From assembly GCA_902509905.1 (NCBI GenBank), contig CABWZI010000006.1, positions 1-64,000 of the forward strand: DNA of 64,000 nt, written 5' to 3'. Position 1 is the stretch's first letter. The number at the start of each line of letters is the position of its first letter. A program made the position numbers and the translations under genes. This document shows, piece after piece, positions 1 to 64,000 of this stretch. This DNA is from an uncultured Gammaproteobacteria bacterium (lineage in GTDB: Bacteria; Pseudomonadota; Gammaproteobacteria; PS1; Pseudothioglobaceae). A model generated the notes under the pieces. That model saw nothing but the letters and a program-made list of their open reading frames with translations. It was not told where the DNA came from and did not search any database.

Positions 1-89
1 CGAACTTGGTCTAAAAAGTCATCAAATGAATCTGAATTTGCAAAAACGCTTGTTGTTAGAAAAACAAGACAAAAAAATCTTAAAAACAT
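1..89 (-). CDS. Secreted protein, N-terminal fragment (cut by window edge)
   Basis: Reading leftward from an ATG at 89 gives 29 residues that run off the window. They begin MFLRFFCLVFLTTSVFA, a clear Sec signal peptide with an AxA-like cleavage region, followed by an acidic start of the mature protein (NSDSFDDFLDQV). The gene is divergent from rarA. The mature start with its F..FL...pattern is faintly like MltB-type lytic transglycosylases, while lolA is the usual neighbour of rarA in enterics but normally on the same strand. Too little is visible to name it. Confidence 0.55.
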   Translation of the reverse strand, partial: MFLRFFCLVFLTTSVFANSDSFDDFLDQV

Positions 90-141
90 ATGAGAATTAT
101 AATGAGTAAATACATTCTTATTTTAATTAATCTAGCAAGAG

Positions 142-1395
142 ATGTCGACCTATAAGCCTCTTGCTGAAACATTAAGGCCTGTTGATCTGAGTGATTTTAT
201 TGGCCAACAACATTTACTTGACTCTGACAAGCCAATAGGGAAGGCAATAAAAGACAATCAGCTCCACTCCATGATTTTATGGGGGCCTTCAGGTGTTGGA
301 AAAACGACTCTAGCGAGAATTATTTGTAGCCAGATGGGTGCTCATTTTGAGCAAATGTCAGCCGTACTTGATGGGGTCAAAGAGCTCAGAAATATCATTA
401 AACATGCGGAGCTTTATAAGCAAAACAATAAAAGCACAATTCTATTTGTCGACGAGATTCATCGATTTAACAAAGCGCAACAGGATGGGTTTTTGCCTCA
501 TATCGAGTCTGGACTATTAACCTTGATTGGCGCAACGACTGAAAACCCATCCTTTGAAATTAATTCTGCATTACTTTCAAGGGCAAGGGTGTATGTTCTT
601 AAAAAGCTCAGCAATGAAGAGCTTGAGGTAATTGCTCTAAGAGCGATGAAAGATCAACAGATAGCCCTAGAAGATGATGGGTCTTTGACTCTAATCATCG
701 AAAGTAGTGACGGAGATGCTAGAAGACTGATCAATATAATTGAACAGTTGGCGAATAGCTCAGGTAAGGCCCTTAAAAAAACAGACGTAGTTAAAACCCT
801 GCAAAAGAAGCTTGGCAGTTTTGACAAGGGGGGCGATATTTTTTATCAACAGCTCTCAGCTTTTCATAAATCTGTCAGAGGATCATCTCCAGATGGTGCG
901 CTCTACTGGATGGCAAGAATGATTGTGTCAGGATGCGATCCAAAAGTTATTGCTAGAAGACTGCTCGCAATAGCCTCAGAAGATATAGGAAACGCTGACC
1001 CAAGAGCGCTCCAGATTTGTGTTAATGCTTGGGATATCTATGAGCGCTTGGGCGATAAAGAGGGTAATCGTGCCATCGCACAGGCGGCAGTTTTTTGTGC
1101 GTGCGCACCCAAGTCTAATGCTGTTTATAGGGCTTTTAATTCTGCAATGGAGGCAGCACAAGAGAGTAATGATCTTGAAGTGCCCATGCATCTAAGAAAT
1201 GCACCTACAAAACTTCTTAAAGGTCTCGGTCATGGCAAGGGCTATTGTTATGCCCATGATGAGCCAGATGCCTTTAGCAAGGGACAAACCTACTTTCCTG
1301 AGGAGATGGGAGAAAAAATCTACTATGAGCCGACTGATCGTGGCTTAGAGATTAAAATTAAAGAAAAACTAGATCAGCTTAGATCTGTCTTATGA
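142..1395 (+). CDS. rarA: Replication-associated recombination protein A (RarA/MgsA)
   Basis: AAA+ ATPase of the clamp-loader/RuvB-like group that acts at stalled replication forks. The 417 residues show Walker A GPSGVGKT (48-55), Walker B LFVDEIHRF (101-109), sensor-1 motif GATTENPSFEIN (130-141) and a probable arginine-finger segment SRAR (146-149), followed by the C-terminal tetramerisation region with the conserved DEPDAF and Y.P.....G.E blocks. E. coli RarA is about 447 aa, so this is full length. There is no strong ribosome-binding site, only AAGAG a few bases upstream. The stop overlaps the crcB start by 4 bp (ATGA), so the two are probably translationally coupled. Confidence 0.95.
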   Translation: MSTYKPLAETLRPVDLSDFIGQQHLLDSDKPIGKAIKDNQLHSMILWGPSGVGKTTLARIICSQMGAHFEQMSAVLDGVKELRNIIKHAELYKQNNKSTILFVDEIHRFNKAQQDGFLPHIESGLLTLIGATTENPSFEINSALLSRARVYVLKKLSNEELEVIALRAMKDQQIALEDDGSLTLIIESSDGDARRLINIIEQLANSSGKALKKTDVVKTLQKKLGSFDKGGDIFYQQLSAFHKSVRGSSPDGALYWMARMIVSGCDPKVIARRLLAIASEDIGNADPRALQICVNAWDIYERLGDKEGNRAIAQAAVFCACAPKSNAVYRAFNSAMEAAQESNDLEVPMHLRNAPTKLLKGLGHGKGYCYAHDEPDAFSKGQTYFPEEMGEKIYYEPTDRGLEIKIKEKLDQLRSVL

Positions 1396-1787
1396 GTACA
1401 TTTTTATCTATAGCAAGTATTGGAATTGGTGCTACGGTTGGGGCATCTTGCAGGTACTATATTGGGATAATTTCTGCTCAATACCTTGGCAAAGGCCTCC
1501 CTTATGGAACCCTAATTTCAAATGTTATTGGTTCTTTTATAGCTGGCGTTTTGATTGTTTTGGTTTTAGAAAAGCTCCTTCTGAGTGAAACCTACAGGCT
1601 GATGCTGCTTGTTGGCTTGGCTGGCTCACTAACGACAATGTCAGCACTCTCAATAGAGTCTGTTGAAATGATAAGTGTAGGGCATTATTCTCAAGCCTTG
1701 ATCAATATTCTTTTAAACTTGCTGCTTTCTCTTATGGCTGCAAGTTTGGGAGTTGTTGCTTCAAAATATTTATTGAATTTAGCTTAA
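1392..1787 (+). CDS. crcB: Fluoride channel CrcB/Fluc
   Basis: Small four-helix membrane protein of the Fluc fluoride exporter family (131 aa, normal length). The family signatures are recognisable: G.GA..GA..RY (11-22), GTLISNVIGSF with the pore asparagine N44 (39-49), and the GLAGSLTTMSALS block (76-87). The last normally reads TTFSTFS and carries the two pore-lining phenylalanines; here those positions are Met83 and Leu86, which is unusual. It overlaps rarA by 4 bp upstream and converges with gshB, overlapping it by 9 bp. No fluoride riboswitch is recognisable. Confidence 0.85.
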   Translation: MSTFLSIASIGIGATVGASCRYYIGIISAQYLGKGLPYGTLISNVIGSFIAGVLIVLVLEKLLLSETYRLMLLVGLAGSLTTMSALSIESVEMISVGHYSQALINILLNLLLSLMAASLGVVASKYLLNLA

Positions 1788-2735
1788 GGCTAGTCTTCTT
1801 TCAACTTCGTCCAAGAGCGTTGAAGAGATATTAATTCCATATTGTTTGTCCAGTTCCCTAATGCAGGTCGGGCTGGTCACATTAATCTCAGTGATGAAAT
1901 CACCGATGACATCGAGACCAACAAAGACAAGCCCTTTATCAATTAATGTTGGCGCAATTTGAGTGCATAGATACCGATCTCTCTCGGATAGTGGCTGACC
2001 CACCCCTTTTGCTCCAGCCGCAAGATTTCCTTTAAAGCTGCCTTCTGCAGGTAGCCTGGCAAGAGCATAGTCAACTGGATTTCCATTAATCAAAAGGATT
2101 CGTTTATCGCCATCTTTAATCTCTGGCAAAAACTCTTGTGCCATGATGTAGCGAGATTCATTGTTGGTGATTCTTTTGAGAATATCATCAATATCATTGT
2201 CACCTTTTGAAAGCTTAAAGATATCTGTTCCGCCCATGCCATCAAGAGGTTTGACCACAACTGTTCTTTGTGAATCAATAAAATTATTAAGTTCACGAAT
2301 TTTTGAGCTCACCAGCGTTTTAGGTATGCACTCAGGAAAGTTTAATGCAAATAGTTTTTCATTGGCATCCCTTAGTGAGCTTGGTTTATTTATGACCAAA
2401 ACTCCTTCTGATTCTAGTTGTTCAAGTAGGTATGTAGAATATATATAGTCCATATCAAAGGGGGGGTCTTTACGCATAAAGACAATATCCAGGGTGCTTA
2501 AATTGACCGCGCTTGAGGGCTTTGAGCTGAACCAGCTTGTTTCTGAGTCTTGAACTTCTGTAATTCTTGTTGAGGCAAAAACCTTACCATCCGAATAATA
2601 CATATCAGGGCTATCAAAGGTATGAATTTCCCAGCCACGAGCCTGCGCTTCTAACATCATTGCAAATGACGAGTCTTTGTTTGGCTTAATATTGGAAATA
2701 TCATCCATCAATACGCCGAGTCTAATTCGCTTCAT
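1779..2735 (-). CDS. gshB: Glutathione synthetase
   Basis: ATP-grasp ligase that adds glycine to gamma-glutamylcysteine, cytoplasmic. With the start at 2735 the protein has 318 residues (E. coli 316) and begins MKRIRLGVLMDDI, like other GshB proteins. Visible blocks are MRKDPPFD (87-94), the ATP-grasp loop VVVKPLDGMGGT (159-170), DGDKRILLINGNP (208-220) and the C-terminal TEINVTSPTCIRE substrate segment (282-294). An ATG two codons upstream (2741) exists. I prefer 2735 because a TATAAT box ends exactly six bases before it, which would make this a leaderless message. gshA is not in the window. Confidence 0.95.
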   Translation of the reverse strand: MKRIRLGVLMDDISNIKPNKDSSFAMMLEAQARGWEIHTFDSPDMYYSDGKVFASTRITEVQDSETSWFSSKPSSAVNLSTLDIVFMRKDPPFDMDYIYSTYLLEQLESEGVLVINKPSSLRDANEKLFALNFPECIPKTLVSSKIRELNNFIDSQRTVVVKPLDGMGGTDIFKLSKGDNDIDDILKRITNNESRYIMAQEFLPEIKDGDKRILLINGNPVDYALARLPAEGSFKGNLAAGAKGVGQPLSERDRYLCTQIAPTLIDKGLVFVGLDVIGDFITEINVTSPTCIRELDKQYGINISSTLLDEVERRLALS

Positions 2736-2747
2736 CGGCATATTATA
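2736..2747 (-). promoter_or_regulatory. -10 box placing the gshB transcript start on the ATG
   Basis: On the minus strand TATAAT (2747-2742) is followed by six bases and then ATGAAG of gshB. A start point 6-7 bases behind a -10 box would fall on the A of the start codon. No Shine-Dalgarno sequence and no convincing -35 box are present. Confidence 0.5.
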
Positions 2748-2791
2748 ATGTAATCAGATTGAATAATAATGAGCATGACGGGCAAAAAATG

Positions 2792-2820
2792 TTGAATTGA
2801 CGAGGTTTTGGGCGTATAAT
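2792..2820 (+). promoter_or_regulatory. Promoter of tRNA-fMet / rimP-nusA-infB operon
   Basis: TTGAAT (2792-2797), a 17-bp spacer and a perfect TATAAT (2815-2820) make a good sigma-70 promoter. The tRNA begins 14 bases after the -10 box. A nearer TTGACG at 2797 has only a 12-bp spacing and was discounted. Confidence 0.75.
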
Positions 2821-2833
2821 TTCGCCTCTTTAG

Positions 2834-2910
<77 letters not shown>

Positions 2911-2916
2911 ATTTAG

Positions 2917-2938
2917 ACCCCCTCTTTTGGGGGTTTTT
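2917..2938 (+). terminator. Rho-independent terminator or attenuator after tRNA-fMet
   Basis: Stem ACCCCC/GGGGGT with loop TCTTTT and a run of T. It sits between the tRNA and rimP, so it probably lets only part of the transcription pass into the nusA operon. Confidence 0.8.
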
Positions 2939-2952
2939 ATTAGGAGTTTTTT

Positions 2953-3414
2953 GTGGCTAAGATAGCAGACAAAGTGCTTTCAATACTTAACCCTAGTGTC
3001 CATGCCCTGGGGTACGAGCTGTTGGGCGTTGAATATGTGCCTAGCGGTAAGCACTCTGTCTTGAGGCTTTATATAGACTCAGAGAAAGGCATTGGGGTTG
3101 ATGATTGTGAGGTTGTTTCCCGTCAAGTCAGTGCGATAATGGATGTTGAGGATCCAATTAGTGGGCAATATAATCTTGAGGTATCTTCCCCAGGAATTGA
3201 AAGACCCCTTTTTAGTGCTTCTCATTACATGCGTTTTTTGGGGCATGATGTTCGAATAAGAACATATAGACCAATAGATGGAAGAAGAAACTTTACTGGC
3301 GCAATTGGAAGCGTTAGCGAAAAAAGTAATGCAATAGAGTTGGTGACAGAGCTTGGCCCTGTTACCTTAGAAATAGATTTAATAGAAAAAGCAAATTTAG
3401 TTGCTCATTTTTAG
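2953..3414 (+). CDS. rimP: Ribosome maturation factor RimP
   Basis: Cytoplasmic assembly factor for the 30S subunit, 153 aa and full length. The N-terminal alpha/beta domain carries LGYELLGVEYV and the family motif YNLEVSSPGIERPL (about 74-87), followed by an SH3-like C-terminal barrel. The start is GTG, preceded by TAGGAG six bases upstream. nusA follows after nine bases, and the nusA ribosome-binding site overlaps the rimP stop codon (TTTTAGGAG). First gene of the classical rimP-nusA-infB-rbfA-truB operon. Confidence 0.95.
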   Translation: MAKIADKVLSILNPSVHALGYELLGVEYVPSGKHSVLRLYIDSEKGIGVDDCEVVSRQVSAIMDVEDPISGQYNLEVSSPGIERPLFSASHYMRFLGHDVRIRTYRPIDGRRNFTGAIGSVSEKSNAIELVTELGPVTLEIDLIEKANLVAHF

Positions 3415-3423
3415 GAGAAGCCG

Positions 3424-4899
3424 ATGGATGGCAAAGAATTATTTTTAATGATTGAGGCAATCTCAAATGAAAAGAATATCACCAAAGAGGATGTTTTGGA
3501 GTCTTTGGAAGAGGCGTTAGCGGTTGCTACGAAAAAGCGCAGCAATATAGAAGTGCGTGTTGAGGTTGATAGGCACACAGGTGAGTTTAAAACTTTCAGG
3601 CAATGGCAGGTCATTGAAGATGGAGAAGAATTTGTTGATGACGATGGAAACATGTTTGATCCTGAGTTACACATATATCAGGCTGATGCAAATGGATTGA
3701 ATGTAGATGAGTTTGTTGAGGAGCCAATGGAGTCTCTTGAGTTTGGAAGAATTGCAGCCCAGGTGGCTAAACAGGTTATTATTCAAAAGGTTCGTGAGGC
3801 AGAGAGAACAGTTGTAGTTGATAACTATTCCGAAAGAGTTGGTGAAGTGGTGATGGTTACTGTTAAGAGAGTCGATCGAGGAAATGTCTATGTTGATATG
3901 GGCGGAATTGATGGCATGATTTCAAAATATGACCTGATTCCTAATGAATCGATAAGAAAAAATGACCGTCTGAGAGCCTACATTAAAGAGGTCAAGTCAA
4001 CGCCACGAGGCGCACAAATTTTCTTAAGTAGAACTGCGAATGACATGATGGTTCAACTATTTGAGATGGAGGTTCCTGAAATCAGTGAGGGCGTTATTGA
4101 GATCAAGGCTGGGGCTAGAGATCCAGGCCTTCGTTCAAAGCTCGCTGTGAAAGCAAAAGATAAGCGTATTGATCCGATTGGCTCCTGTATCGGCATGAGA
4201 GGGGCAAGAGTGCAGGCTGTTTCTAATGAGCTTAATGGTGAGCGCGTTGATATTATTCTTTGGGATGATGATCCAGCACAATTTGTGATTAACGCTATGG
4301 CCCCTGCAGAGGTGAGTTCAATTGTTGTGGATGAAGATAAAAGGTCTATGGATATTGCTGTCGAGGAAGATCAGTTAGCGCTTGCTATTGGAAGAGGTGG
4401 CCAAAATATCAAGCTTGCGAGCAAACTCTCAGGATGGAAGCTTAATGTCATGTCTTTAAATGACGCTGATGAAATGCAAGCTCAAGAGATTCAAAAAACG
4501 GGTGAAAAACTCGCTGAAAAACTTGGTGTGGATGCAGAGGTTGCTGGGGTTTTGATTGATGAGGGGTACACCAGCTTAGATGATATTGCTGAGGCAGAAG
4601 CTGAGACTCTCTCAAAGATTGAGGAGTTTGACTCTGAGATGGTTGATGAGCTCCAAGAGAGGGCTCAGGATGCTCAGCTCGTCAAAGCTCTGAATGATGC
4701 AGAGGCTACTGAATTATTACTAGGGGTTGAAGGAGTAGATGATTCACTAGCGTCAGCACTTGTTGGTGCTGAAATCAGCACTGTGGATGATTTAGCAGAG
4801 CTCTCAATTGTTGAATTATTAGAGATTCAAGATATTGGAAATGACAGTGCATCTGCTGTTATCATGGCAGCCAGAGAAAAAGAGGGCTGGTTCGACTAA
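3424..4899 (+). CDS. nusA: Transcription termination/antitermination factor NusA
   Basis: RNA-polymerase-associated elongation factor controlling pausing, termination and antitermination. At 491 aa it matches E. coli NusA (495). The N-terminal RNAP-binding domain (about 1-130) is followed by an S1 domain with [23 protein letters not shown] (about 139-161), two KH domains including [15 protein letters not shown] and [16 protein letters not shown], and two acidic AR repeats ending [11 protein letters not shown]. Having both AR repeats is typical of gammaproteobacteria. It is expressed with rimP and infB. Confidence 0.97.
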
Positions 4900-4946
4900 T
4901 CACTCAGGATAGTTTTAGTAATCGATACTCAAATATAGGTAGGAAT

Positions 4947-7385
4947 ATGGCACATACAGTTGAAACTTTATCAAAATTACTTAGAAAGTCGCCTGATCAG
5001 GTTATTACTATTTTGTCAGCAGCAGGAATTGATGGAAAGACTGCAGATTCAAATATTTCTGCTGAGGAAAGACAGATTTTAATGTCGAGTTTGAGCAAAC
5101 GATCTGCAACAAAGTCTAGTATCTCTGTTTCTAGAAAAACTACAAAGCCTTCCTCAAGCGCCTCCACTGGAGGAGTAAAAATCCAAGTTAAAAAGAAGCG
5201 CGAAGTTCCTCAAACTAACCAGTCGACAGAGGTTGATGATGCAGCTGTTTTGAAAGCCAAAGAGGCTCTAGAAGCAGGCAGAATTGCTGAGCAAAAAGAT
5301 GAAGAGCATGACGCAAAGCGAAACGATATGGTTCGCCAACAAAAAATTAAAAATGAAGAATTGCGAGCTCAGAAAACTTTAAAAGAGCAAGCTGAGAAAG
5401 AAGAGAAGGAAAAAAGAGAAAAAGAAAAGATTGAGGCTGATAAAGAAAAAGACAAGAAGAAGGGGCCAAAGAGACTAAGATCTGTTCCAGAGATAGCGCC
5501 GAAAAGAAAAGAGCTTCATGTTGCAAAGCACAATCCGAATAGAAAGCTTAAGAAGAAAGAGAGAACTCAAATATCTCAAAAAGTTCAAGATGAGCAAGCA
5601 CAACACGGCTTCCATATGCCAGTTGAGCCAATCAAGCATGAGATACTGATACCGGAACAAATTAAGATCTCTGAACTTGCTCTCAAGATGACTACCAAAG
5701 CTGGGGAGGTTTTAAAAGTTATGATGGGTATGGGCGTCATGGCAACTCTGAATGATGTTATAGATCAAGATACAGCAATCCTAGTGGTAGAAGAGATGGG
5801 CCATACTCCTATTGCTAGTAATGAGGAAACTGTTGAAGATACCTTGATCCAGGATGATATTGATGATGCAGAGTCAGTTCCAAGACCTCCGGTTGTCACC
5901 ATTATGGGCCATGTTGACCACGGAAAAACCTCACTCCTTGACTATATTCGAAAGTCTAAAGTAGCCTCTGCTGAAGCAGGCGGTATAACCCAGCATATTG
6001 GTGCTTATCAGGTTGAACAAAAAGGAAGTTTAATAACGTTTATCGATACTCCAGGTCATGCTGCGTTCTCTAAGATGCGCCTAAGAGGAGCTTCAGCAAC
6101 TGACATTGTGATTTTAGTTGTTGCAGCTGATGACGGTGTAATGCCGCAAACTATTGAATCTATTAAACATGCAAAAGACTCTAATGTGCCTATTATTGTG
6201 GCCATTAATAAAATTGATAAAGAGGGAGCTGAAATCGATAAGGTTAAACAAGTTCTTTCAACACACGATGTGATTGCCGATGAATGGGGCGGCGATGTCT
6301 TAATGGTTGGCGTTTCAGCGCATACGGGAGAGGGTATTGACGAGCTTTTGGAAAGTATCACATTGACAGCTGAGATGGCTGAGATTAGCGCAGTTTCAGA
6401 TAAGCCTGCAAGCGGCGTTGTCCTTGAAGCCAGGCTAGATAAAGGGCGAGGAAAAGTGACAACAGTGCTCGTTCAGTCTGGAACACTTAACAAAGGTGAT
6501 ATTGTTATTGCAGGGCTAGAGTTTGGCAAGGTCAAGCAAATTATTGATGATCAGGGTAAGCCAATTAATAAGGCTGGACCTTCAACCCCGGTTGAGATCT
6601 TGGGTCTCTCAGGTGTTCCTGATTCAGGCGCAGAGGTTCTGGCTGTAGAAAGCGAAAGAAAAGCGAAAGAAGTTGCTGAGTTCAGGAAAACAAAAGACCG
6701 TGAAACGAAACTTCAAAAACAACAAGCAGAGAAGATGGATAACTTCTTTTCAAAAATGGAAGATGGAGAAATTTCAACAGTTAATGTTCTCATTAAGTCT
6801 GATGTGAGAGGCTCAGCTCAGGCACTAGTTGAGGCGCTAGAGGAGCTTTCAACTGACGAGGTAAAAGTAAAGGTGGTTTCTTCAGGGGTTGGAGCCATTA
6901 ATAATACCGATATTTCTTTGGCCAGCGCGTCTGAGGCAATCGTTCTTGGATTTAACGTTAGAGCAGATGCAGTTGCTAGAAAAACTGCTGATACTGAAGG
7001 CGTTAAGATTGAGTATTACAGCATTATTTATAACCTGATTGATGATATCAAGGCTATTATGGGTGGAATGCTTAGTCCAGAGCTAAGCGAAAACATTATT
7101 GGAATTGCAGGCGTTAAGGATGTGTTTAGGTCTCCTAAATTTGGTGATATTGCTGGTTGTATGGTTGAAGAGGGTGTGGTTAGGAAAGACAGTCCAATTC
7201 GTGTTTTGAGAGATAGCGTTGTCATTTACGAAGGTGAATTAGAGTCTCTGAGACGCTTCAAAGACGATGTTAAAGAGGTTAAATCTGGAACTGAATGCGG
7301 AATTGGCGTTCTCAACTATACTGATGTTCAGCCAGGAGACCAGATTGAGGTTTTTGAAAGAATTGAGAGAGCTCGCTCACTGTAG
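4947..7385 (+). CDS. infB: Translation initiation factor IF-2
   Basis: GTPase that brings fMet-tRNA to the 30S subunit. Its 812 residues comprise an N-terminal IF2_N domain, a long charged linker rich in Lys/Glu (about 100-210) that is probably helical, a second IF2_N domain and the GTPase core. The core shows G1 GHVDHGKT (321-328), G3 DTPGH (367-371) and G4 NKID (421-424), followed by the domain II barrel and the C-terminal tRNA-binding C2 domain. It is somewhat shorter than E. coli IF2-alpha (890) because of the linker. Internal in-frame starts could give shorter forms, which the sequence alone cannot settle. Confidence 0.97.
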
Positions 7386-7398
7386 GGGTAAAAACTAG

Positions 7399-7737
7399 GT
7401 GCCAAAACAGCCAAGCTTTAGAGCAGACAGAGTGAATGAGCTGATCAAGCGTGAGCTCACAATGCTTCTTGCAACAGGCACGAAAGACCCTAGGTTGCAA
7501 GACGTTATCATTACAGATGTTGATGTTAGTAGAGACCTAACCAGTGCCAAAGTCTTTTTCTCTGTTGATGACAACATGCACAAGAGCGTAGCTCAATTGC
7601 TCAATAAAGCGGGCGGTTTTTTTAGATCATCTCTGTCTAAATCTCTAGACTTGAGACACACTCCCTCACTAAGCTTTATTTATGATACAGCCCCAAATAC
7701 TGGAGCTAGAATGGATGACCTATTAAGAAAATTGTGA
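7399..7737 (+). CDS. rbfA: 30S ribosome-binding factor RbfA
   Basis: Small KH-fold protein for late 30S maturation and cold adaptation, 112 aa. It begins PSFRADRVNELIKRELTMLL and carries the conserved KDPRL...ITDVDVSRDLTSAKVFFS and LR.TP.L.F.YD segments. The start is GTG, 13 bases after infB. The C-terminus is short, ending RMDDLLRKL as usual. It lies between infB and truB as in other gammaproteobacteria. Confidence 0.93.
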   Translation: MPKQPSFRADRVNELIKRELTMLLATGTKDPRLQDVIITDVDVSRDLTSAKVFFSVDDNMHKSVAQLLNKAGGFFRSSLSKSLDLRHTPSLSFIYDTAPNTGARMDDLLRKL

Positions 7738-7749
7738 ATTCATAGCCTT

Positions 7750-8652
7750 ATGTCAAAACGAAATAAGAAAGGTAGAGATATTGATGGAGTTTTGATTTTA
7801 GACAAAGCATCTGGACAGAGTTCAAACAATGCATTGCAAGAAATAAAGCGCTTATTTGGAGCAAACAAAGCAGGACACACTGGAAGCCTTGACCCGTTAG
7901 CAAGTGGCCTTCTTCCAATCTGCTTGGGCCAGTCCACTAAAGTAGCCCAATTCCTACTTAATGACGATAAGCGATACTTTGTAAGAGGCAAGCTTGGTGA
8001 AATAAGTGATACTGGCGATTCAGAGGGTCAGATAAGCCAATTTGGCTCCACACAGGCGATAGATGAGGCTGTTATTAAGGATAGTCTAAAGAACTTTACA
8101 GGTGTAATTAGTCAAATACCACCGATGTTCTCTGCCCTTAAAAAAAATGGCACGCCATTGTATAAACTTGCAAGAAAAGGCATAGAGGTTGAAAGAAAGC
8201 CAAGAGAAGTAAGCATCTATGAAATAGAGTTCATTAGCATAGAAAACGATATCTTAACCCTAGAAGTGTCTTGCTCAAAAGGTACCTATATTCGAACTTT
8301 AATAGAGGACATTGGAAAACATCTTAATTGCGGTGGCCATGTAATCGAGTTAAGAAGGATAGGTTTTGCGCACTTAAATATTCACCAAAGCAAAACCTTT
8401 GAGGAGATAAAAGAATTGAGCTTGGATGAGCTAGATAGTCTTCTAATTCGATCGGACGAGATGATTCCAAATTTGCAGGCGATACATTTAGACAATACTC
8501 AGACAGAAGACATCAGGTGTGGCAGAAAAATACAATGCAGTGAGCTAAGTACCCCTCAAAAAGTTAAACTTTATGATGTACATAAAAGATTTGTTGGTAT
8601 CGGAGAGAGCAACACCTCCTCTGAAGTTTTGCCAAAGAGACTGTTTGTTTAA
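7750..8652 (+). CDS. truB: tRNA pseudouridine-55 synthase TruB
   Basis: Makes pseudouridine 55 in the T-loop of tRNAs. The 300 residues begin with a basic tail and the DGVLILDKASGQSSN block; the catalytic aspartate is D48 in GHTGSLDPLASG. Further family motifs are PPMFSALKKNG and CSKGTYIRTLIEDIG, and a short C-terminal PUA-like region ends PKRLFV. The start ATG is 12 bases after rbfA with no clear ribosome-binding site. Last gene of the nusA operon here; rpsO and pnp do not follow, as purD comes next. Confidence 0.95.
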   Translation: MSKRNKKGRDIDGVLILDKASGQSSNNALQEIKRLFGANKAGHTGSLDPLASGLLPICLGQSTKVAQFLLNDDKRYFVRGKLGEISDTGDSEGQISQFGSTQAIDEAVIKDSLKNFTGVISQIPPMFSALKKNGTPLYKLARKGIEVERKPREVSIYEIEFISIENDILTLEVSCSKGTYIRTLIEDIGKHLNCGGHVIELRRIGFAHLNIHQSKTFEEIKELSLDELDSLLIRSDEMIPNLQAIHLDNTQTEDIRCGRKIQCSELSTPQKVKLYDVHKRFVGIGESNTSSEVLPKRLFV

Positions 8653-8677
8653 CGTTTTTATTTTATTTAGGAAGATA

Positions 8678-9943
8678 ATGAAAGTTTTAGTTATTGGTTC
8701 AGGTGGAAGAGAGCATGCGATTGCTTGGCAATGTGCTCAATTTGATGAGGTAGAGCATGTTTTTGTAGCTCCTGGTAATGCAGGAACTGCTCTTGAGAGG
8801 AAAATATCTAATATTGGTGTTGAATCTGAAAATATTTCTGGGCTTATTTCTTTTGCTAAAGAAGAGATGATAGATATTACTATAGTGGGACCAGAGGCTC
8901 CACTAGTCCTTGGAATTGTTGACCAGTTTAAAGATGAAGGGCTTGCTATTTTTGGGCCTTCGAAGCTGGCTGCTCAACTTGAGGGATCAAAAGCGTTCTG
9001 TAAAGATTTTTTAGAGAGAAACAATATACCCACTGCATTCTATAAGGTCTTTACTGAAACCAAGTCAGCGATAGAGTATGTCAAAGAGAAAGGGACGCCT
9101 ATTGTGATTAAGGCGGATGGCCTTGCCGCTGGAAAAGGCGTGATAATAGCCACTTCACTCGAAGTAGCAACTAATGCAATCAATGATATGCTTGAGGGCA
9201 ACAGGTTTGGCAAGGCGGGCTCAAGAGTTGTAATTGAAGAGTTTTTAGTGGGGGAAGAAGCAAGCTTTATAGTAATGGTTGATGGAAAAAACATACTGCC
9301 TATGGCAACATCACAGGATCATAAGGCTAGAGATAATGGAGATATGGGTCCAAATACAGGCGGCATGGGGGCTTATTCTCCAGCTCCAGTTGTCAGCGAT
9401 TTAGTTTATGAAAATGCCATGGAGAAGGTTATAAGGCCAACTGTTGACGCTATGAAAAATGAAGGGATGCCTTATACTGGGTTTTTGTATGCGGGCCTTA
9501 TGATTGATCAGAATGAAGGCGTTAAGGTTCTTGAGTATAACTGCAGGTTCGGAGATCCAGAGACTCAACCCATTATGATGAGGCTTCAATCCAATTTAGC
9601 AAACTTATGTCTTCTAGGGGCTAGGGGATCTTTGGCTAATGTAACAGCCGAATGGGATAGTCGATCATCTTTAGGGGTAGTTATGGCGGCAAAGGGGTAT
9701 CCAAATTCATATCAAAAGGGAGATTTAATTTCTTTACCAGAATCATCATCGAGCGCAAAAGTTTTTCATGCGGGCACAAAACTTCATAACGAGAAAATAC
9801 TCAGTAATGGGGGCAGGGTATTGTGCGCTACATCTCTTGGTAAAGATTTGAAAGATGCCCAAAACAGAGCTTATTCTCTTGTCAATGAGATAGAGTGGGA
9901 TGAAAGTTATTTTAGAACCGATATTGGCTTTAAGGGCCTCTAG
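8678..9943 (+). CDS. purD: Phosphoribosylamine-glycine ligase (GAR synthetase)
   Basis: ATP-grasp enzyme of de novo purine synthesis, second step, 421 aa. The frame is open upstream into truB, but the true start is the ATG at 8678: it has TAGGAAGA just ahead and gives the family N-terminus MKVLVIGSGGREHAIAW. Other landmarks are VGPEAPLV, GSKAFCKDF, VIKADGLAAGKGV, the GPNTGGMGAYSPAP block and the metal-binding NCRFGDPETQ. purH, its frequent partner, is absent from the window. Confidence 0.96.
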   Translation: MKVLVIGSGGREHAIAWQCAQFDEVEHVFVAPGNAGTALERKISNIGVESENISGLISFAKEEMIDITIVGPEAPLVLGIVDQFKDEGLAIFGPSKLAAQLEGSKAFCKDFLERNNIPTAFYKVFTETKSAIEYVKEKGTPIVIKADGLAAGKGVIIATSLEVATNAINDMLEGNRFGKAGSRVVIEEFLVGEEASFIVMVDGKNILPMATSQDHKARDNGDMGPNTGGMGAYSPAPVVSDLVYENAMEKVIRPTVDAMKNEGMPYTGFLYAGLMIDQNEGVKVLEYNCRFGDPETQPIMMRLQSNLANLCLLGARGSLANVTAEWDSRSSLGVVMAAKGYPNSYQKGDLISLPESSSSAKVFHAGTKLHNEKILSNGGRVLCATSLGKDLKDAQNRAYSLVNEIEWDESYFRTDIGFKGL

Positions 9944-9955
9944 AGTGATTAAAGG

Positions 9956-10534
9956 ATGCTAGTTATTGGAGTAGATGAGGCAGGGAGAGGACCTTTAGTT
10001 GGCAGTGTAGTGGCAGCTGCGATTGCTTTTCCATCGGGGCTATTGATTAATGGACTGACTGACTCCAAAAAGCTATCTGAAAAAAAAAGGGAGATGCTCT
10101 ATGAGCAAATTACTAGTGAGTGCCTCTGGTCCATTGGTCAATCGAGTAGCTATGAAATTGACCAAATTAATATTTTAGAGGCCACAATGCTGGCCATGAA
10201 AAGAGCGGTAGTGAAATTAAAGACAGAGCTAGCAAATAATAGTCAAATTACTAGTGTTCTTGTTGATGGGAACAGGTGCCCTGATATAGAAAACTCTAGG
10301 GCAATTGTGAAGGGCGACTTAACTGTGCCAGCCATTTCAGCTGCATCAGTCATTGCCAAGGTAACTAGAGATAGGCAGATGATGGATCTCGATAGGGCTT
10401 ACCCAGAGTTCGGTTTTGCAAGACACAAGGGCTATGGAACCAAGGCCCATCTTGAAGCACTTAAAAAATTTGGCCCAATTGAAGGGCAGCATCGTTTTAC
10501 TTTTGCACCAGTAAAAAAATCAATCAGATCCTAG
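9956..10534 (+). CDS. rnhB: Ribonuclease HII
   Basis: Endonuclease that removes ribonucleotides from DNA and RNA:DNA hybrids. At 192 aa it is full length. The DEDD metal site is complete: D7-E8 in GVDEAGRG, D104 in LVDGNRCP and D121 in VKGDLTVPAISAAS. The start ATG has AAAGG directly upstream. It lies 12 bases after purD, likely co-transcribed, and converges with dolP, the two genes overlapping by 15 bp at their 3' ends. Confidence 0.95.
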   Translation: MLVIGVDEAGRGPLVGSVVAAAIAFPSGLLINGLTDSKKLSEKKREMLYEQITSECLWSIGQSSSYEIDQINILEATMLAMKRAVVKLKTELANNSQITSVLVDGNRCPDIENSRAIVKGDLTVPAISAASVIAKVTRDRQMMDLDRAYPEFGFARHKGYGTKAHLEALKKFGPIEGQHRFTFAPVKKSIRS

Positions 10535-11242
10535 CTCATAAAGCTGCTGGTTAAGCTCATTTTGTTTAGCCTCAAGCTCCGCTTTTTTAGCCTCCAGCTC
10601 AGCTCTTTTTTTAGCCTCAGCTTTTCTCTTATTGTCGCGCTCAACTTCCTTAGCAGGCCTTGCCATTAGATAGTTAAAGAGCTTGACAACTTTTTTAACA
10701 TTCTTTGCCTTGCTGGCTATATTTGTTGCGTGCTCAGCCTCTCTTTTTGTAACTGAACCCATCAAATAAACAACACCACGTTCTGTAAGAACTGAGACAT
10801 GACTTGGATGGAAGACTTCTTGGTCAAAGAACAAAGTTTCAATCTGAACAGTAATAACACCATCCTTTGCCCTATCTAAATAGCTACTATTAGGCATTAC
10901 CTCAACTTCATTAATGAGCTGTTTAATTTTTGAAGATTTGCTTTTGACAATGCTTTCAAGGTACTCTTTTGCATTTTCAGTTGGGGCTTCACCGGTAATT
11001 AAAACTGCTTGGTTATAAATATTAAAGTTAACATGTGCGTCTTCTAACATGGGGTCTTTATTGACCATATTCCCTAATTCCATATATAGAGTTTTGTCAT
11101 CTAATATTTCGCCCATAGTTCTGCGATCATTGTTCATTGTAGCAACCGTAGTTACTGCGGCAGCGCCTTGAACTATTGGTGAGCATGAACTAAGAATTGA
11201 AGAAGAAATAATGATTGCACAAAGAAAGAGAATTTTTTTCAT
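10520..11242 (-). CDS. dolP: Dual BON-domain outer-membrane lipoprotein (DolP/YraP type)
   Basis: Lipoprotein expected in the inner leaflet of the outer membrane, with a role in envelope integrity. The start at 11242 gives MKKILFLCAIIISSSILSSC with lipobox cysteine C20 and Ser at +2, which favours outer-membrane sorting. AGAGG precedes it. An upstream ATG at 11269 has no such support. Two BON domains follow (about 45-115 and 120-190). A charged 35-residue coiled-coil tail rich in KAELEAK repeats extends the protein to 240 aa against 191 in E. coli. The neighbour rsmI supports the assignment, as yraP lies near rsmI in E. coli. Confidence 0.85.
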   Translation of the reverse strand: MKKILFLCAIIISSSILSSCSPIVQGAAAVTTVATMNNDRRTMGEILDDKTLYMELGNMVNKDPMLEDAHVNFNIYNQAVLITGEAPTENAKEYLESIVKSKSSKIKQLINEVEVMPNSSYLDRAKDGVITVQIETLFFDQEVFHPSHVSVLTERGVVYLMGSVTKREAEHATNIASKAKNVKKVVKLFNYLMARPAKEVERDNKRKAEAKKRAELEAKKAELEAKQNELNQQLYELGSD

Positions 11243-11400
11243 ATTGGCCTCTAATTTATTGAACTGCAAGGAAACAATTAAGTTATATTTTAAATCAGAT
11301 TCTATTAAGGCCCAAACAGAAATATTAATTTAGATTGTGTTTTCAATTTATAAAGCATAATATTAACACTCCTAAGATTTAAAAAAATTATGACTACTCT

Positions 11401-12231
11401 ATGATTGGATTGCTTTATATTGTTGCGACGCCCATTGGGAATTTAAGTGATATTACTTTTAGGGCGGTTGACATTCTTAAAAATGTTGACTTTGTTTTGT
11501 CCGAAGACACAAGACATAGCAAAAAACTGTTTGATCATTATGAAATTACAACTCCTTTAAAGGCGTTTCATGAACACAATGAAAATGAGAAGGTCAATGG
11601 GATTATTAGTGCGATTAATTCTGGCAAGTCAGTCGCACTAATTAGTGATGCAGGCACGCCTCTTATAAGTGATCCTGGTTATCAACTCGTATCAGAAGCT
11701 AAAAAAATAGGAATTAATGTAGTGCCCATTCCAGGCCCTAATGCAGCAATCGCAGCACTATCCTCGTCTGGAATAGCGAGTAGTAGCTTTACCTTTTTTG
11801 GGTTTCTGCCATCAAAACAAACATCAAGATTAAAATTTTTAAAATCTAAAAAAAATCTTGATGAGACTATTATTTATTATGAATCTCCTAAAAGGATATT
11901 ATCATCACTCAAGGATATGATGGATGTCTTTGGAGAAGATCGAAGGGTTTGTCTAGCAAAAGAGCTTACAAAATCATTTGAAACAATTCTTAATGATAAT
12001 TTACCAGCTTTAATTGATTATCTTGAAAGTGATTCAAATCATCAGAAAGGTGAATTTGTGATTTTAGTCGCACCTGCTGATAAAATAGAACTTGACGAAG
12101 CCAATGTTGAGCTTGAAAAAATCTTGCCTATTTTATGTGAGGAGATGGGAGCTTCAAAAGCTGCCAAACTAGCATCTAAAATTACTGGGCTAGATAAAAA
12201 ATATTGTTATAAAAAAGCGATAATCCTATGA
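11401..12231 (+). CDS. rsmI: 16S rRNA 2'-O-methyltransferase RsmI
   Basis: SAM-dependent methyltransferase for the ribose of C1402 in 16S rRNA. It has 276 aa (E. coli 286) and begins GLLYIVATPIGNLSDITFRA. Diagnostic segments are LSEDTRHS, ALISDAGTPLISDPGY and PIPGPNAAIAALSSSG. No ribosome-binding site is visible. Its last four bases overlap the next gene (ATGA). It is divergent from dolP, sharing a 158-bp intergenic region. Confidence 0.95.
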   Translation: MIGLLYIVATPIGNLSDITFRAVDILKNVDFVLSEDTRHSKKLFDHYEITTPLKAFHEHNENEKVNGIISAINSGKSVALISDAGTPLISDPGYQLVSEAKKIGINVVPIPGPNAAIAALSSSGIASSSFTFFGFLPSKQTSRLKFLKSKKNLDETIIYYESPKRILSSLKDMMDVFGEDRRVCLAKELTKSFETILNDNLPALIDYLESDSNHQKGEFVILVAPADKIELDEANVELEKILPILCEEMGASKAAKLASKITGLDKKYCYKKAIIL

Positions 12232-12542
12232 GTAATTTCTATAAACGCCATATTTTTTTCTGTAATAACATTCGAAATGATGGCAAGCAGTGTTGTTCAG
12301 AGAATGGGGCAAAAGAGATGTATCGTTATGCCAAAGATAAGTGCCGTGCTAATGGCTCATTGGGCGTTGGAAGGCTGGGGGTAAGTGAGTCAAGATGCCT
12401 GGGTCGATGTGAAAATGGCCCTGTGGCAGTGGTTTATCCTGATAACGTTTGGTATCAATATATTGATGAAGAGGACATTGACGAGATATTTGAATCGCAT
12501 ATGGAGGGCGATAAGATTGTAAATCGTTTATTGATTAAATAA
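12228..12542 (+). CDS. Thioredoxin-like [2Fe-2S] ferredoxin
   Basis: 104-aa protein of the COG3411 type (thioredoxin-fold [2Fe-2S] ferredoxins). Likely cluster ligands are C12, C22 or C23, C57 and C61. The C-x3-C pair lies in SRCLGRCENGP, and GPVAVVYPDNVWYQYI is the conserved C-terminal strand region. An extra cysteine, C39, is present. Redox partner unknown. It overlaps rsmI by 4 bp, so it is probably translated from the same message. Confidence 0.85.
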   Translation: MSNFYKRHIFFCNNIRNDGKQCCSENGAKEMYRYAKDKCRANGSLGVGRLGVSESRCLGRCENGPVAVVYPDNVWYQYIDEEDIDEIFESHMEGDKIVNRLLIK

Positions 12543-12551
12543 ACGAGCTCC

Positions 12552-13193
12552 CTAATCCAGTTTTTTAATTGCCTCAAGAATATAAGGCTTTAAATTGCTT
12601 GCCATCACTTTTATGCCTTTGGCGTTTGGATGCTTGTAATCAGCTAGAAGCATATCTTTCTCTAGCGCAACTCCCTCTAATAGAAACGGCATCATGATTA
12701 GGCTATATTTTTTTGAAAGCTCTGGATAAATGCTATCAAATTCTAATTGGTATTTAGCCCCCATGCTTTCAGGCGACTTCATGCCAGCCAGAACAATAAC
12801 CGACTTATTCTCGACAAACTTATTAATGATCTGTTCAAGATTATTTCTTGTCAGTGATGGGTCAAGACCTCTCAGCATGTCATTTGCCCCAAGACAAAGG
12901 ATTACAATGCTAGGCTTATCGCCAAGTGACCAGTCAACTCTGGACAACCCATTTTTAGAAGTGTTTCCCGAGATACTTGCGTTGATAAACTGGATTGGAG
13001 GCTCGTTGTTTTTAAAACTCCTTGTTAATTCGGAGGTCAAATTTTCTGTTTGAGACAAACCGTAGCCTGCCATCAGGCTATCTCCATAAAGCATAATTTT
13101 TATAGGGTCTTGTGCATAAACATTAGTGAATAATAATGTCATTATCAACCCCATAAATAATGATTTAAACGCGTGCTTTTTTGAGATAATCAT
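12552..13193 (-). CDS. tesA: Periplasmic GDSL thioesterase/lysophospholipase (TesA)
   Basis: SGNH hydrolase acting on acyl-CoA or acyl esters in the periplasm, 213 aa. A signal peptide (1-27, ending NVYA) precedes block I LYGDSLMAGYGL with nucleophile S39. Block II has G76 (SISGNTS), block III N104 (LGANDMLRG), and block V D185 and H188 (DYKHPN). It is divergent from ybbA-ybbP, the E. coli arrangement, which supports tesA rather than another GDSL enzyme. Confidence 0.92.
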   Translation of the reverse strand: MIISKKHAFKSLFMGLIMTLLFTNVYAQDPIKIMLYGDSLMAGYGLSQTENLTSELTRSFKNNEPPIQFINASISGNTSKNGLSRVDWSLGDKPSIVILCLGANDMLRGLDPSLTRNNLEQIINKFVENKSVIVLAGMKSPESMGAKYQLEFDSIYPELSKKYSLIMMPFLLEGVALEKDMLLADYKHPNAKGIKVMASNLKPYILEAIKKLD

Positions 13194-13220
13194 GCGCTGA
13201 ATTTTATATTAGAATTTGAA

Positions 13221-13886
13221 ATGAATGCATCAATACAGTTCAATAATGTTTCACTAAGTTACGGTGATATTGCTGAGGAAGTTGAAGTTTTAAAGGACAT
13301 TAGTTTTTCAATTGATAGCACTGAGGTTGTTTCAATTGTTGGCCCAAGTGGATCAGGAAAAACTTCAATTATTATGCTCGCATCTGGTCTTGAGAGTGCA
13401 AGCAAAGGCTCAATTCAAATTAATGGCAAAGAAATTGTTGGCCTAAAAGAAAAAGAATTATCAGAGGTAAGAAGGAAAAACATTGGCATTGTTTTTCAAT
13501 CCTTTTATTTGATTCCTAACCTGACTGCTGTGGAGAATGTTTTGTTATCTCTTGAAGCGAATCAACAATACAGCTTAGAAAAAGATGCCGAGAATCTTTT
13601 GGGAGAATTTGGCCTCTCTCATCGGATGCATCATCTGCCAAGTGAGCTATCTGGGGGAGAGCAGCAGAGGGTTGCAATAGCCAGAGCACTGATAAACAAA
13701 CCCAAAATCATTTTGGCTGATGAGCCAACAGGTAATCTTGATAGCGTTAATTCAGAGAGTATGATCGACTTGCTTTTTGAGTACACCAAAAAAAGTCATA
13801 CCTCTCTTGTCATGGTGACTCATGATAGTTCAATTGCAAAAAGATGTGATCGAATTATAGAAATAAGGGATGGCCAGATTGTTTGA
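13221..13886 (+). CDS. ybbA: ABC transporter ATP-binding protein (YbbA/LolD type)
   Basis: Type VII (MacB/LolD-like) ABC ATPase of 221 aa. Walker A is GPSGSGKTS (41-49), the Q-loop lies in IGIVFQSFYLIPNLTAVENV, the signature is LSGGEQQRVAIARAL and Walker B is IILADEPTGNLDS. It pairs with the permease that starts inside its last 17 bases. Together they form a mechanotransmission-type complex without an obvious transported substrate. Family knowledge suggests lipid or fatty-acid related work next to tesA. Confidence 0.92.
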   Translation: MNASIQFNNVSLSYGDIAEEVEVLKDISFSIDSTEVVSIVGPSGSGKTSIIMLASGLESASKGSIQINGKEIVGLKEKELSEVRRKNIGIVFQSFYLIPNLTAVENVLLSLEANQQYSLEKDAENLLGEFGLSHRMHHLPSELSGGEQQRVAIARALINKPKIILADEPTGNLDSVNSESMIDLLFEYTKKSHTSLVMVTHDSSIAKRCDRIIEIRDGQIV

Positions 13887-16404
13887 TATTCAGCAATTCA
13901 AATTAATCAATAAATACGCCTTAAGGGATTTCTCAAGAAGCTATAAAAAGCTATGGGTAGTCACCTCAACTCTATTTGTCAGTCTGCTACTTCTTTCACT
14001 AACGTTTTCAATTAAAGAGGCTCTCAATAGCGAGATTGAAAATAATTCTAGGGAGCTTTTAGGCGGCGATATTCAAGTAGATAGTGATATAGATCCACTT
14101 CCTAATGCAGTTATTGCGCAGTTTAATGAGTTTGGAAGGGTCAGCGCAACCATTGAGTTTGCGACCATGCTATCTAAGGAAGGGGAGTCGCCGGTATTCA
14201 CTGAGCTTAGGGCAGTTGATAATAATTATCCACTCTATGGAGAGATTGAAACAACACCCACGGGAGCTTCCGAAAAAATATTCTCTAGCACTAAAAACCC
14301 AGCCGTCTTAATTAATGAGAGCATCCAGAAACTGCTCAAAGTCAATGCGGGTGATGACATTATTATTATGGGCCAAAAATTTCAAGTTGCCGGGCTTGTC
14401 TCATCTGTTCCAGACCTTGCTGAGAGCGCTGTTTTTGGTGAATTTGCAATTATCAGTATGGGCAGCTATAAAAAATTTGGGCTGAGCTCGGGAGGCAGCT
14501 TTCTTGACCACAAGTACAGAATTAAGTTTAATAATTTAAATGAGATTCAAGAGCAAGAGAATACAATTAAGACTATTGTTGCCTATGATGATAGAATCCA
14601 GACCCGCCTTCCAGGCCAGAGTGGGCGAAGTCTAAGCAGGGTCATAGATAACTTTTCAAATTTTTTAAATTTAGTTTCTGTGAGTGCTATGGTCATAGCA
14701 GGAATTGGCATTAGCAATACACTCTTGTCATTTATAAACCAAAACAATACTAGCATAGCAGTCAAAAAGTCTATTGGTTTTCCTTCCAGCTTTATTCAAA
14801 CCATGTATTTTTATGAAATCATGTTGATTTTGATTATGACCTCAGTTATAGCATATCTGATAGGTGTTTTTAGTCCATTATTGGCGAATGAGTTTTTGCC
14901 AGAGGCTCTGGGAATCGATTTGCAGCCTTCATTTAGCGTATTGGGCTACCTAAACATTTTCTTCATTGGACTTCTGGTGGTATTAATTTTTTCTATTCCG
15001 TCTTTATATTCGATTAGTGAGATTAAAGCAGCCTCCTTGTTTCGAAATACATTTAATCCTGTCAGCTTAAATTTTTCATTGAAGAATATTCTATTGTTAA
15101 CTATTTTGGTATTGGTCCTGACCACGTATTTTGTTTCTCAAACCAATCAGAAGCTTTACACAGTTTTTTACTTCATATCTTTTTTTGGCACCATGCTTAT
15201 TTTTTATGGAGTGTCACGATTATTAATCGCTTTGATCAAGCGCATTTATAAATTTTCAAATAACAGTTACAGGATAGCCTACAGAAATATTGTAGCAAAA
15301 AAATCACTTGCACCAATCATGACAATTTCCCTAGGAATAGGGTTGACTCTTCTACTCACGCTCAGTTTTGTCGCAAACAATTTGAAAAAAGAAATATCAG
15401 ATAGCATTCCATCTTTGGCTCCAGATTTATTTTTTGTTAGCATTGACAGAGATGTTAAAGGCGATCTTGAGTCCTATATAAAAGAAGTTGATCCAAGTGC
15501 CGAGATTGAATTTAGTCCAATGGCAAGTGCATCCTTTATCTCACTTAATGGAACCCCCATTGAAGAGGTTGTCTCTAATAACAACAGATCAGCATGGGTA
15601 GTTAGGGGCGATAGACGAATTTCTTGGTCGGAGAAACCAAAGCCTGATAACCCAATAGTTGAGGGCCAGTGGTGGGATCCAGGTATTGAGGATGAGCTTT
15701 TCATTTCAATGGATAGCAGGGCTGCTTATGATCTAGGTATGAAAATCAATGACAAGATAGTTCTGAACATATTAGGTCGAGATGTCACCGGAACAATTAA
15801 GAACTTCAGAGAGGTTGACTATAGGGATATCTCAATTAACTTTGCTATCATCATCAATAAAGCCTTCGCAAATAAACTGCCATATGAGTATGTTGGAACT
15901 CTAAAGTCCGGTCTGCCTTCTAGTGAGATTTTAGCCATGGTGGTTGAAAAGTTTCCAAATGTTTCAGCAATCAAGATTGATAGAATTCTGAAACAGGTCA
16001 GTGAAGTTTTAAATAAAGTATTCATAGCTGTTACAGCTATATCACTGATTGTTATTATCGTTGGTTTAATTGTTATTGTGAGTGCAGTGTTGGTGCAGAC
16101 CACATTCAGAAGATATAACAATCTTATCTATAAGATACTAGGAGTTGACTTTCCAACCATACTGAAGGCTATGACAATGGAGTTTGCTGTTATCTATGGC
16201 ACTCTAATATTTTTTGCACTTTCAGTAGCGACAATCAGCTCCTTCCTAGTGGTAGAGAATGCACTGCAACTTACTTGGTACTTTGACTTTGGTCTTGCCT
16301 TGTGGATACTTGTTTCAACAGCAGCAGTTTCGTTTTTACTCATCATGCTTGCCAATCGTAGCATTTTTAGTCCAAAGGTCTATCCACTCATCCGAAATGA
16401 GTAA
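13870..16404 (+). CDS. ybbP: FtsX-domain ABC permease (YbbP type)
   Basis: 844-aa inner-membrane protein, comparable to E. coli YbbP (804). One N-terminal helix (about 28-48) precedes a large periplasmic MacB-PCD-like domain. A block of three helices follows (about 265-370), then further helices (about 400-460), a second periplasmic domain (about 505-705) and three C-terminal helices. This is the 10-helix, two-FtsX-domain plan of the YbbP family. It overlaps ybbA by 17 bp and is certainly coupled to it. Confidence 0.9.
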   Translation: MARLFDIQQFKLINKYALRDFSRSYKKLWVVTSTLFVSLLLLSLTFSIKEALNSEIENNSRELLGGDIQVDSDIDPLPNAVIAQFNEFGRVSATIEFATMLSKEGESPVFTELRAVDNNYPLYGEIETTPTGASEKIFSSTKNPAVLINESIQKLLKVNAGDDIIIMGQKFQVAGLVSSVPDLAESAVFGEFAIISMGSYKKFGLSSGGSFLDHKYRIKFNNLNEIQEQENTIKTIVAYDDRIQTRLPGQSGRSLSRVIDNFSNFLNLVSVSAMVIAGIGISNTLLSFINQNNTSIAVKKSIGFPSSFIQTMYFYEIMLILIMTSVIAYLIGVFSPLLANEFLPEALGIDLQPSFSVLGYLNIFFIGLLVVLIFSIPSLYSISEIKAASLFRNTFNPVSLNFSLKNILLLTILVLVLTTYFVSQTNQKLYTVFYFISFFGTMLIFYGVSRLLIALIKRIYKFSNNSYRIAYRNIVAKKSLAPIMTISLGIGLTLLLTLSFVANNLKKEISDSIPSLAPDLFFVSIDRDVKGDLESYIKEVDPSAEIEFSPMASASFISLNGTPIEEVVSNNNRSAWVVRGDRRISWSEKPKPDNPIVEGQWWDPGIEDELFISMDSRAAYDLGMKINDKIVLNILGRDVTGTIKNFREVDYRDISINFAIIINKAFANKLPYEYVGTLKSGLPSSEILAMVVEKFPNVSAIKIDRILKQVSEVLNKVFIAVTAISLIVIIVGLIVIVSAVLVQTTFRRYNNLIYKILGVDFPTILKAMTMEFAVIYGTLIFFALSVATISSFLVVENALQLTWYFDFGLALWILVSTAAVSFLLIMLANRSIFSPKVYPLIRNE

Positions 16405-16426
16405 TGTTTTTGATGTTTAATCAAGC

Positions 16427-17041
16427 TTAGAGAAATGCAAACAGTTTTTGATTTAGCGCCTGAACTTTTTCTTTAAGATCGCTTACTCTCGAATTATTCT
16501 CAATGACATCGGTTGGAAGATGTTCATTGAGTCTAAGACGTTGTTCTCGACTCGCCTGAGCTAGTAACATCGTTTTTGCTTTTGCTGAGTCAATATCATC
16601 TCTTTCCATGAGGCGCTTAATTTGCGTTTCATTTTCACAGTCAACTAAGATAGCTCTATCAAATGGGCCCCAAAGTTCTTTTTCAACAAGAAGAGGTATA
16701 ACAACTATCATCACTCCCTCATGACAGTCATCCATCATTGCTTTCATTTTATGAAGAATCTTTGGGTGAAGAATCTGTTCAATTAATGCTCTATTTCTTC
16801 CTTTTTTATAGAGGACATCTCTTAAATTTTTGCGATCAAGCGAGCCATCACTCAATAGAATTGATTTACCAAAAGCATCAACTAATTCCTGAAGGCCCTC
16901 GGTGCCTGGCTTCACAACTTCACGTGAAATGACATCAAGATCAATAATTTTGCATCCATGAATTTCAAGTAAGTCGCTGACTAAACTTTTGCCTGATGCA
17001 ATGCCTCCGGTTAGAGCTACTTTTAGAACTTTGCTCGTCAT
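16427..17041 (-). CDS. coaE: Dephospho-CoA kinase
   Basis: Final step of coenzyme A synthesis, cytoplasmic, 204 aa (E. coli 206). The P-loop GGIASGKS is at 12-19 and is followed by IIDLDVISREVV. LDRKNLRDVLYKKG, LHPKILHKM and the lid segment RDDIDSAKAKTMLLAQAS also match. The frame opens 19 codons further upstream, but the ATG at 17041 gives the standard N-terminus. It converges with ybbP with a 22-bp gap. Confidence 0.94.
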   Translation of the reverse strand: MTSKVLKVALTGGIASGKSLVSDLLEIHGCKIIDLDVISREVVKPGTEGLQELVDAFGKSILLSDGSLDRKNLRDVLYKKGRNRALIEQILHPKILHKMKAMMDDCHEGVMIVVIPLLVEKELWGPFDRAILVDCENETQIKRLMERDDIDSAKAKTMLLAQASREQRLRLNEHLPTDVIENNSRVSDLKEKVQALNQKLFAFL

Positions 17042-17139
17042 ATAATTATGAATTATTGATACCAATATCCAAATTTTATAACGAAATGACGCTGACACAG
17101 TCCCAATGATATTTTTATTGCTCTATTTTGCTAATTAGC

Positions 17140-17168
17140 TTGACTTTTGGAGCAAATATTTCGATAAT
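17140..17168 (+). promoter_or_regulatory. Promoter of tRNA-Met
   Basis: TTGACT (17140-17145), a 17-bp spacer and GATAAT (17163-17168), followed by a GC-rich discriminator (GCGCTC) typical of stable-RNA promoters. The tRNA starts 14 bases after the -10 box. Confidence 0.75.
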
Positions 17169-17181
17169 AAGCGCTCTTTTT

Positions 17182-17258
17182 GGTTATGTAGCTCAGCTGG
17201 TTAGAGCACAGCATTCATAATGCTGGGGTCGGTGGTTCAAGTCCACCCATAACCACCA
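17182..17258 (+). tRNA. Elongator tRNA-Met (CAT)
   Basis: 77-nt cloverleaf with encoded CCA and acceptor stem GGTTATG/CATAACC. The anticodon stem is CAGCA/TGCTG around loop TTCATAA, and the T-arm is GGTGG/CCACC. The fully paired acceptor and the absence of the GGG/CCC anticodon pairs rule out an initiator. A CAT anticodon could also be lysidine-modified tRNA-Ile2, but the body resembles E. coli metT more than ileX. It borders the accessory region. Confidence 0.9.
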
Positions 17259-17305
17259 TATCCCATAAGGCTTTAAGCCATTTCACTTAAATCAAAATAA
17301 TACTC

Positions 17306-17325
17306 GGGGCTACACTGGGGCTACA
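17306..17325 (+). repeat. Tandem direct repeat GGGGCTACA
   Basis: GGGGCTACA occurs at 17306-17314 and again at 17317-17325, an 11-bp period (one helical turn). It lies 48 bases beyond the tRNA. Such short phased repeats can be recombinase arm sites, but no recombinase gene is in the window. Confidence 0.6.
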
Positions 17326-17469
17326 ATAGGAATAAAAAACACCCCTTTTCTACACCTCGCTTTAATCCAAATAATTAGATAAATAATAATTATTAAATAA
17401 CTAGTGACTAATAACCGTTGGTTTAAGGTGTATAAAACCGATGGTTTAGATAAATACTATGAAAAAAGT

Positions 17470-17586
17470 ACCATCCCTCGCATATATATACTGACTTTGA
17501 AGGTACGGGTGGGGGAGGCTCATTGACATCGGAGATAGATATATACACCCTCACTCACACATCAAACGAAATTTGGACTTTAGTTC
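17470..17586 (+). repeat. Dispersed intergenic repeat, full copy A
   Basis: Head ACCATCCCTCGCATATATA, a middle with GACTTTGA, then GGAGATAGATATATACACC, and the tail CACACATCAAACGAAATTT running into TGGACTTTA. The same order occurs in copy B at 19228. The two A+T-rich arms (ATATATA...TATATA) can fold as a long imperfect hairpin. The tail alone recurs twice more. Confidence 0.8.
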
Positions 17587-17654
17587 AAGCTCACATTGGC
17601 ATAGTATTAACAACAATCTGGCTCTTTCTAGCAAAGTTTTTTTAACTATACTTT

Positions 17655-17699
17655 GATATTTTTTTATCATCTCGCAAAGTACATAATGATAAAAATATC
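17655..17699. repeat. Inverted repeat upstream of the 71-aa gene
   Basis: Arms GATATTTTTTTATCAT (17655-17670) and ATGATAAAAATATC (17686-17699) are complementary apart from two extra T, with a 15-base loop. It ends just before the ribosome-binding site AGGAGA of the next gene, so it could be an operator or a 5' hairpin. Confidence 0.6.
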
Positions 17700-17716
17700 A
17701 TATCAGGAGAGTCAAA

Positions 17717-17932
17717 ATGGAAACAGCAGATATTGTTAAATGGATAGCTACAGTAATTCAATTAATTGGTTATGGGCTTACAGGATTAAATCTAGTACCT
17801 TACAATGTATTCTTTTTCTTTATAGGCATTGGCTTATGGTTTGCTGTTGGCTACCTATGGAAAGATAGAGCAATAATGGTAGTTCATGTTGGAGCTTTTA
17901 TTTCATTACTAATTGGGTATTTAAGCGCATAA
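17717..17932 (+). CDS. Small membrane protein (71 aa)
   Basis: Short hydrophobic protein with two to three probable helices and the motif YNVFFFFIGIGLWFAVGYLWKDRAIM. It resembles a family of small proteins common in marine alpha- and gammaproteobacteria (the pattern IVKWIAT..Q..GYGLTG...PYN.FFF..G...WF.VG..WKDRA). Its function is not known to me. CAGGAGAG lies seven bases ahead of the ATG. It stands alone between two copies of the dispersed repeat. Confidence 0.8.
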   Translation: METADIVKWIATVIQLIGYGLTGLNLVPYNVFFFFIGIGLWFAVGYLWKDRAIMVVHVGAFISLLIGYLSA

Positions 17933-17960
17933 ACTTTTAAAGACTCTTGCCATTTAATGC

Positions 17961-17990
17961 ACTCACACATGAAACAAAATTTGGACTTTA
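17961..17990 (+). repeat. Dispersed repeat, tail-only copy C
   Basis: CTCACACATGAAACAAAATT followed by TGGACTTTA, differing from the consensus tail at two positions. It lies between the 71-aa and 77-aa genes. Confidence 0.7.
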
Positions 17991-18038
17991 TTCTTTAAAA
18001 AAACAGTAAACTTAAATTTTTGTTCTTAAGGAGATATT

Positions 18039-18272
18039 ATGAAATTTATTACATCTTTAGCAATCTGTTTAATAATAACTAACACTGCCCTAGCGAATAA
18101 AGAAATAGAGCCTTATTCTCAAGAAACTTGCCAAAAAATATATGAATCAATTGGAACTTTCATTCTTCTGGCTGATACAGAGTGGAAGAAAGAGAAAGAG
18201 AGACAAGCGATGCTTTATTCAACAGCAGCGTCAAATTATGCAACGATTTATGAAACGGTATGTAGAAAGTAA
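18039..18272 (+). CDS. Small secreted protein (77 aa)
   Basis: A signal peptide (MKFITSLAICLIITNTALA) precedes a helical mature part of about 58 residues with two cysteines near its ends (CQKIYES... and ETVCRK) that could form a disulfide. AAGGAGAT lies five bases ahead of the ATG. I do not recognise the family. Confidence 0.7.
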   Translation: MKFITSLAICLIITNTALANKEIEPYSQETCQKIYESIGTFILLADTEWKKEKERQAMLYSTAASNYATIYETVCRK

Positions 18273-18289
18273 TTATCTATTTAGTTTCC

Positions 18290-18322
18290 CTCCCTCACAC
18301 ATCAAACGAAATTTGGACTTTA
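18290..18322 (+). repeat. Dispersed repeat, tail-only copy D
   Basis: CCCTCACACATCAAACGAAA followed by TTTGGACTTTA is identical to the tail of copy A. The TTGGAC inside it has the right distance to a TATAAT box to serve as the -35 element of the next gene. Confidence 0.75.
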
Positions 18323-18341
18323 CTTGAAGCTGACTTATAAT
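18313..18341 (+). promoter_or_regulatory. Promoter of the aldo/keto reductase, -35 inside repeat D
   Basis: TTGGAC (18313-18318), a spacer of exactly 17 bases and TATAAT (18336-18341). The ATG of the gene follows six bases later, so the transcript is probably leaderless. No Shine-Dalgarno sequence is present. Confidence 0.7.
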
Positions 18342-18347
18342 TCTAGT

Positions 18348-19208
18348 ATGAGCGAATCATTTACTAAATCTGGCTTATCCATTCCTTCAATAGGTCTTGG
18401 AACAGGAAATATGTATGGCTCTTCTTGTAGAAGAATAGTTCAAGAGGCCCTTGAACTTGGTTATCGTCACATTGATGGTGCCTCAATGTATGAGAATGAG
18501 CATGAGGTAGGTCAGGGCCTCAACTACTCTCAAGTAGATAGAGAAAAAGTATTCATAACAACAAAAATCAATACTACAGGCTTTTTTCCTTCAAAAGGCA
18601 ATGGTCCGCAACTTAAAAATAGTGATATTAAAAAAAGCTTTGAAAAAAGTCTCTCAGATTTGCAGACAGAGTATGTTGACTTACTATTGATTCATTGGCC
18701 AATATTTGAAACTAATCTGGGTGATATGTTGGAAATTTTATATCGACTTAAAGATGATAAAAAAATCAAAGAAGTAGGCGTTGCAAATTTTAATTCACAG
18801 TTATTGAATGAATGTAGTGACTTAGGATTTAAAAATATCTTTTGCAATCAAGTTGAATATCATCCTTTTTTGTCCCAAGCTAAATTGTTAGAGACTATGC
18901 AAGACTTAGATGTTATTCCTATTGCTTATTGCCCATTATGTAAAGGTGATGTTTCAAGGCATGATGTCCTTATAAACCTGGCTGAAAAATACTCTAAAAC
19001 ACCAGCACAAATTACTCTAAGATGGCTATATCAACAGAAAGTAGTGTCAATTCCTAAGACAGAAAACACATACAGACTTAAGGAAAATATTGATATTTTT
19101 GATTTTGAAATTGACAATAAAGATATGCTTCAAATAAATACACTTGAAAGAAATCAGAGGATAGTTCCTAACCTTGAACTCAATGAATCAAAGTATCCTT
19201 TTGATTGA
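18348..19208 (+). CDS. Aldo/keto reductase
   Basis: NADPH-dependent carbonyl reductase of the AKR superfamily (2,5-diketogluconate reductase-like), 286 aa, cytoplasmic. The catalytic tetrad is complete: D43 in YRHIDGA, Y48 in MYENE, K73 in ITTKIN and H116 in LLIHWP. The C-terminal cofactor segment includes VSIPKTENTYRLKENIDIFDF. An in-frame TTG at 18324 would add eight residues, but it lies inside the promoter spacer, so the ATG is the better start. Substrate unknown. Confidence 0.9.
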   Translation: MSESFTKSGLSIPSIGLGTGNMYGSSCRRIVQEALELGYRHIDGASMYENEHEVGQGLNYSQVDREKVFITTKINTTGFFPSKGNGPQLKNSDIKKSFEKSLSDLQTEYVDLLLIHWPIFETNLGDMLEILYRLKDDKKIKEVGVANFNSQLLNECSDLGFKNIFCNQVEYHPFLSQAKLLETMQDLDVIPIAYCPLCKGDVSRHDVLINLAEKYSKTPAQITLRWLYQQKVVSIPKTENTYRLKENIDIFDFEIDNKDMLQINTLERNQRIVPNLELNESKYPFD

Positions 19209-19227
19209 TTTGTATTTATAAATCAAC

Positions 19228-19331
19228 ACCATCCCTCGCATATATATTCAGACTTTGAGGCCATAGGGGGAGCCCCTCTCGACCTCGGAGATAGATATAT
19301 ACACCATCCCTCACACATCAAACGAAATTTG
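19228..19331 (+). repeat. Dispersed intergenic repeat, full copy B
   Basis: Same head (CACCATCCCTCGCATATATA), GACTTTGAGG middle, GGAGATAGATATATACACC and tail as copy A, except that the tail ends AAATTTGTAATTT and so lacks the TTGGAC box. Its centre carries a clean small hairpin AGGGG-GAG-CCCCT, nested inside GAGG/CCTC and the A+T-rich arms. Confidence 0.8.
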
Positions 19332-19392
19332 TAATTTTAATTATCAAGGCGACATATAATTGATTTTTTTATTAGTCTGACTATTGTCTTTT

Positions 19393-19980
19393 ATGTTTAT
19401 AAATTCATTCAAAATATTAAAAATAATTTTTCTCTTATCCTTAATAGTTATGGCTGCTATGAGCTCTAAATCGATTGCTGATGAAGACCTTGCTTTTCCA
19501 TTTAATTCCGATAGTGGAAAGTACTGGCAATATATCAGTGATCAAGTGATGGGCGGTGTTTCAGATGGTAAAGTGACTCTTGAGCAAGATGGAGAGATGT
19601 ATTATGCAAGACTTACTGGGAATGTCAGCACAAGGAATAATGGCGGTGTTATTCAATTACGCACAGGCATTTCATTTTCAAATTCTGAAAAAGATGGCAA
19701 AAATTTTCAGGGCGTTCGTCTCAACGTTAGAGGCAATGGTGAAACTTATGACATCCATATCATAACTAATGATATGGCTTATTATGGAGACTTTTATTCT
19801 GCTTCCTTCCAAGCTGATTCAGATTGGAAAATGATTGAATTGCCTTTTAATTCATTCGAACGTAAGCGTTTCAATGTCTCAAAGTTAGAAGCTAAAAATA
19901 TACGAAGCTTTGCTATTGCAGCTTATGGCCGTGATTTCAAATCTGATGTTTCAGTGTCAACTGTAGAGTTTTACTACTAA
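19393..19980 (+). CDS. Secreted CIA30-like (NDUFAF1-fold) domain protein
   Basis: 195 aa with a signal peptide ending SIADEDLAF and a single CIA30 galactose-binding-like domain. Recognisable blocks are WQYISDQVMGGVSDG, LTGNVSTRNNGGVIQLR, GVRLNVRGNGETYDIHI, the LPFNSFE strand and the FAIAAYGRDFKSDVS end. The mitochondrial homologue is a complex I assembly factor; bacterial secreted versions have no settled role. I use the ATG at 19393 rather than a TTG three codons upstream. A paralogue lies at 22499. Confidence 0.82.
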   Translation: MFINSFKILKIIFLLSLIVMAAMSSKSIADEDLAFPFNSDSGKYWQYISDQVMGGVSDGKVTLEQDGEMYYARLTGNVSTRNNGGVIQLRTGISFSNSEKDGKNFQGVRLNVRGNGETYDIHIITNDMAYYGDFYSASFQADSDWKMIELPFNSFERKRFNVSKLEAKNIRSFAIAAYGRDFKSDVSVSTVEFYY

Positions 19981-20020
19981 AGAATCAATGAAAAAAGCGA
20001 TATTTGTACTATAGCTAAAG

Positions 20021-20689
20021 TTAATTTTTCCAGATTGATTCCTTTATGGCCGGAATAAGCATCGATGAAGTAGGCCAATCTTCGCAATGCTGATAGCGGT
20101 GAGCAAGCTGAATTATTCCTTTTTGATCAACGACAAATTCTCCTGGCAACTGCCATGGGCTATCTACCAGACCACCTTCTGTGCCATGACGCGACTTCTG
20201 CAATTCTGCACCCGTCTCAAAATCGATATGAAGGTACTCATCAGGCGCGTCATAGACGATTTGAGAAGGCTTACCTTCCAACAAGTCATAGGCCTCATAG
20301 ACACTAAAGGTTGGATCACATAAGACTGGGCAGGGCATGCCATTTCTTTGGCTGTATTCTTTTGAACGTTCAGGCTCCCCTTGGCCAATCACGACGACAG
20401 AGGCTCCAAGCTTAATGTAGTCCGCGTATTCATTTTTAAGACTATTGGCGCGATCAACCCCGCAACTACAACCGTAATGCCTCCAGAACATGATTAAGGC
20501 TGGACCATTGCTCCAAAAATCTTGCAAATGAACTAATTTCCCCGATGTATCTTGCAACTCAAAATCAGGAGCCAAGTCCCCAACTTGGAGCGGCACTTTA
20601 TCCCATCGAAGACGCGTTGGTCCTTTTTTCCAAAGATCTAGCCATTCTTTTTCAGCAGCTTCGATTTGGTTATCTACTATTGATTTCAT
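20021..20689 (-). CDS. Peroxiredoxin-like (AhpC/TSA) protein
   Basis: 222-aa thioredoxin-fold protein with an AhpC/TSA domain (about 33-180): VGDLAPDFELQDTSG, then FWRHYGCSCGVDRA with C74 and C76, then VVVIGQGEPERSKEY and CPVLCDPTFSVYEAY. A C-x-C pair stands where PRXL2/AhpC-like proteins usually have C-x-x-C or a single peroxidatic cysteine. No signal peptide, so cytoplasmic. Probably peroxide or disulfide chemistry; substrate unknown. Stands alone. Confidence 0.82.
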   Translation of the reverse strand: MKSIVDNQIEAAEKEWLDLWKKGPTRLRWDKVPLQVGDLAPDFELQDTSGKLVHLQDFWSNGPALIMFWRHYGCSCGVDRANSLKNEYADYIKLGASVVVIGQGEPERSKEYSQRNGMPCPVLCDPTFSVYEAYDLLEGKPSQIVYDAPDEYLHIDFETGAELQKSRHGTEGGLVDSPWQLPGEFVVDQKGIIQLAHRYQHCEDWPTSSMLIPAIKESIWKN

Positions 20690-20867
20690 ATTTACCCCTT
20701 TTTAACTAGTTATGACACTTTTTATTATAGCTCAAAAAAATTCATCTCAGGTTTCGTAAAACGAAAATGGGATTCTTTATCTAAACTATATCTAATCTTC
20801 ATCTAACTTTATGTCTGCCTATTTAAAATTTGAATTTTTTTAATAATTAACCAATAAAAAAAGATTT

Positions 20868-20969
20868 ATGGAAACTAAATTAGTCCTCTGGATAACTGCA
20901 TGTATGGCATTTATGCTCAGTTTTATGTACGTGACGGTAAGCTTTATTGCTAGGTTTGTACAATATTAA
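20868..20969 (+). CDS. Micro-membrane protein (33 aa)
   Basis: ATG to TAA, 34 codons, giving one hydrophobic helix with the segment MLSFMYVTVSFIARFVQY. Weak upstream signal (AAAAAAGATTT). The helix shares FMYV(T/A)V with the 27-aa protein at 21162, two genes downstream, and the three small frames are closely packed, which argues for real genes. Function unknown. Confidence 0.5.
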   Translation: METKLVLWITACMAFMLSFMYVTVSFIARFVQY

Positions 20970-20986
20970 ATTTAAGGATTTAAACA

Positions 20987-21175
20987 ATGACACTTGCAAA
21001 ATACAATACAAAAAATGGCTCTCCAAATCATAGGCGAAAGTCTAAAAGAGCATTAGAAGCAGAATTTAAAGAGCTTAGAAACATGGAGTCAATGATGGAC
21101 AATCATCTTAAAGATGCCTACCTTGATAATCTTTCCTTTTTAAAAGACGGGCTAAGAGGAAATGAGATTATTTAA
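20987..21175 (+). CDS. Small charged protein (62 aa)
   Basis: Soluble, strongly charged and mostly helical by composition: a basic N-terminal part (HRRKSKRALEAEFKELRNM) and an acidic second half ending GLRGNEII. No membrane segment or known motif. It lies 17 bases after the 33-aa membrane protein, and its 3' end overlaps the start of the 27-aa membrane protein by 14 bases. Possibly a soluble partner of the two. I do not recognise it. Confidence 0.6.
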   Translation: MTLAKYNTKNGSPNHRRKSKRALEAEFKELRNMESMMDNHLKDAYLDNLSFLKDGLRGNEII

Positions 21176-21245
21176 AAACTTGTTGACGGTTGTCGGCTAT
21201 TTGTTCTTGACGGTTTTTATGTATGTCGCTGTTACAAATATTTAA
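21162..21245 (+). CDS. Micro-membrane protein (27 aa)
   Basis: Single-helix frame with the sequence LLTVVGYLFLTVFMYVAVTNI after a basic start (MRLFKN). AAGAGGAA lies upstream of the ATG, inside the preceding gene. It shares FMYV.V with the 33-aa protein. It ends 4 bp into the 3' end of the opposite gene. Confidence 0.5.
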   Translation: MRLFKNLLTVVGYLFLTVFMYVAVTNI

Positions 21246-21784
21246 TTCGATTTTTTTATTAAAAATGATCTTATCGCAACGATTATTCCAATAATGACTA
21301 GCAGATAGGTGAGGCTCGACATAATCCATTTGAAGGAGTTTATCCCCGAGCCAACGGAGACTAATGATTGGGTTATTGAGCCGGAAGTCACATAGCTTTG
21401 TATCATCAAAAGTTCAGAAAAGTTCTCGGACCAATCTGCAATCATTCCAAGTATTGGAACCACTAAATAAATTTTCTTAATAAGCAGATACAAAACCCAA
21501 GAGCCATACATCAACGTATAAATCATAGCAAAAATAACATCCCAGACTTTGAGAAACTGGCTGTAGCAAAGCAGCTGCTCCTGATTTCTAGCAGCAAAGA
21601 AATCTTGAACCATCGCCAAGGTGTAAGAAAAAGATAGGCCTAGGGAATTTGAGCCACTATCAAGCCTAAAGCACCCAGATGCCGGATTTAACACCAGAGA
21701 TATATAGAGGATAAATGCAAGAGTAGAGCCTAAGGCAAAATACAGGACAGGTTTATTATTTTGGTTGTCAGTTTTGGCACTCAT
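21242..21784 (-). CDS. Four-helix membrane protein of unknown function
   Basis: 180 aa with about four transmembrane helices (about 13-33, 82-105, 107-125 and 150-173). A segment GMIADWSENFSELLMIQSYV contains acidic residues between helices. The first loop holds two cysteines (SGCFRLD and LLCYSQ). I do not recognise the family. Convergent with the small-protein cluster and alone on its strand. Confidence 0.65.
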   Translation of the reverse strand: MSAKTDNQNNKPVLYFALGSTLAFILYISLVLNPASGCFRLDSGSNSLGLSFSYTLAMVQDFFAARNQEQLLCYSQFLKVWDVIFAMIYTLMYGSWVLYLLIKKIYLVVPILGMIADWSENFSELLMIQSYVTSGSITQSLVSVGSGINSFKWIMSSLTYLLVIIGIIVAIRSFLIKKSN

Positions 21785-21947
21785 AGCGACCCACTTTTAA
21801 TGACTTTTAAATTGATAATTTGGTTTAAACTGAGTTAAATATACACTACCTTAAGTGATATTTTTTTTAACTTCTTTTCATTAAATCAATAACTTTGTCT
21901 TTATAAAAATAACTCCTAATCTTCATTTAGAATAAATCAGCAAGATT

Positions 21948-21953
21948 TATAAT
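21948..21953 (+). promoter_or_regulatory. -10 box six bases ahead of the next ATG
   Basis: TATAAT followed by TGTAGT and then the ATG at 21960. This is the same spacing as for gshB, the aldo/keto reductase and the MORN protein. No Shine-Dalgarno sequence; the -35 element is unclear. Confidence 0.5.
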
Positions 21954-21959
21954 TGTAGT

Positions 21960-22274
21960 ATGAAAAAATTGATTATTCTAATAACTTTTTTAGGTTTCTA
22001 TTCGGTTTCATATGCTAAGAGTTTCGATGACTGGTCGAATGAAGATCTATGCAGATGGATAGATGCTGTCCAAGTCCCAGATCCGATTCTATTGGAAATT
22101 GAAGTCAGAGATCTAGTGTGTCTGAGTAATCCTGAAATCATCGAAGCCTCTATTCAAGAGCCCTATGCCTCAGAACATGGAACAGTATTTCCTTCAGTTC
22201 CATCTAATAACGCCTCTAATAAAAATTCAGAGAGTGGCATAAGGTTTATTTTTAACTACAAGGTTAAACTATAA
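21960..22274 (+). CDS. Secreted two-cysteine paralogue 1 (104 aa)
   Basis: A signal peptide (ending SVSYA) is followed by a short domain, KSFDDWSNEDLCRWIDA..., with cysteines spaced about 23 apart (LC...LVC), then a Ser/Asn-rich tail ending in IRFIFNYKVKL. The domain matches the proteins at 24807 (YLDDWSNDNLCGW) and 26868 (LSGFSDNQICAF). The family occurs widely in marine bacteria as a short C...(E)xx(R)xxxC module; its function is unknown to me. Confidence 0.7.
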   Translation: MKKLIILITFLGFYSVSYAKSFDDWSNEDLCRWIDAVQVPDPILLEIEVRDLVCLSNPEIIEASIQEPYASEHGTVFPSVPSNNASNKNSESGIRFIFNYKVKL

Positions 22275-22284
22275 AAAAATAGCG

Positions 22285-22494
22285 ATGAGTGGACAAAGAA
22301 GATTCTTAAGGGTTTGGGCGAGAACAGTTGGGATGCCAATCGGTCTCAATGATGAAGATAAGCCTGAGTTTTTACCTATTGCACAAACAGATGTAAAAAA
22401 AGCCCTACTCTTCAGAACGTTTTGGATTGTTCTCCACGTGGTTACATGTGTACTTATTATTGCTGGAAATGGCAGAGTGCTTTCTTGGTGGTAA
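22285..22494 (+). CDS. Small membrane protein (69 aa)
   Basis: A basic N-terminus (SGQRRFLRVWARTVGMPIG), an acidic middle (LNDEDKPEFLPI) and one C-terminal helix (RTFWIVLHVVTCVLIIAGNGRVLSWW). The segment FRTFW..LH..TC.FIIAGN is familiar from small proteins of marine bacteria, without a known role. It lies ten bases after the two-cysteine protein and just before the CIA30 gene, so the three are probably one operon. Confidence 0.7.
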   Translation: MSGQRRFLRVWARTVGMPIGLNDEDKPEFLPIAQTDVKKALLFRTFWIVLHVVTCVLIIAGNGRVLSWW

Positions 22495-22498
22495 GGGA

Positions 22499-23080
22499 AT
22501 GAAAGCAATCCTGCTAATTTTTTTGGTTTTCGCTCAATCAGCTATTTACGCTCAAGAGAGTCTTAAATTTCCTATTGAGCCAAAGATGGCAAAAGAATGG
22601 AAATATCAGAGTGATCAAGTGATGGGGGGCGTTTCTGAAGGGGACACTTCATTAATGCAAGATGGAGATATGTTTTATTTCAGGCTTACTGGAGATGTCA
22701 GCACAAAGAATAATGGAGGATTTGTTCAATTTAGATCAAAAGTATCATTATTCAATAAACCAGAGATGTTTCAGTTAATTCATAAGGCTCACAAAGAGGG
22801 CGAAGGTCTTGAAGGGGTTAGGCTAAATGTAAGGGGTAATGGCGAGACGTATCATGTCATGATTCGAACTTATTTCACTTGGTCTCCGAGCGACTACTAT
22901 TATCAAACATTTGAAACAAGACCTAATTGGCAGCAAGTGGATTTACCTTTTAACAAATTTAAAAGTTCAAAATACAGACAGAGAGGTTTAGAAGTGGATC
23001 AGATCAGGGATTTCGCTGTTGTTGCTTACGGCCGAGATTTCAAGTCTGATGTTTCTGTCTCTGAAATTAGTTTTTATTAA
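22499..23080 (+). CDS. Secreted CIA30-like domain protein, second paralogue
   Basis: 193 aa with signal peptide MKAILLIFLVFAQSAIYAQ. The domain closely follows the 19393 protein: YQSDQVMGGVSEG, LTGDVSTKNNGGFVQFR, GVRLNVRGNGETYHVMI, the LPFNKFK strand, and the near-identical end AYGRDFKSDVS. It has an insertion of about ten residues after FRSKVSL. An upstream ATG at 22427 lies in the preceding gene; TAAGGG supports 22499. The pair most likely arose by duplication in this region. Confidence 0.82.
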   Translation: MKAILLIFLVFAQSAIYAQESLKFPIEPKMAKEWKYQSDQVMGGVSEGDTSLMQDGDMFYFRLTGDVSTKNNGGFVQFRSKVSLFNKPEMFQLIHKAHKEGEGLEGVRLNVRGNGETYHVMIRTYFTWSPSDYYYQTFETRPNWQQVDLPFNKFKSSKYRQRGLEVDQIRDFAVVAYGRDFKSDVSVSEISFY

Positions 23081-23109
23081 CTATAAGTAGGCAAAATCAC
23101 TCGGCTAGC

Positions 23110-23310
23110 TCAAAGGAAATTATTAGATTTTTTCTTCTTTTCCTTGATCCAGCGAACCCTTTTTCGCCAAAGCTTATAAGAGCTAGGCTTGAGGTTAGCC
23201 TGCATAATGCGTTTGACTTCTGGCTCTTTGATTCCGATCTCTCTTTCAATATCTGAGAAAGTGATATCATCGCTCCAGGCCATCTCAATGACCTCATTGA
23301 TATTAATCAT
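23110..23310 (-). CDS. TIGR03643 family (DUF2805) protein
   Basis: 66-aa helix-turn-helix-like protein with the core VIEMAWSDDITFSDIEREIGIKEPEVKRIM and NLKPSSYKLWRKRV, which is diagnostic of TIGR03643. The C-terminus is a Lys-rich tail. The start at 23310 (MININEVIEMAW) overlaps the preceding 57-aa gene by ATGA. Family members often sit near DUF2256 and cryptochrome/photolyase-like genes; a DUF2256 gene occurs 5.5 kb away here, but no photolyase. Confidence 0.85.
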   Translation of the reverse strand: MININEVIEMAWSDDITFSDIEREIGIKEPEVKRIMQANLKPSSYKLWRKRVRWIKEKKKKSNNFL

Positions 23311-23480
23311 ATTGCATTGTCTATGTTCATTAGTATTGGCCTTCCATCTGGCGTATTGAGTGGAATAATTTTCCCATTGTATTTGGCACAAAGAGTCGGA
23401 CTGTTTTGTTTATTATCTCCAAGATTGACCTCGAGATCTACTAGAACTAACTCCGCATCTAATATCTTTAGTATTTTCAT
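23307..23480 (-). CDS. Hypothetical 57-aa protein
   Basis: ATG to TGA, 58 codons. AAGGAT precedes the start and the stop overlaps the TIGR03643 start (ATGA), a pattern that supports translation. The product, MKILKILDAELVLVDLEVNL..., continues with a Cys-Ala-Lys-Tyr segment and ends DGRPILMNIDNAI. It looks like a small beta-rich soluble protein. No family recognised. Confidence 0.6.
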   Translation of the reverse strand: MKILKILDAELVLVDLEVNLGDNKQNSPTLCAKYNGKIIPLNTPDGRPILMNIDNAI

Positions 23481-23497
23481 TACTTATCCTTAGAAGT

Positions 23498-24685
23498 TTA
23501 ATTTCCTATTGCTTTTTCAGGTTCAAGATTAATGAGAGCAGAGTCAATTAAATCGCACTCCTGAAGAAAAATCTTATCATCATTAGTATGACTCAAAACA
23601 TCAGGCGATGTTACTAGTGCTTGATCCTTTAGTGGGTAAGTTGACCCATAGTGAATGTATTTTTCAATATCCTCAAAGGGGCTAGTAGTTTGAATTAGAT
23701 TTCTTTTAACAAGTTCTGAAGCCAGATAATGAAGTGAGGCCCATGACATACCATCTGCCAACTCCCAAGTGTAATCAAATGTGCCTTTGATGTAACCAGT
23801 CTCTAATAATGAGCTGAAAAGTTTAAAGGCAAACCCCTCTCCAAATGGACTATCTGCACTGTTTCTAATTCTTGGCACTCTATCCTCTAAATAGTGATTT
23901 TTATATGCCCATTCATTAAACTTTATTGATGAGAGTCTATCACTAAAATCTGACGGTTGACCTCTAGTGGCTAATCTTTCAATGAGGACATATTCATCTT
24001 TTTGTTTCAAATACCATTCCAAGTGCCCATAGTCATCATTGGAATATAGGTTGCTGTTGACTAGCAGTTTGTTTCCTTGATAGTCTTGATACTCGACACT
24101 GTCAGTCTCAAACAGCCTTTCACTAAGACTGAAGTTTTCAAAGCCTGTTGTGCCTTGAACAGATGGGCTTAATCCAAGAAGCACAAAGAGTGCCTCCTCT
24201 ATTCTTGTGGTTTGGGTTTGAGAGACTCTCCTCATATCAAATCGCTCTTTCTCTAATTTGTTAAGCCTAAATTCCCACTTTTGATAGTATTTATTCCAGA
24301 CCTTAAAAAATGCTGAGTAAGAATTGTCAAGCTCATAGGATGCCCAGGTTCCACTTTGCTCGTTATCACTGTTACCTTCTATTGATGGAAGTGCTGTAAT
24401 AGTCTCATTTTCAATTGAAACACTTTTAGGGTTATAGAAACAATGATATTCTGAGATCTCAATCCACCCATGATGTGAATATATTTCACTCCACTTTTCA
24501 ATTGAAATATTTTCATTTTTAATTTTTCCAAAGGCTCTTTTATTTGATTTCCCTTTCCAGTAATCAACAATATTTTTAACAAGTCCTAGTTCATGTCTGA
24601 GCTCTTTTATTGTCTCTTGAGTGGGCGCACGAGTAGCAGTTAGTTTCATTTCACCATCAAATTTTTTGCGTGATAAGTCAATCAT
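23498..24685 (-). CDS. Hypothetical 395-aa soluble protein
   Basis: No signal peptide, membrane helix or familiar motif. Charged, aromatic-rich and apparently globular: KELRHELGLVKNIVDYWKGK near the N-terminus, ERFDMRRVSQTQTTRIEEALFVLLGLSP in the middle and EWAYKNHYLEDRVPRIRNSADSPFGEGFAFKLF later. It ends 17 bases before the 57-aa gene, so 395 aa, 57 aa and TIGR03643 form a likely three-gene operon. I cannot assign a function. Confidence 0.65.
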   Translation of the reverse strand: MIDLSRKKFDGEMKLTATRAPTQETIKELRHELGLVKNIVDYWKGKSNKRAFGKIKNENISIEKWSEIYSHHGWIEISEYHCFYNPKSVSIENETITALPSIEGNSDNEQSGTWASYELDNSYSAFFKVWNKYYQKWEFRLNKLEKERFDMRRVSQTQTTRIEEALFVLLGLSPSVQGTTGFENFSLSERLFETDSVEYQDYQGNKLLVNSNLYSNDDYGHLEWYLKQKDEYVLIERLATRGQPSDFSDRLSSIKFNEWAYKNHYLEDRVPRIRNSADSPFGEGFAFKLFSSLLETGYIKGTFDYTWELADGMSWASLHYLASELVKRNLIQTTSPFEDIEKYIHYGSTYPLKDQALVTSPDVLSHTNDDKIFLQECDLIDSALINLEPEKAIGN

Positions 24686-24806
24686 TGGTTATTCTGAAAA
24701 AGCGTTATAGTTGAAATACGAATTTCATTTATAAAACACGTAATTTACATTTTATTGAAATGGAATTAGCATATATTTAATGTTTTTTTTATAAAAACTA
24801 TTTCTG

Positions 24807-25121
24807 ATGAACAAAATATTCCTGATTTTCCTGGCATTAAGTTTGACTGGTGTCACCCGGGCTTCGTATCTTGATGATTGGTCTAATGATAATCTTTGTG
24901 GCTGGATGGAATCTGCTAGTGCCCCTGAATACATTAAAACTGAAGTTGAGAAAAGAAAAATACTTTGTTATGGTGGTGTAGAAGTTCAATTTTTGCCTAC
25001 CGAGGAAAATTCCTTATCTGATAATGGAACAGTTTTTTCATCGCCAGATCCTTCAATTCTGATTGAATTACAGTCCATCTTTGATCAGGGCGTAGAACAG
25101 ACTATGGGCTCAAGCTATTAG
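24807..25121 (+). CDS. Secreted two-cysteine paralogue 2 (104 aa)
   Basis: A signal peptide ends TGVTRA, then SYLDDWSNDNLCGWMESASAPEY and EVEKRKILCYGG, with two cysteines 23 apart as in paralogue 1. The tail is Ser/Glu-rich (NGTVFSSPDPS), and NGTVFS echoes HGTVFPS in paralogue 1. Same length (104 aa) as paralogue 1. Function unknown. Confidence 0.7.
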   Translation: MNKIFLIFLALSLTGVTRASYLDDWSNDNLCGWMESASAPEYIKTEVEKRKILCYGGVEVQFLPTEENSLSDNGTVFSSPDPSILIELQSIFDQGVEQTMGSSY

Positions 25122-25140
25122 TTTATTTTGAGTTTGTTGA

Positions 25141-25713
25141 CTAATCTTTAAAACGAAATGGTGGATACTCGTCTGTAGTTAATAGAAGAGCAAATGCGCT
25201 GACTCTGAGAGTCCACCTTAAAAAACCTTCAACAAAGTCAAAGATGTCTCTAGGATATTTTCCAGTAAATATAATGGCTATTAATGCAAAAATTGTAGAG
25301 ACCAAAACCCCAATAAATAGGAATATAAGTACAATGATATGAGGGATAACTAGAAACCATTTAACAAGTGGCATCCATCTCTTTAAATCATTTTTAACGT
25401 CAGGGTAAGGAATATCTATTTTAACTGATTGATCGTGATCCGTTGATGGGTACTCGTCCCTCATTAGAAAAACATAAGCTGCAATTCTGTAGGTAAGTTT
25501 AGTAATACCAATATGCCATTCAAACCACCATTTGGGATATTTTTCTTTAAAGATTATCATCATTGCAATAGCCAATGACAGAGCTTCTGCGTACGTTGAA
25601 ATTAGGGCTAGAATGAAGACAATGGGTATGACAAGAATCAGTCTAAAGATTGCCGTTAGGCGATTAGAGGATTCTGAGTAGTCAATATTTAGCTTTACTG
25701 GGTATTCTTTCAT
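25141..25713 (-). CDS. DUF4389 membrane protein
   Basis: 190 aa with two DUF4389-type halves. Each half has a helical hairpin followed by a KYP(K/R)..F.. ..W..R..(A/S) helix and a DEYP motif: KYPKWWFEWHIGITKLTYRIAAYVFLMRDEYPS, then GKYPRDIFDFVEGFLRWTLRVSAFALLLTTDEYPPF (given here in shortened pieces: KYPKWWFEW, MRDEYPS, GKYPRDIFDF, TTDEYPPF). About four helices. The family is often found with small membrane-stress genes; its role is unknown. Probably the last gene of the XRE-led operon. Confidence 0.85.
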   Translation of the reverse strand: MKEYPVKLNIDYSESSNRLTAIFRLILVIPIVFILALISTYAEALSLAIAMMIIFKEKYPKWWFEWHIGITKLTYRIAAYVFLMRDEYPSTDHDQSVKIDIPYPDVKNDLKRWMPLVKWFLVIPHIIVLIFLFIGVLVSTIFALIAIIFTGKYPRDIFDFVEGFLRWTLRVSAFALLLTTDEYPPFRFKD

Positions 25714-25725
25714 ATGTATGCCTGA

Positions 25726-25881
25726 TTATTTAATAAACTCCAAATAGATAATATAGCTCAATATTGTTAACCATATTAGGCCAACTTGATCACTATTTCT
25801 ATTGGAGTTTCGTTCAAGTTTTTCTAGATTATCATCAATACTATTTATTTGCTGTATGAGATGATTTTTATCATTTATCAT
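25726..25881 (-). CDS. Small tail-anchored protein (51 aa)
   Basis: Start MINDKNHLIQQINSIDDNLE, a helical polar part with heptad-like spacing, then a C-terminal hydrophobic helix (QVGLIWLTILSYIIYLEFIK). The ATG at 25881 lies inside the last 11 bases of the preceding gene (ATGATAAATGA). A longer frame from 25974 overlaps that gene heavily and is not credible. Function unknown. Confidence 0.6.
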   Translation of the reverse strand: MINDKNHLIQQINSIDDNLEKLERNSNRNSDQVGLIWLTILSYIIYLEFIK

Positions 25882-26062
25882 TTTGATTCCTCTTAAATGT
25901 TTCGTTAAATATTGCATCCACTCTTCTATTAAACTCATCTTGAGTATAGAGATCAATAAATAAACCCTGAACATACTCCTTAAATTTTCGAGTTTTTTCT
26001 TGATGCCTTTTAAGCTCCTCTTGAGTACCTTTTATGTTTGGATCTAGCTCTGATATTTCCAT
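25871..26062 (-). CDS. Hypothetical 63-aa charged protein
   Basis: MEISELDPNIKGTQEELKRH..., soluble and helical, rich in Lys/Glu/Arg. AGGAGGAAGTA lies just upstream of the ATG, a strong ribosome-binding site. It lies between the XRE regulator and the tail-anchored protein in a tight minus-strand operon. No family recognised. Confidence 0.65.
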   Translation of the reverse strand: MEISELDPNIKGTQEELKRHQEKTRKFKEYVQGLFIDLYTQDEFNRRVDAIFNETFKRNQNDK

Positions 26063-26081
26063 TACTTCCTCCTAATAAAAA

Positions 26082-26300
26082 TTACTGATTTATAAAAAAA
26101 ACCTCTTGTATCTCCATGTCAAATGCTAGCGCAATCTTAAAAGCTAGATCTAATGATGGTGTGTATTTGTATTTTTCGATGGCTACGATAGTCTGTCGTG
26201 AGACACCAACTTCTTCTGCTAGCTGCTGTTGAGTCATCTCATCGTTATTGAACCTGAGCTTTCTGACTGCATTCTCAATTTGAATTTTTTTCTTAAACAT
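26082..26300 (-). CDS. XRE-family HTH regulator (72 aa)
   Basis: Compact Cro/CI-type DNA-binding protein: EMTQQQLAEEVGVSRQTIVAIEKYKYTPSLDLAFKIALAFDMEIQEVF (key residues QQLAEEVGVSRQTI form the helix-turn-helix at about 25-38). This one-domain type usually controls its own operon with a membrane partner. It starts two bases after the 139-aa membrane protein gene ends, so the two are co-transcribed. Confidence 0.88.
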   Translation of the reverse strand: MFKKKIQIENAVRKLRFNNDEMTQQQLAEEVGVSRQTIVAIEKYKYTPSLDLAFKIALAFDMEIQEVFFINQ

Positions 26301-26302
26301 TT

Positions 26303-26722
26303 CTACCTGTAGAGGTAAATCTTTAATAGCAGACTCAAAATACTTGCTATAAATCCTGAAAAAGTTATAGCAATAAGGCCTGAAATGATTGTAAGATTAA
26401 ACCAACCTAACAAGACAAGAGTAGCTACAATTGATATTCCAAAGATTGCACTACTAACTTGAAGTGCGTAGAGTTCAAAAATTTTATCTCTTTCATCATC
26501 AATATCTTCTTCGTATTGTCCTGTGATAATTGATGACAGTATATTGAAGATGATATGAAGGGCAATAATTAGAATAATACTGCCTCCAATTCCCTGAGCT
26601 AGAACTTTAGAAACAGCTTGAATAGTCATTAATGAGGCCTCTGTTAGGTTAAACCACATCCAAATCATCGCAAGCGATGCTCCAGTGATCTCAGCGAAAG
26701 TATTTCTAATTTTTATATTCAT
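26303..26722 (-). CDS. Four-helix membrane protein paired with the XRE regulator
   Basis: 139 aa with helices at about 12-29, 45-67, 86-108 and 112-136. The cytoplasmic loop has the acidic EEDIDDERDKIFELYAL motif, a DERD signature common to small membrane proteins encoded next to XRE regulators of this size. Probably the first gene of the five-gene minus-strand operon. Function unknown; the arrangement suggests a membrane-stress or surface-sensing switch, which is inference. Confidence 0.75.
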   Translation of the reverse strand: MNIKIRNTFAEITGASLAMIWMWFNLTEASLMTIQAVSKVLAQGIGGSIILIIALHIIFNILSSIITGQYEEDIDDERDKIFELYALQVSSAIFGISIVATLVLLGWFNLTIISGLIAITFSGFIASILSLLLKIYLYR

Positions 26723-26867
26723 TAATTTATCTAGTGTCTCTTATAAATGTAAAGTATACCATACACAAAGTAATAAATAATTAACTTAATGTAAAAAAAA
26801 ACATACAAAATACTTATTTTTTAATAAAATTAAGATGTAGTTCTAAGTAACTTATAATTATTTTGTA

Positions 26868-27218
26868 ATGAAAGTAGTCCTATTTATTTCTCTCTCTATA
26901 ACCTTCAAAATTGCCATTGCTGCTCTCGAGCTCAGTGGGTTTAGTGATAATCAGATTTGTGCGTTTACAAAAGACCCACCGATTTCTGCAGAAGTCATTC
27001 TTGAAATAAATGAAAGAGGGATTACCTGTCATGACGGCATTGTGATTATTAAGTCAGTTATGTCAACTAATAAGTCTTCTGTTATTTCTATTAGATTTAA
27101 AAGGTGGAATAAGGCGCTAAGAGGAAAGGAGCCAGTCTATTCATCAAGCTCAGGAACCAATCTAAAAATCGATACTTTTGGTGATGAAAAATCAATAACA
27201 ATCGATAGAGCCTTCTAA
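26868..27218 (+). CDS. Secreted two-cysteine paralogue 3 (116 aa)
   Basis: Signal peptide (1-19), then LELSGFSDNQICAFTKDPPIS and VILEINERGITCHDG, the same C...ER...C module as the proteins at 21960 and 24807 but more diverged. The C-terminal half is basic and Ser-rich. A TATAAT box (26853-26858) ends nine bases ahead of the ATG, leaving almost no leader. Function unknown. Confidence 0.65.
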   Translation: MKVVLFISLSITFKIAIAALELSGFSDNQICAFTKDPPISAEVILEINERGITCHDGIVIIKSVMSTNKSSVISIRFKRWNKALRGKEPVYSSSSGTNLKIDTFGDEKSITIDRAF

Positions 27219-27276
27219 AGATTTCTATTGTTTTCGATTAGACTCAGCAGATAAATCTCAGTAAACTATTGTTATT

Positions 27277-27468
27277 ATGGCAAGAGGTCAAAAATCTTTT
27301 CATCATTTAAATAAATCACCTGTTAATGATGATGAAATCTATATGATAGTGATGCTTTACACCTATCAACATAAAAGCTTAGAGTATTTGGCGCGTAAAT
27401 TTAATATTAGCTCCTCTGTGGCAAAGGAAATTATAATTCGGAGTCGTTTTGGAGGCGCCTGTGGTTAG
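27277..27468 (+). CDS. Small HTH-like protein (63 aa)
   Basis: Basic start MARGQKSFHHLNKSP, then DEIYMIVMLYTYQHKSLEYLARKFNISSSVAKEIIIRSRF. The segment SLEYLARKFNISSSVAKEII has the shape of a helix-turn-helix of the resolvase/sigma-like kind. No ribosome-binding site is visible; the ATG follows TATTGTTATT. Could be a small DNA-binding protein, with modest confidence. Confidence 0.5.
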   Translation: MARGQKSFHHLNKSPVNDDEIYMIVMLYTYQHKSLEYLARKFNISSSVAKEIIIRSRFGGACG

Positions 27469-27551
27469 CGCCTCCTTTGAAATAAAATTCTTTATCTAAA
27501 GAACTCATAATCTACATTTAATCTTCATTTCACATCACTAGAATGTGAGTT

Positions 27552-27980
27552 ATGAAAAAATTAGTATTAGTTATTTTAACAATTCTTTCTCTCGGGGTTA
27601 ATGCTGACTTGAAGAGGGCCATTGCATTCGATCAAGCCGGTGAATACGAAAAAGCTGCCAAAGAGCTTTATAAGATAAGCCAACTAGCAACTAGAGGCCA
27701 TCCTAGAGCGATGTATGAATTTGGCACGATGTACATGAAAGAGGGAATGTGGGTAGTTCATAGCGATGAAGCTGGCTTTGATTGGTGGATGAAATCGGCA
27801 AATCTTGGTTTTGCCCCCGCACAGTTTTCGATTGGTGCTTCTTACATCGGTGGTATTGGTGTAAATAGGGATCTTACTGAGGCAAAAAAATGGCTTGAAA
27901 AAGCTATTAACAGTACCTATGAAAAATATAGCAAGGTTGCCAAAGAGCTTTACACCTTGAATGAATTAGACAAAATTTAA
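27552..27980 (+). CDS. Secreted Sel1-repeat protein (142 aa)
   Basis: A signal peptide (MKKLVLVILTILSLGVNA) is followed by a TPR-like helix pair (FDQAGEYEKAAKELYKI) and about two Sel1 repeats: RAMYEFGTMYMKEG and APAQFSIGASYIGGIGVNRDLTEAKKWLEKA. Periplasmic protein-protein interaction role likely; partners unknown. Compare the larger Sel1 protein at 56429. Confidence 0.8.
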   Translation: MKKLVLVILTILSLGVNADLKRAIAFDQAGEYEKAAKELYKISQLATRGHPRAMYEFGTMYMKEGMWVVHSDEAGFDWWMKSANLGFAPAQFSIGASYIGGIGVNRDLTEAKKWLEKAINSTYEKYSKVAKELYTLNELDKI

Positions 27981-27998
27981 ATACTTTAACAAGCCAAA

Positions 27999-28092
27999 GT
28001 GAGATTGGTATGAAAGACCCGCAGCAAGAATTCTCACATCAAAGCTATTAAGACGCGTCGGCTTTGAAAGTCTTGCTGTATTCACTCTGGGT
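27999..28092 (+). ncRNA. Candidate structured RNA
   Basis: Nested complementary arms: ACCC (28017-28020)/GGGT (28089-28092), CAGCAAGA (28022-28029)/TCTTGCTG (28071-28078), CAAAGC (28040-28045)/GCTTTG (28061-28066), with the palindrome GACGCGTC (28052-28059) at the apex. An alternative pairing GTGAGA (27999)/TCTCAC (28032) exists. The strand is uncertain because hairpins read the same way on both. It does not look like 6S, 4.5S, tmRNA or RNase P RNA. Confidence 0.3.
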
Positions 28093-28129
28093 AGTTACTA
28101 ACTCTGATTAAATCTTTAACATAGAGTTT

Positions 28130-28214
28130 AATGGCAGGGATTTATTTCCACAAAAAAAAGAGCATTTAATAATCGCTTTAGGAGAAAGTAATTTTTAAAT
28201 TTGTCCCTGCCATT
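28130..28214. repeat. 85-bp unit with 11-bp terminal inverted repeats
   Basis: AATGGCAGGGA at 28130-28140 and its exact complement TCCCTGCCATT at 28204-28214 enclose 63 A+T-rich bases. No flanking target duplication is evident. It may be a miniature element, or the closing stem of an RNA. Confidence 0.6.
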
Positions 28215-28279
28215 GAAATTAGTATACTAAATTTATAAGCCATAATGAACTTAATTTTTTTTAAGTGATGAACTCATTT

Positions 28280-28309
28280 TTGACTTAGTAGATTTATCTG
28301 TGGCATAAT
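28280..28309 (+). promoter_or_regulatory. Promoter of the 122-aa membrane protein gene
   Basis: TTGACT (28280-28285), an 18-bp spacer and CATAAT (28304-28309). The leader is about 25 bases and carries AAGGGGAA ahead of the ATG at 28340. Confidence 0.6.
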
Positions 28310-28339
28310 AAAATTCCATTCAATAATAAGGGGAACACT

Positions 28340-28708
28340 ATGAGTTTATCTTTAGTTTTTAGACTTCAGGCTGCTTTATTTACCTTTTTTGGAGCTATGA
28401 TGCTTCTTGCACCTGCTGCGTTAATGGGAAGCTTCAATGTTGAAGCGAGTGCTATTGCAGAGGATATTATGAGAGGCATGTCGTTAATGGCTTTGGGTAT
28501 GGCCTATATTAGTTGGCAAATGCCTAGCTGGGCTAGTGAAAATATCAAGTCAGTGGGTATGTTTTTTGCCATTCTGCATGCACTCTGGGTGCCTTTAACT
28601 TTGTTTCAAATAAGTACGGGCGCATTTCCAGCTGGTGCGGCTAACATCATTGGCAATATTGCCCCTGATGTCGTTTTAGCAATTTTATTTTATTGGAAAT
28701 CTAGATAA
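28340..28708 (+). CDS. Four-helix membrane protein (122 aa)
   Basis: Helices at about 7-29, 45-60, 72-92 and 100-118. The sequence is rich in Met, Ala and Gly (FFGAMMLLAPAALMGSF, IMRGMSLMALGMAYISW, NIIGNIAPDVVLAILFYW). It resembles small DUF4345-like membrane proteins but I cannot place it firmly. Ribosome-binding site AAGGGG is clear. The gene has its own promoter and is followed by a good terminator, so it is monocistronic. Confidence 0.7.
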   Translation: MSLSLVFRLQAALFTFFGAMMLLAPAALMGSFNVEASAIAEDIMRGMSLMALGMAYISWQMPSWASENIKSVGMFFAILHALWVPLTLFQISTGAFPAGAANIIGNIAPDVVLAILFYWKSR

Positions 28709-28727
28709 AATTTAAAAAAATAAGATT

Positions 28728-28755
28728 AAGGCTCTAATACTTAGGGCCTTTTTTT
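28728..28755 (+). terminator. Rho-independent terminator
   Basis: Stem AAGGCTC (28728-28734)/GGGCCTT (28744-28750) with one T-G pair and loop TAATACTTA, followed by seven T. Confidence 0.75.
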
Positions 28756-28775
28756 AGTCAGAGAGCGAGGTCACA

Positions 28776-28895
28776 CTAAGGCTTGTTTCTTCTGCATCTC
28801 TCACTGCAATATAGAACATGCTCCCAATCCTTTCTCCATTTCTTTCTCCAGGTAAAGGGCTTTCCGCAAGTTTTACACATTTTTTCAGGTTTCAT
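28776..28895 (-). CDS. DUF2256 protein (39 aa)
   Basis: A tiny zinc-ribbon-like protein, [20 protein letters not shown] and then [17 protein letters not shown]. The two cysteine pairs (C-x2-C and C-x3-C) and the FTWRKKW block are diagnostic of DUF2256. A start four codons earlier (28907) is possible. The start lies 35 bases from the divergent MORN gene, so their promoter regions overlap. DUF2256 and TIGR03643 proteins tend to be neighbours in other genomes; here they are separated. Confidence 0.85.
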
Positions 28896-28917
28896 CTTAC
28901 ATCCCATAAGTTTGAAA

Positions 28918-28923
28918 TATAAT
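28918..28923 (+). promoter_or_regulatory. -10 box six bases ahead of the MORN gene ATG
   Basis: TATAAT followed by TCTACT and ATG at 28930, nearly identical to the aldo/keto reductase context (TATAAT TCTAGT ATG). Suggests another leaderless transcript. Confidence 0.5.
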
Positions 28924-28929
28924 TCTACT

Positions 28930-29715
28930 ATGAAAAGAAAATTCATAGTGGTGCTATCCATTATTTTAGTTTCCGGTATATCATGCGCTAGTTTTAATGA
29001 TGCATATCTTGAAAATATTAATGACGTTGTCCTAATGGAGTTTTCTGATAGGAGTCTATACAGAGGACAGGTAGAAGAATGTCTTATTGGCTTTGATGTG
29101 GAATCTTGCATGCATGGAAAAGGAATTTATGCCTTCAAAGCAGGCTCAAAATATGTTGGTGAATTCTACAATAACAAGCCCAGTGGCAAAGGATTTTTCA
29201 AACATGTCGACGGCCAAAGCTATCAAGGTGACTTTCACGATGGAATGATTGAAGGCTATGGAGTTATGATTTATCCAAATGGTTTAAGTTATGTAGGCAG
29301 CTATCAAAAGAATAAACGTGAAGGCTTTGGCATTATGACATTCAATGATGCGGGCATGTATCAACAAAATAGTCGCTATGAAGGATCATGGAAAAATGAC
29401 AGAGCGAACGGGACTGGTTTTTTTAGTTATGTTGATGGCCAGACTTATACTGGAAACTTTGTAAACGGGATTATGACTGGGCAAGGAATTATGACCTATC
29501 CTGATGGTAGGAGATATGAGGGTGGGTTTCTCAATAACCAGCGCAATGGCTATGGAGTTATGATATATCAGGATGGTGCAAAGTATCAGGAAGGCAGTCG
29601 TTACGAAGGTGAGTGGCTAAATGACATGCGTCATGGTAAAGGCGAGATGATTTATTTAAATGATGGGCGAAGATTAAGAGGATTATTTAAAGAGAATGCT
29701 TTTGTTGGAAGTTAG
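28930..29715 (+). CDS. Secreted MORN-repeat protein
   Basis: 261 aa. A signal peptide ([20 protein letters not shown]) is followed by at least seven MORN repeats of about 23 residues, each with Y-x-G-x-(F/W/Y)...G-x-[85 protein letters not shown] and [14 protein letters not shown]. Bacterial MORN proteins are poorly understood; an extended beta scaffold in the periplasm or on the surface is likely. The longer frame open upstream overlaps DUF2256 and is not used. Confidence 0.85.
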
Positions 29716-29746
29716 CTATTAAAAAAAATTATAAAACATAATAAAA

Positions 29747-29770
29747 AAAGCCCTCAATAATGAGGGCTTT
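29747..29770. terminator. Bidirectional terminator between MORN gene and proteorhodopsin
   Basis: Perfect 10-bp stem AAAGCCCTCA/TGAGGGCTTT with loop ATAA. On the minus strand it is followed by a run of seven T, so it ends proteorhodopsin transcription strongly. The plus-strand tail (TTTATTT) is weaker. Confidence 0.85.
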
Positions 29771-29795
29771 ATTTAGCTTTAAATCAAGAAGAGTT

Positions 29796-30515
29796 TTAGG
29801 CTTCTGATTCTTTAACAGCAACATTCCAAATAATCAAACCAAATAGGATTTTGTTAACAAAATCTGCAAGGTTATATACGATATTCAGAGTACCATTATC
29901 TACGGATCCCATCATGTAGCCGAAAATGTATCCTAATGGATAGATTGCCCAGCCAACGAGCACGATCAGTCTCAGCGCATTGAAAGCTGCTTTCACACCA
30001 GCATTAGCTTCTGCGGCTTTACTTGCCTCTCCACCAAAGATTTCCCAGATGATAACAGCCCAACCAATCATACCAATAATGAATCCCATGCTAGCTGAAA
30101 TGACTTCTGCTTCACCAAGGTAACCACCAATGAGCATGACTAGGGTACCTATGAGTAGTCTCCAGAATGAACTTGTAGAGACTGCAGCACCAACGGCTTT
30201 AAGGATAATAAAGAATTCAATCATCAATAGAGGCACTGTAATTAGCCAATCAATGTATCTGTAGATAATTGGTGACTCACCACCCTCACCATTTGCAGCA
30301 TTAGCGATAAGCGAAGCAACCCAGTAGTCTCTCATATAGAGATAATGAACACCTGCAATTAATGTCACTAGTCCAGCAACTGTCATTGAAAGTCTCCACT
30401 CCTTTTTTACTGCCATTCCTTCATAAAAAAAGAACACAGTTGCAGCAACCATTGCTACAGAGACAATCCAGAAAGAAACGCCGACAAAATCGCCGTCTTG
30501 TAAAAAATGTTCCAT
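29796..30515 (-). CDS. Proteorhodopsin, green-tuned proton pump
   Basis: Seven-helix retinal protein of 239 aa that exports protons in light across the inner membrane. Helix C reads RYIDWLITVPLLMIEF: proton acceptor D89 and donor E100 (positions 97 and 108 in the classical numbering) and Leu97 at the spectral tuning site (classical 105), which predicts green absorption. H57 is the acceptor partner (GVHYLYMRD). K222 in LADFVNKILFGLIIW binds retinal. The start has AAGGAG seven bases ahead. No retinal synthesis genes (crt, blh) are in the window. Confidence 0.97.
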   Translation of the reverse strand: MEHFLQDGDFVGVSFWIVSVAMVAATVFFFYEGMAVKKEWRLSMTVAGLVTLIAGVHYLYMRDYWVASLIANAANGEGGESPIIYRYIDWLITVPLLMIEFFIILKAVGAAVSTSSFWRLLIGTLVMLIGGYLGEAEVISASMGFIIGMIGWAVIIWEIFGGEASKAAEANAGVKAAFNALRLIVLVGWAIYPLGYIFGYMMGSVDNGTLNIVYNLADFVNKILFGLIIWNVAVKESEA

Positions 30516-30583
30516 GCAAAACTCCTTAACTTAAAAGATAAAAAATTAAATGTTACATGTAGCCCCTTTATCTACAATTGCGG

Positions 30584-30589
30584 ATTATA
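30584..30589 (-). promoter_or_regulatory. -10 box of proteorhodopsin promoter
   Basis: TATAAT on the minus strand, about 70 bases ahead of the start codon, in a 220-bp A+T-rich divergent region shared with the GST gene. A TTTTTA 17 bases upstream is the best -35 candidate and is weak, so an activator may be used. Confidence 0.45.
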
Positions 30590-30735
30590 CCAACAAAAAA
30601 CCAATATAAAAATACACACTAAAAGTAAGGTTTTTATTGATGTTTATTCAATTTAAAAATATCTATTTTCATGTGTAAAATCGATCTTAATAAGTAATTG
30701 ATATTATTAAAAAATTTCACTTTGGAGTCATAAAA

Positions 30736-31428
30736 ATGCAGCTAAAACTGATTTATTTTGACATGCCTTTCTGGCGTGCAGAGATTGCAAGACTATGTTT
30801 ATTTATCTCAGATATTGAGTTCGAAGATTTTAGAATTACGAGCGAAGACAATAGTTATCTAAAGGAAAATGGCATGCTAAGTGATGGAACCCTCATTCCA
30901 TTTAGGCAATTACCTGTTCTAGTGATTGAGGGTGAAAGTATTGCCCAAACAGGAGCTATTTCTAGGATTTGTGGGAAGATAGCTGGGATGTATCCAACGG
31001 ATATTATTGAGGCTGGAAAGGTTGATCAAGTGATTGATACGGTTACTGACATTAATGTTCTTATTAATCCTTCTATGCGAGAAAGTGATCCAGAGCTTAA
31101 GAAACGAATGCGTGATGATCTGAGAAGTGATGCTTTGCCAAAATATTTTGGATATCTAGAAAGGATCCTTAAGGAAAATGATTCTGGCTGGTTTGTAGGG
31201 GATGAGATGACAGTTGCTGATATCGCAGTTTGGAGTTTGCTTGGATGGATTGCACAGGGCGTTCTTGATGGGATACCTCATGATCTCTCAAAACCTTTTG
31301 AAAGGCTTACAAGCCTCTACAATGCAATGGGTAGAATGCCAAAGGTTCAGGAGTGGAAAAGACTAACCTATGCATATGATGAGTCATCAACTGGAGAGTA
31401 TAACTACCATGTTCCTGATTCAATTTAG
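30736..31428 (+). CDS. Glutathione S-transferase family protein
   Basis: 230 aa. N-terminal thioredoxin-like domain (about 1-85) with LIYFDMPFWRAEIARLCLF and the glutathione-binding QLPVLVIEGESIAQTGAISRI (cis-Pro and the Gln-Thr/Ser pair). The C-terminal helical domain carries the N-capping motif FVGDEMTVADIAVW. The start resembles sigma/mu-type GSTs. Cytoplasmic; substrate unknown. gshB at the start of the window supplies glutathione. Divergent from proteorhodopsin. Confidence 0.85.
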   Translation: MQLKLIYFDMPFWRAEIARLCLFISDIEFEDFRITSEDNSYLKENGMLSDGTLIPFRQLPVLVIEGESIAQTGAISRICGKIAGMYPTDIIEAGKVDQVIDTVTDINVLINPSMRESDPELKKRMRDDLRSDALPKYFGYLERILKENDSGWFVGDEMTVADIAVWSLLGWIAQGVLDGIPHDLSKPFERLTSLYNAMGRMPKVQEWKRLTYAYDESSTGEYNYHVPDSI

Positions 31429-31437
31429 CGATTAATT

Positions 31438-32028
31438 TTATCTGGTGTGAAGCGAGTATTTTTCGAAGCCTATGTCGCCAGACCATCGCCATGCGGTAAA
31501 GACGAATGAGTTAGTGGTTATTGAAGTATGAAGAACGCTAGAGGGGTGATAAATGTAGGTATTTGGCCCTTGAACTTTTGACTCATTCGATTCAGTTGTC
31601 CACGAAGCTTCTCCATTAAAAATGAAAAATGTTTCCTCGGCTGCATGCTGTCTCGGTCCATAGACAATGTTTTTATTCTGAAGCCATAGACCGACACGAA
31701 CAGTGTCATTGAAAAAAATACCATCAGGTCCCACTAGTTCAGCCATCGGCATCTGATTTGCCAAATCATCCGGTATTCTCCCTTCCCTTAAATCAGAACT
31801 AGTCCACTTAATATTCGGAGATGCTTTTGAAACCAGACTGTTTAAAAAGTGACCTTGTATGTTGAGACTAGATTCAACTTCATCTAAAAATGGGTTTGTA
31901 AATGTTTTAGGCTCTTTTATTTGATGACTAGCATCAATAAGTGCATCTGCTGCTTGCTTGCCACCTTTACGGTCTTCCAAATTAAATATTTCTGATAGAG
32001 ACAAATATAGCTGCTTTAATGGCTCCAT
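31438..32028 (-). CDS. DMSP-lyase-like cupin protein with altered metal site
   Basis: 196 aa. The C-terminal cupin (about 95-190) resembles DddL/DddQ-type DMSP lyases: VGPDGIFFNDTVRVGLWL, YGPRQHAAEETFFIFNGEASW, then HPSSVLHTS and WRWSGDIGFEKYSLH. In those enzymes the first motif has H-x-H...E and a catalytic Tyr. Here the aligned residues appear to be Arg, Gln/His, Glu, and Phe in place of Tyr, so lyase activity is doubtful. It ends next to the GST gene and starts seven bases after the Rieske oxygenase, so the two are co-transcribed. Confidence 0.6.
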   Translation of the reverse strand: MEPLKQLYLSLSEIFNLEDRKGGKQAADALIDASHQIKEPKTFTNPFLDEVESSLNIQGHFLNSLVSKASPNIKWTSSDLREGRIPDDLANQMPMAELVGPDGIFFNDTVRVGLWLQNKNIVYGPRQHAAEETFFIFNGEASWTTESNESKVQGPNTYIYHPSSVLHTSITTNSFVFTAWRWSGDIGFEKYSLHTR

Positions 32029-32034
32029 TACAAA

Positions 32035-33213
32035 CTAGGCCGTTATTTTTGAAAGATACTTCGTGAACTGCCACAGATTTTTTTCAATAGGATGGTAAGT
32101 CCCTTGAGGCACTCTTAAAGATTGACTTCCTTGAAAGAGCCTTTCAACAATTACTCTGTCTTCGTCATTTGCTGTATTCATGTAATCTATTTTTTCCTTA
32201 ACCCATCTCCCATAATCTTCCTCAGCAATATCATTAAGTATTTCTTGAGGGACTGCCACCCCCCAGATTGCCTTAAAGCTACCAACACCATTAGGCATTA
32301 CTGAGACCCACCACAGATAATCTGGCATCAGGGTAACGAGATGATTTGGAAAGACACAGAAGTCAACCATGGTTCGACGCCACTTACCTTTGAGGTTTGT
32401 GTTGAGTGGATGAGCTGCACCTGATCCCTCTTCTAATTCTTGAGGCGCAAAGTGGTAGCAGTAATGATCACTATCTTCACCGCACTCATAATCTTTGATT
32501 TGTTTTTCATGGCCCGCAAAAGTTTTAGGATGGGCAATAGGAACATGATAACTTTCAGTAAAGTTTTCAACTAGATTTTTCCAGTTTGCATTCCAGCACA
32601 TGCTCTCCCTAATTACTGTTTTATAACTAGCCATCTCGTATCGACCAACAATATTTTTCTTGAGTGCATCTAGCGACTTGGCTATACCCTTTCTTGGTTT
32701 TTTTGACAATGATACGTAAATAAAACCCTCCCAGATTTCAGTATGAAGTCTTTCTAAATTATGATCACTCATAATAAAGTTTGATTTCATATCCATGAAT
32801 GGGGCATGTTTTAATTGACCATCTATTCCATAAGTCCATGCATGATTTGGACATGAGAATGCAAACGCGTGACCTGATTTTTCTTTTGACAGGCATGTAA
32901 ACCTATGGGCACAGGCGTTAACAAAACTCATGATTTCACCAGAATCTTGACGAACAATAAGCACAGGAGTCCCAGCAATCTCATGGGTCAGGAAGTCACC
33001 AGTTAATGGAATCTCATCACAACGACCAATGCAAATCCACTCCTGATTGAAGATTCTATCCTGCTCATGATTATAGAAATGAATCGAGTGATTTATACTA
33101 GGAGGGATTGGAGATGATTCTTCAAAAGATTGAGATGAGCATTCTTGAAGGCTCCTAAGAGACTCATTAAGAGACTTATTAGTGTAAGTATTTAGAACAG
33201 GCTCTATCTTCAT
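32035..33213 (-). CDS. Rieske non-haem iron oxygenase, alpha subunit
   Basis: 392 aa. Rieske [2Fe-2S] site C101-x-H103 and C121-x2-H124 (CAHRF...SCPNHAW). Catalytic domain with the bridging acid E220 and iron ligands H223 and H228 in NWKNLVENFTESYHVPIAH, plus a late Asp. The plan fits the GbcA/carnitine/stachydrine group that oxidatively demethylates quaternary amines or similar small zwitterions. A 50-residue N-terminal extension precedes it. No reductase is adjacent. Substrate is inferred only by family and by the DMSP-lyase-like partner. Confidence 0.88.
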   Translation of the reverse strand: MKIEPVLNTYTNKSLNESLRSLQECSSQSFEESSPIPPSINHSIHFYNHEQDRIFNQEWICIGRCDEIPLTGDFLTHEIAGTPVLIVRQDSGEIMSFVNACAHRFTCLSKEKSGHAFAFSCPNHAWTYGIDGQLKHAPFMDMKSNFIMSDHNLERLHTEIWEGFIYVSLSKKPRKGIAKSLDALKKNIVGRYEMASYKTVIRESMCWNANWKNLVENFTESYHVPIAHPKTFAGHEKQIKDYECGEDSDHYCYHFAPQELEEGSGAAHPLNTNLKGKWRRTMVDFCVFPNHLVTLMPDYLWWVSVMPNGVGSFKAIWGVAVPQEILNDIAEEDYGRWVKEKIDYMNTANDEDRVIVERLFQGSQSLRVPQGTYHPIEKNLWQFTKYLSKITA

Positions 33214-33280
33214 GAAAAAATTGTATCATGAAAGAAAACTCTGTCAATAAGACAGAAAATTAGTTTACTTTGATAAAGCT

Positions 33281-33646
33281 TTAGCTATCCCAAACTGCAA
33301 ATGACTTGCCTTGATTATTAAATTCATAACCAATAAATGCTTCATCACTGATGACTTCTCCATCATGACCCGGTGAAATAGAGTAAACATCACCCGCTTT
33401 AATAGTCATTTCTGTTCCATCATCATGAGTCACTCTCATACTGCCTTGAACACATGTACCTAAATGACCAGCTTGACAGCTCTCACCACCAACATGAGGT
33501 TTGATGCATTCAGACCATGTCCAACCAGGTTGCGCAGTTACTTTGACAGCCTTGATCGTTCCAAACTCAAGAATTTCTGCTCGAGTTTTATCCGGCGCTA
33601 CAAGATCATCAGGCTTGTCGAATGATTTCTTCACTAAGTTTGCCAT
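33281..33646 (-). CDS. Small cupin-domain protein
   Basis: 121 aa, a single beta-barrel: WTWSECIKPHVGGESCQAGHLGTCVQGSMRVTHDDG (key residues H50, C56 and H60 as possible metal ligands), then the second motif KAGDVYSISPGHDGEVI. AAAGGAGAG precedes the ATG. It lies 67 bases upstream of the Rieske gene on the same strand and may belong to the same pathway. Function unknown; not an obvious transcription factor, since no DNA-binding domain is present. Confidence 0.8.
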   Translation of the reverse strand: MANLVKKSFDKPDDLVAPDKTRAEILEFGTIKAVKVTAQPGWTWSECIKPHVGGESCQAGHLGTCVQGSMRVTHDDGTEMTIKAGDVYSISPGHDGEVISDEAFIGYEFNNQGKSFAVWDS

Positions 33647-33698
33647 TTTCTCTCCTTTATATTATTATGCAAGTTAACTTTAACATATTAGGGACAAA

Positions 33699-34226
33699 AT
33701 GAAAAAAATATTAGCATTAATCATTCTTTCTTTTTGTGGACTAACTTATGCAGATGGCAACAATGATTGGCAGAATATAGATGAGAATATTATCAAATTA
33801 AAGTCATTAAACAGTTGCCAGGGGTGTCTTTTAAGAAACACAAATTTTATTGGGGCAGATCTAAATAACGCATTTCTTTCAGGTGCCGACTTTATATCGG
33901 CAGACCTTTCAAATGCAAATCTCTATAATGCAAATCTAGAGGGCTCTAGTCTTTTTGGGGCAAAATTAAATGGTTCAAACCTCAAAAATGCTAATCTTTT
34001 CGGCTCTAATCTTTTTGCAGTAAACTTAGATGGCGCCAACCTAGCTGGTGCAAATCTCATTGAGGCAGATTTAAGCCTTTCAAGTTTAAACGGTGTTAAT
34101 TTTACCCAAGCTAATTTGACTAATGCTAATTTGAGAGGTGCAGAGTTGAGCGATGCAATTTTAGATGGCGCTTTTCTATGCAACACATTAATGCCTTGGG
34201 GTATTGACAATTCATCCTGCCAGTAA
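33699..34226 (+). CDS. Secreted pentapeptide-repeat protein
   Basis: 175 aa. A signal peptide (MKKILALIILSFCGLTYA) precedes a region with one C-x2-C (SCQGCLL) and about 20 tandem A(N/D)LXX pentapeptides (GADLNNAFLSGADFISADLS and onward), which form a right-handed square beta-helix. The C-terminal NTLMPWGIDNSSC cap is common in this subfamily, together with the N-terminal LKSLNSC.GC. Periplasmic; role unknown. Confidence 0.88.
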   Translation: MKKILALIILSFCGLTYADGNNDWQNIDENIIKLKSLNSCQGCLLRNTNFIGADLNNAFLSGADFISADLSNANLYNANLEGSSLFGAKLNGSNLKNANLFGSNLFAVNLDGANLAGANLIEADLSLSSLNGVNFTQANLTNANLRGAELSDAILDGAFLCNTLMPWGIDNSSCQ

Positions 34227-34239
34227 AAGCTAAATTAAC

Positions 34240-35013
34240 TTATTGAAGCGATTTTGAGTCGTTTAGGTAAGGAAGTTTTTCTCGTACTAAGTTGATTTGA
34301 TCAGTATCAATCTTCGCTGAGATCAGTTTTTCGCCGATATTTGCGTTTGCAATATCTATACCATTGGGACCAATAATTTTGCTTTCGCCCATAAAGTTGA
34401 TGCCATTTAATTGTCCAGTTGAGTTGGCATAAGCCACAAATATTCCGTTCTCAAACGCCCTCGTTCTGCAATTATGAAGAGCAGCTGCTGGCCAATGTGA
34501 CGACTGTCCGGTTGGGGCTATAATTAATTCAACACCCTCAAGAGCCAAATCTCTAATGAGTTCAGGAAACTCTAGTTCATAACAAATAACGATGGCTGAT
34601 TTGATTCCCTTTATTGAAAAGATTGAGCTATCTTTACCAGGAGTAAATATTTTCGACTCATCTGCTGTTAGCGGCAGAAGTTTTTTTCGATGATTGGCTA
34701 GCGATAGACCTTCGCTATCAAAAAGCTGAGCAGAGTTATATAGTTGATTATTAGATATTTCAGGGTATCCATAGATAATCGCTGTAGAAGATTTCTTGGC
34801 AAGAGTGCTTATTTTTTTAGCGTATTTGCCGTCATGATTCTCACTAAATTTGTTAATATTATCAAGGTTTCCATATCCTGAAATAAAGAGTTCAGGGCAG
34901 ACAACTAGGTCTAATTTATCATTCCTATTTAAATGACTCTCTAGTCTATTAATTTTTTCGAAGGGATTTTCATCCTGCATTTCATATTGGAAAATACCGA
35001 TATTAAGTTTCAT
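34240..35013 (-). CDS. Carbon-nitrogen hydrolase (nitrilase superfamily)
   Basis: 257 aa amidase/nitrilase-fold enzyme with the complete triad: E41 in VVCPELFISGYG, K110 in NHRKKLLPL and C144 in IVICYELEFPE. It resembles omega-amidase, N-carbamoylputrescinase or aliphatic amidase-like members; substrate not determinable. The frame is open 36 codons upstream, but that part overlaps the neighbouring gene and lacks family likeness. The start at 35013 overlaps the 83-aa membrane protein gene by 11 bp, so they are coupled. Confidence 0.88.
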   Translation of the reverse strand: MKLNIGIFQYEMQDENPFEKINRLESHLNRNDKLDLVVCPELFISGYGNLDNINKFSENHDGKYAKKISTLAKKSSTAIIYGYPEISNNQLYNSAQLFDSEGLSLANHRKKLLPLTADESKIFTPGKDSSIFSIKGIKSAIVICYELEFPELIRDLALEGVELIIAPTGQSSHWPAAALHNCRTRAFENGIFVAYANSTGQLNGINFMGESKIIGPNGIDIANANIGEKLISAKIDTDQINLVREKLPYLNDSKSLQ

Positions 35014-35254
35014 TTTTATTCCTACCACTACGAATTTTTTTGATCCATTTGTAAGGTCTAAATATAATCCAGTATAACCATACTGGGGCGCCAACAATAT
35101 AAAAGATATGCCAGTACACATTTAAGAAATCAAACCATCCTAGGATGATTTGATTGTTGAGCTTTGAATAGGTCGTTGCTATAAAAAATGAAAATAAAAG
35201 CCATCCAAAACTCAAATAAAGATTGACTCTTGTTTTTAATGAGAACTTTAACAT
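35003..35254 (-). CDS. Small two-helix membrane protein (83 aa)
   Basis: MLKFSLKTRVNLYLSFGWLL, then helices at about 13-30 and 46-65 and a basic C-terminus (KWIKKIRSGRNKNET). Aromatic-rich. Its 3' end overlaps the nitrilase start, indicating one operon. No family recognised. Confidence 0.65.
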   Translation of the reverse strand: MLKFSLKTRVNLYLSFGWLLFSFFIATTYSKLNNQIILGWFDFLNVYWHIFYIVGAPVWLYWIIFRPYKWIKKIRSGRNKNET

Positions 35255-35323
35255 ATCAAATAAATATACTTTATAAGACCTAACATAACTATAATTTACT
35301 TTCTAAATTTATAGGAACTATCG

Positions 35324-36331
35324 ATGATTAAAACAGTTCAAATTTCTGAAAAAGAAGCTTGGGATTTGGCTTTTAATGCCCTAGTTAATAATAAGACATC
35401 TGAAGATAATGCAAAAGAGGTGGCTGATGCACTTATCAGTGCTGAGTTTGATGGACAGTCTGGTCACGGCTTATCAAGAATACCCTCTTATGTTGAGCAA
35501 TTGACATCGGGCAAAGTGAATGGAAATGAAGCACCTTCAATGCTCAGCTCTAATGGAAGTGTAATAAGGATTGATGCCAATAATGGTTTTGCATACCCTG
35601 CAATATCTTTGGCTCTTAAAGAGATTACTTCAACTTGTAAAAAATTTGGTATTGCAGCGGCAAGTATTTCCCGTTCTCACCACTTTGGTCAAGCAGGAAG
35701 ACATGTTGAGATCTTAGCTGAAAATGGACTCATTGGCCTAATGTTTGGTAATACGCCTAAGGCTATTCCGCCATGGGGTGGAACAAAGGCTTTATTTGGA
35801 ACTAATCCAATCGCTTTTTCTACGCCGCGTGATAATGAGGCGCCGCTCGTTATTGATATGAGCCTGAGTAAGGTTGCCCGAGGAAAAGTGATGGTTGCCA
35901 ATCAGCAAAATGAAAAAATTCCTGAGGGATGGGCTATTGATAGTGAAGGCAAACCAACTACAGATCCAAAGAAGGCTTTAGCTGGAGCGATGCTCCCAAT
36001 CGGAGACGCAAAAGGAAGCGCACTAGCTTTAATGGTTGAAATATTAGCTGCAGGATTAACCGGATCTAACTTTGGTTTTGAGGCTAGCTCTTTTCTTAAC
36101 GCCGAAGGCGACTCACCAGGTGTTGGCCAGCTTATTATAGCAATTGATCCTAGTTTCTTTTCTGATGAGCGTTTCTCTGAAAGAACTGAAACAATTGTTG
36201 AATCCATTCTTGAACAGCCCTCAACAAGGTTACCAGGCAATAAGAGACTGGAAAAAAGAAAGCTACGTGACAGCTCTCAAAGCATAACCATTTCAAATGA
36301 ACTCTTTGAAAAGATTAGTGATTTAACCTAA
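35324..36331 (+). CDS. Ldh2-family malate/lactate-type dehydrogenase
   Basis: 335-aa NAD(P)-dependent oxidoreductase of the Ldh2/YlbC/DpkA superfamily, which acts on 2-hydroxy acids, ureidoglycolate or cyclic imino acids. Signatures are FDGQSGHGLSRIPSYVEQL, the catalytic-His region SISRSHHFGQAGRHVE, GLMFGNTPKAIPPWGG and FGTNPIAFSTPR, VIDMSLSKVARGKV and the G-rich GDAKGSALALMVEIL. The start follows TAGGAACTATCG. Substrate unknown; imino-acid reductase (DpkA-like) is a reasonable alternative to malate dehydrogenase. Confidence 0.9.
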   Translation: MIKTVQISEKEAWDLAFNALVNNKTSEDNAKEVADALISAEFDGQSGHGLSRIPSYVEQLTSGKVNGNEAPSMLSSNGSVIRIDANNGFAYPAISLALKEITSTCKKFGIAAASISRSHHFGQAGRHVEILAENGLIGLMFGNTPKAIPPWGGTKALFGTNPIAFSTPRDNEAPLVIDMSLSKVARGKVMVANQQNEKIPEGWAIDSEGKPTTDPKKALAGAMLPIGDAKGSALALMVEILAAGLTGSNFGFEASSFLNAEGDSPGVGQLIIAIDPSFFSDERFSERTETIVESILEQPSTRLPGNKRLEKRKLRDSSQSITISNELFEKISDLT

Positions 36332-36414
36332 GAAAGTCCTACCTTTGGTCATATCACCTAGATGCGCTCTTATATAATTAAATTCTTTTAAAAAATATAT
36401 GTATTTTTTAATTT

Positions 36415-37341
36415 ATGAATATACCTAATTCTAATATATCTAAAACCCTACTTAGCTTAATTCTTACAATGACTTTAGGTCTTTCTCTAAGCGCTAATGC
36501 AGATGACTCTGTGCAAATAAAATCATCGCTCATGAGCAGAATGACCAGTGCTATAGGATCTTTTATCTCTTTAGGTGTCGGTGCAATACTTAGCCCTAAT
36601 TTTGATACAGTGGAGGTAAGTACTAAACTTAAAGAAGCCAACTCAACATTAGACATTGGAGTCCTTAAGGCCTTCGGTGATAACCCAAACTCTTTTCTTT
36701 TTAACCAAATCAATCTTAATCGACATGATGAGCGAACCTCTTTAAATCTAGGTTTAGGTTTCAGAAGCCTTAATCAGGATGAAACATGGATGACTGGTGT
36801 TAATGCTTTTTATGATCATGAGTTTCCTGATGATCATAAACAAAATGGTATTGGCTTTGAGATCGTAAGTTCAGTTTTTGAATCAAGAGTCAATACATAT
36901 AATGGCACAACAGGCTACATTAAAGATAAAAGCGGTACTGACTCAAAAGTACTAGATGGAAGAGATATGGGATTTAATGTTGCACTTCCTTACCTGCCTG
37001 GACTGATGTTTGGGATGAATGCAGTCCAATGGGATGGAGTAGATAACCTCAAAGATCAAAAGATGAGAAAGTACTCACTGGGTGGCTCCTTATCAGACAA
37101 CCTGACTCTGAGCTATATTAGAACTGACTATAAAGATGCTTCTAAGAAGGATACTGATAGTATCTCACTTAACTATACTTGGACCTTTGGTCAACAAAAG
37201 CACGTAAGGCCAACACTATTTACATTATCTAACAAGCCTTATCAATTTCAGAAGCTTAGTGCGGAAAGGCATGACTTAATTCAACGTGAAAATTACCTTA
37301 TCAAGAAAAAGTCTGGCACATTAACAGTAACTGGAATCTAA
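36415..37341 (+). CDS. Orphan inverse-autotransporter beta-barrel
   Basis: 308 aa with a signal peptide (ending SANA) and the intimin/invasin barrel domain (IAT_beta). Family blocks include SLNLGLGFRSLNQDETWMTGVNAFYDHEF, HKQNGIGFEI, NTYNGTTGY, LDGRDMGFNVALPYLPGLMFGMN and the C-terminal RHDLIQREN.LI. Classical members are several times longer and export an Ig-like passenger C-terminal to the barrel; here the protein stops right after the barrel. It could be a stand-alone outer-membrane barrel or a truncated adhesin. The following gene is on the other strand. Confidence 0.82.
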   Translation: MNIPNSNISKTLLSLILTMTLGLSLSANADDSVQIKSSLMSRMTSAIGSFISLGVGAILSPNFDTVEVSTKLKEANSTLDIGVLKAFGDNPNSFLFNQINLNRHDERTSLNLGLGFRSLNQDETWMTGVNAFYDHEFPDDHKQNGIGFEIVSSVFESRVNTYNGTTGYIKDKSGTDSKVLDGRDMGFNVALPYLPGLMFGMNAVQWDGVDNLKDQKMRKYSLGGSLSDNLTLSYIRTDYKDASKKDTDSISLNYTWTFGQQKHVRPTLFTLSNKPYQFQKLSAERHDLIQRENYLIKKKSGTLTVTGI

Positions 37342-37397
37342 TAGGAGCCTATTTGACTGCTTCAAGATAATATTGATCCTAATTAGTTTGCTTAAGA

Positions 37398-38114
37398 TTA
37401 AGACAAACTAGAGCGGCCACCGTCTACCCCAATAATTTGTCCAGTTATCCATGAACTTTCATCGCTCAAAAGGAACATAGCAAGTGAGGCAGAATCGTTT
37501 CCTTCACCGAGCCTCTTAAGAGGGTGAGCTTTAGCTAGAGCTTCCGCTACAACTTCGCTCTTCAGCATAGAATGAGATATCTTTGAATCAGTAAGACTAG
37601 GTGCAATACAATTTACGCGTATGCTTGGAGAAAGTTCCGCTGCTAGCGTAACAGTTAAGCCTTCAATAGCAGCTTTTGCAGATGCAATAATTGTATGGTT
37701 TGTGAAGCCTTTTTGCGCGGCAACAGAGGAAAACAATACTATCGATCCATTACTCTTTTTAAGTTCATCTTGAAAGCCTTGGATTGCTGCAATTGCGGAA
37801 TAAAGATTTAGTTTCATACATTGGTTCATGTCAGATTCAGTAACTCTTTTTATAGGTTTAAGATCAATAGATCCAATACAATATGCAAGGCCCTTAATAA
37901 TATCATCAGAGACATCAGATTTAATTTGGTCAATAAAACCATCCTCTAAAACATCCGCAATAGTGAAGCTAAATCCAAGTTTTTCAGAAAGGGCTTTAAG
38001 CTCATCTTCATTTCTAGAAATAAGGTGCGCTTCTTGATTTGAATCTTTCAGTTGTTGAGCAAGACTAGAGCCTATAGATCCAGTTGCACCAAAAATAAGG
38101 TATTTATCTGACAT
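37398..38114 (-). CDS. SDR-family protein lacking the catalytic tyrosine
   Basis: 238-aa Rossmann-fold short-chain dehydrogenase: cofactor loop GATGSIG (9-15), then IADV, the LNLYSAI helix, S130 in VLFSSVAA, K147 in IIASAKAAIEGLTVTLAAEL, and the C-terminal IRVNCIAPSLTDSKIS and TGQIIGVDGG. The YxxxK tyrosine position is Ile143. A subset of SDR proteins with HxxIAxAK here is known, so this is probably a divergent subfamily, not a sequence error. Reaction unknown. Confidence 0.85.
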   Translation of the reverse strand: MSDKYLIFGATGSIGSSLAQQLKDSNQEAHLISRNEDELKALSEKLGFSFTIADVLEDGFIDQIKSDVSDDIIKGLAYCIGSIDLKPIKRVTESDMNQCMKLNLYSAIAAIQGFQDELKKSNGSIVLFSSVAAQKGFTNHTIIASAKAAIEGLTVTLAAELSPSIRVNCIAPSLTDSKISHSMLKSEVVAEALAKAHPLKRLGEGNDSASLAMFLLSDESSWITGQIIGVDGGRSSLS

Positions 38115-38247
38115 ACTTACTTATAATTTTAAAATAAAGTTTTTATTTTACTTGTGACCTTCTAATGAAGATGTAATTTAGATGTAATTTAAGTGTTTAT
38201 TTTGTTTATACTTTAACGTTTATTTATTCATACTCCTTCCTAAATCT

Positions 38248-38820
38248 ATGAAAAAAATAGTCCCTATATTATTGCTTTTAGTTGGATTGGTTTCGCCTAT
38301 ATATGCAGAAAAAGAGGTTGCTGATAGAGCAATTAGATGCTCAGCTCTTATTTATATTGAGCTCACAAGGCCTGAAATGGCAGGCCTAACTGCCGGTGAG
38401 GCATTGATGAATAGAGTCTATGCTTATCATATGATTGATGATAATGAGGATTTGGAAATGACCAATGGTCAAATTACTGAAGCTCAGACAGATGCTATAA
38501 CAAAGCTCACTCAAGAATACATTCAAGGCGTAAATCTTGCTGAGGAGTATAGAGGGTGCATTTACTGGATGACTGATGTCGCAAAATTTATTAATATTAG
38601 TGAGTATGTGGCTACTGAGGATAGTACTGAGGAGTCTGATGCTGCTGAGATGGAGTTATTTCTTTCAGCCCCAACTGAAACCTCTGTTACTTCATTCAAA
38701 AACCCTATCAAAACATGGGAGCAACAGGTTGATTTAGGTTTTGTCGCATGGGCATCACAGGAATTAGAGGTGCCTTACAAAGAAGCTATTCTTTTAAAAG
38801 TCAGTGAAAAATTTGAGTAG
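38248..38820 (+). CDS. Secreted hypothetical protein (190 aa)
   Basis: A signal peptide (MKKIVPILLLLVGLVSPIYA) is followed by an acidic helical protein with two cysteines (RAIRCSALIY and EYRGCIYWM) and a negatively charged linker (EDSTEESDAAEME). No family recognised. The ATG follows an A+T-rich leader without a ribosome-binding site. Ends 28 bases before the ureohydrolase gene. Confidence 0.7.
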   Translation: MKKIVPILLLLVGLVSPIYAEKEVADRAIRCSALIYIELTRPEMAGLTAGEALMNRVYAYHMIDDNEDLEMTNGQITEAQTDAITKLTQEYIQGVNLAEEYRGCIYWMTDVAKFINISEYVATEDSTEESDAAEMELFLSAPTETSVTSFKNPIKTWEQQVDLGFVAWASQELEVPYKEAILLKVSEKFE

Positions 38821-38848
38821 AATTTGATGACTAATACTAAGATTTATA

Positions 38849-39847
38849 ATGGATAAGAAAACAAGAGACAACTCCGCAATGATGAATGGCCTCTATTGGT
38901 GGGGCGTTCCTACTTTGTTTCGATGTCCTCATCAGCCTGAGACTGATGGCTGTGATATTGCACTTGTTGGCGTTCCACATAGCACCGGGAATGGGACAAC
39001 ACAGCGCGATCAGCATTTGGGGCCCAGGGCAGTTAGAAATATTTCAGCTCAGGGCAGAAGAGGACACTTAAAGTTTGGAATCTCTCCCTGGGAGATGTGT
39101 GAAATTAGAGATTTTGGTGATGTTCCTCTTCCCGAAGCTAACAATAATGAGCAATGTATTGAGCGCATTACTGAGTTTTATGATGTCATTGCAAAGTCGG
39201 GTGTTAGGCCTATTTCAATTGGAGGTGACCATTCAATTACTGGAGGAATTCTGCAGGCCATTGCAGGCCCCAAGTCCAAACTCACAAATGGTGAAAAAGC
39301 AGTACTAGTTCATTTTGATGCTCATACTGATGCATTTCATCAGCTCGATCATTTCCTAGGTGCTGTTAAATCAGCGGCCCATTGGGCGAGCTATTTGGTC
39401 AGAGATGGATTTGTTGATGCGTCAAAAAGCATACAGGTTGGCATTAGGGGTAATACCAGAACGCTTGACTGGCTTGATTCAAGTTATGAGCTCGGATACG
39501 AAATTATTACCAAGGATCAGTACGATGAATACGGTGTTGAAAAATGTATAGAAATGATTCAAGAGCGTGTTGGTGATGCGCCAATCTACATTACATTTGA
39601 CTTAGACTGTTTAGACGTGACCGTAGCACCTGGAGTCTCTAATCTAGAGCCGGCAATTGAGGGTTTCAAGATGCCAGATGTTCTTAAAATGCTTCAAGGT
39701 TTAAGAGGTAAAAATATTATTGGTGGTGACGTTGTCTGTCTTATGCCAACAGTTGACTCACCTAATCAGATTACAGCACATGTTGCAAACTCAATCATGT
39801 TTGAGATGGTCTGTTTGATTGCTGACAATATGGGTAATAAGTCTTAA
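38849..39847 (+). CDS. speB: Ureohydrolase (agmatinase/arginase family)
   Basis: 332-aa binuclear manganese hydrolase that splits guanidino compounds to urea and an amine. All metal ligands are visible: H128 (GGDHS), D157, H159 and D161 (FDAHTD), D251 and D253 (FDLDCLD). The N-terminus (GVPHSTGNGTTQRDQHLGPRAVR) fits the agmatinase/guanidinobutyrase branch more than arginase, but the substrate is not fixed and the gene symbol is nominal. No urease or polyamine genes are near. Its last 4 bp overlap the opposite DUF2721 gene. Confidence 0.88.
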   Translation: MDKKTRDNSAMMNGLYWWGVPTLFRCPHQPETDGCDIALVGVPHSTGNGTTQRDQHLGPRAVRNISAQGRRGHLKFGISPWEMCEIRDFGDVPLPEANNNEQCIERITEFYDVIAKSGVRPISIGGDHSITGGILQAIAGPKSKLTNGEKAVLVHFDAHTDAFHQLDHFLGAVKSAAHWASYLVRDGFVDASKSIQVGIRGNTRTLDWLDSSYELGYEIITKDQYDEYGVEKCIEMIQERVGDAPIYITFDLDCLDVTVAPGVSNLEPAIEGFKMPDVLKMLQGLRGKNIIGGDVVCLMPTVDSPNQITAHVANSIMFEMVCLIADNMGNKS

Positions 39848-40230
39848 GACCTATAATTTTCAAGATGAATGTCCAAAGCCTTCGTAGATATCAAAGTTTC
39901 TAGGAGTGCAAAAAAGAGTGATCCAGATAGCATAAGAAGTCCAAAGCCAAATACGTAGTTGGCAAATAAATAGTATTTGAGATAAACCAAAATAATTGTC
40001 ATCAAGTTAAAGATAAAACTCATAACGCCGAATACTTGCATTCTTCTTATATAGATAACGCGCTTTTCTAGAATATTCAGTTGCTCATCTGCATGCTTGG
40101 TTTTAGATTCATCGCTCCCTTCCGTTGTCATTGCACGAATTAAGACGCTAAGCGAGTGAAGCCGATTTGTATAGGCCACAAACAAAAGAGAGATTGCAGG
40201 GAAGAGAAGTGCGGGAGTTGTAATGTCCAT
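39844..40230 (-). CDS. DUF2721 membrane protein
   Basis: 128 aa with helices at about 5-25, 62-82 and 88-115. The family start PALLFPAISLLFVAYTNRLHSLSVLIR and the loop EQLNILEKRVIYIRRMQVFGVMSF match DUF2721. Function unknown. It lies downstream of the 766-aa fusion gene on the same strand with a 42-bp gap, so it could be co-transcribed. Confidence 0.85.
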   Translation of the reverse strand: MDITTPALLFPAISLLFVAYTNRLHSLSVLIRAMTTEGSDESKTKHADEQLNILEKRVIYIRRMQVFGVMSFIFNLMTIILVYLKYYLFANYVFGFGLLMLSGSLFFALLETLISTKALDIHLENYRS

Positions 40231-40272
40231 AGATAACTATTTTAATAATTATTAGGTGCCTATTAAGACTAT

Positions 40273-42573
40273 TTAAAACTTAGTTGATTTGATGACATCA
40301 ATAAGCTGATGCATATCATCCTCATCAGAATAGATATGTGGTGACACTCTAATTCCTTGACTTCGAAGGTCAACACTAATTTTATGATTACTAAGTCTTT
40401 TTAAAATTTTCTCTTGGTAGTTTTTAAAATTAAGAATCATTGTTCCGCCTCGCTTTGCTTCAATTCTTGGAGATACAAATTCATCATCGAAAGATTCTTC
40501 AACAACCTTAATGAGTTTTTGGTTGTGCTCTCTAACTTTAATGATGCCTAATTGATTAAAGTATTTGATACTATTCGTAGCGGTAATATAAGGGGCAACT
40601 GATGGAGTTCCACCCCAAAATCTTAATGCAGAATCTGTATAGCGAAAATCATGAATATCAAACTCAAAAGGATTTTGATGGCTAAACCAGCCCACATCTC
40701 GAGGATTACAAAAAGGCAAGCGATTAGAATTAACCCACAAAAAAGCTGCACCGGGACCACCACAGAGCCATTTGACGCATGAGCCAATCATAAAGTCTGG
40801 CTGAAGGATGTTTAAATCAATTGGAACAATTCCTGCAGATTGAGCAATATCAAGTATGGAGATTATATTTTTTGATTTTGAATGATTAATCACATCTGAA
40901 ATTGGTGAGATCTGGCCCGTATTGGAGTATGCGTGACTAACGAAGACTATATCAATATCATTGGTCAGGTATTTTTTCCAAACTTCAAGATCTGTGACAT
41001 CCTCATTGGAAGGTATAAATCGAACTTCAGAGCCCTCAGCGAGTGATTTTTTTAACGTGAAGCCCATTCCTGGGAAATCTATCTCACTCATTAGAACAGT
41101 TCTAGTGCTCTTTTGCGTGTCTGGAAGAGATAATATTATTTTACTAAGTCCAGAGGATAAATTGACTTGAGGGCAGAATTCCGTTGATTTAGCATTAAAG
41201 AGTGTGGAGAGTTCTGAGGTAAAGTCTTCTATTGACTGAAGCCAATCATTCCAGGGTTCACTCAGAGAGTTGGACCATGTCATAAAAAACTGATTATTAA
41301 AAAACTTTTCGGTTTCTTTGAGCGGTCTTCCAACTGAATGACTTAAAAGATAGTTGGCTTCTGTTAATATGAAATCATCTTTTAACGTATTTAACGAAGA
41401 CTCTTTGTCTTTAAGTTTCTTTTTGAGAATTTTAATATCATGGTGCCTCGAAGGTATATCTTTTCGGTCTGCTGCAGCTCTTCTATCTCTGAGTTTCTCA
41501 AGTGAATTAATTAAAATTTCTAGTGGCGGTCCACTTGCCGTAATATTATCTAGCTGAGACTCTTTTAAAGAACCTGACGGAGCAGCAATGTATTTTTTAA
41601 CAAGTTGATTGTGGTGTTGTTTTGCAGCATCACCATGTAGTTCACATAACTCTAAAAACAGCGTTAAATTTTTTTGATACCATGATTGATTTACATTTTT
41701 CGTGTTTAAAAACTCATCCATAAAACTTGATCGTCTCATGCAGTCTCTGAGAATGGCCTGATCTTCCGGCATCATATACATAAACTTATCAACAAGCATT
41801 TGAGAATAGGATGGTTCCTTTGCGAGGCAAAGTCCTAAAAGAATGTCGATGACATTAATTCCAGCAAAATCGCCAGCATTTGCTCCACGGTAGACTTGGA
41901 ATCCTACATGATAAGGCTTATAGTATGGCCTTACGCAATAAAAAAAATCATCAACATCAAGTCTATCAAAAAGAATTTGATTTGATTTTATAACCTCTTC
42001 GAGTGACTCTTTTGTCACCTCAAATAGCTCTTCACACATAGGATGTGATATTCCTAGAGAGTGGAGTTTTAGAAGAGCATCACCAGCTCTTTTGTATGCG
42101 AGTATGGCTTTAGTGTTGTAATCAAGAAAGATTTTTTCAGCAGAAAGGGTTGTAAAACTTTTATAGACACCATTAATCGCTTTATTATGTGTGGATAGGT
42201 GTGCTGTTGCAAATCGAGGAGTCACACCAATTGAGGCGCCAATATTCATCGCTAGTCCAGATGCTTCTTTAAGAGGCGAAGATGAATCTATAGAGGGATC
42301 GGTAATTTCATGTCTTCGACAAGAGGCCATATAGAGACCAACATTCCCCAATAAATCAAACGCGCTATCAAATCCCTCGTCCGTATTTCCTTCATAGAGA
42401 AGATTTTTTATATATTCCCTGCCCTCATTTTCGATTGATTTCTTTATCCCATCCCCTACCAAATGAACATTGATGCGTTCAGGCTGTTTTTTATAGAGAA
42501 ATTCAAGTTCTGTATTCATTTCAACAAAACTATTTCTTATCCAGTGATCAAAAGCAATTGAATTTGGCGTCAT
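40273..42573 (-). CDS. PrnB/IDO-like haem domain fused to a kynureninase-like PLP enzyme
   Basis: 766 aa. The N-terminal part (about 1-335) follows the PrnB family (DUF1864, indoleamine 2,3-dioxygenase superfold): FDHWIRNSFVEMNTELE, GFDSAFDLLGNVGLYMASCRRHE, LKEASGLAMNIGASIGVTPRFAT, FFYCVRPYYKPYHVG, YRGANAGDFAGIN and a His cluster H313, H320, H321 that may hold the haem ligand. A charged linker follows (about 336-400). The C-terminal part (about 405-766) is a class V aminotransferase/kynureninase fold with D575 (LDIAQSAG) and PLP lysine K601 (GSCVKWLCGGPG). Such domains normally come as separate proteins. A tryptophan-type substrate is likely by family. Divergent from an Lrp/AsnC gene. Confidence 0.8.
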   Translation of the reverse strand: MTPNSIAFDHWIRNSFVEMNTELEFLYKKQPERINVHLVGDGIKKSIENEGREYIKNLLYEGNTDEGFDSAFDLLGNVGLYMASCRRHEITDPSIDSSSPLKEASGLAMNIGASIGVTPRFATAHLSTHNKAINGVYKSFTTLSAEKIFLDYNTKAILAYKRAGDALLKLHSLGISHPMCEELFEVTKESLEEVIKSNQILFDRLDVDDFFYCVRPYYKPYHVGFQVYRGANAGDFAGINVIDILLGLCLAKEPSYSQMLVDKFMYMMPEDQAILRDCMRRSSFMDEFLNTKNVNQSWYQKNLTLFLELCELHGDAAKQHHNQLVKKYIAAPSGSLKESQLDNITASGPPLEILINSLEKLRDRRAAADRKDIPSRHHDIKILKKKLKDKESSLNTLKDDFILTEANYLLSHSVGRPLKETEKFFNNQFFMTWSNSLSEPWNDWLQSIEDFTSELSTLFNAKSTEFCPQVNLSSGLSKIILSLPDTQKSTRTVLMSEIDFPGMGFTLKKSLAEGSEVRFIPSNEDVTDLEVWKKYLTNDIDIVFVSHAYSNTGQISPISDVINHSKSKNIISILDIAQSAGIVPIDLNILQPDFMIGSCVKWLCGGPGAAFLWVNSNRLPFCNPRDVGWFSHQNPFEFDIHDFRYTDSALRFWGGTPSVAPYITATNSIKYFNQLGIIKVREHNQKLIKVVEESFDDEFVSPRIEAKRGGTMILNFKNYQEKILKRLSNHKISVDLRSQGIRVSPHIYSDEDDMHQLIDVIKSTKF

Positions 42574-42721
42574 GAGAAAAGATTATTTAAAAAAACAAAT
42601 CTTATCATTCTTCCTTAAATTTATTTAACTAAAAACACCTTATAATTAAAATTATATTGAATACAATCACTAAAATAGTAATAATTAATATAGAATATAA
42701 CTAATTATATAAATAATAATA

Positions 42722-43216
42722 ATGAATATTACTATGGACTCTAAGGATCTAAGTATTTTGACATTACTTCAACAAAATGGAAGAATGCCAATTTCAGAAT
42801 TAGCTACCAAACTCAATATGTCTGATACGCCCTGTTTAAGGCGTGTCAAAAAAATGGAAGAATCTGGTGTGATTAGTGGATATTTTGCAAACATCTCTGC
42901 CGATAGCATTGGTTTTAATGCTATTGTCTATGTTTTTGTTAGGCTCACCGAGAATTCTAATGCTAATGCTGACATGTTTGAGAGCGCTGTTAAGAAATTA
43001 ATTGAGATTCAGGAGTGCTCAGTCATTTCTGGATCACATGATTACCTTTTAAAAATTATCTCTAGAGATCTGCTAAGTTATGAAAGTTTTATTAAACAAT
43101 CAATTGGAAATTTAAGATGTGTCTCAAGCATTGAATCTACTGTTGTACTTAAGCAGACTTTTGCCAGATGTGAACTACCGATAGATGATACTGAAAAAAA
43201 ATCTAGTTTTTTCTAG
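42722..43216 (+). CDS. Lrp/AsnC-family transcriptional regulator
   Basis: 164 aa. N-terminal winged HTH (DSKDLSILTLLQQNGRMPISELATKLNMSDTPCLRRVKKMEESGVI, with the recognition helix around TPCLRRVKKM) and a C-terminal RAM/ligand-binding domain (about 70-150). Members of this family commonly sense amino acids; KynR, which controls kynurenine genes, is one. Divergent from the fusion gene with a 148-bp very A+T-rich interval, so it most likely controls that gene. It overlaps the opposite MBL gene by 4 bp. Confidence 0.92.
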   Translation: MNITMDSKDLSILTLLQQNGRMPISELATKLNMSDTPCLRRVKKMEESGVISGYFANISADSIGFNAIVYVFVRLTENSNANADMFESAVKKLIEIQECSVISGSHDYLLKIISRDLLSYESFIKQSIGNLRCVSSIESTVVLKQTFARCELPIDDTEKKSSFF

Positions 43217-43929
43217 ACTGAGGCGTTTGCTGATATCAGTCCACAGCTCTGATTCGCAGGAACTGCAACTTTAATTTTCTTTGGCAAGCCTAAATCTAGA
43301 CTATTAACATTCTCTATAAAAGTCTCTTGATCAAAAGATTCCCTTATCATTGAATTAAATTTTTTCTCCTCTCCAATTGTACTAACTGAAAGCCCATTGT
43401 AATCATGAGCAGGATAGACCTCAGTAGTATCGGGAAGTTTAAATAGTTTTTGAATAGATTCATAGAGAGATTCAGCAGAACCACCCTGAAAATCACACCT
43501 TCCAGTACTCCTAATAAAGAGCGCATCCCCTGTTAATAGTTTATTTTCAACGAGGTATGACATGCATCCTACGGTGTGTCCAGGCGTTTCAATTGTTGTG
43601 ATTTGATATTGTCCAATATTTAAGATATGTCCTTCACTAACCATAATATCTGAACAGGCCTCAGCATCAACATTCTCCATTCCAATGACAATTCTTGCTT
43701 TTGGATAATATTTTTTAAGAGGGCAGGCACTCGTAATATGATCTGCATGTATGTGAGTTTCAATAATGAATTTCAGGTCTAAATCAAGCTCTTTAAGCAG
43801 AGCTGTATCTCTATCAATCATGATATCTACTGCATCAACTATAGCCGCTTCTTTAGTTTCACTGTCAGCAATCAAATAAGTATAAGTGCAACTCTCTCTT
43901 TCAAAAAGTTGTTTAAAGATTAGGCTCAT
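43213..43929 (-). CDS. Persulfide dioxygenase-like metallo-beta-lactamase (ETHE1 type)
   Basis: 238 aa. MBL fold with H59-x-H61-x-D63-H64 (ETHIHADH), H118 (TPGHTVG) and D135 (LLTGDALFIRSTGRCDFQGGS), and the C-terminal PAHDYNG..VSTIGEEK block. The last two signatures separate ETHE1-type persulfide dioxygenases from glyoxalase II. Oxidises glutathione persulfide to sulfite with one iron. Glutathione synthesis (gshB) is in the same window. The C-terminus (VAVPANQSCGLISANA) is a normal family end. Confidence 0.88.
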   Translation of the reverse strand: MSLIFKQLFERESCTYTYLIADSETKEAAIVDAVDIMIDRDTALLKELDLDLKFIIETHIHADHITSACPLKKYYPKARIVIGMENVDAEACSDIMVSEGHILNIGQYQITTIETPGHTVGCMSYLVENKLLTGDALFIRSTGRCDFQGGSAESLYESIQKLFKLPDTTEVYPAHDYNGLSVSTIGEEKKFNSMIRESFDQETFIENVNSLDLGLPKKIKVAVPANQSCGLISANASV

Positions 43930-43973
43930 ATCTCAAGACTTCGTTCATTCATACTAAAATTATAACTCAATTT

Positions 43974-44753
43974 TTAGCAGTTATATTTAGTCTTCATTTT
44001 TTCAGTTTGTATATAGTAGTCATAGAGCTTGAGGTCTGAGGCTGCAAGTTTGTCTAGGACTATAGTGGCATTTGGATGATTTTGAAGAGCACTGCCAGGA
44101 CAAAATGCAGAGAGTGGACCTTCTATGACATCTGCAACCGCCTTGCTTTTATGTTTACCCAGCCCAATCAGCAGAATATTTTTAGCTTCCATGATGGTTC
44201 CAATTCCCATTGTTAGTGCCAGTGATGGCTGGTTTTCATGAGGCTTAAAAAAACGAGCATTTTTCGAGAGTGTATTTTTAGTCAATGTTTTAACTCTTGT
44301 TCTAGACTGTAAGCTCGAAGTAGGCTCATTGAAACCGATGTGCCCATTCGATCCAACCCCTAAGAGCTGAAGACCAATGCCTCCATGTTTAGCTATATTA
44401 GCTTCATAGTTTGAGCTAGCTGAGTCAAAGTTTTCATCAAAACACTCAGGAATAAAGACATTATTTGGATCAATATCAATATGATCAAATAGCTTTTGGT
44501 TCATATAATTTCGATAGCTCTGAATATGATTTGGAGCTAAGCCAATGTATTCATCTAAGTTAAAAGTAATAGTATTTTTAAAACTAAGCTTTCCATTTTT
44601 AAAATGATTTATCAATGCTTCATAAGTCAAAAGAACTGAGCCACCTGTTGCTAATCCAACAACAGGATTTTTGTTATTATTTATATAATCTGTAATAAAT
44701 TGACCTGCAAAATTACTGGCTTCAACTTCTGTTGGAAGGATGACTACTCTCAT
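43974..44753 (-). CDS. nagB: Glucosamine-6-phosphate deaminase
   Basis: Converts glucosamine-6-phosphate to fructose-6-phosphate and ammonia. 259 aa with VVGLATGGS (31-39), the catalytic D67-E68 in FNLDEYIGL, GVGSNGHIGFNEP and the ALTMGIGTIMEAKNILLIGLGKHKS block. Isomerase-fold type I NagB, as in E. coli. Start ATG overlaps the nagA stop (ATGA). Last gene of the regulator-nagA-nagB operon. Confidence 0.95.
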   Translation of the reverse strand: MRVVILPTEVEASNFAGQFITDYINNNKNPVVGLATGGSVLLTYEALINHFKNGKLSFKNTITFNLDEYIGLAPNHIQSYRNYMNQKLFDHIDIDPNNVFIPECFDENFDSASSNYEANIAKHGGIGLQLLGVGSNGHIGFNEPTSSLQSRTRVKTLTKNTLSKNARFFKPHENQPSLALTMGIGTIMEAKNILLIGLGKHKSKAVADVIEGPLSAFCPGSALQNHPNATIVLDKLAASDLKLYDYYIQTEKMKTKYNC

Positions 44754-45898
44754 GGTTGTATGCGCTCTATTGGGTTGCCCGCTAACCAGACATTTTGGAT
44801 TTTGAAATCAGAGCTAAAATGGACTAGGTCCGCTCTGTATCCTTTTTTGAGTTGCCCGAGGCGGTCAGATACGCCTAAATACTCAGCTGGGTAAAGCGTT
44901 GCCATTGAGATTGCACTCTCGAGCGGAATGTTGCATTTCTCATAAGCATTTTTTATCGCATCAATTTGCGTTATAGAAGATCCCGCGAGCTTACCTTCAG
45001 AGTTAATAATTCGTCCTTTGGACTCACTCACTATTTCATCATAAAGCTCAAAAGAGGGTTCACCATGGTTAATGGTAGCCATCGAATCAGAGACAAAAAA
45101 TAGTTTACCTTCAGGCTTTTGTTTAAAGGATAAATTAATTAAGGATGGGTGTACATGATGTAAGTCAACAATAATACTAGCCCATGTTTCATCAAAATCT
45201 AATGCAGAGCCAACAACTCCAGGCTCTCTTGCAGAAATTTGACCCATTGCATTAAATAAATGTGTAAAGCCATCTAGCCCATACTTAATAGACTCTTCAA
45301 GTTGATCATAGTTTGCATCTGTATGGCCAGCTAAAATTTTAAAACCTAATGATTTAAGACTCTTAAGTTGTTTAATAGAAATGCATTCAGGCGCTAGTGT
45401 CAACATCACAGGAAACTCATTCAGCGTTTCAAATAGACTCATATAGGTGGCATTAATAGTATTGATGTATTGCTTTTGGTGAACCCCGCGATATTTAACA
45501 TTAAAAAATGGACCCTCTATATGAACGCCCAATAGAGATTTATTGTTATGAATCTCTTTTGAAATGGTGTCTGTGCATTCTTGAAGCACATTGAGTGAGT
45601 CACTAATCACGGTAGGCATAATACTAGTTGTGCCAAAATGTTGATGCGCACTTATTATTGTATTTAGGCTTTCTTTATCTGGCGAGTTATTAAATAGCTT
45701 CCCTCCTCCACCATTGACCTGAAGGTCGATAAAGCCAGGGGAGAGAATGCCACCATTTAAATTTTGAGTCTCAAAATCCTGTGGAATCTGAGATTCATCA
45801 ACTATCTCAACAATTTTTTCATTTTCAAATAACAGTGCTTTATTATCAGCCAATTCTTTGCCAGAAAAAAGTTGAGCCCCTGTCAGTGCTTTTTTCAT
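44750..45898 (-). CDS. nagA: N-acetylglucosamine-6-phosphate deacetylase
   Basis: Amidohydrolase-fold enzyme, 382 aa, that removes acetate from GlcNAc-6-phosphate ahead of NagB. LSPGFIDLQVNGGGG, the metal ligand region GVHIEGPFFNVKYRGVHQ, ILAGHTDAN and GFTHLFNAMGQ, and the catalytic Asp in FVSDSMATI are all visible. It overlaps the regulator gene upstream and nagB downstream by ATGA each, so the three are translated together. Confidence 0.95.
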   Translation of the reverse strand: MKKALTGAQLFSGKELADNKALLFENEKIVEIVDESQIPQDFETQNLNGGILSPGFIDLQVNGGGGKLFNNSPDKESLNTIISAHQHFGTTSIMPTVISDSLNVLQECTDTISKEIHNNKSLLGVHIEGPFFNVKYRGVHQKQYINTINATYMSLFETLNEFPVMLTLAPECISIKQLKSLKSLGFKILAGHTDANYDQLEESIKYGLDGFTHLFNAMGQISAREPGVVGSALDFDETWASIIVDLHHVHPSLINLSFKQKPEGKLFFVSDSMATINHGEPSFELYDEIVSESKGRIINSEGKLAGSSITQIDAIKNAYEKCNIPLESAISMATLYPAEYLGVSDRLGQLKKGYRADLVHFSSDFKIQNVWLAGNPIERIQP

Positions 45899-46647
45899 CC
45901 AAGTTCTACCACATAATCATAACGATCGCCTCGATAGTAAGACTGAGTATATTCAACTACTCGTCCATTAGCATCCTTGCCGCGTCTCTCAACAAACAAA
46001 ACAGCACTCCCTGGAGCCACTTCAAGTTTATCTGCAAGATTATCATCAGCTATGATGGCATGAATATTTTGCTTTGCTGTTACTGGGTTCATATTTTTAG
46101 CTTCTAGTAATTCATAAAGAGAATTATCCAATGCTGATGTGATTGAAATAATAGAGGCAGGAATAACCGCTATTTCATAGAGCAGTGGTTCATTAACTAG
46201 GTAGCGAACTCGATTGAGTCTGTGAACCAAATCACCTTCATTTAAATTCAAAATTAAGGCTTCTTTTGGTGAGGCTTTTCCCTCTTCCCTAAGAACCACT
46301 CTTGAGTATGACTCAAGCCCTCTTTTTTTCATATCCGCCGTAAAACTGTTTAAAGATGAAAGGTTTTTATGAAGCACAAGATCAACATTTTCAGAGACAA
46401 CAGTTCCTGCTCCTTGTCTTTTGACAAGCAGGCCAATTTCAACAAGCTGATCAATAGCTTTACGAACAGTAATTCTAGACATTTTTAAACTAGTGGCCAG
46501 GTCTCTCTCTGGAATAAGTGCATCTCCAGGACTCAGGAGACCCTCCTGAATGGCATTATTGAGTGATCGAGATAATTGTTTATATAAGGATTCAGAGCTA
46601 TCACTCGATGGCTTTAAAAAATTAATCAAATTGTCATTAGTAGCCAT
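45895..46647 (-). CDS. GntR/HutC-family regulator of amino-sugar genes (NagR/DasR type)
   Basis: 250 aa. Winged HTH at the N-terminus (about 20-90: ALIPERDLATSLKMSRITVRKAIDQLVEIGLLVKRQGAGT, recognition helix SRITVRKAID) and a C-terminal UTRA effector domain (about 100-245) ending SYYRGDRYDYVVELG. NagR/DasR/YvoA proteins of this group bind GlcNAc-6-P or GlcN-6-P and repress nag genes. The flanking genes are exactly that pathway. AGAGATT precedes the start. Operator candidates lie on both sides of the divergent intergenic region. Confidence 0.9.
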   Translation of the reverse strand: MATNDNLINFLKPSSDSSESLYKQLSRSLNNAIQEGLLSPGDALIPERDLATSLKMSRITVRKAIDQLVEIGLLVKRQGAGTVVSENVDLVLHKNLSSLNSFTADMKKRGLESYSRVVLREEGKASPKEALILNLNEGDLVHRLNRVRYLVNEPLLYEIAVIPASIISITSALDNSLYELLEAKNMNPVTAKQNIHAIIADDNLADKLEVAPGSAVLFVERRGKDANGRVVEYTQSYYRGDRYDYVVELG

Positions 46648-46695
46648 AATCTCTTTAGTTTACTAAATTTAAAATAATATGATAAATTATTAAAA

Positions 46696-46717
46696 ATTGG
46701 TATTTAATTGGTATTAT
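46696..46717 (+). promoter_or_regulatory. Operator candidate 1, regulator side
   Basis: ATTGGTATTTA immediately followed by ATTGGTATTAT: two ATTGGTAT half-sites 11 bp apart. ATTGGTAT matches the left half of known NagR/DasR-type sites (for example ATTGGTATAGA in Bacillus). Located about 50 bp upstream of the regulator start. Confidence 0.5.
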
Positions 46718-46881
46718 TATAAACTGACTATTTACAAGTAGTCAATCTTTATAACAAAATATAATTGAGAAAATATTAGATCAATATATTTAAAACAAGA
46801 TTAGAAATTCAATATATAAGGCTTATCTAGTTGGCTTTATTGTGATAGAAACTAAAAAACAATTTTTTTTGAGCATTTAAT

Positions 46882-46911
46882 TTGTTTTTTATTAAATTCC
46901 TGTTATATAAT
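46882..46911 (+). promoter_or_regulatory. Promoter of the GH20-ABC operon
   Basis: TTGTTT (46882-46887), an 18-bp spacer and a perfect TATAAT (46906-46911). The leader is about 75 bases. The -10 box overlaps operator candidate 2, which fits repression by the divergent GntR protein. Confidence 0.6.
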
Positions 46912-46928
46912 ACCATTATATTACCAAT
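46907..46928 (-). promoter_or_regulatory. Operator candidate 2, transport-operon side
   Basis: On the minus strand ATTGGTAATAT then AATGGTATTAT, the same two half-sites with an 11-bp period as candidate 1, in inverted orientation. It overlaps the -10 box of the GH20 promoter. Confidence 0.5.
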
Positions 46929-46993
46929 TTGAAATGAGCTATGTACTCATAATTAGTGAGAAATAGCCTTTTTTAAGATAGCGAGAACTGAAG

Positions 46994-48985
46994 ATGAGTA
47001 CAACAGATTTTGTAATTAAAACATCAATCAATTCCGAGAATTATTTTTGCTCTAAGCTGATTAATAATTCGAATGAATCAATTGAAGGCTTTATGTTTTG
47101 CTTTAGCGTGCTCGCACCTGTGAAGATCATAGATAACTGCGTTTTACATTTTAGCTCTGGCGGATATGCTGAGTTAAAACCGAATGCTGGGTTTGTTTTA
47201 AAACCTGGCGATGAATGGAGCTTTAAGTTTGCTTATGAAGAATCAAGACACAAGCCGATGAATTATAGATGGTCTCCTCAAGGATGTTTTTTAAAAACAG
47301 AAAATGAAGAAATATTAAACTTAAATGTTATAGATTTAGACTTAGAAAGAATCTCCTCCGTGGCACCAATCCCCCATATTTCGGGAGATAAATTAAATTA
47401 TGAATCACTACGATTGGTGCCACACCCTTATTCATGGACTGCGAGTGCAGGAGTGTGCAACCTATGTCCACCTGTCAATGTTTTCTTTGACGATAACTCA
47501 ATAATTCATAGTGCCTATGAATCTGCATGTCAGCTAGGAAAACGCTTAAATCTTAATTTGTTTCCTGAAAAAATAAATAATGAAATCAGCAATGCTTCAA
47601 CCTCAGTTAAGATTAAACACCTTGTGTCAATGGATGAGTCTTCCTATGAAATTATAATCACCAGTGATGTCATTGAGATTATTGCGGGAGATGAAACTGG
47701 GATTTATTATGGCCTGATCTCTCTAATGCAACTAGCTCAAACCTATCATCAATTAGTGCCCTGCGGAGCAATAATTGATAAGCCTCGCTTTAGTTGGAGA
47801 GGACAACACTTAGATACAGTAAGACACTACTTTTCTGCTGACAGTATTTTAAAACTTCTAGATTTAATGAGCTTATTTAAACTCAATAAGTTTCATTGGC
47901 ATGGAGCAGATGATGAGGCATTTCGATTTAAATTAGATGATGATTATGAAATCGCGACTTCAACCTCAACAAGAGGTGATGGTCAATTAGTACCTCCTGT
48001 GTTCGGATCTGGACCATTTCCATCTGGAGGCTGTTATGACTTAGTTCAGATTAAAAGAATTATTGATAGGGCTTCAGAAAACTACATTGAAGTAATGCCT
48101 GAGTTTGACCTGCCAGGACATAATATGTCACTCGTCAAACTTTATCCAAGTATGCGAGATCCAGAGGATAAAAGTTATGAAGTTTCAGTTCAGGGATATA
48201 CTGAAAACACAGTAAACCCAGCTATGCCAGATACTTTTTCAATATTGGAAAAGGTAATTGATGATCTATGTAAAGTATTTCCAGGTGAATATATTCACTT
48301 AGGAGCTGACGAGATTGCGCCTGATGCATGGAGTAAATCTCCTGCCATTGATTCTCTTAAGTCTAAGCATAATCTCAATACTAGCAAAGATGTAGCCTCA
48401 TGGTTTATTAATAAACTTTCAAAGAGAGTAGAACTAAACAATAAAAAAACTGCCGCTTGGCAAGAGGCTGAGGATGGAAAACATCAGGATGTGAAGATAG
48501 ATAAGTTATTATTTTCTTGGCAGAATTTAGAGTCTGGTATTAGCCTTGCACGGCAAGGATTTAAAGTTGTACTGTGTCCAGCTGAGTTTATTTATTTTGA
48601 TATGGCTCAAAGTAGAAACTATGCGGATCGAGGAGCAAACTGGGCAGCAGTTATTCCATTTGAAAAAACTTTAGATTGGTCAATTATTCCAAAGGATGAG
48701 CCTGAGCTTGAATCAAATGTTGAGGGTATTCAGGGTCATCTATGGTGTGAAACTATTCTTCAAGACTATGAAATGGAGTCTATGCTGTGTCCAAGAATTT
48801 TAGGTCTATCAGAAAGTGCTTGGTCGAGCCAAAGTAATAGAAGGAGTGGTGGCGAATTAAATGATTTAGTATTGAGTAGTTACAGAAACCTATTTAAAAA
48901 AATCGAATGGGACTTTTATAAGCCAGAGAATTTTGATATGATGTCCAATCCAGCGACGAATAAGGAGGCATTGGTCAATGAGTAA
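46994..48985 (+). CDS. Beta-N-acetylhexosaminidase (GH20), intracellular
   Basis: 663 aa. An N-terminal beta-sandwich (about 1-130) and a second alpha/beta domain (about 150-260) precede the GH20 TIM barrel, with FSWRGQHLDTVRHYF, FHWHGADDEAFRF and the catalytic pair D439-E440 in HLGADEIAPDAW. Substrate-assisted hydrolysis releases terminal GlcNAc. There is no signal peptide or membrane segment, so it probably acts in the cytoplasm on imported chitobiose-like oligosaccharides. First gene of the transport operon; its end overlaps the permease start by 8 bp. Confidence 0.93.
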   Translation: MSTTDFVIKTSINSENYFCSKLINNSNESIEGFMFCFSVLAPVKIIDNCVLHFSSGGYAELKPNAGFVLKPGDEWSFKFAYEESRHKPMNYRWSPQGCFLKTENEEILNLNVIDLDLERISSVAPIPHISGDKLNYESLRLVPHPYSWTASAGVCNLCPPVNVFFDDNSIIHSAYESACQLGKRLNLNLFPEKINNEISNASTSVKIKHLVSMDESSYEIIITSDVIEIIAGDETGIYYGLISLMQLAQTYHQLVPCGAIIDKPRFSWRGQHLDTVRHYFSADSILKLLDLMSLFKLNKFHWHGADDEAFRFKLDDDYEIATSTSTRGDGQLVPPVFGSGPFPSGGCYDLVQIKRIIDRASENYIEVMPEFDLPGHNMSLVKLYPSMRDPEDKSYEVSVQGYTENTVNPAMPDTFSILEKVIDDLCKVFPGEYIHLGADEIAPDAWSKSPAIDSLKSKHNLNTSKDVASWFINKLSKRVELNNKKTAAWQEAEDGKHQDVKIDKLLFSWQNLESGISLARQGFKVVLCPAEFIYFDMAQSRNYADRGANWAAVIPFEKTLDWSIIPKDEPELESNVEGIQGHLWCETILQDYEMESMLCPRILGLSESAWSSQSNRRSGGELNDLVLSSYRNLFKKIEWDFYKPENFDMMSNPATNKEALVNE

Positions 48986-49919
48986 TTTGATACAAATGCT
49001 TAAACCTAAAACTAAATCTCAAACCACCACGCTTTTTGCATGGGCGCTTATTGCGCCTGCAGCTCTGGTCATGTTTTGGATAGTCGTTTGGCCTCTTTAT
49101 GAAACTTTTAGACTCTCATTTACTAATTCTAATCTAGGTACCCTAATGGGTGGGGCGGAATATATTGGATGGGAAAACTATGAAAAGGCAATAGGTGGTC
49201 GAAAGTTTCCATCAATTGTAACAAGAACTTTTTACTGGATGTTTTTATCAGTTGGTTTGAAGATAGTTTTGGGGTTAATTGGAGCATCTTTACTTGCAAG
49301 TAACATAAGAGCTAGAGGTGTTTTTCGTGCTCTGGTTATGCCGCCATGGATAGTACCAATAGCAATAGGTTGTTTTGGGTGGTTGTGGCTATATAATGGC
49401 CATTTTGGACTCATCTCAAACTTTATAGAAATGGTCGGTATTACTGATGGACCTTTCAGTTTCTTGGCATATAAACAAAGTGCTTTTTACTCTGCGGTTG
49501 TTACTGATGTATGGATTGGAACCCCAATGGTAACCCTGTTCTTTTTGGCTGCAATTCAAGGTGTCCCAAGAGATCTTTATGAAGCCGCATACGTTGATGG
49601 TGCTTCTCGTTGGTATCGCTTTAGAAGAATAACGTTGCCTCAAATTATGCCAACAATAGTCTCAATGGCTCTTCTCTCTGCAATATGGACCTTTAATTCT
49701 TTTGAAATTATTTGGATATTAACTGAAGGTGGCCCGCGTGGAGGAACTACTACATTAATTATTGATACTTTTAAGACTGCAATCTTTAGTTACAAGTTTG
49801 GCGCAGGCGCAACAAGAGCAGTGTTAGTTGTTTTAATACTCGGAGTATTCTCTCTAATTTATTTGACGGTACTTGATAAGCTTAACAAAAGGTATGGTTA
49901 TTCTGGAGTTCAAAAATGA
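48978..49919 (+). CDS. ABC sugar transporter permease 1 (MalF type)
   Basis: 313 aa, six helices, the first after a short cytoplasmic tail. The EAA loop lies in YEAAYVDGASRWYRFRRITLPQIMPTI (the consensus EAA...DGA....F..I.LP). MalF-like carbohydrate uptake family CUT1. Probably imports GlcNAc oligomers with the three other components nearby. Stop overlaps the next start by 4 bp. Confidence 0.93.
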   Translation: MSNLIQMLKPKTKSQTTTLFAWALIAPAALVMFWIVVWPLYETFRLSFTNSNLGTLMGGAEYIGWENYEKAIGGRKFPSIVTRTFYWMFLSVGLKIVLGLIGASLLASNIRARGVFRALVMPPWIVPIAIGCFGWLWLYNGHFGLISNFIEMVGITDGPFSFLAYKQSAFYSAVVTDVWIGTPMVTLFFLAAIQGVPRDLYEAAYVDGASRWYRFRRITLPQIMPTIVSMALLSAIWTFNSFEIIWILTEGGPRGGTTTLIIDTFKTAIFSYKFGAGATRAVLVVLILGVFSLIYLTVLDKLNKRYGYSGVQK

Positions 49920-50800
49920 TGGATAAATATACATTCCTACAAAAAATAGGGATTTATTCTTCTCTTGCTTTGTTCATTCTTTTTATGCTTCTGCCATTTG
50001 TAGAGATGTTTATTGCTTCATTGAGGCCTTTGACGCATTTGTTTAGTAGGCCTGATGTTCCTGTTGGTGAAACTATGACCTTTATGGATTTTATGAGTCG
50101 TTTCTATTCTGACAAAATGAGCTTTCAAGCATATAGAGATATGTGGGTTACTGTTCCTCAGTTACCACGGTACATTTTCAATAGTGTATTTTTATCAACT
50201 GCTGTGACATTTTTTTCTATGTGTTTTATTGTTCCTGCTGCATATGCCTATGCGAGATTTGACTTTCGTGGAAAAACGATAAGTCTTACTTTATTTCTTG
50301 CAGTGAATATGTTTTCAGGCGCTGTGCTTCTAATACCTCTATACAAACTATTAAGGGTTTATGGTTTATTAAACACCTATTGGGCAATGATTATTCCAGG
50401 GGTAGCATTTCTTATACCAACTGGAATTTGGCTGCTCAAGTCATTTTTGGAAAAAATTCCTTATGAGCTGGAGGAAGCTGCTTTTGTAGATGGAGCATCT
50501 AGACTTTATACCTTGCGCCGTGTAATATTGCCTTTAGCGGTCCCAGGGTTAATTGTGGTTGGTGTTGCTATGTTTATTGGAGCATATGCACAACAATTCT
50601 TATTTGCGATTACATTTAATCAAGATAGAGACTATATGCCACTTCCAGCCGGCATATTTGAATTTATTGGATACCAAGACGTATTGTGGAACGAAATGAT
50701 GGCCGCAAGTCTTGTAGGAATTCTGCCCGTGTTGTTAATTTTCCTGTTTATGCAGAAACATTTGATAGCAGGATTAACATCAGGGGCAGTAAAGGAGTGA
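49916..50800 (+). CDS. ABC sugar transporter permease 2 (MalG type)
   Basis: 294 aa, six helices. EAA motif in YELEEAAFVDGASRLYTLRRVILPLAVPGL. The protein has the usual periplasmic loop after helix 1 (RPLTHLFSRPDVPVGE...). Partner of the MalF-like permease in a heterodimeric CUT1 channel. 78 bases separate it from the binding-protein gene, which has its own strong ribosome-binding site. Confidence 0.93.
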   Translation: MMDKYTFLQKIGIYSSLALFILFMLLPFVEMFIASLRPLTHLFSRPDVPVGETMTFMDFMSRFYSDKMSFQAYRDMWVTVPQLPRYIFNSVFLSTAVTFFSMCFIVPAAYAYARFDFRGKTISLTLFLAVNMFSGAVLLIPLYKLLRVYGLLNTYWAMIIPGVAFLIPTGIWLLKSFLEKIPYELEEAAFVDGASRLYTLRRVILPLAVPGLIVVGVAMFIGAYAQQFLFAITFNQDRDYMPLPAGIFEFIGYQDVLWNEMMAASLVGILPVLLIFLFMQKHLIAGLTSGAVKE

Positions 50801-50878
50801 GAATTAAAATACTCACATTTAGTATTACTAGATCTATTTTATTCTAGTAATTTGTTGTAAAAATAAAAGGAGAAGTAA

Positions 50879-52084
50879 ATGAAAAATATAACTAAAGCAC
50901 TTTTCTTGGCAGTAATTGGAGCGGGTTTAATTGCTCCAGTTCAGGCTGAGGAAGTTCACATGATTATGTGCGGTGGTGAAATTCGTGAAGCTGATCAAGC
51001 AGTAATTTCTGCTTTTGAATCCAAGCACTCGGGTGTTACAGTCAATGCAGAAGCAGTTCCATGGGGAACTTGTCAGGATAAATCTATGACATTAGCTGCT
51101 GCTGGTGATCCTGTAGGTCTTGCTTACATGGGCTCACGTACCCTAAAGCAATTGGCACGTAGTGGATTGATTATTCCAGTTGATATTTCCGACGAACAGC
51201 AAGGCATGTATCAGCCAGGTATTCTCAATACAGTTACTGATGGTGGAAAAACTTGGGGATTCCCACACGCTTTTTCTACAAAAGCTTTGTTCATCAACTG
51301 TGGTTTAGTTGAAGAGGCAGGTATGGCATGTGTAGCTCCAAAGACTTGGGCAGGTATGTATAACATGGCTAAAGCAATTAATGACAATACTTCAGCTGCA
51401 GGTGTTGGCTTAGCTGCTAAAGACTTTGATAATACAATGCACCAATTCTTGAACTATCTTTATAGTAATGGCGGTTCTGTAAGTAATTCAGATACTGGAG
51501 AAATTACTTTTAACAGTCCAGAAACTGTAGAAACACTTGAGTTTGTTGGCAAATTAGCTGGTGTTGCTCAGGAAGGACCATCTGGATATGAGCGTTCTCA
51601 ATTGACTCAGTTATATAACGATGGTCAAATTGGAATGTATATCAATGGACCATGGGGCGCTGGACAGCATAATGATAACATTGCTGAAATCGTAGTTCCA
51701 ATTCCTGCTGGACCAAGTGGTGAAAGTGGAACATTATTAATCACTGACTCAATTGCGGTATTTAAAGGTTCTGCAAATGAAGATCTTGCAATGGAATTGG
51801 CTTCAATGCTTTCATCAGGCGAGGCTCAGTACGATCTTGACATGAGCTGGGGTTTAACTCCAATCATGCAGTATGAGAAAATGATGGATGATGTCTACTA
51901 CACAACTGACTATTGGAAAGTTTTTGTTGATCCAATTGGTAGTGGTGGACCAGAGCCAATGTTTGAGGACTTTAAAGCACTTCAGGCAGGTATCAACAGC
52001 GCCATCCAAGGCATAATCTTGGGTGAGGGTTCTGCTGCTGATCTAGTGGCAGAGGCTGCTGAAACTCTAGCAGAGGGTCTGTAA
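50879..52084 (+). CDS. ABC sugar-binding protein
   Basis: 401 aa periplasmic receptor (family 1, MalE-like). A signal peptide ends APVQA, then the mature start EEVHMIMCGGEIREADQAVISAFE. Other features are the hinge region MYINGPWGAGQHN and the helical C-terminus. Ribosome-binding site AAAAGGAGAAG. The ligand cannot be read from sequence; context says GlcNAc or chitobiose. A stable hairpin follows the gene, typical after highly expressed binding proteins. Confidence 0.92.
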   Translation: MKNITKALFLAVIGAGLIAPVQAEEVHMIMCGGEIREADQAVISAFESKHSGVTVNAEAVPWGTCQDKSMTLAAAGDPVGLAYMGSRTLKQLARSGLIIPVDISDEQQGMYQPGILNTVTDGGKTWGFPHAFSTKALFINCGLVEEAGMACVAPKTWAGMYNMAKAINDNTSAAGVGLAAKDFDNTMHQFLNYLYSNGGSVSNSDTGEITFNSPETVETLEFVGKLAGVAQEGPSGYERSQLTQLYNDGQIGMYINGPWGAGQHNDNIAEIVVPIPAGPSGESGTLLITDSIAVFKGSANEDLAMELASMLSSGEAQYDLDMSWGLTPIMQYEKMMDDVYYTTDYWKVFVDPIGSGGPEPMFEDFKALQAGINSAIQGIILGEGSAADLVAEAAETLAEGL

Positions 52085-52097
52085 GTCTAGAAACTAA

Positions 52098-52123
52098 TCA
52101 GGGGTAATGAAAATTGCCCCTGA
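52098..52123 (+). terminator. Hairpin after the binding-protein gene
   Basis: TCAGGGGTAAT/ATTGCCCCTGA, 11 pairs (one T-G) closed by a GAAA tetraloop. The T-run behind it is poor (ATTTAAT), so it may stabilise the upstream mRNA and reduce read-through to the ATPase gene instead of ending transcription fully. Confidence 0.6.
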
Positions 52124-52247
52124 ATTTAATGAGGTGAGCATTAAAAGTACGTTAAATTTATTGAGCGTTCTTTTAGGGCAGGCTTTGTCAAAAGTATTTA
52201 ATTATTTTAAAAATGCGTATGAAATACGCTTAAGTTAGGAAAGCAAT

Positions 52248-53327
52248 ATGGCGACTGTAAAACTCGAAAATATTAGTAAGAGCTTTGGTGAAACTGAAGT
52301 TTTGTTTGATATTAATCTTGAGATTAATGATAAAGAGTTTGTTGTTTTTGTTGGACCATCAGGCTGTGGAAAAACAACTTTACTGAGAATTATTTCCGGT
52401 CTAGAAGAGGCAACCGTTGGCAGTGTTCTAATAGACGGCAATGATGTTTCGAATGCACCTCCAGTCGAGAGAGGCATTTCTATGGTATTTCAATCTTATG
52501 CACTTTATCCCCATCTATCAGTATTTGAAAATATTGCTTTTCCTCTAAGAGTTGCAAAAGTTAATGAAAAAGAGTTAGAGGAAAAGGTTTTTAAAGCTGC
52601 TGATATTTTGCAATTAAGAGATCGTTTAGATTTTAAACCTGGTCAACTTTCAGGTGGGCAGCGTCAAAGGGTGGCGATTGGTCGTTCTATTGTTAGGGAC
52701 CCAAAAGTGTTCCTTTTTGACGAGCCGTTATCGAATTTAGATGCAGCTCTTCGAGGTGATATGAGGGTCGAACTTGCTAAACTTCATCAAAATTTAAATT
52801 CAACAATGATTTATGTCACGCATGATCAGATTGAAGCGATGACGATGGCAGATAAGATTGTAGTTTTGCATGATGGTGTGATTGAACAAGTGGGCTCCCC
52901 AATGGAGTTATACCACAACCCTAAAACAAAATTTGTCGCTGGCTTTATTGGCCACCCTAATATGAATTTTTTACAAGCAAGTGATACAAAAATTAACAAG
53001 GGTAAATTGACAGCAACTCTTGGCGATTCTTCTGTGAATATACCTTTAGAGGCTGGAGACACCAAAGACGGTGATAGTATAGAAATTGGGATTCGACCTG
53101 AAGATACAGTAGTGTCTAATAAAGGAGGTGTTCCAATGAATGTTGATGTTGTAGAGCATGTTGGAGCAACTGTTATCTTATATGGTTCTGTCTTAGATAA
53201 TAGTAATTTTTGTGCAGTGCTGCCTAGTGATTCAGTTATTAAGCCGGGTGATGAGATTCATCTTACGATAGATTCAAATAAATGCCACGCTTTCAATTCA
53301 GCAGGTCAAGCACTTAAAAGAATTTAG
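52248..53327 (+). CDS. ABC sugar transporter ATP-binding protein (MalK/UgpC/MsmX type)
   Basis: 359 aa. Walker A GPSGCGKTT (about 38-46), Q-loop region GISMVFQSYALYPHLSVFENI, signature LSGGQRQRVAIGRSI, Walker B VFLFDEPLSNLDA and a C-terminal MalK-type regulatory/TOBE domain (about 235-355). AGGAAAG precedes the ATG. Energises the CUT1 importer; ATPases of this type can serve several importers. Confidence 0.93.
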   Translation: MATVKLENISKSFGETEVLFDINLEINDKEFVVFVGPSGCGKTTLLRIISGLEEATVGSVLIDGNDVSNAPPVERGISMVFQSYALYPHLSVFENIAFPLRVAKVNEKELEEKVFKAADILQLRDRLDFKPGQLSGGQRQRVAIGRSIVRDPKVFLFDEPLSNLDAALRGDMRVELAKLHQNLNSTMIYVTHDQIEAMTMADKIVVLHDGVIEQVGSPMELYHNPKTKFVAGFIGHPNMNFLQASDTKINKGKLTATLGDSSVNIPLEAGDTKDGDSIEIGIRPEDTVVSNKGGVPMNVDVVEHVGATVILYGSVLDNSNFCAVLPSDSVIKPGDEIHLTIDSNKCHAFNSAGQALKRI

Positions 53328-53342
53328 AATAGGAGATTAATC

Positions 53343-54497
53343 ATGAGGACAGGTATCGTTGGACTTGGCTTAAGGGCTGGAAATGTTCTTAAAATGATTA
53401 TGGAAGATATGCCAGAAATGGAACTAGTTGGTTATGTAGATCCTGATCCATGCGGCTTATCAATTATTGAAGAGCATTCCAATTCCTTAACCCAATACCA
53501 GTCTCTTGATCAAATGATTAAAGGGTCTAATCTTGATCTTCTGTGGGTAGCTTCTCCAAATCACCTTCATTTAGAACATATTCGTTTAGGGCTTGAAGCA
53601 GGCCTGAAGGTCTTTTCAGAAAAGCCAATCGTAACCAATAAAGAAGATAGTTTTGCTCTTGCTAAATTAATTAAAAAATTTGGCGAAAATCAATTAATTG
53701 TTGGGCTTGTTTTAAGATACTCAGTTCATATGCGTGAAATGAGAAGGGTTATAGATAATGGCATGCTAGGCAAGATAACTTCACTTGAAGCTAATGAGCA
53801 CATAGCGCCTTATCATGGCTCATTTTTTATGAGAGATTGGCGACGGCTTGAAAAATATTCAGGTGGCTTTATGCTTGAAAAGTGCTGTCATGACATCGAC
53901 TTATACAATGGAATTGTTGGAGATAGGCCAAAGAGAGTTGTTAGTTTTGGAGGAAGAAATAATTTTATACCTTCAGAAGAGCCTGAGGGAAGTGAGCATG
54001 ATGATGTCTATCAAAAAAAGCTGTCCTATTGGGAAAACGTTGACAATCCTTTCACTAGCGATGCTGACATAATAGATCACCAAAATGCATTAATTGAATA
54101 CCCAAATAATGTAACGTTTACTTTCCATACAAGTATCAATGTTCCTGATGAGCAGAGGCGTTTCTGCGTTATTGGGTCTAGAGGTATGGCTGAAGGAGAT
54201 TTTGGTAGAGGCGGTCTTAAAGTTACAGATGCTCGTACTGGTGAGTGTCTTGAGGACCATGATTTTAGTGTTCCAGTTTCCTCTGAGACTGGCAACTATC
54301 CAGCTCACTATGGTGCAGACAAGTTAATGAGTGAAGACATTGTTAGTTTTTTAAGAGGAGAATCAACGTCTTTGCCAGTAGGCCCAAAAGAAGCAATAGC
54401 AGCAGGTCTTGTCGCTATGGCAATTGATGAGAGTATGAAGACTGGTCAGATTGTCGACATGACTAAAACCTGGGTAGAGCTCGATTCATTATATTAA
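53343..54497 (+). CDS. Gfo/Idh/MocA-family oxidoreductase 1
   Basis: 384 aa. N-terminal NAD(P)-binding Rossmann fold (GIVGLGLRAGNV; VASPNHLHLEHI; VFSEKPIV with the conserved EKP lysine) and a C-terminal alpha/beta domain with the active-site stretch GGFMLEKCCHDIDLYN. Acts on a sugar or sugar derivative, often oxidising C3 or C1. It lies in the importer operon, 15 bases after the ATPase gene, so its substrate is probably derived from the imported amino sugar. Confidence 0.9.
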   Translation: MRTGIVGLGLRAGNVLKMIMEDMPEMELVGYVDPDPCGLSIIEEHSNSLTQYQSLDQMIKGSNLDLLWVASPNHLHLEHIRLGLEAGLKVFSEKPIVTNKEDSFALAKLIKKFGENQLIVGLVLRYSVHMREMRRVIDNGMLGKITSLEANEHIAPYHGSFFMRDWRRLEKYSGGFMLEKCCHDIDLYNGIVGDRPKRVVSFGGRNNFIPSEEPEGSEHDDVYQKKLSYWENVDNPFTSDADIIDHQNALIEYPNNVTFTFHTSINVPDEQRRFCVIGSRGMAEGDFGRGGLKVTDARTGECLEDHDFSVPVSSETGNYPAHYGADKLMSEDIVSFLRGESTSLPVGPKEAIAAGLVAMAIDESMKTGQIVDMTKTWVELDSLY

Positions 54498-54507
54498 GGA
54501 GTAGGTT

Positions 54508-55353
54508 TTGATTAAAGGTATAAGTTATCTCTCTTTTGAGAATGGTCTTTCAAACAATGAATCTATAGAGTCGGCTTTATCTCAAACTAAAAAAAATGGT
54601 TTTGATGCACTTGAACTTTCTGTCTCAAGTGAAGGGGTTATCAATACAAACACCTCAAAAGCTGAATGCGAAATAATTCGAAAAAAAATTGATGACTCTG
54701 GAATTTTTGTTGATAGCATTGCTACTGGAATGAGTTGGGGAGTGAGTCCAACAAGTAATGACAGGTCGATAAGAGAAAAATCAATTAAACTTCATCAGGA
54801 TGCATTAAAAGTTGCAAGCTTCCTTGACTGCAAAGCTCTGCTTTTCGTTCCAGGAGTTGTCAAAAGTCCAATTTCACCAGATATAGTTCGATATGACAAA
54901 GCCCTGGATCGACTTAGAGAGGCTATTAATCAAATGCTGCCAATAGCAGAGGATTTAAATGTTGATTTGTGTATGGAAAATGTATGGAATGGTTTTTTCT
55001 ACTCACCCATTGAGCTCAGAGATTTTGTAGATTCATTTGATTCTGACAGGTTAGGTGTCTATCTAGATGTAGGAAATTTAATTGGCTATCAGCAATATCC
55101 ACCGCACTGGGTAGAGCTTCTCAACTCCAGAATCAAAAGAGTTCAGATTAAAGATTTTCAGGAGAATTTTGACTGGACAGGTAGCTTCAGTTTTTGTGAT
55201 ATTGGTGCGGGCGATGTTCCGTGGAAAGAGACAATAGCGGCTTTAAATGCTATCCAGTACAAGAGCACTATTATTGCTGAAATGCTTCCATGGGACGAGA
55301 CTATTCTCTCTCGTACCTCAGCAGCAATGGATCAATTATTTAATTTCAAATAG
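54508..55353 (+). CDS. Sugar isomerase/epimerase-like TIM-barrel protein
   Basis: 281 aa of the AP-endonuclease-2/xylose-isomerase-like fold. Metal-ligand blocks are DLCMENVWNGFFYSP (Glu), LGVYLDVGNLIGY (Asp), RIKRVQIKDF (Lys/Asp region) and the C-terminal IIAEMLPWDETI (Glu). The start is TTG, set by AAGGAG at the right distance and by the lack of a nearby ATG. Between two Gfo/Idh/MocA genes, an arrangement seen in ketosugar pathways (3-keto-glycoside or inositol-like). Exact reaction unknown. Confidence 0.87.
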   Translation: MIKGISYLSFENGLSNNESIESALSQTKKNGFDALELSVSSEGVINTNTSKAECEIIRKKIDDSGIFVDSIATGMSWGVSPTSNDRSIREKSIKLHQDALKVASFLDCKALLFVPGVVKSPISPDIVRYDKALDRLREAINQMLPIAEDLNVDLCMENVWNGFFYSPIELRDFVDSFDSDRLGVYLDVGNLIGYQQYPPHWVELLNSRIKRVQIKDFQENFDWTGSFSFCDIGAGDVPWKETIAALNAIQYKSTIIAEMLPWDETILSRTSAAMDQLFNFK

Positions 55354-55367
55354 ACTTTTTTAACGAT

Positions 55368-56402
55368 ATGGCTAACAAACTTAAGGTTGGAATTATTGGG
55401 CTTGGTAGTATGGGATCAACTCATTTGGACATTTATTCAAAGATAAAAGAAGTTGAGGTGATTGCTATTGCGGATTCAATTCAGAGTAGGCTTGATGGCT
55501 CTTCTAAAGCTGAGGGCAATATAAGCGGTCAAGCTGAAGGGGGTGTTACTGGACTGAGTGCAATAAAATATCTTGATGGTATGGAGCTTATTGAAAATCC
55601 TGACATTGATGTTGTAGATATTTGTGTTGGAACTGATCTTCATTTTACTTTTGTAGAGGCAGCGCTCTCAAAAGGAAAGCATGTTTTAGTCGAAAAACCT
55701 TTAGCAAGAACTTATGATGAGGCTAAACAAATAATTCAATTGGCGGAACAATCTAGCACATATGTTATGTCAGCAATGTGTCTTAGATATTGGCCTGCTT
55801 GGGTTTTTCTCAAGGAAGCAATAGATTCAAATGCTTATGGTAAATGCTTGTCTCTTAACTTTAAGAGGCAAACCAGTTTTCCTGGTGGCGCTTTTTACTC
55901 TGACCATAATCAATGCGGCGGAGCGCTTCTAGATCTTCATGTGCATGACACTGATTTTGTTAATTACTGTTTAGGCTTGCCAGAGGCAGTTTTTAGTCAA
56001 GGCTATAAAGGGCCAAGTGGAGGGATTGATCATATTGCCACTCATTATATTTACAATCAATCAGATTTATCACCATTAGTTAGCTCTGAAGGATCATGGA
56101 CTATGCAAGAGGGTTATGGATTTAATATGTCATACACTGCTAATTTTGAGAATGGAACTCTCAGTTATCTTTTAGAGCAGGATGAGACCCTTAAACTTTT
56201 TAGATCTGGCTCTGAGCCAGAATCAATTAATTTAAAAGAAGGCATGGGCTATGAATTTGAGATACGCACATTTGTCGATGAAATTTTGTCAGGTAATTCT
56301 ACAAATCATGATTTATTGAGACAGGCTTCAGAGACTGTTGCTATTATTGAGGCAGAAAAGACGAGTATCGAAACCTGTTCCTTGGTTTCGATAAAGATTT
56401 AA
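55368..56402 (+). CDS. Gfo/Idh/MocA-family oxidoreductase 2
   Basis: 344 aa. Rossmann part with GIIGLGSMGSTHLDIY, DVVDICVGTDLHFTFVEAAL and VLVEKPLARTYDEAK; the catalytic domain has CGGALLDLHVHDTDFVNYCLG, where the His-x2-Asp pair is expected at the active site. Different from the first Gfo protein, so the two probably act at different steps (for example oxidation and reduction). Last gene of the operon; the ATG has no strong ribosome-binding site. Confidence 0.9.
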   Translation: MANKLKVGIIGLGSMGSTHLDIYSKIKEVEVIAIADSIQSRLDGSSKAEGNISGQAEGGVTGLSAIKYLDGMELIENPDIDVVDICVGTDLHFTFVEAALSKGKHVLVEKPLARTYDEAKQIIQLAEQSSTYVMSAMCLRYWPAWVFLKEAIDSNAYGKCLSLNFKRQTSFPGGAFYSDHNQCGGALLDLHVHDTDFVNYCLGLPEAVFSQGYKGPSGGIDHIATHYIYNQSDLSPLVSSEGSWTMQEGYGFNMSYTANFENGTLSYLLEQDETLKLFRSGSEPESINLKEGMGYEFEIRTFVDEILSGNSTNHDLLRQASETVAIIEAEKTSIETCSLVSIKI

Positions 56403-56428
56403 ATCAAATTTATTAGGCTTAATAATTC

Positions 56429-56965
56429 CTAGTAAGTGCCAAGTTTGTAATCATCCCAAACTTGCTGAGCAAGTGCCCCAATGTACTCATCATCATTTTC
56501 TAGGGCTTGTTTAATCCAAAATCTAGCCTCTAAAAAATTTTTATCTCCACCTTTTCCAAGAAGATACATTCTTCCAAGATTGTATTGAGCAGGCGCATCA
56601 CCCTGTTCAGCTGCCTTGATGAACCAACTAAACGCTAGGTTATCATTTTGACTGGCACCCTGCCCCCGAAGGTAGAGATTGCCTAGATTGTATTGTGCAT
56701 TAACATTACCCTGCTCTGCAGACTTTGTATACCACTTAATCGCTTCCTGGAAGTCCTGAGCTATGCCTCTTCCGTTTGCATGCATCCATCCAAGATTATA
56801 TTGAGCTCTGGCATTCCCATCTTGTGCGACTTTGGTCCATTCAAGTATAGCACCTTTATAGTCCCCACTAGCATAAGCTCTCTGTCCATCAATGTAGTCG
56901 GCTGAGACACTTAATGTAAAACAAAAAGAACATAAAAAAGCTAATAAAACATGATTTTTAGACAT
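56429..56965 (-). CDS. Secreted Sel1-repeat protein (178 aa)
   Basis: A signal peptide (MSKNHVLLAFLCSFCFTLSVSA) is followed by four Sel1 repeats, each starting A.AQYNLG: RAQYNLGWMHANGRG, NAQYNLGNLYLRGQG, PAQYNLGRMYLLGKG, plus the first degenerate one. Periplasmic scaffold, partners unknown. Stands alone, convergent with the amino-sugar operon and divergent from modA. Confidence 0.88.
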   Translation of the reverse strand: MSKNHVLLAFLCSFCFTLSVSADYIDGQRAYASGDYKGAILEWTKVAQDGNARAQYNLGWMHANGRGIAQDFQEAIKWYTKSAEQGNVNAQYNLGNLYLRGQGASQNDNLAFSWFIKAAEQGDAPAQYNLGRMYLLGKGGDKNFLEARFWIKQALENDDEYIGALAQQVWDDYKLGTY

Positions 56966-57136
56966 TATTTTCCTTTAATTTTTTTGCATTCTTACTAATG
57001 CTTAACATATTAACATAATTGAATTTAATTATGCAGCTTTGAATGGCGACAATTATAACAATTAGAGGAGTTATTCACTATAGAATGTATTTACCAAATT
57101 GCTAAGATTTGCTCCACATTTGCTAATCATTTTAAA

Positions 57137-57922
57137 ATGCCAAAAATCTATATGTTGCATGCTAAGTTAAAGATCTTTGTTTTGACATTTGCCTGCCAAT
57201 TGCTTTTTGTCACTCAAGCTTTGTCTAATGAAATCAGAATTGCAGTGGCTAGTAATTTCTTTTCAACGATGCAGGAGATTATTGTCCAGTTTGAATTAGA
57301 AAACACTGATACTTCTAGAGCAAATAAAATAGTTCTTATTCCAGGCTCCTCGGGTAAACACTTTGGACAAATTATCAATGGCGCCCCTTTTGATCTGTTT
57401 TTTTCAGCTGATAAAATAAGACCAACATTACTCGAGGAACAAGGAGCTATAAGAGAACAATCAAGATTCACTTATGCATTAGGAAGGCTTGCACTTTGGA
57501 GTCCTAGAAGTCCATTCATTGATTTAGAGGGAGAGGTTCTTTTTGATGAAGATTTTAGATTTATAGCTATAGCTAATCCTAAAATTGCACCTTATGGAAT
57601 AGCATCTAAAGAGGTACTTATGTCAATGAAGTTATGGCAAGATTTGAATAAAAAAATTGTAAGAGGAGAAAATATAGCACAGACATTTCAATTCATCAGC
57701 AGCGGAAATGCAGAGTTGGGATTTATTTCATATTCTCAAATTTTAGATTCAAATTTTAATTTAGGCGGCTCTTTTTGGCTAGTTCCTCAGTCGTTGTATA
57801 ATCCAATTGAACAGCAAGCAGTGCTTTTAAGAGATAGCCCTTTGGCAAGAGACTTTATTGAGTTTATAAAATCTGAGAAGGCATTAAATCTTATTAAAAA
57901 AAATGGATATGATTTACCCTGA
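57137..57922 (+). CDS. modA: Molybdate-binding protein ModA
   Basis: 261-aa periplasmic receptor. Signal peptide (ending ALS), mature start NEIRIAVASNFFSTMQEI, then VLIPGSSGKHFGQIINGAPFDLFFSAD, the classic ModA motif with the oxyanion-binding serines. C-terminal IANPKIAPYGIASKEVL and GNAELGFISYSQI also match. The ATG at 57137 and another at 57152 both give a signal peptide. Operon with modB (TGATG overlap) and modC. ModE and molybdopterin genes are not in the window. Confidence 0.93.
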   Translation: MPKIYMLHAKLKIFVLTFACQLLFVTQALSNEIRIAVASNFFSTMQEIIVQFELENTDTSRANKIVLIPGSSGKHFGQIINGAPFDLFFSADKIRPTLLEEQGAIREQSRFTYALGRLALWSPRSPFIDLEGEVLFDEDFRFIAIANPKIAPYGIASKEVLMSMKLWQDLNKKIVRGENIAQTFQFISSGNAELGFISYSQILDSNFNLGGSFWLVPQSLYNPIEQQAVLLRDSPLARDFIEFIKSEKALNLIKKNGYDLP

Positions 57923-58611
57923 TGTTAAGTGAAACAGATATTTCAGCGATTAGTGTTACCATTAAATTGGCTTTACTCAGTACAGCCATATTAATTGCTA
58001 TTGGAACCCCGCTAGCCTGGTGGTTATCGCAAACAAAGTTTAAATTTAAAGTTGTATTTGAAGCTATTATTGCATTGCCTCTGATACTACCTCCAACTGT
58101 ATTAGGCTTTTATTTACTAATGACATTAGGCTCCAATAGTCCATTAGCTGGATTTTTAGAATATTTTGGAGGGGGTTCAATTGCCTTTACTTTCAGTGGT
58201 CTGGTTGTTGGATCTGTAATTTACTCACTGCCTTTCGTTGTTCAGCCACTTCAAAATTCTTTCAGCGCAGTTAGAATTGAATCTTTGGAAGTGGCAGCGA
58301 CTTTAGGAGCATCAAATATCGATCGATTTTTTACAGTTGCTGTTCCATTAGCACGCTCTGGTTTTATAACAGCCGCAGTTCTTGGATTTGCCCATACAGT
58401 AGGTGAGTTTGGAGTTGTGCTCATGATTGGAGGAAATATTCCAGGTGAGACAAGCGTTCTATCTATAGCCATTTATGATCATGTTGAGGCAATGGAGTAT
58501 TCTCAAGCCCATTTATTAGCCGGTGGTTTACTGGTAGCTTCTTTTGTAATGCTAATTTTTGTGTATCTCTTTAATCGTCATTTTTCACTAGTGAGGAGCA
58601 GGGACTGGTGA
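57922..58611 (+). CDS. modB: Molybdate ABC transporter permease ModB
   Basis: 229 aa, five helices. Contains the CUT-independent EAA loop ESLEVAATLGASNIDRFFTVAVPLARSG and the ModB-typical GTPLAWWLSQTKF, PLILPPTVLGFYLL and HTVGEFGVVLMIGGNIPGET segments. Its start shares one base with the modA stop, and modC begins four bases before its end. Confidence 0.95.
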   Translation: MLSETDISAISVTIKLALLSTAILIAIGTPLAWWLSQTKFKFKVVFEAIIALPLILPPTVLGFYLLMTLGSNSPLAGFLEYFGGGSIAFTFSGLVVGSVIYSLPFVVQPLQNSFSAVRIESLEVAATLGASNIDRFFTVAVPLARSGFITAAVLGFAHTVGEFGVVLMIGGNIPGETSVLSIAIYDHVEAMEYSQAHLLAGGLLVASFVMLIFVYLFNRHFSLVRSRDW

Positions 58612-59669
58612 TTGAATGCCAGTTAAAAATCAATTTAGAAGGCTTCACATTAGATGCCAAATTCAGTGTACCTGATCAGGGCATAACCGTTATTTTTGGA
58701 CCCTCTGGCTCAGGTAAGACAACATTATTAAGAGCTATTGCAGGTCTTGAAAAGGGCGATTCAGGCTTTCTTAAAGTTGGCGATTCAATTTGGCAAACAG
58801 ATGATAATTTTGTTCCAACACATAAACGTCAGATCGGCTATGTATTTCAGGATGCTGGCTTATTTGATCATCTTGATGTAAGTGGCAACCTTAATTACGT
58901 AAAAAAAAGAAAAACTGGGCTCAAAAAAGTTTTTATTGATTCAATATACACTTTACTAGATATTGAATCATTACTAAATAGGCGAATAGGTCAGCTATCA
59001 GGGGGTGAAAAGCAGCGGGTTGCAATTGCAAGAGCGTTATTGACTAATCCCAAAATTTTACTCTTGGATGAGCCTCTATCAGCTCTTGACCTTAAGCGTA
59101 AAAATGAAATTCTTCCCTACCTTGATAGTCTTCATAATCAACTAGAGATTCCTATTCTTTATGTAACTCACTCACAAGACGAGACCTCAAGACTAGCAGA
59201 CCACATTATGCTTATTGAAGATGGAAAAATTATTGGGAATGGACCAATTAATGAGATGTTGACTAGTTTTGAAATGCCCTTGTCTCACAGCGGTGATGCA
59301 ATATCAATTTTTGAGGCCAGGGTGATTAGTCGTGATACTGATTTTAATTTGATGCATCTTGAATTTAATGGTGGACAATTTATTGTTCCGGATAATGCGT
59401 TGCCAATAGACAGTCTTGTCAGAATAAGAGTTGCAGCACGTGATGTTAGTATTACAAAAAAGAAGCAGTCTGATACAAGTATTCTAAATATTTTTCCAGC
59501 AGTTGTTGAAGAGATAGTTCCTGAAGGGAATGCTCAAGTCATCGTTCGACTGACATTAAACGGGGTTGTATTGCTTGCATGCTTGACTAGAAAGTCTTCA
59601 GCTTCTCTAAAACTAGACAAAGGATCCAGCGTATTTGTTCAGGTTAAAAGCGTTGCGATTCTTAACTAG
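58608..59669 (+). CDS. modC: Molybdate ABC transporter ATP-binding protein ModC
   Basis: 353 aa with GTG start. ABC domain: Walker A GPSGSGKTT, IGYVFQDAGLFDHLDV, signature LSGGEKQRVAIARAL, Walker B ILLLDEPLSALD. The C-terminal Mop/TOBE domain (about 290-350) binds molybdate and is typical of ModC. It ends 8 bp inside the opposite MFS gene. The pump can also carry tungstate. Confidence 0.94.
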   Translation: MIECQLKINLEGFTLDAKFSVPDQGITVIFGPSGSGKTTLLRAIAGLEKGDSGFLKVGDSIWQTDDNFVPTHKRQIGYVFQDAGLFDHLDVSGNLNYVKKRKTGLKKVFIDSIYTLLDIESLLNRRIGQLSGGEKQRVAIARALLTNPKILLLDEPLSALDLKRKNEILPYLDSLHNQLEIPILYVTHSQDETSRLADHIMLIEDGKIIGNGPINEMLTSFEMPLSHSGDAISIFEARVISRDTDFNLMHLEFNGGQFIVPDNALPIDSLVRIRVAARDVSITKKKQSDTSILNIFPAVVEEIVPEGNAQVIVRLTLNGVVLLACLTRKSSASLKLDKGSSVFVQVKSVAILN

Positions 59670-60882
59670 TCTGAAGATTGGCTCTGAGTCTTTGGATAGG
59701 CCTTTCATCTATAAAGACATGAATAAGCGCAGTAATAGCTGCAATTATTGCAGCCCACCACCAGACCTGATTATATGAACCAGTTGTGTCAAAAAGGTAG
59801 CCCCCAAGCCAAACTCCTGTAAACGAGCCAATTTGATGATTTAGGAAAACGATTCCGTAGAGAGTTCCCATAAATCTCAAACCAAACATCTGGGCGACCA
59901 ATCCAGAAGTTGGCGGAACTGTAGCAAGCCATAGAAGGCCAGTAGCAAAAGAGAACGCATAGATTGTCAGTGTAGAAATTGGAATAACAAGAAACAAGAC
60001 AATCACAACAGACCTTGCTGCATAGATATAAGTCAAAATCCATTTCTTTGAATAGATTCCAGATAGATGACCAGAGATGAGTGAGCCAATAATATTACAA
60101 AGACCAATAATCGATAAGCTAATTGCTGCAACAGAGCTATCAAACCCCTTATCTGCAAGGTAAGACGGCATATGAACTGTAATAAAGGCTAGCTGAAACC
60201 CGCACACAAAAAATCCAGCAATGAGAAGCCAATAATGAATGTGTCCAGACGCCTCACTCAGAGCTTCTCTTAGGTTTTGTTGAGGTTCATTATCAACAGT
60301 AATATTAGTTTTCACATCACCCTTGAATACGGGCGAAAAAAGAATCATAGACAATGCTCCGATCGCCATCAAGATCAGTGCAACTTGCCACCCATAGGCA
60401 ACTAGAAACTCTCTTGCAACAGGAATAAAAACGAACTGACCAGCTGAGCCTGCAGCTGTTCCTACTCCAAGTGCTAGAGCTCTTTTTTCAGGAGCAACCA
60501 TCCTTGCCATTGCTGGCAGAACAACGCCTAGGCCTGTTCCAGAGATACCCATTCCAATAAGAATTCCTGCTCCTAAGTGGAGGCCAATAAAGCTGTCAGC
60601 GGTCGCTGTAATATAAAGGCCTAGAGAGTAGAAAATCGAGCCCACTATAATCACTCTAGAGGTGCCAAACTTATCTGCTATTGCACCTGCTATGGGTTGA
60701 GATAAGCCCCACAATAGATTTTGAAGTGCTAGAGAGAATGCAAAAACCTCGCGTCCGTATCCGAATGTTTCTGATACAGGCTTTAAGAAAAGACCAAGTG
60801 AAGATCTAAAGCCAAAGTTAATAGCCAAAAGAACACTCGCCAATAAAATTGCTAAACTAATTATTTTTTTATGATGAGCCAT
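59662..60882 (-). CDS. MFS transporter (oxalate/formate antiporter-like)
   Basis: 406 aa with 12 helices. The start at 60882 (MAHHKKIISLAILLASVLLA) is preferred over a TTG 12 codons upstream because the latter overlaps the promoter-like TATACT. Features are FGYGREVFAFSLALQNLLWGL, the loop 2-3 motif GAIADKFGTSRVI and LGVVLPAMARMVAPEKRALALGVG. These resemble monocarboxylate/oxalate-type carriers (MFS, CynX/OxlT-like). Substrate unknown. Convergent with modC. Confidence 0.88.
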   Translation of the reverse strand: MAHHKKIISLAILLASVLLAINFGFRSSLGLFLKPVSETFGYGREVFAFSLALQNLLWGLSQPIAGAIADKFGTSRVIIVGSIFYSLGLYITATADSFIGLHLGAGILIGMGISGTGLGVVLPAMARMVAPEKRALALGVGTAAGSAGQFVFIPVAREFLVAYGWQVALILMAIGALSMILFSPVFKGDVKTNITVDNEPQQNLREALSEASGHIHYWLLIAGFFVCGFQLAFITVHMPSYLADKGFDSSVAAISLSIIGLCNIIGSLISGHLSGIYSKKWILTYIYAARSVVIVLFLVIPISTLTIYAFSFATGLLWLATVPPTSGLVAQMFGLRFMGTLYGIVFLNHQIGSFTGVWLGGYLFDTTGSYNQVWWWAAIIAAITALIHVFIDERPIQRLRANLQTS

Positions 60883-60991
60883 TTGTTTAACAAGAATAGT
60901 TTCCGACAGTATAACCAATATAATTTGACGAACCTACTTATTAATATTAAGATGAGAGTTAGTTCTTTTCATTAATCCAAGAGAGGTTTTT

Positions 60992-61705
60992 ATGCGAGTA
61001 TTGGTTTTTCAGCATGTTGATTGTGAGCACCCTGGATCACTGAGACAATTTTTAGCTGAGGACGGCATTGATTGGGATCCTGTTTATTTACATCGCGGTG
61101 ATAAAATTCCACATTTTGATGATTATGATGCACTTTGGGTAATGGGCGGCCCAATGGATGTATGGGATATTGAGGAAAATCCTTGGCTAATTGATGAAAA
61201 AGCTGCAATTCGGCACTGGGTTAAAGACTTAGGAAAACCTTATCTTGGTCTTTGTTTGGGGCATCAGTTGCTTGCAGATGCATTAGGCGGAACCTGTGGA
61301 CCCCAAAAAATTCCAGAAATTGGCGTGCTTGAGATTGAGTTAACTGAAGAAGGAAAAAAAGATCCGCTATTTAAAGGAACAGCAGAGAAACAACAATGCC
61401 TCCAATGGCACTCTGTCAGGGTTGCTCAGGCGCCTGAGGGAGCAATTATTTTGGCGAATTCAGATGTATGTTCAATACAAGCAATGCGAATTGGAAAGAA
61501 TGCTTGGTCTATGCAGTATCATGTAGAAATAGAGTCGGATACTGTTGACAATTGGGGAGCCATTCCAGAATATGCAGAAGCGTTGAGAAATACATTGGGT
61601 CAGGGCGCCTTATCAGAACTCAAGCAAAAAACTGATCAAAATATGAGTCAATGTTTAAGTTGCGCTAAGCAAATTTATGACAACTTTATGGGACAAATAG
61701 TTTAG
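60992..61705 (+). CDS. Class I glutamine amidotransferase-like protein
   Basis: 237 aa. GATase1 domain with nucleophile C88 (LGLCLGHQLLADALGG), oxyanion loop VMGGPMDVWDIEENPWL, and H177-x-E179 (MQYHVEIE). Resembles the stand-alone GMP-synthase-like GATases that act on glutamine or gamma-glutamyl compounds. A C-terminal extension with C-x2-C (SQCLSCAKQIY) is unusual. Possibly related to gamma-glutamyl methylamide chemistry given the C1 genes that follow, but this is inference. TAAGAGAG... region gives AGAGAGG ahead of the ATG. Confidence 0.85.
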   Translation: MRVLVFQHVDCEHPGSLRQFLAEDGIDWDPVYLHRGDKIPHFDDYDALWVMGGPMDVWDIEENPWLIDEKAAIRHWVKDLGKPYLGLCLGHQLLADALGGTCGPQKIPEIGVLEIELTEEGKKDPLFKGTAEKQQCLQWHSVRVAQAPEGAIILANSDVCSIQAMRIGKNAWSMQYHVEIESDTVDNWGAIPEYAEALRNTLGQGALSELKQKTDQNMSQCLSCAKQIYDNFMGQIV

Positions 61706-61843
61706 TTTATTTCAACTTTTTTTGTCGTTTTTTTTCATTTGATTTTGGACATGTCAATATTCACAATTAACATTGATTTAAAAGGCTTTAACAGTCAATT
61801 TTTTTTCCTCAAAAGAAAAAAGATTAAAATGTAAATTTAATGA

Positions 61844-61872
61844 TTGACACCGAATTTAATTCAAGGTATCTT
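61844..61872 (+). promoter_or_regulatory. Promoter of the corrinoid-protein operon
   Basis: Perfect TTGACA (61844-61849), a 17-bp spacer and TATCTT (61867-61872), with a leader of about 43 bases ahead of the ATG at 61922. The strongest promoter match in the window. Upstream 140 bases are A+T-rich with no other feature. Confidence 0.8.
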
Positions 61873-61921
61873 TCCGTTTTTTTAAAGTTAAATTTATTCC
61901 TAACATTTCGAGGGTTGGCTA

Positions 61922-62626
61922 ATGAGTGAAGAAGACGATTTTGACCTGAATGATCTTGATGATAAAGAGCTCGTGGAGCAAATTCAAGATGACCTCTATG
62001 ATGGACTTGATGCTGAAGTAACTGAGGGGACTGAAATACTACTTGCAAGAGGTTGGGATGCCAATGATGTTCTGGGTGAAGCTCTTGTTGGCGGTATGAA
62101 GATTGTAGGAATAGATTTTAGAGATGGCATTCTTTTTGTTCCAGAAGTCTTAAAGTGTGCTGGTGCAATGAAGGGTGGAATGAAAATTTTAAGACCTATC
62201 CTTGCAGAATCAGCTGAAGATACATCATTGGGTAAGTTTGTCATTGGAACTGTTAAAGGTGACATTCATGACATCGGTAAAAACCTTGTTGGAATGATGT
62301 GTGAGGGAGCAGGATTTGAGGTAATCGACCTTGGCATTAACAACCCTGTTGAAAACTACTTAGAGGCAGTTGACACTCATGAACCAGTTATTCTTGGAAT
62401 GTCCGCATTACTCACCACAACAATGCCCTATATGGGAGTTGTTGTAGAAGAGATGGAAAAAAGAGGAATGCGTAAAGACGTTCATATAATGTGTGGTGGT
62501 GCTCCCTTGAATCAAGAATTTGCTGATTCAATAGGCGTTCCTGCCTATGGTCGTGATGCTGCAAGAAGTGCTGAGATGGCCGAAGAGCATGTTCGCAGTC
62601 TTGGTAAAAAGCGTGCTCACAGATAA
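61922..62626 (+). CDS. Corrinoid (B12-binding) protein, MtgC/MttC type
   Basis: 234 aa. An acidic N-terminal tail, a helical cap domain (about 15-95) with VLGEALVGGMKIVGIDFRDGILFVPEVL, then the cobalamin-binding Rossmann domain with D114-I-H116-D-I-G119 (GDIHDIGKN) whose His ligates cobalt. The later SALLTTTMPYM and MCGGAPLNQEFAD blocks are typical. Carries methyl groups from a substrate-specific methyltransferase (MttB family, not yet seen in this window) to tetrahydrofolate. Confidence 0.94.
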   Translation: MSEEDDFDLNDLDDKELVEQIQDDLYDGLDAEVTEGTEILLARGWDANDVLGEALVGGMKIVGIDFRDGILFVPEVLKCAGAMKGGMKILRPILAESAEDTSLGKFVIGTVKGDIHDIGKNLVGMMCEGAGFEVIDLGINNPVENYLEAVDTHEPVILGMSALLTTTMPYMGVVVEEMEKRGMRKDVHIMCGGAPLNQEFADSIGVPAYGRDAARSAEMAEEHVRSLGKKRAHR

Positions 62627-63248
62627 GGCAGCCGTTGATGAAAATAAAAAGAGATTAGTATTAGGTTGTGGTGCGCTTGTTTATGATCTTTTGAGATTGT
62701 TAAAGCAAAATCCTTCAATTTCAGATAAAGTAAACATTCAATGTTTGCCTGCCAGTTGGCATAACTCCCCCCAATTAATTGCACCAGGTGTGGAGGATTA
62801 TTTATCTAAGAATGCTCATCTTTATAAGGACGTTTACATAGCCTATGCTGATTGTGGAACTGGCGGTGCACTTGACAAAGTTTTAAAGAAGTATGATGCG
62901 AAACGTATAGATGGAGCTCACTGTTATGAATTTTTTGCAGGCACTGAGACTTTTGAAAAACTTTCTGAAGAAGAGATTGGAACTTTTTATTTGACAGATT
63001 ACTTGGTAAAAAATTTCAATAGAATAATGATTAAAGGGCTTGGTCTTGATAAACATCCTGAGCTTTTTGACGTTTACTTTGAACATTATAAAAAGCTTGT
63101 TTATTTGGCTCAAACAGAAAATGAAGAGTGGAAAAGAGATGCAGAGAAATACGCAAAGGATTTTGGTTTTGATTATGAATACAGACTTGTAGGAACAGGC
63201 AGTCTTGATTCTGTTTTTGAAGAAATAGACATTGAGCCATTAAGTTAA
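62613..63248 (+). CDS. DUF1638 protein of corrinoid clusters
   Basis: About 211 aa from a GTG that overlaps the corrinoid gene by 14 bp; an ATG at 62589 is an alternative, and the frame stays open further upstream. Family blocks are RLVLGCGALVYDLLRLL, NIQCLPASWHNSPQLI, YADCGTGGALDKVL and IDGAHCYEFFAGTETF. DUF1638 proteins are regularly found with MttB-type methyltransferases and corrinoid proteins; the biochemical role is not established. Several conserved Cys/His could bind metal. Confidence 0.85.
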   Translation: MLTDKAAVDENKKRLVLGCGALVYDLLRLLKQNPSISDKVNIQCLPASWHNSPQLIAPGVEDYLSKNAHLYKDVYIAYADCGTGGALDKVLKKYDAKRIDGAHCYEFFAGTETFEKLSEEEIGTFYLTDYLVKNFNRIMIKGLGLDKHPELFDVYFEHYKKLVYLAQTENEEWKRDAEKYAKDFGFDYEYRLVGTGSLDSVFEEIDIEPLS

Positions 63249-63276
63249 GTCATGTGTAATTTAGGATGAAAGAATT

Positions 63277-64000
63277 ATGTCAATTTTAAGTGCATTCACC
63301 TCAAAAGAGGAAAACATAGAGGTGAGCAACTCTCTAAAAGTTTTTTTGAATAACTTTTCGATAGAGGTTATGCCCCGTACAGCATCAAAAATCGAGAGTT
63401 TCAACGAAATACTGCCTGAGGATACTAGAATTTATATCGCCCATATTGAGGGTGTGCCTATCGACGAAATGGTTGAAACTGCGAAAAGAATTAGTAACGA
63501 AGGTTTTAATGTAATGCCTCATTTTCCAGCTCGCATCATCAAAGATAAGAGTATGCTCGATGACTGGATAAATAGATATCAGGGTGAGGCAGGAATTGAA
63601 CAAGCGCTGCTTCTAGCTGGAGGAGTCAGTAAGCCCCATGGGGATTATGAAAACTCAATGCAGCTTGTTGAAACAGAATTATTTGAAAAATATAATTTTA
63701 AACACTTGCATTTTGCTGGACATCCAGAGGGTAATAAAGATATTGACTCCGATGGTTCAAATAAGAATGTTGATGCGGCTTTAAGTTGGAAACAGAAATT
63801 TAAAGAACGGACTGATATAGCTTTGGCTTTAACTACACAATTCTGTTTTGAGGCAGGGCCGGTTATCGAGTGGGCAAATTCATTGACCTCGAAAGGAATA
63901 GATATACCAATTCATATTGGGGTTGCTGGACCTGCTAAGTTACAAACTTTGATTAAATTTTCCATTGCCTGCGGGGTTGGCCCTTCACTCAAGGTTTTGC
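63277..64000 (+). CDS. Methylenetetrahydrofolate reductase, N-terminal part (cut by window edge)
   Basis: From the ATG at 63277 the frame is open to the window end (241 codons). MSILSAFTSKEENIEVSNSL, then FSIEVMPRTASKI (strand 1 of the barrel), VMPHFPARII, ALLLAGGVSKPHGDYENS, LHFAGHPEGNKDID, ALTTQFCFE and IHIGVAGPAKLQTL, matching MetF-like FAD barrels of the branch found with corrinoid methyl-transfer genes. Oxidises methyl-THF to methylene-THF in catabolism. Follows DUF1638 after 28 bases. Confidence 0.88.
   Translation, partial: MSILSAFTSKEENIEVSNSLKVFLNNFSIEVMPRTASKIESFNEILPEDTRIYIAHIEGVPIDEMVETAKRISNEGFNVMPHFPARIIKDKSMLDDWINRYQGEAGIEQALLLAGGVSKPHGDYENSMQLVETELFEKYNFKHLHFAGHPEGNKDIDSDGSNKNVDAALSWKQKFKERTDIALALTTQFCFEAGPVIEWANSLTSKGIDIPIHIGVAGPAKLQTLIKFSIACGVGPSLKVL

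Follow-up and report, generated by a model that had tools for sequence, protein, structure and literature searches.

An intergenic repeat of the SUP05/Pseudothioglobus clade as the probable recombination site of a tRNA-anchored, integron-like cassette array

The repeat that recurs behind a tRNA-Met gene in the 64-kb stretch of DNA analysed here (the window) is probably the recombination site of an integron-like cassette array with non-attC sites, anchored in this genome at that tRNA. Comparison of genomes documents, at the level of sequence, the recurrence and orientation of the site, breakpoints that fall at it, cassettes shared between species and a regular promoter geometry. We infer that the exchange is conservative and site-specific rather than homologous, and that the enzyme would be a tyrosine integrase of the tRNA-anchored kind, a relative of the clade's 336-aa solo integrase.

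BLAST and pattern matching within the window bore out the positions of the four repeat copies reported by the initial annotation, two full and two tail-only, all on the plus strand. The tail, with up to three mismatches allowed, gave four matches in the window versus 0.04 expected; the head gave two versus 0.03 expected. The features are, in order:

17182-17258, plus strand: tRNA-Met(cat), at which the array is anchored in the chromosome; core DNA is colinear up to just past it.
17306-17325, plus strand: tandem direct repeat GGGGCTACAct-GGGGCTACA, between tRNA-Met and the first site.
17470-17581, plus strand: first junction site, full form, with 5' block, variable middle and tail (17547-17581); putative exchange base C17567.
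17582-17989, plus strand: cassette 1, a DUF6552 gene (17717-17932) and its 3' site.
17955-17989, plus strand: tail-only junction site; putative exchange base C17975 (CATGAAACAAAATTTGGACTTT).
17990-18321, plus strand: cassette 2, a 77-aa secreted-type ORF (18039-18272).
18287-18321, plus strand: tail-only junction site; putative exchange base C18307.
18313-18341, plus strand: predicted promoter of the aldo/keto reductase cassette, TTGGAC (18313-18318), 17 bp, TATAAT (18336-18341).
18322-19337, plus strand: cassette 3, an aldo/keto reductase gene (18348-19208) and its full site.
19226-19337, plus strand: full junction site with decayed tail (TTTGTAATTT); putative exchange base C19323.
19384-19980, plus strand: CIA30-family gene downstream of the last site.

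The CIA30-family gene is probably island cargo; two paralogues of this family (19384-19980 and 22427-23080) stand either side of the island region.

BLAST gave 12 matches in the own genome (1.52 Mb, 46 contigs); they form clusters at four places, and the strand is the same within each cluster. The reading as a local duplication only, which had been tied to a lack of other copies in the genome, therefore fails, and local duplication as the whole story was rejected because copies occur elsewhere in the genome and across the genus. Indeed, the proposed search of the genome and its relatives with tail and head returned many copies: the tail was found in 28 of 29 genomes of the genus, with a reversed-pattern control near zero. 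Within the family, two genomes from one further genus had it as well; the other genera tested were without it save for one weak single match. According to contig titles, the clade corresponds to Candidatus Thioglobus/Pseudothioglobus, SUP05-PS1. Neither phage records nor viral contigs gave a match to the repeat, and a phage origin was thus rejected. One contig with a tail site (L135, JAAZYG010000055.1) sits in an unrelated bin, Candidatus Uhrbacteria, and is probably mis-binned SUP05 DNA. Open-licence papers on SUP05/Pseudothioglobus cassettes, tycheposons, integron-like elements and flexible islands did not describe the repeat.

When 1.28 Mb of fetched array regions were searched with a profile, 254 sites emerged, of which 68 were full; almost all of this DNA came from the window's own genus (SUP05/Pseudothioglobus clade). 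In a full site, the 5' block (ACCATCCCTCGCATATATATTCAGACTTTGAAGG) and the tail (ACCCTCCCTCACACATCAAACGAAATTTGGACTTT) enclose a variable, mosaic middle, and block and tail open with the same arm. Neighbouring sites less than 6 kb apart share their orientation in 149 of 153 pairs and are, as a rule, spaced by 0.2-3 kb. The intervals between them mostly hold one ORF of at least 60 aa (83 of the 130 intervals having an ORF); the longest ORF lies on the strand of the site in 93 of 130 and on the opposite strand in about 30%. The 140 cassette proteins formed 98 clusters, including 72 singletons, and those tested comprise a Rieske oxygenase, FAD oxidoreductase, AMP-binding enzyme, lyase, HAD hydrolase, GNAT, glycosylase and aldo/keto reductase. 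Eleven genomes have the array anchored at tRNA-Met, with the first site 275-345 bp behind the tRNA in most and of the full form in nearly all. Over all loci, a tRNA was present within 1.5 kb upstream of 14 of 73 arrays versus 4.5% expected, and none was seen in the fetched DNA of the remaining arrays. Empty sites for array ends were not found in the fetched loci. At one locus (L255:9430-9510), two inverted left arms form a near-perfect palindrome (ACCCTCCCTGAAACATCAAA...TTTTGATGTTTCAGGGAGGGT).

Evidence of recombination came from the flanks. In G028, G004, G019 and G006, the core DNA preceding the window's array remains colinear as far as the first site or stops shortly before it; beyond that point the content differs between genomes. 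Among sites of different origin, 33 pairs had only upstream DNA in common, 37 only downstream DNA and 3 both. As pairs share one flank and almost never both, the site is best understood as a recombination joint. The same pattern held for isolate and single-cell genomes alone (12 upstream-only, 13 downstream-only, 1 both), demonstrating that the signal is not a binning artefact; contamination or misassembly as source of the junctions was therefore rejected. Single cassettes illustrate the exchange. For instance, the aldo/keto reductase cassette of the window (G000) is 99.4% identical over 867 bp of its body to a copy in G002 whose neighbours on either side are unrelated; this copy is located on a 3.4-kb MAG contig for which mis-binning is possible, and the change of neighbours stands either way. 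The core gene adjoining the array is 74% identical in these two genomes, the core thus differing by 26%. A contamination-proof case is provided by the complete genome G006 and the single cell G004, which have a cassette in common at 96.7% with a core at 78.6% and carry it at different array positions. Cassette 2 of the window recurs in G006 as well (about 89-92%), among other neighbours, and three genomes have one array end in common with different cassettes before it. Many unrelated cassettes have their first ~130 bp in common, comprising the promoter and the start of a signal peptide. Unrelated long genes with this common promoter and signal peptide (start e.g. SCPDGSEPVKSISADGTYF) were observed at L078, L200, L213, L214, L242, L013 and L071, a possible case of module swapping among these cassettes.

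Comparison of junctions allowed the breakpoint to be narrowed down. Homology common to downstream flanks stops at the tail (mismatch left of the tail 0.62 versus a background of 0.65) and never enters the 80 bp of head and middle; homology common to upstream flanks does not extend right of the tail. We observed left half-sites, whose arms end in CATCAAA (or CATCAGA, CATGAGA) before unrelated DNA, and right half-sites, which start with GAAATTTGG after unrelated DNA, some weaker matches of the latter kind probably being due to chance and those with the usual leader not. This fine mapping, which draws mainly on about a dozen half-sites, would place the exchange at CATCAAA|N|GAAATTTGG. A looser matched junction test showed weak linkage at the crossover base (downstream class P=0.025, upstream class not significant). 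A second core in the head, TTCAGA, likewise has the look of a crossover point, which could mean a more complex mechanism. At L076:3349 (minus strand), a left half-site is fused to the 3' end of a tRNA with the T-arm GAGGATTCAAATCCTC, a hint that tRNA T-arms might serve as recombination partners. Some sites have a right half that reads GAGAGGATTTGG and resembles the T-arm of that fusion.

The main rival to site-specific exchange remains RecA-dependent homologous recombination between conserved repeats, with promoter selection keeping the repeats alike and no dedicated recombinase involved. The sites indeed supply 33-115 bp of common sequence in many places, XerC and XerD are the sole tyrosine recombinases in many array-bearing genomes, and no recombinase consistently adjoins the arrays. 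However, half-sites are joined to DNA that lacks homology, and their boundary is sharp to about 1 bp; the homology of downstream-sharing pairs halts at the tail as described above, and tail-only sites give just about 33 bp to pair with. We therefore consider this explanation unlikely.

The initial annotation had also proposed that the tail donates a -35 box, in the form of TTGGAC exactly 17 bp from the TATAAT of the aldo/keto reductase. This arrangement is exact in the window, and the promoter idea gained statistical support from an enrichment of -10-like boxes at 17 and 18 bp over 242 sites: 72 of these had a TATAAT-like box (at most one mismatch) 17 bp behind the -35 box and 27 had one 18 bp behind it, compared with about 6-7 expected per spacing from shuffling, so that about 40% of sites carry a -35/-10 pair at 17-18 bp. 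The -35 box itself has the sequence TTGGAC at 169 of 244 sites. Of the 72 sites with 17-bp spacing, 49 have an ATG exactly 6 nt past the -10 box, and leaderless mRNAs are therefore predicted; the aldo/keto reductase of the window, with its ATG at 18348, 6 nt past the -10 box, belongs to this type. The downstream gene seems to take the 3' half of the tail along, -35 box included. Of the earlier description as a dispersed repeat donating a -35 box, the promoter part was thus retained, and the dispersed-element part was given up since the site seems to be the recombination joint of mobile cassettes. The strict -35/-10 spacing, the leaderless starts and the strong conservation reaching the -35 box would also suit a conserved promoter or regulator site of an accessory-gene regulon, with passive turnover of the surrounding genes. 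Yet conservation is just as strong in the left arm CCTCCCTCACACATCAAA, which lies upstream of the promoter and shows linkage with the upstream cassette; the breakpoints fall at the site, and the reading is weakened by cassettes common to genomes. A pure regulon site is thus quite improbable.

The long imperfect hairpin previously ascribed to the full copies can be drawn for one of them; the two copies fold differently, and the structure is not conserved. In the suggested RNA-folding check, neither full copy clearly exceeded its shuffles (z -1.35 and -0.09), RNAalifold returned zero pairs in the consensus of 34 full copies, and Rfam at gathering thresholds found two tRNAs in the window and nothing else. 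A hairpin or RNA element was rejected, as single folds, the 34-copy alignment and Rfam all failed to support it. These results also bear on the idea of a true integron that degenerated into a CALIN, with attC sites that diverged and an integrase that was lost. The array logic, the small single-gene cassettes and the RYYYAAC-like ATCAAAC at the exchange point (one mismatch) agree with such an origin. In contrast, full copies have no conserved fold, tail-only sites recombine without a partner half, many cassettes carry promoters, and the integron integrase model TIGR02249 scored above its cut-off in 0 of 29 genomes (sub-threshold matches were mostly XerC/XerD and other tyrosine recombinases). 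With neither conserved fold nor integron integrase, the CALIN reading is refuted in the main, and what is left of it is very improbable.

The statement that no transposase or REP-like core is associated with the repeat proved correct, a Y1 transposase being present in 1 of 29 genomes. Serine recombinases were rare among the genomes searched. IntI, Y1 transposases and serine recombinases were thus rejected as the enzyme, being absent or rare. Typical tyrosine recombinases, presumably XerC and XerD, were found in all genomes, and in several site-bearing genomes they are the only ones, which would fit modules mobilised by XerC/XerD in the manner of pdif. Nevertheless, the chromosomal dif-like site (CGTATAATTTATATTATGTTAAAT) is present in single copy and unlike the repeat; a dif/Xer relationship of the repeat was rejected on this ground, and pdif-like mobilisation is very improbable.

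As the enzyme of the cassette array, a tRNA-anchored tyrosine integrase is the leading, unproven candidate from sequence comparison. Integrases of 333-337 aa adjoin tRNA-Lys, -Arg, -Pro or -His in about nine genomes (about a third) and occur in two other genera as well; some genera (g6, g10) have the solo integrase and lack this tail. Behind the stop codon comes, as a rule, TTTCAGAATAAACTACAAT, after which the next gene differs from genome to genome, often with an ATG 6-7 nt after TACAAT. The family is tied to the repeat by junctions with the integrase 3' end: a full site lies directly 3' of the stop codon in G015, an integrase 3'-end fragment runs into the head and middle of a site in G023, and the complete genome G006 has a tail fused to the integrase-type leader TTTCAGAATAAACTACAAT. 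The integrase remains a candidate rather than a demonstrated enzyme because it is absent from the well-covered site-bearing genomes G001, G012, G018, G020 and G026. It is absent from the window's tRNA-Met array, too. The tandem repeat at 17306-17325 corresponds in kind and place to tandem repeats upstream of tRNA-anchored solo integrase genes, whose sequence is not the same from genome to genome; judged by its position, it may be the footprint of a lost integrase, and a reading of the gap between tRNA-Met and the first site as a decayed integrase gene is no more than suggestive. In G006, G028 and G023, integrase 3'-end fragments recur downstream as joints between genes, behind tRNA-anchored solo integrases (L186, L187, L192); these islands are a parallel array with another site. 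G006 additionally contains an island bounded by two tRNA-Arg(ccg) genes (L064:8571-8868 and L186:8207-8283, at 874.6 and 888.2 kb); an integrase lies at one of its ends, and close to the opposite end there is a tail site.

The proposed mechanism can be outlined as follows. A cassette would consist of a single gene, or a few, with a site behind. Strand exchange would take place inside the tail at the point mapped above, leaving the left arm (CCTCCCTCACACATCAAA) with the upstream gene and handing the right half (GAAATTTGGACTTT), with the -35 box, the -10 box and often an ATG 6 nt on, to the downstream gene. As these elements would move with the gene, many cassettes would carry a leaderless promoter of their own and need no platform promoter. 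Each array would expand from a fixed place in the chromosome, which in the window lies behind tRNA-Met(cat), and cassettes would pass between species. The integrase would act in trans or be in the course of being lost in many genomes.

Integrons are the textbook bacterial system for banking single genes as exchangeable cassettes. Like integrons and CALINs, the system described here forms directional arrays of small, exchangeable single-gene cassettes with a site of roughly 110 bp between them, cassettes common to several species and a fixed first site at a chromosomal anchor. Unlike them, it lacks IntI, the canonical GTTRRRY/RYYYAAC pair and a conserved fold, and a 33-bp tail alone suffices as joint; integron cassettes are mostly promoterless and stand behind a platform promoter, whereas many cassettes here have their own predicted leaderless promoter. 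By the tests run, the cassette system works like an integron and is not one. For additive flexible genomic islands and tycheposons in marine bacteria, examples include repeated tRNA-Lys ends and, in Methylophilaceae, tRNA-Met with a tyrosine recombinase (PMC10872708). The arrays resemble them in variable cargo, in the tRNA at one border (tRNA-Met in 11 genomes) and in a tRNA-type tyrosine integrase nearby in some genomes, but the repeat is a 33-115-bp site between single genes instead of a tRNA end, and a single genome has it at many loci. pdif modules (XerCD) likewise comprise small gene modules with short recombination sites at their borders; the site here is unrelated to the dif-like sequence of the clade. 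Short intergenic repeats in many copies are typical of REP, BIME and MITE elements as well, whereas the present ones have one orientation, mark cassette borders and come without a conserved hairpin or a RAYT transposase.

We tentatively propose, as a possibility short of an even chance, a second, independently evolved system of cassette capture, in which a tRNA-type tyrosine integrase, with a recombination core in its own gene end, spawned self-expressing, leaderless, non-attC arrays that supply accessory metabolism genus-wide in SUP05/Arctic96BD-19. If true, cassette banking evolved more than once. The site offers a simple handle for spotting such cassettes in any metagenome. The hosts are streamlined, globally abundant sulfur-oxidising marine bacteria, and the proposal, if true, would explain how such small genomes keep swapping metabolic genes, among them Rieske oxygenases, aldo/keto reductases, FAD oxidoreductases and acyl-CoA synthetase-like enzymes.
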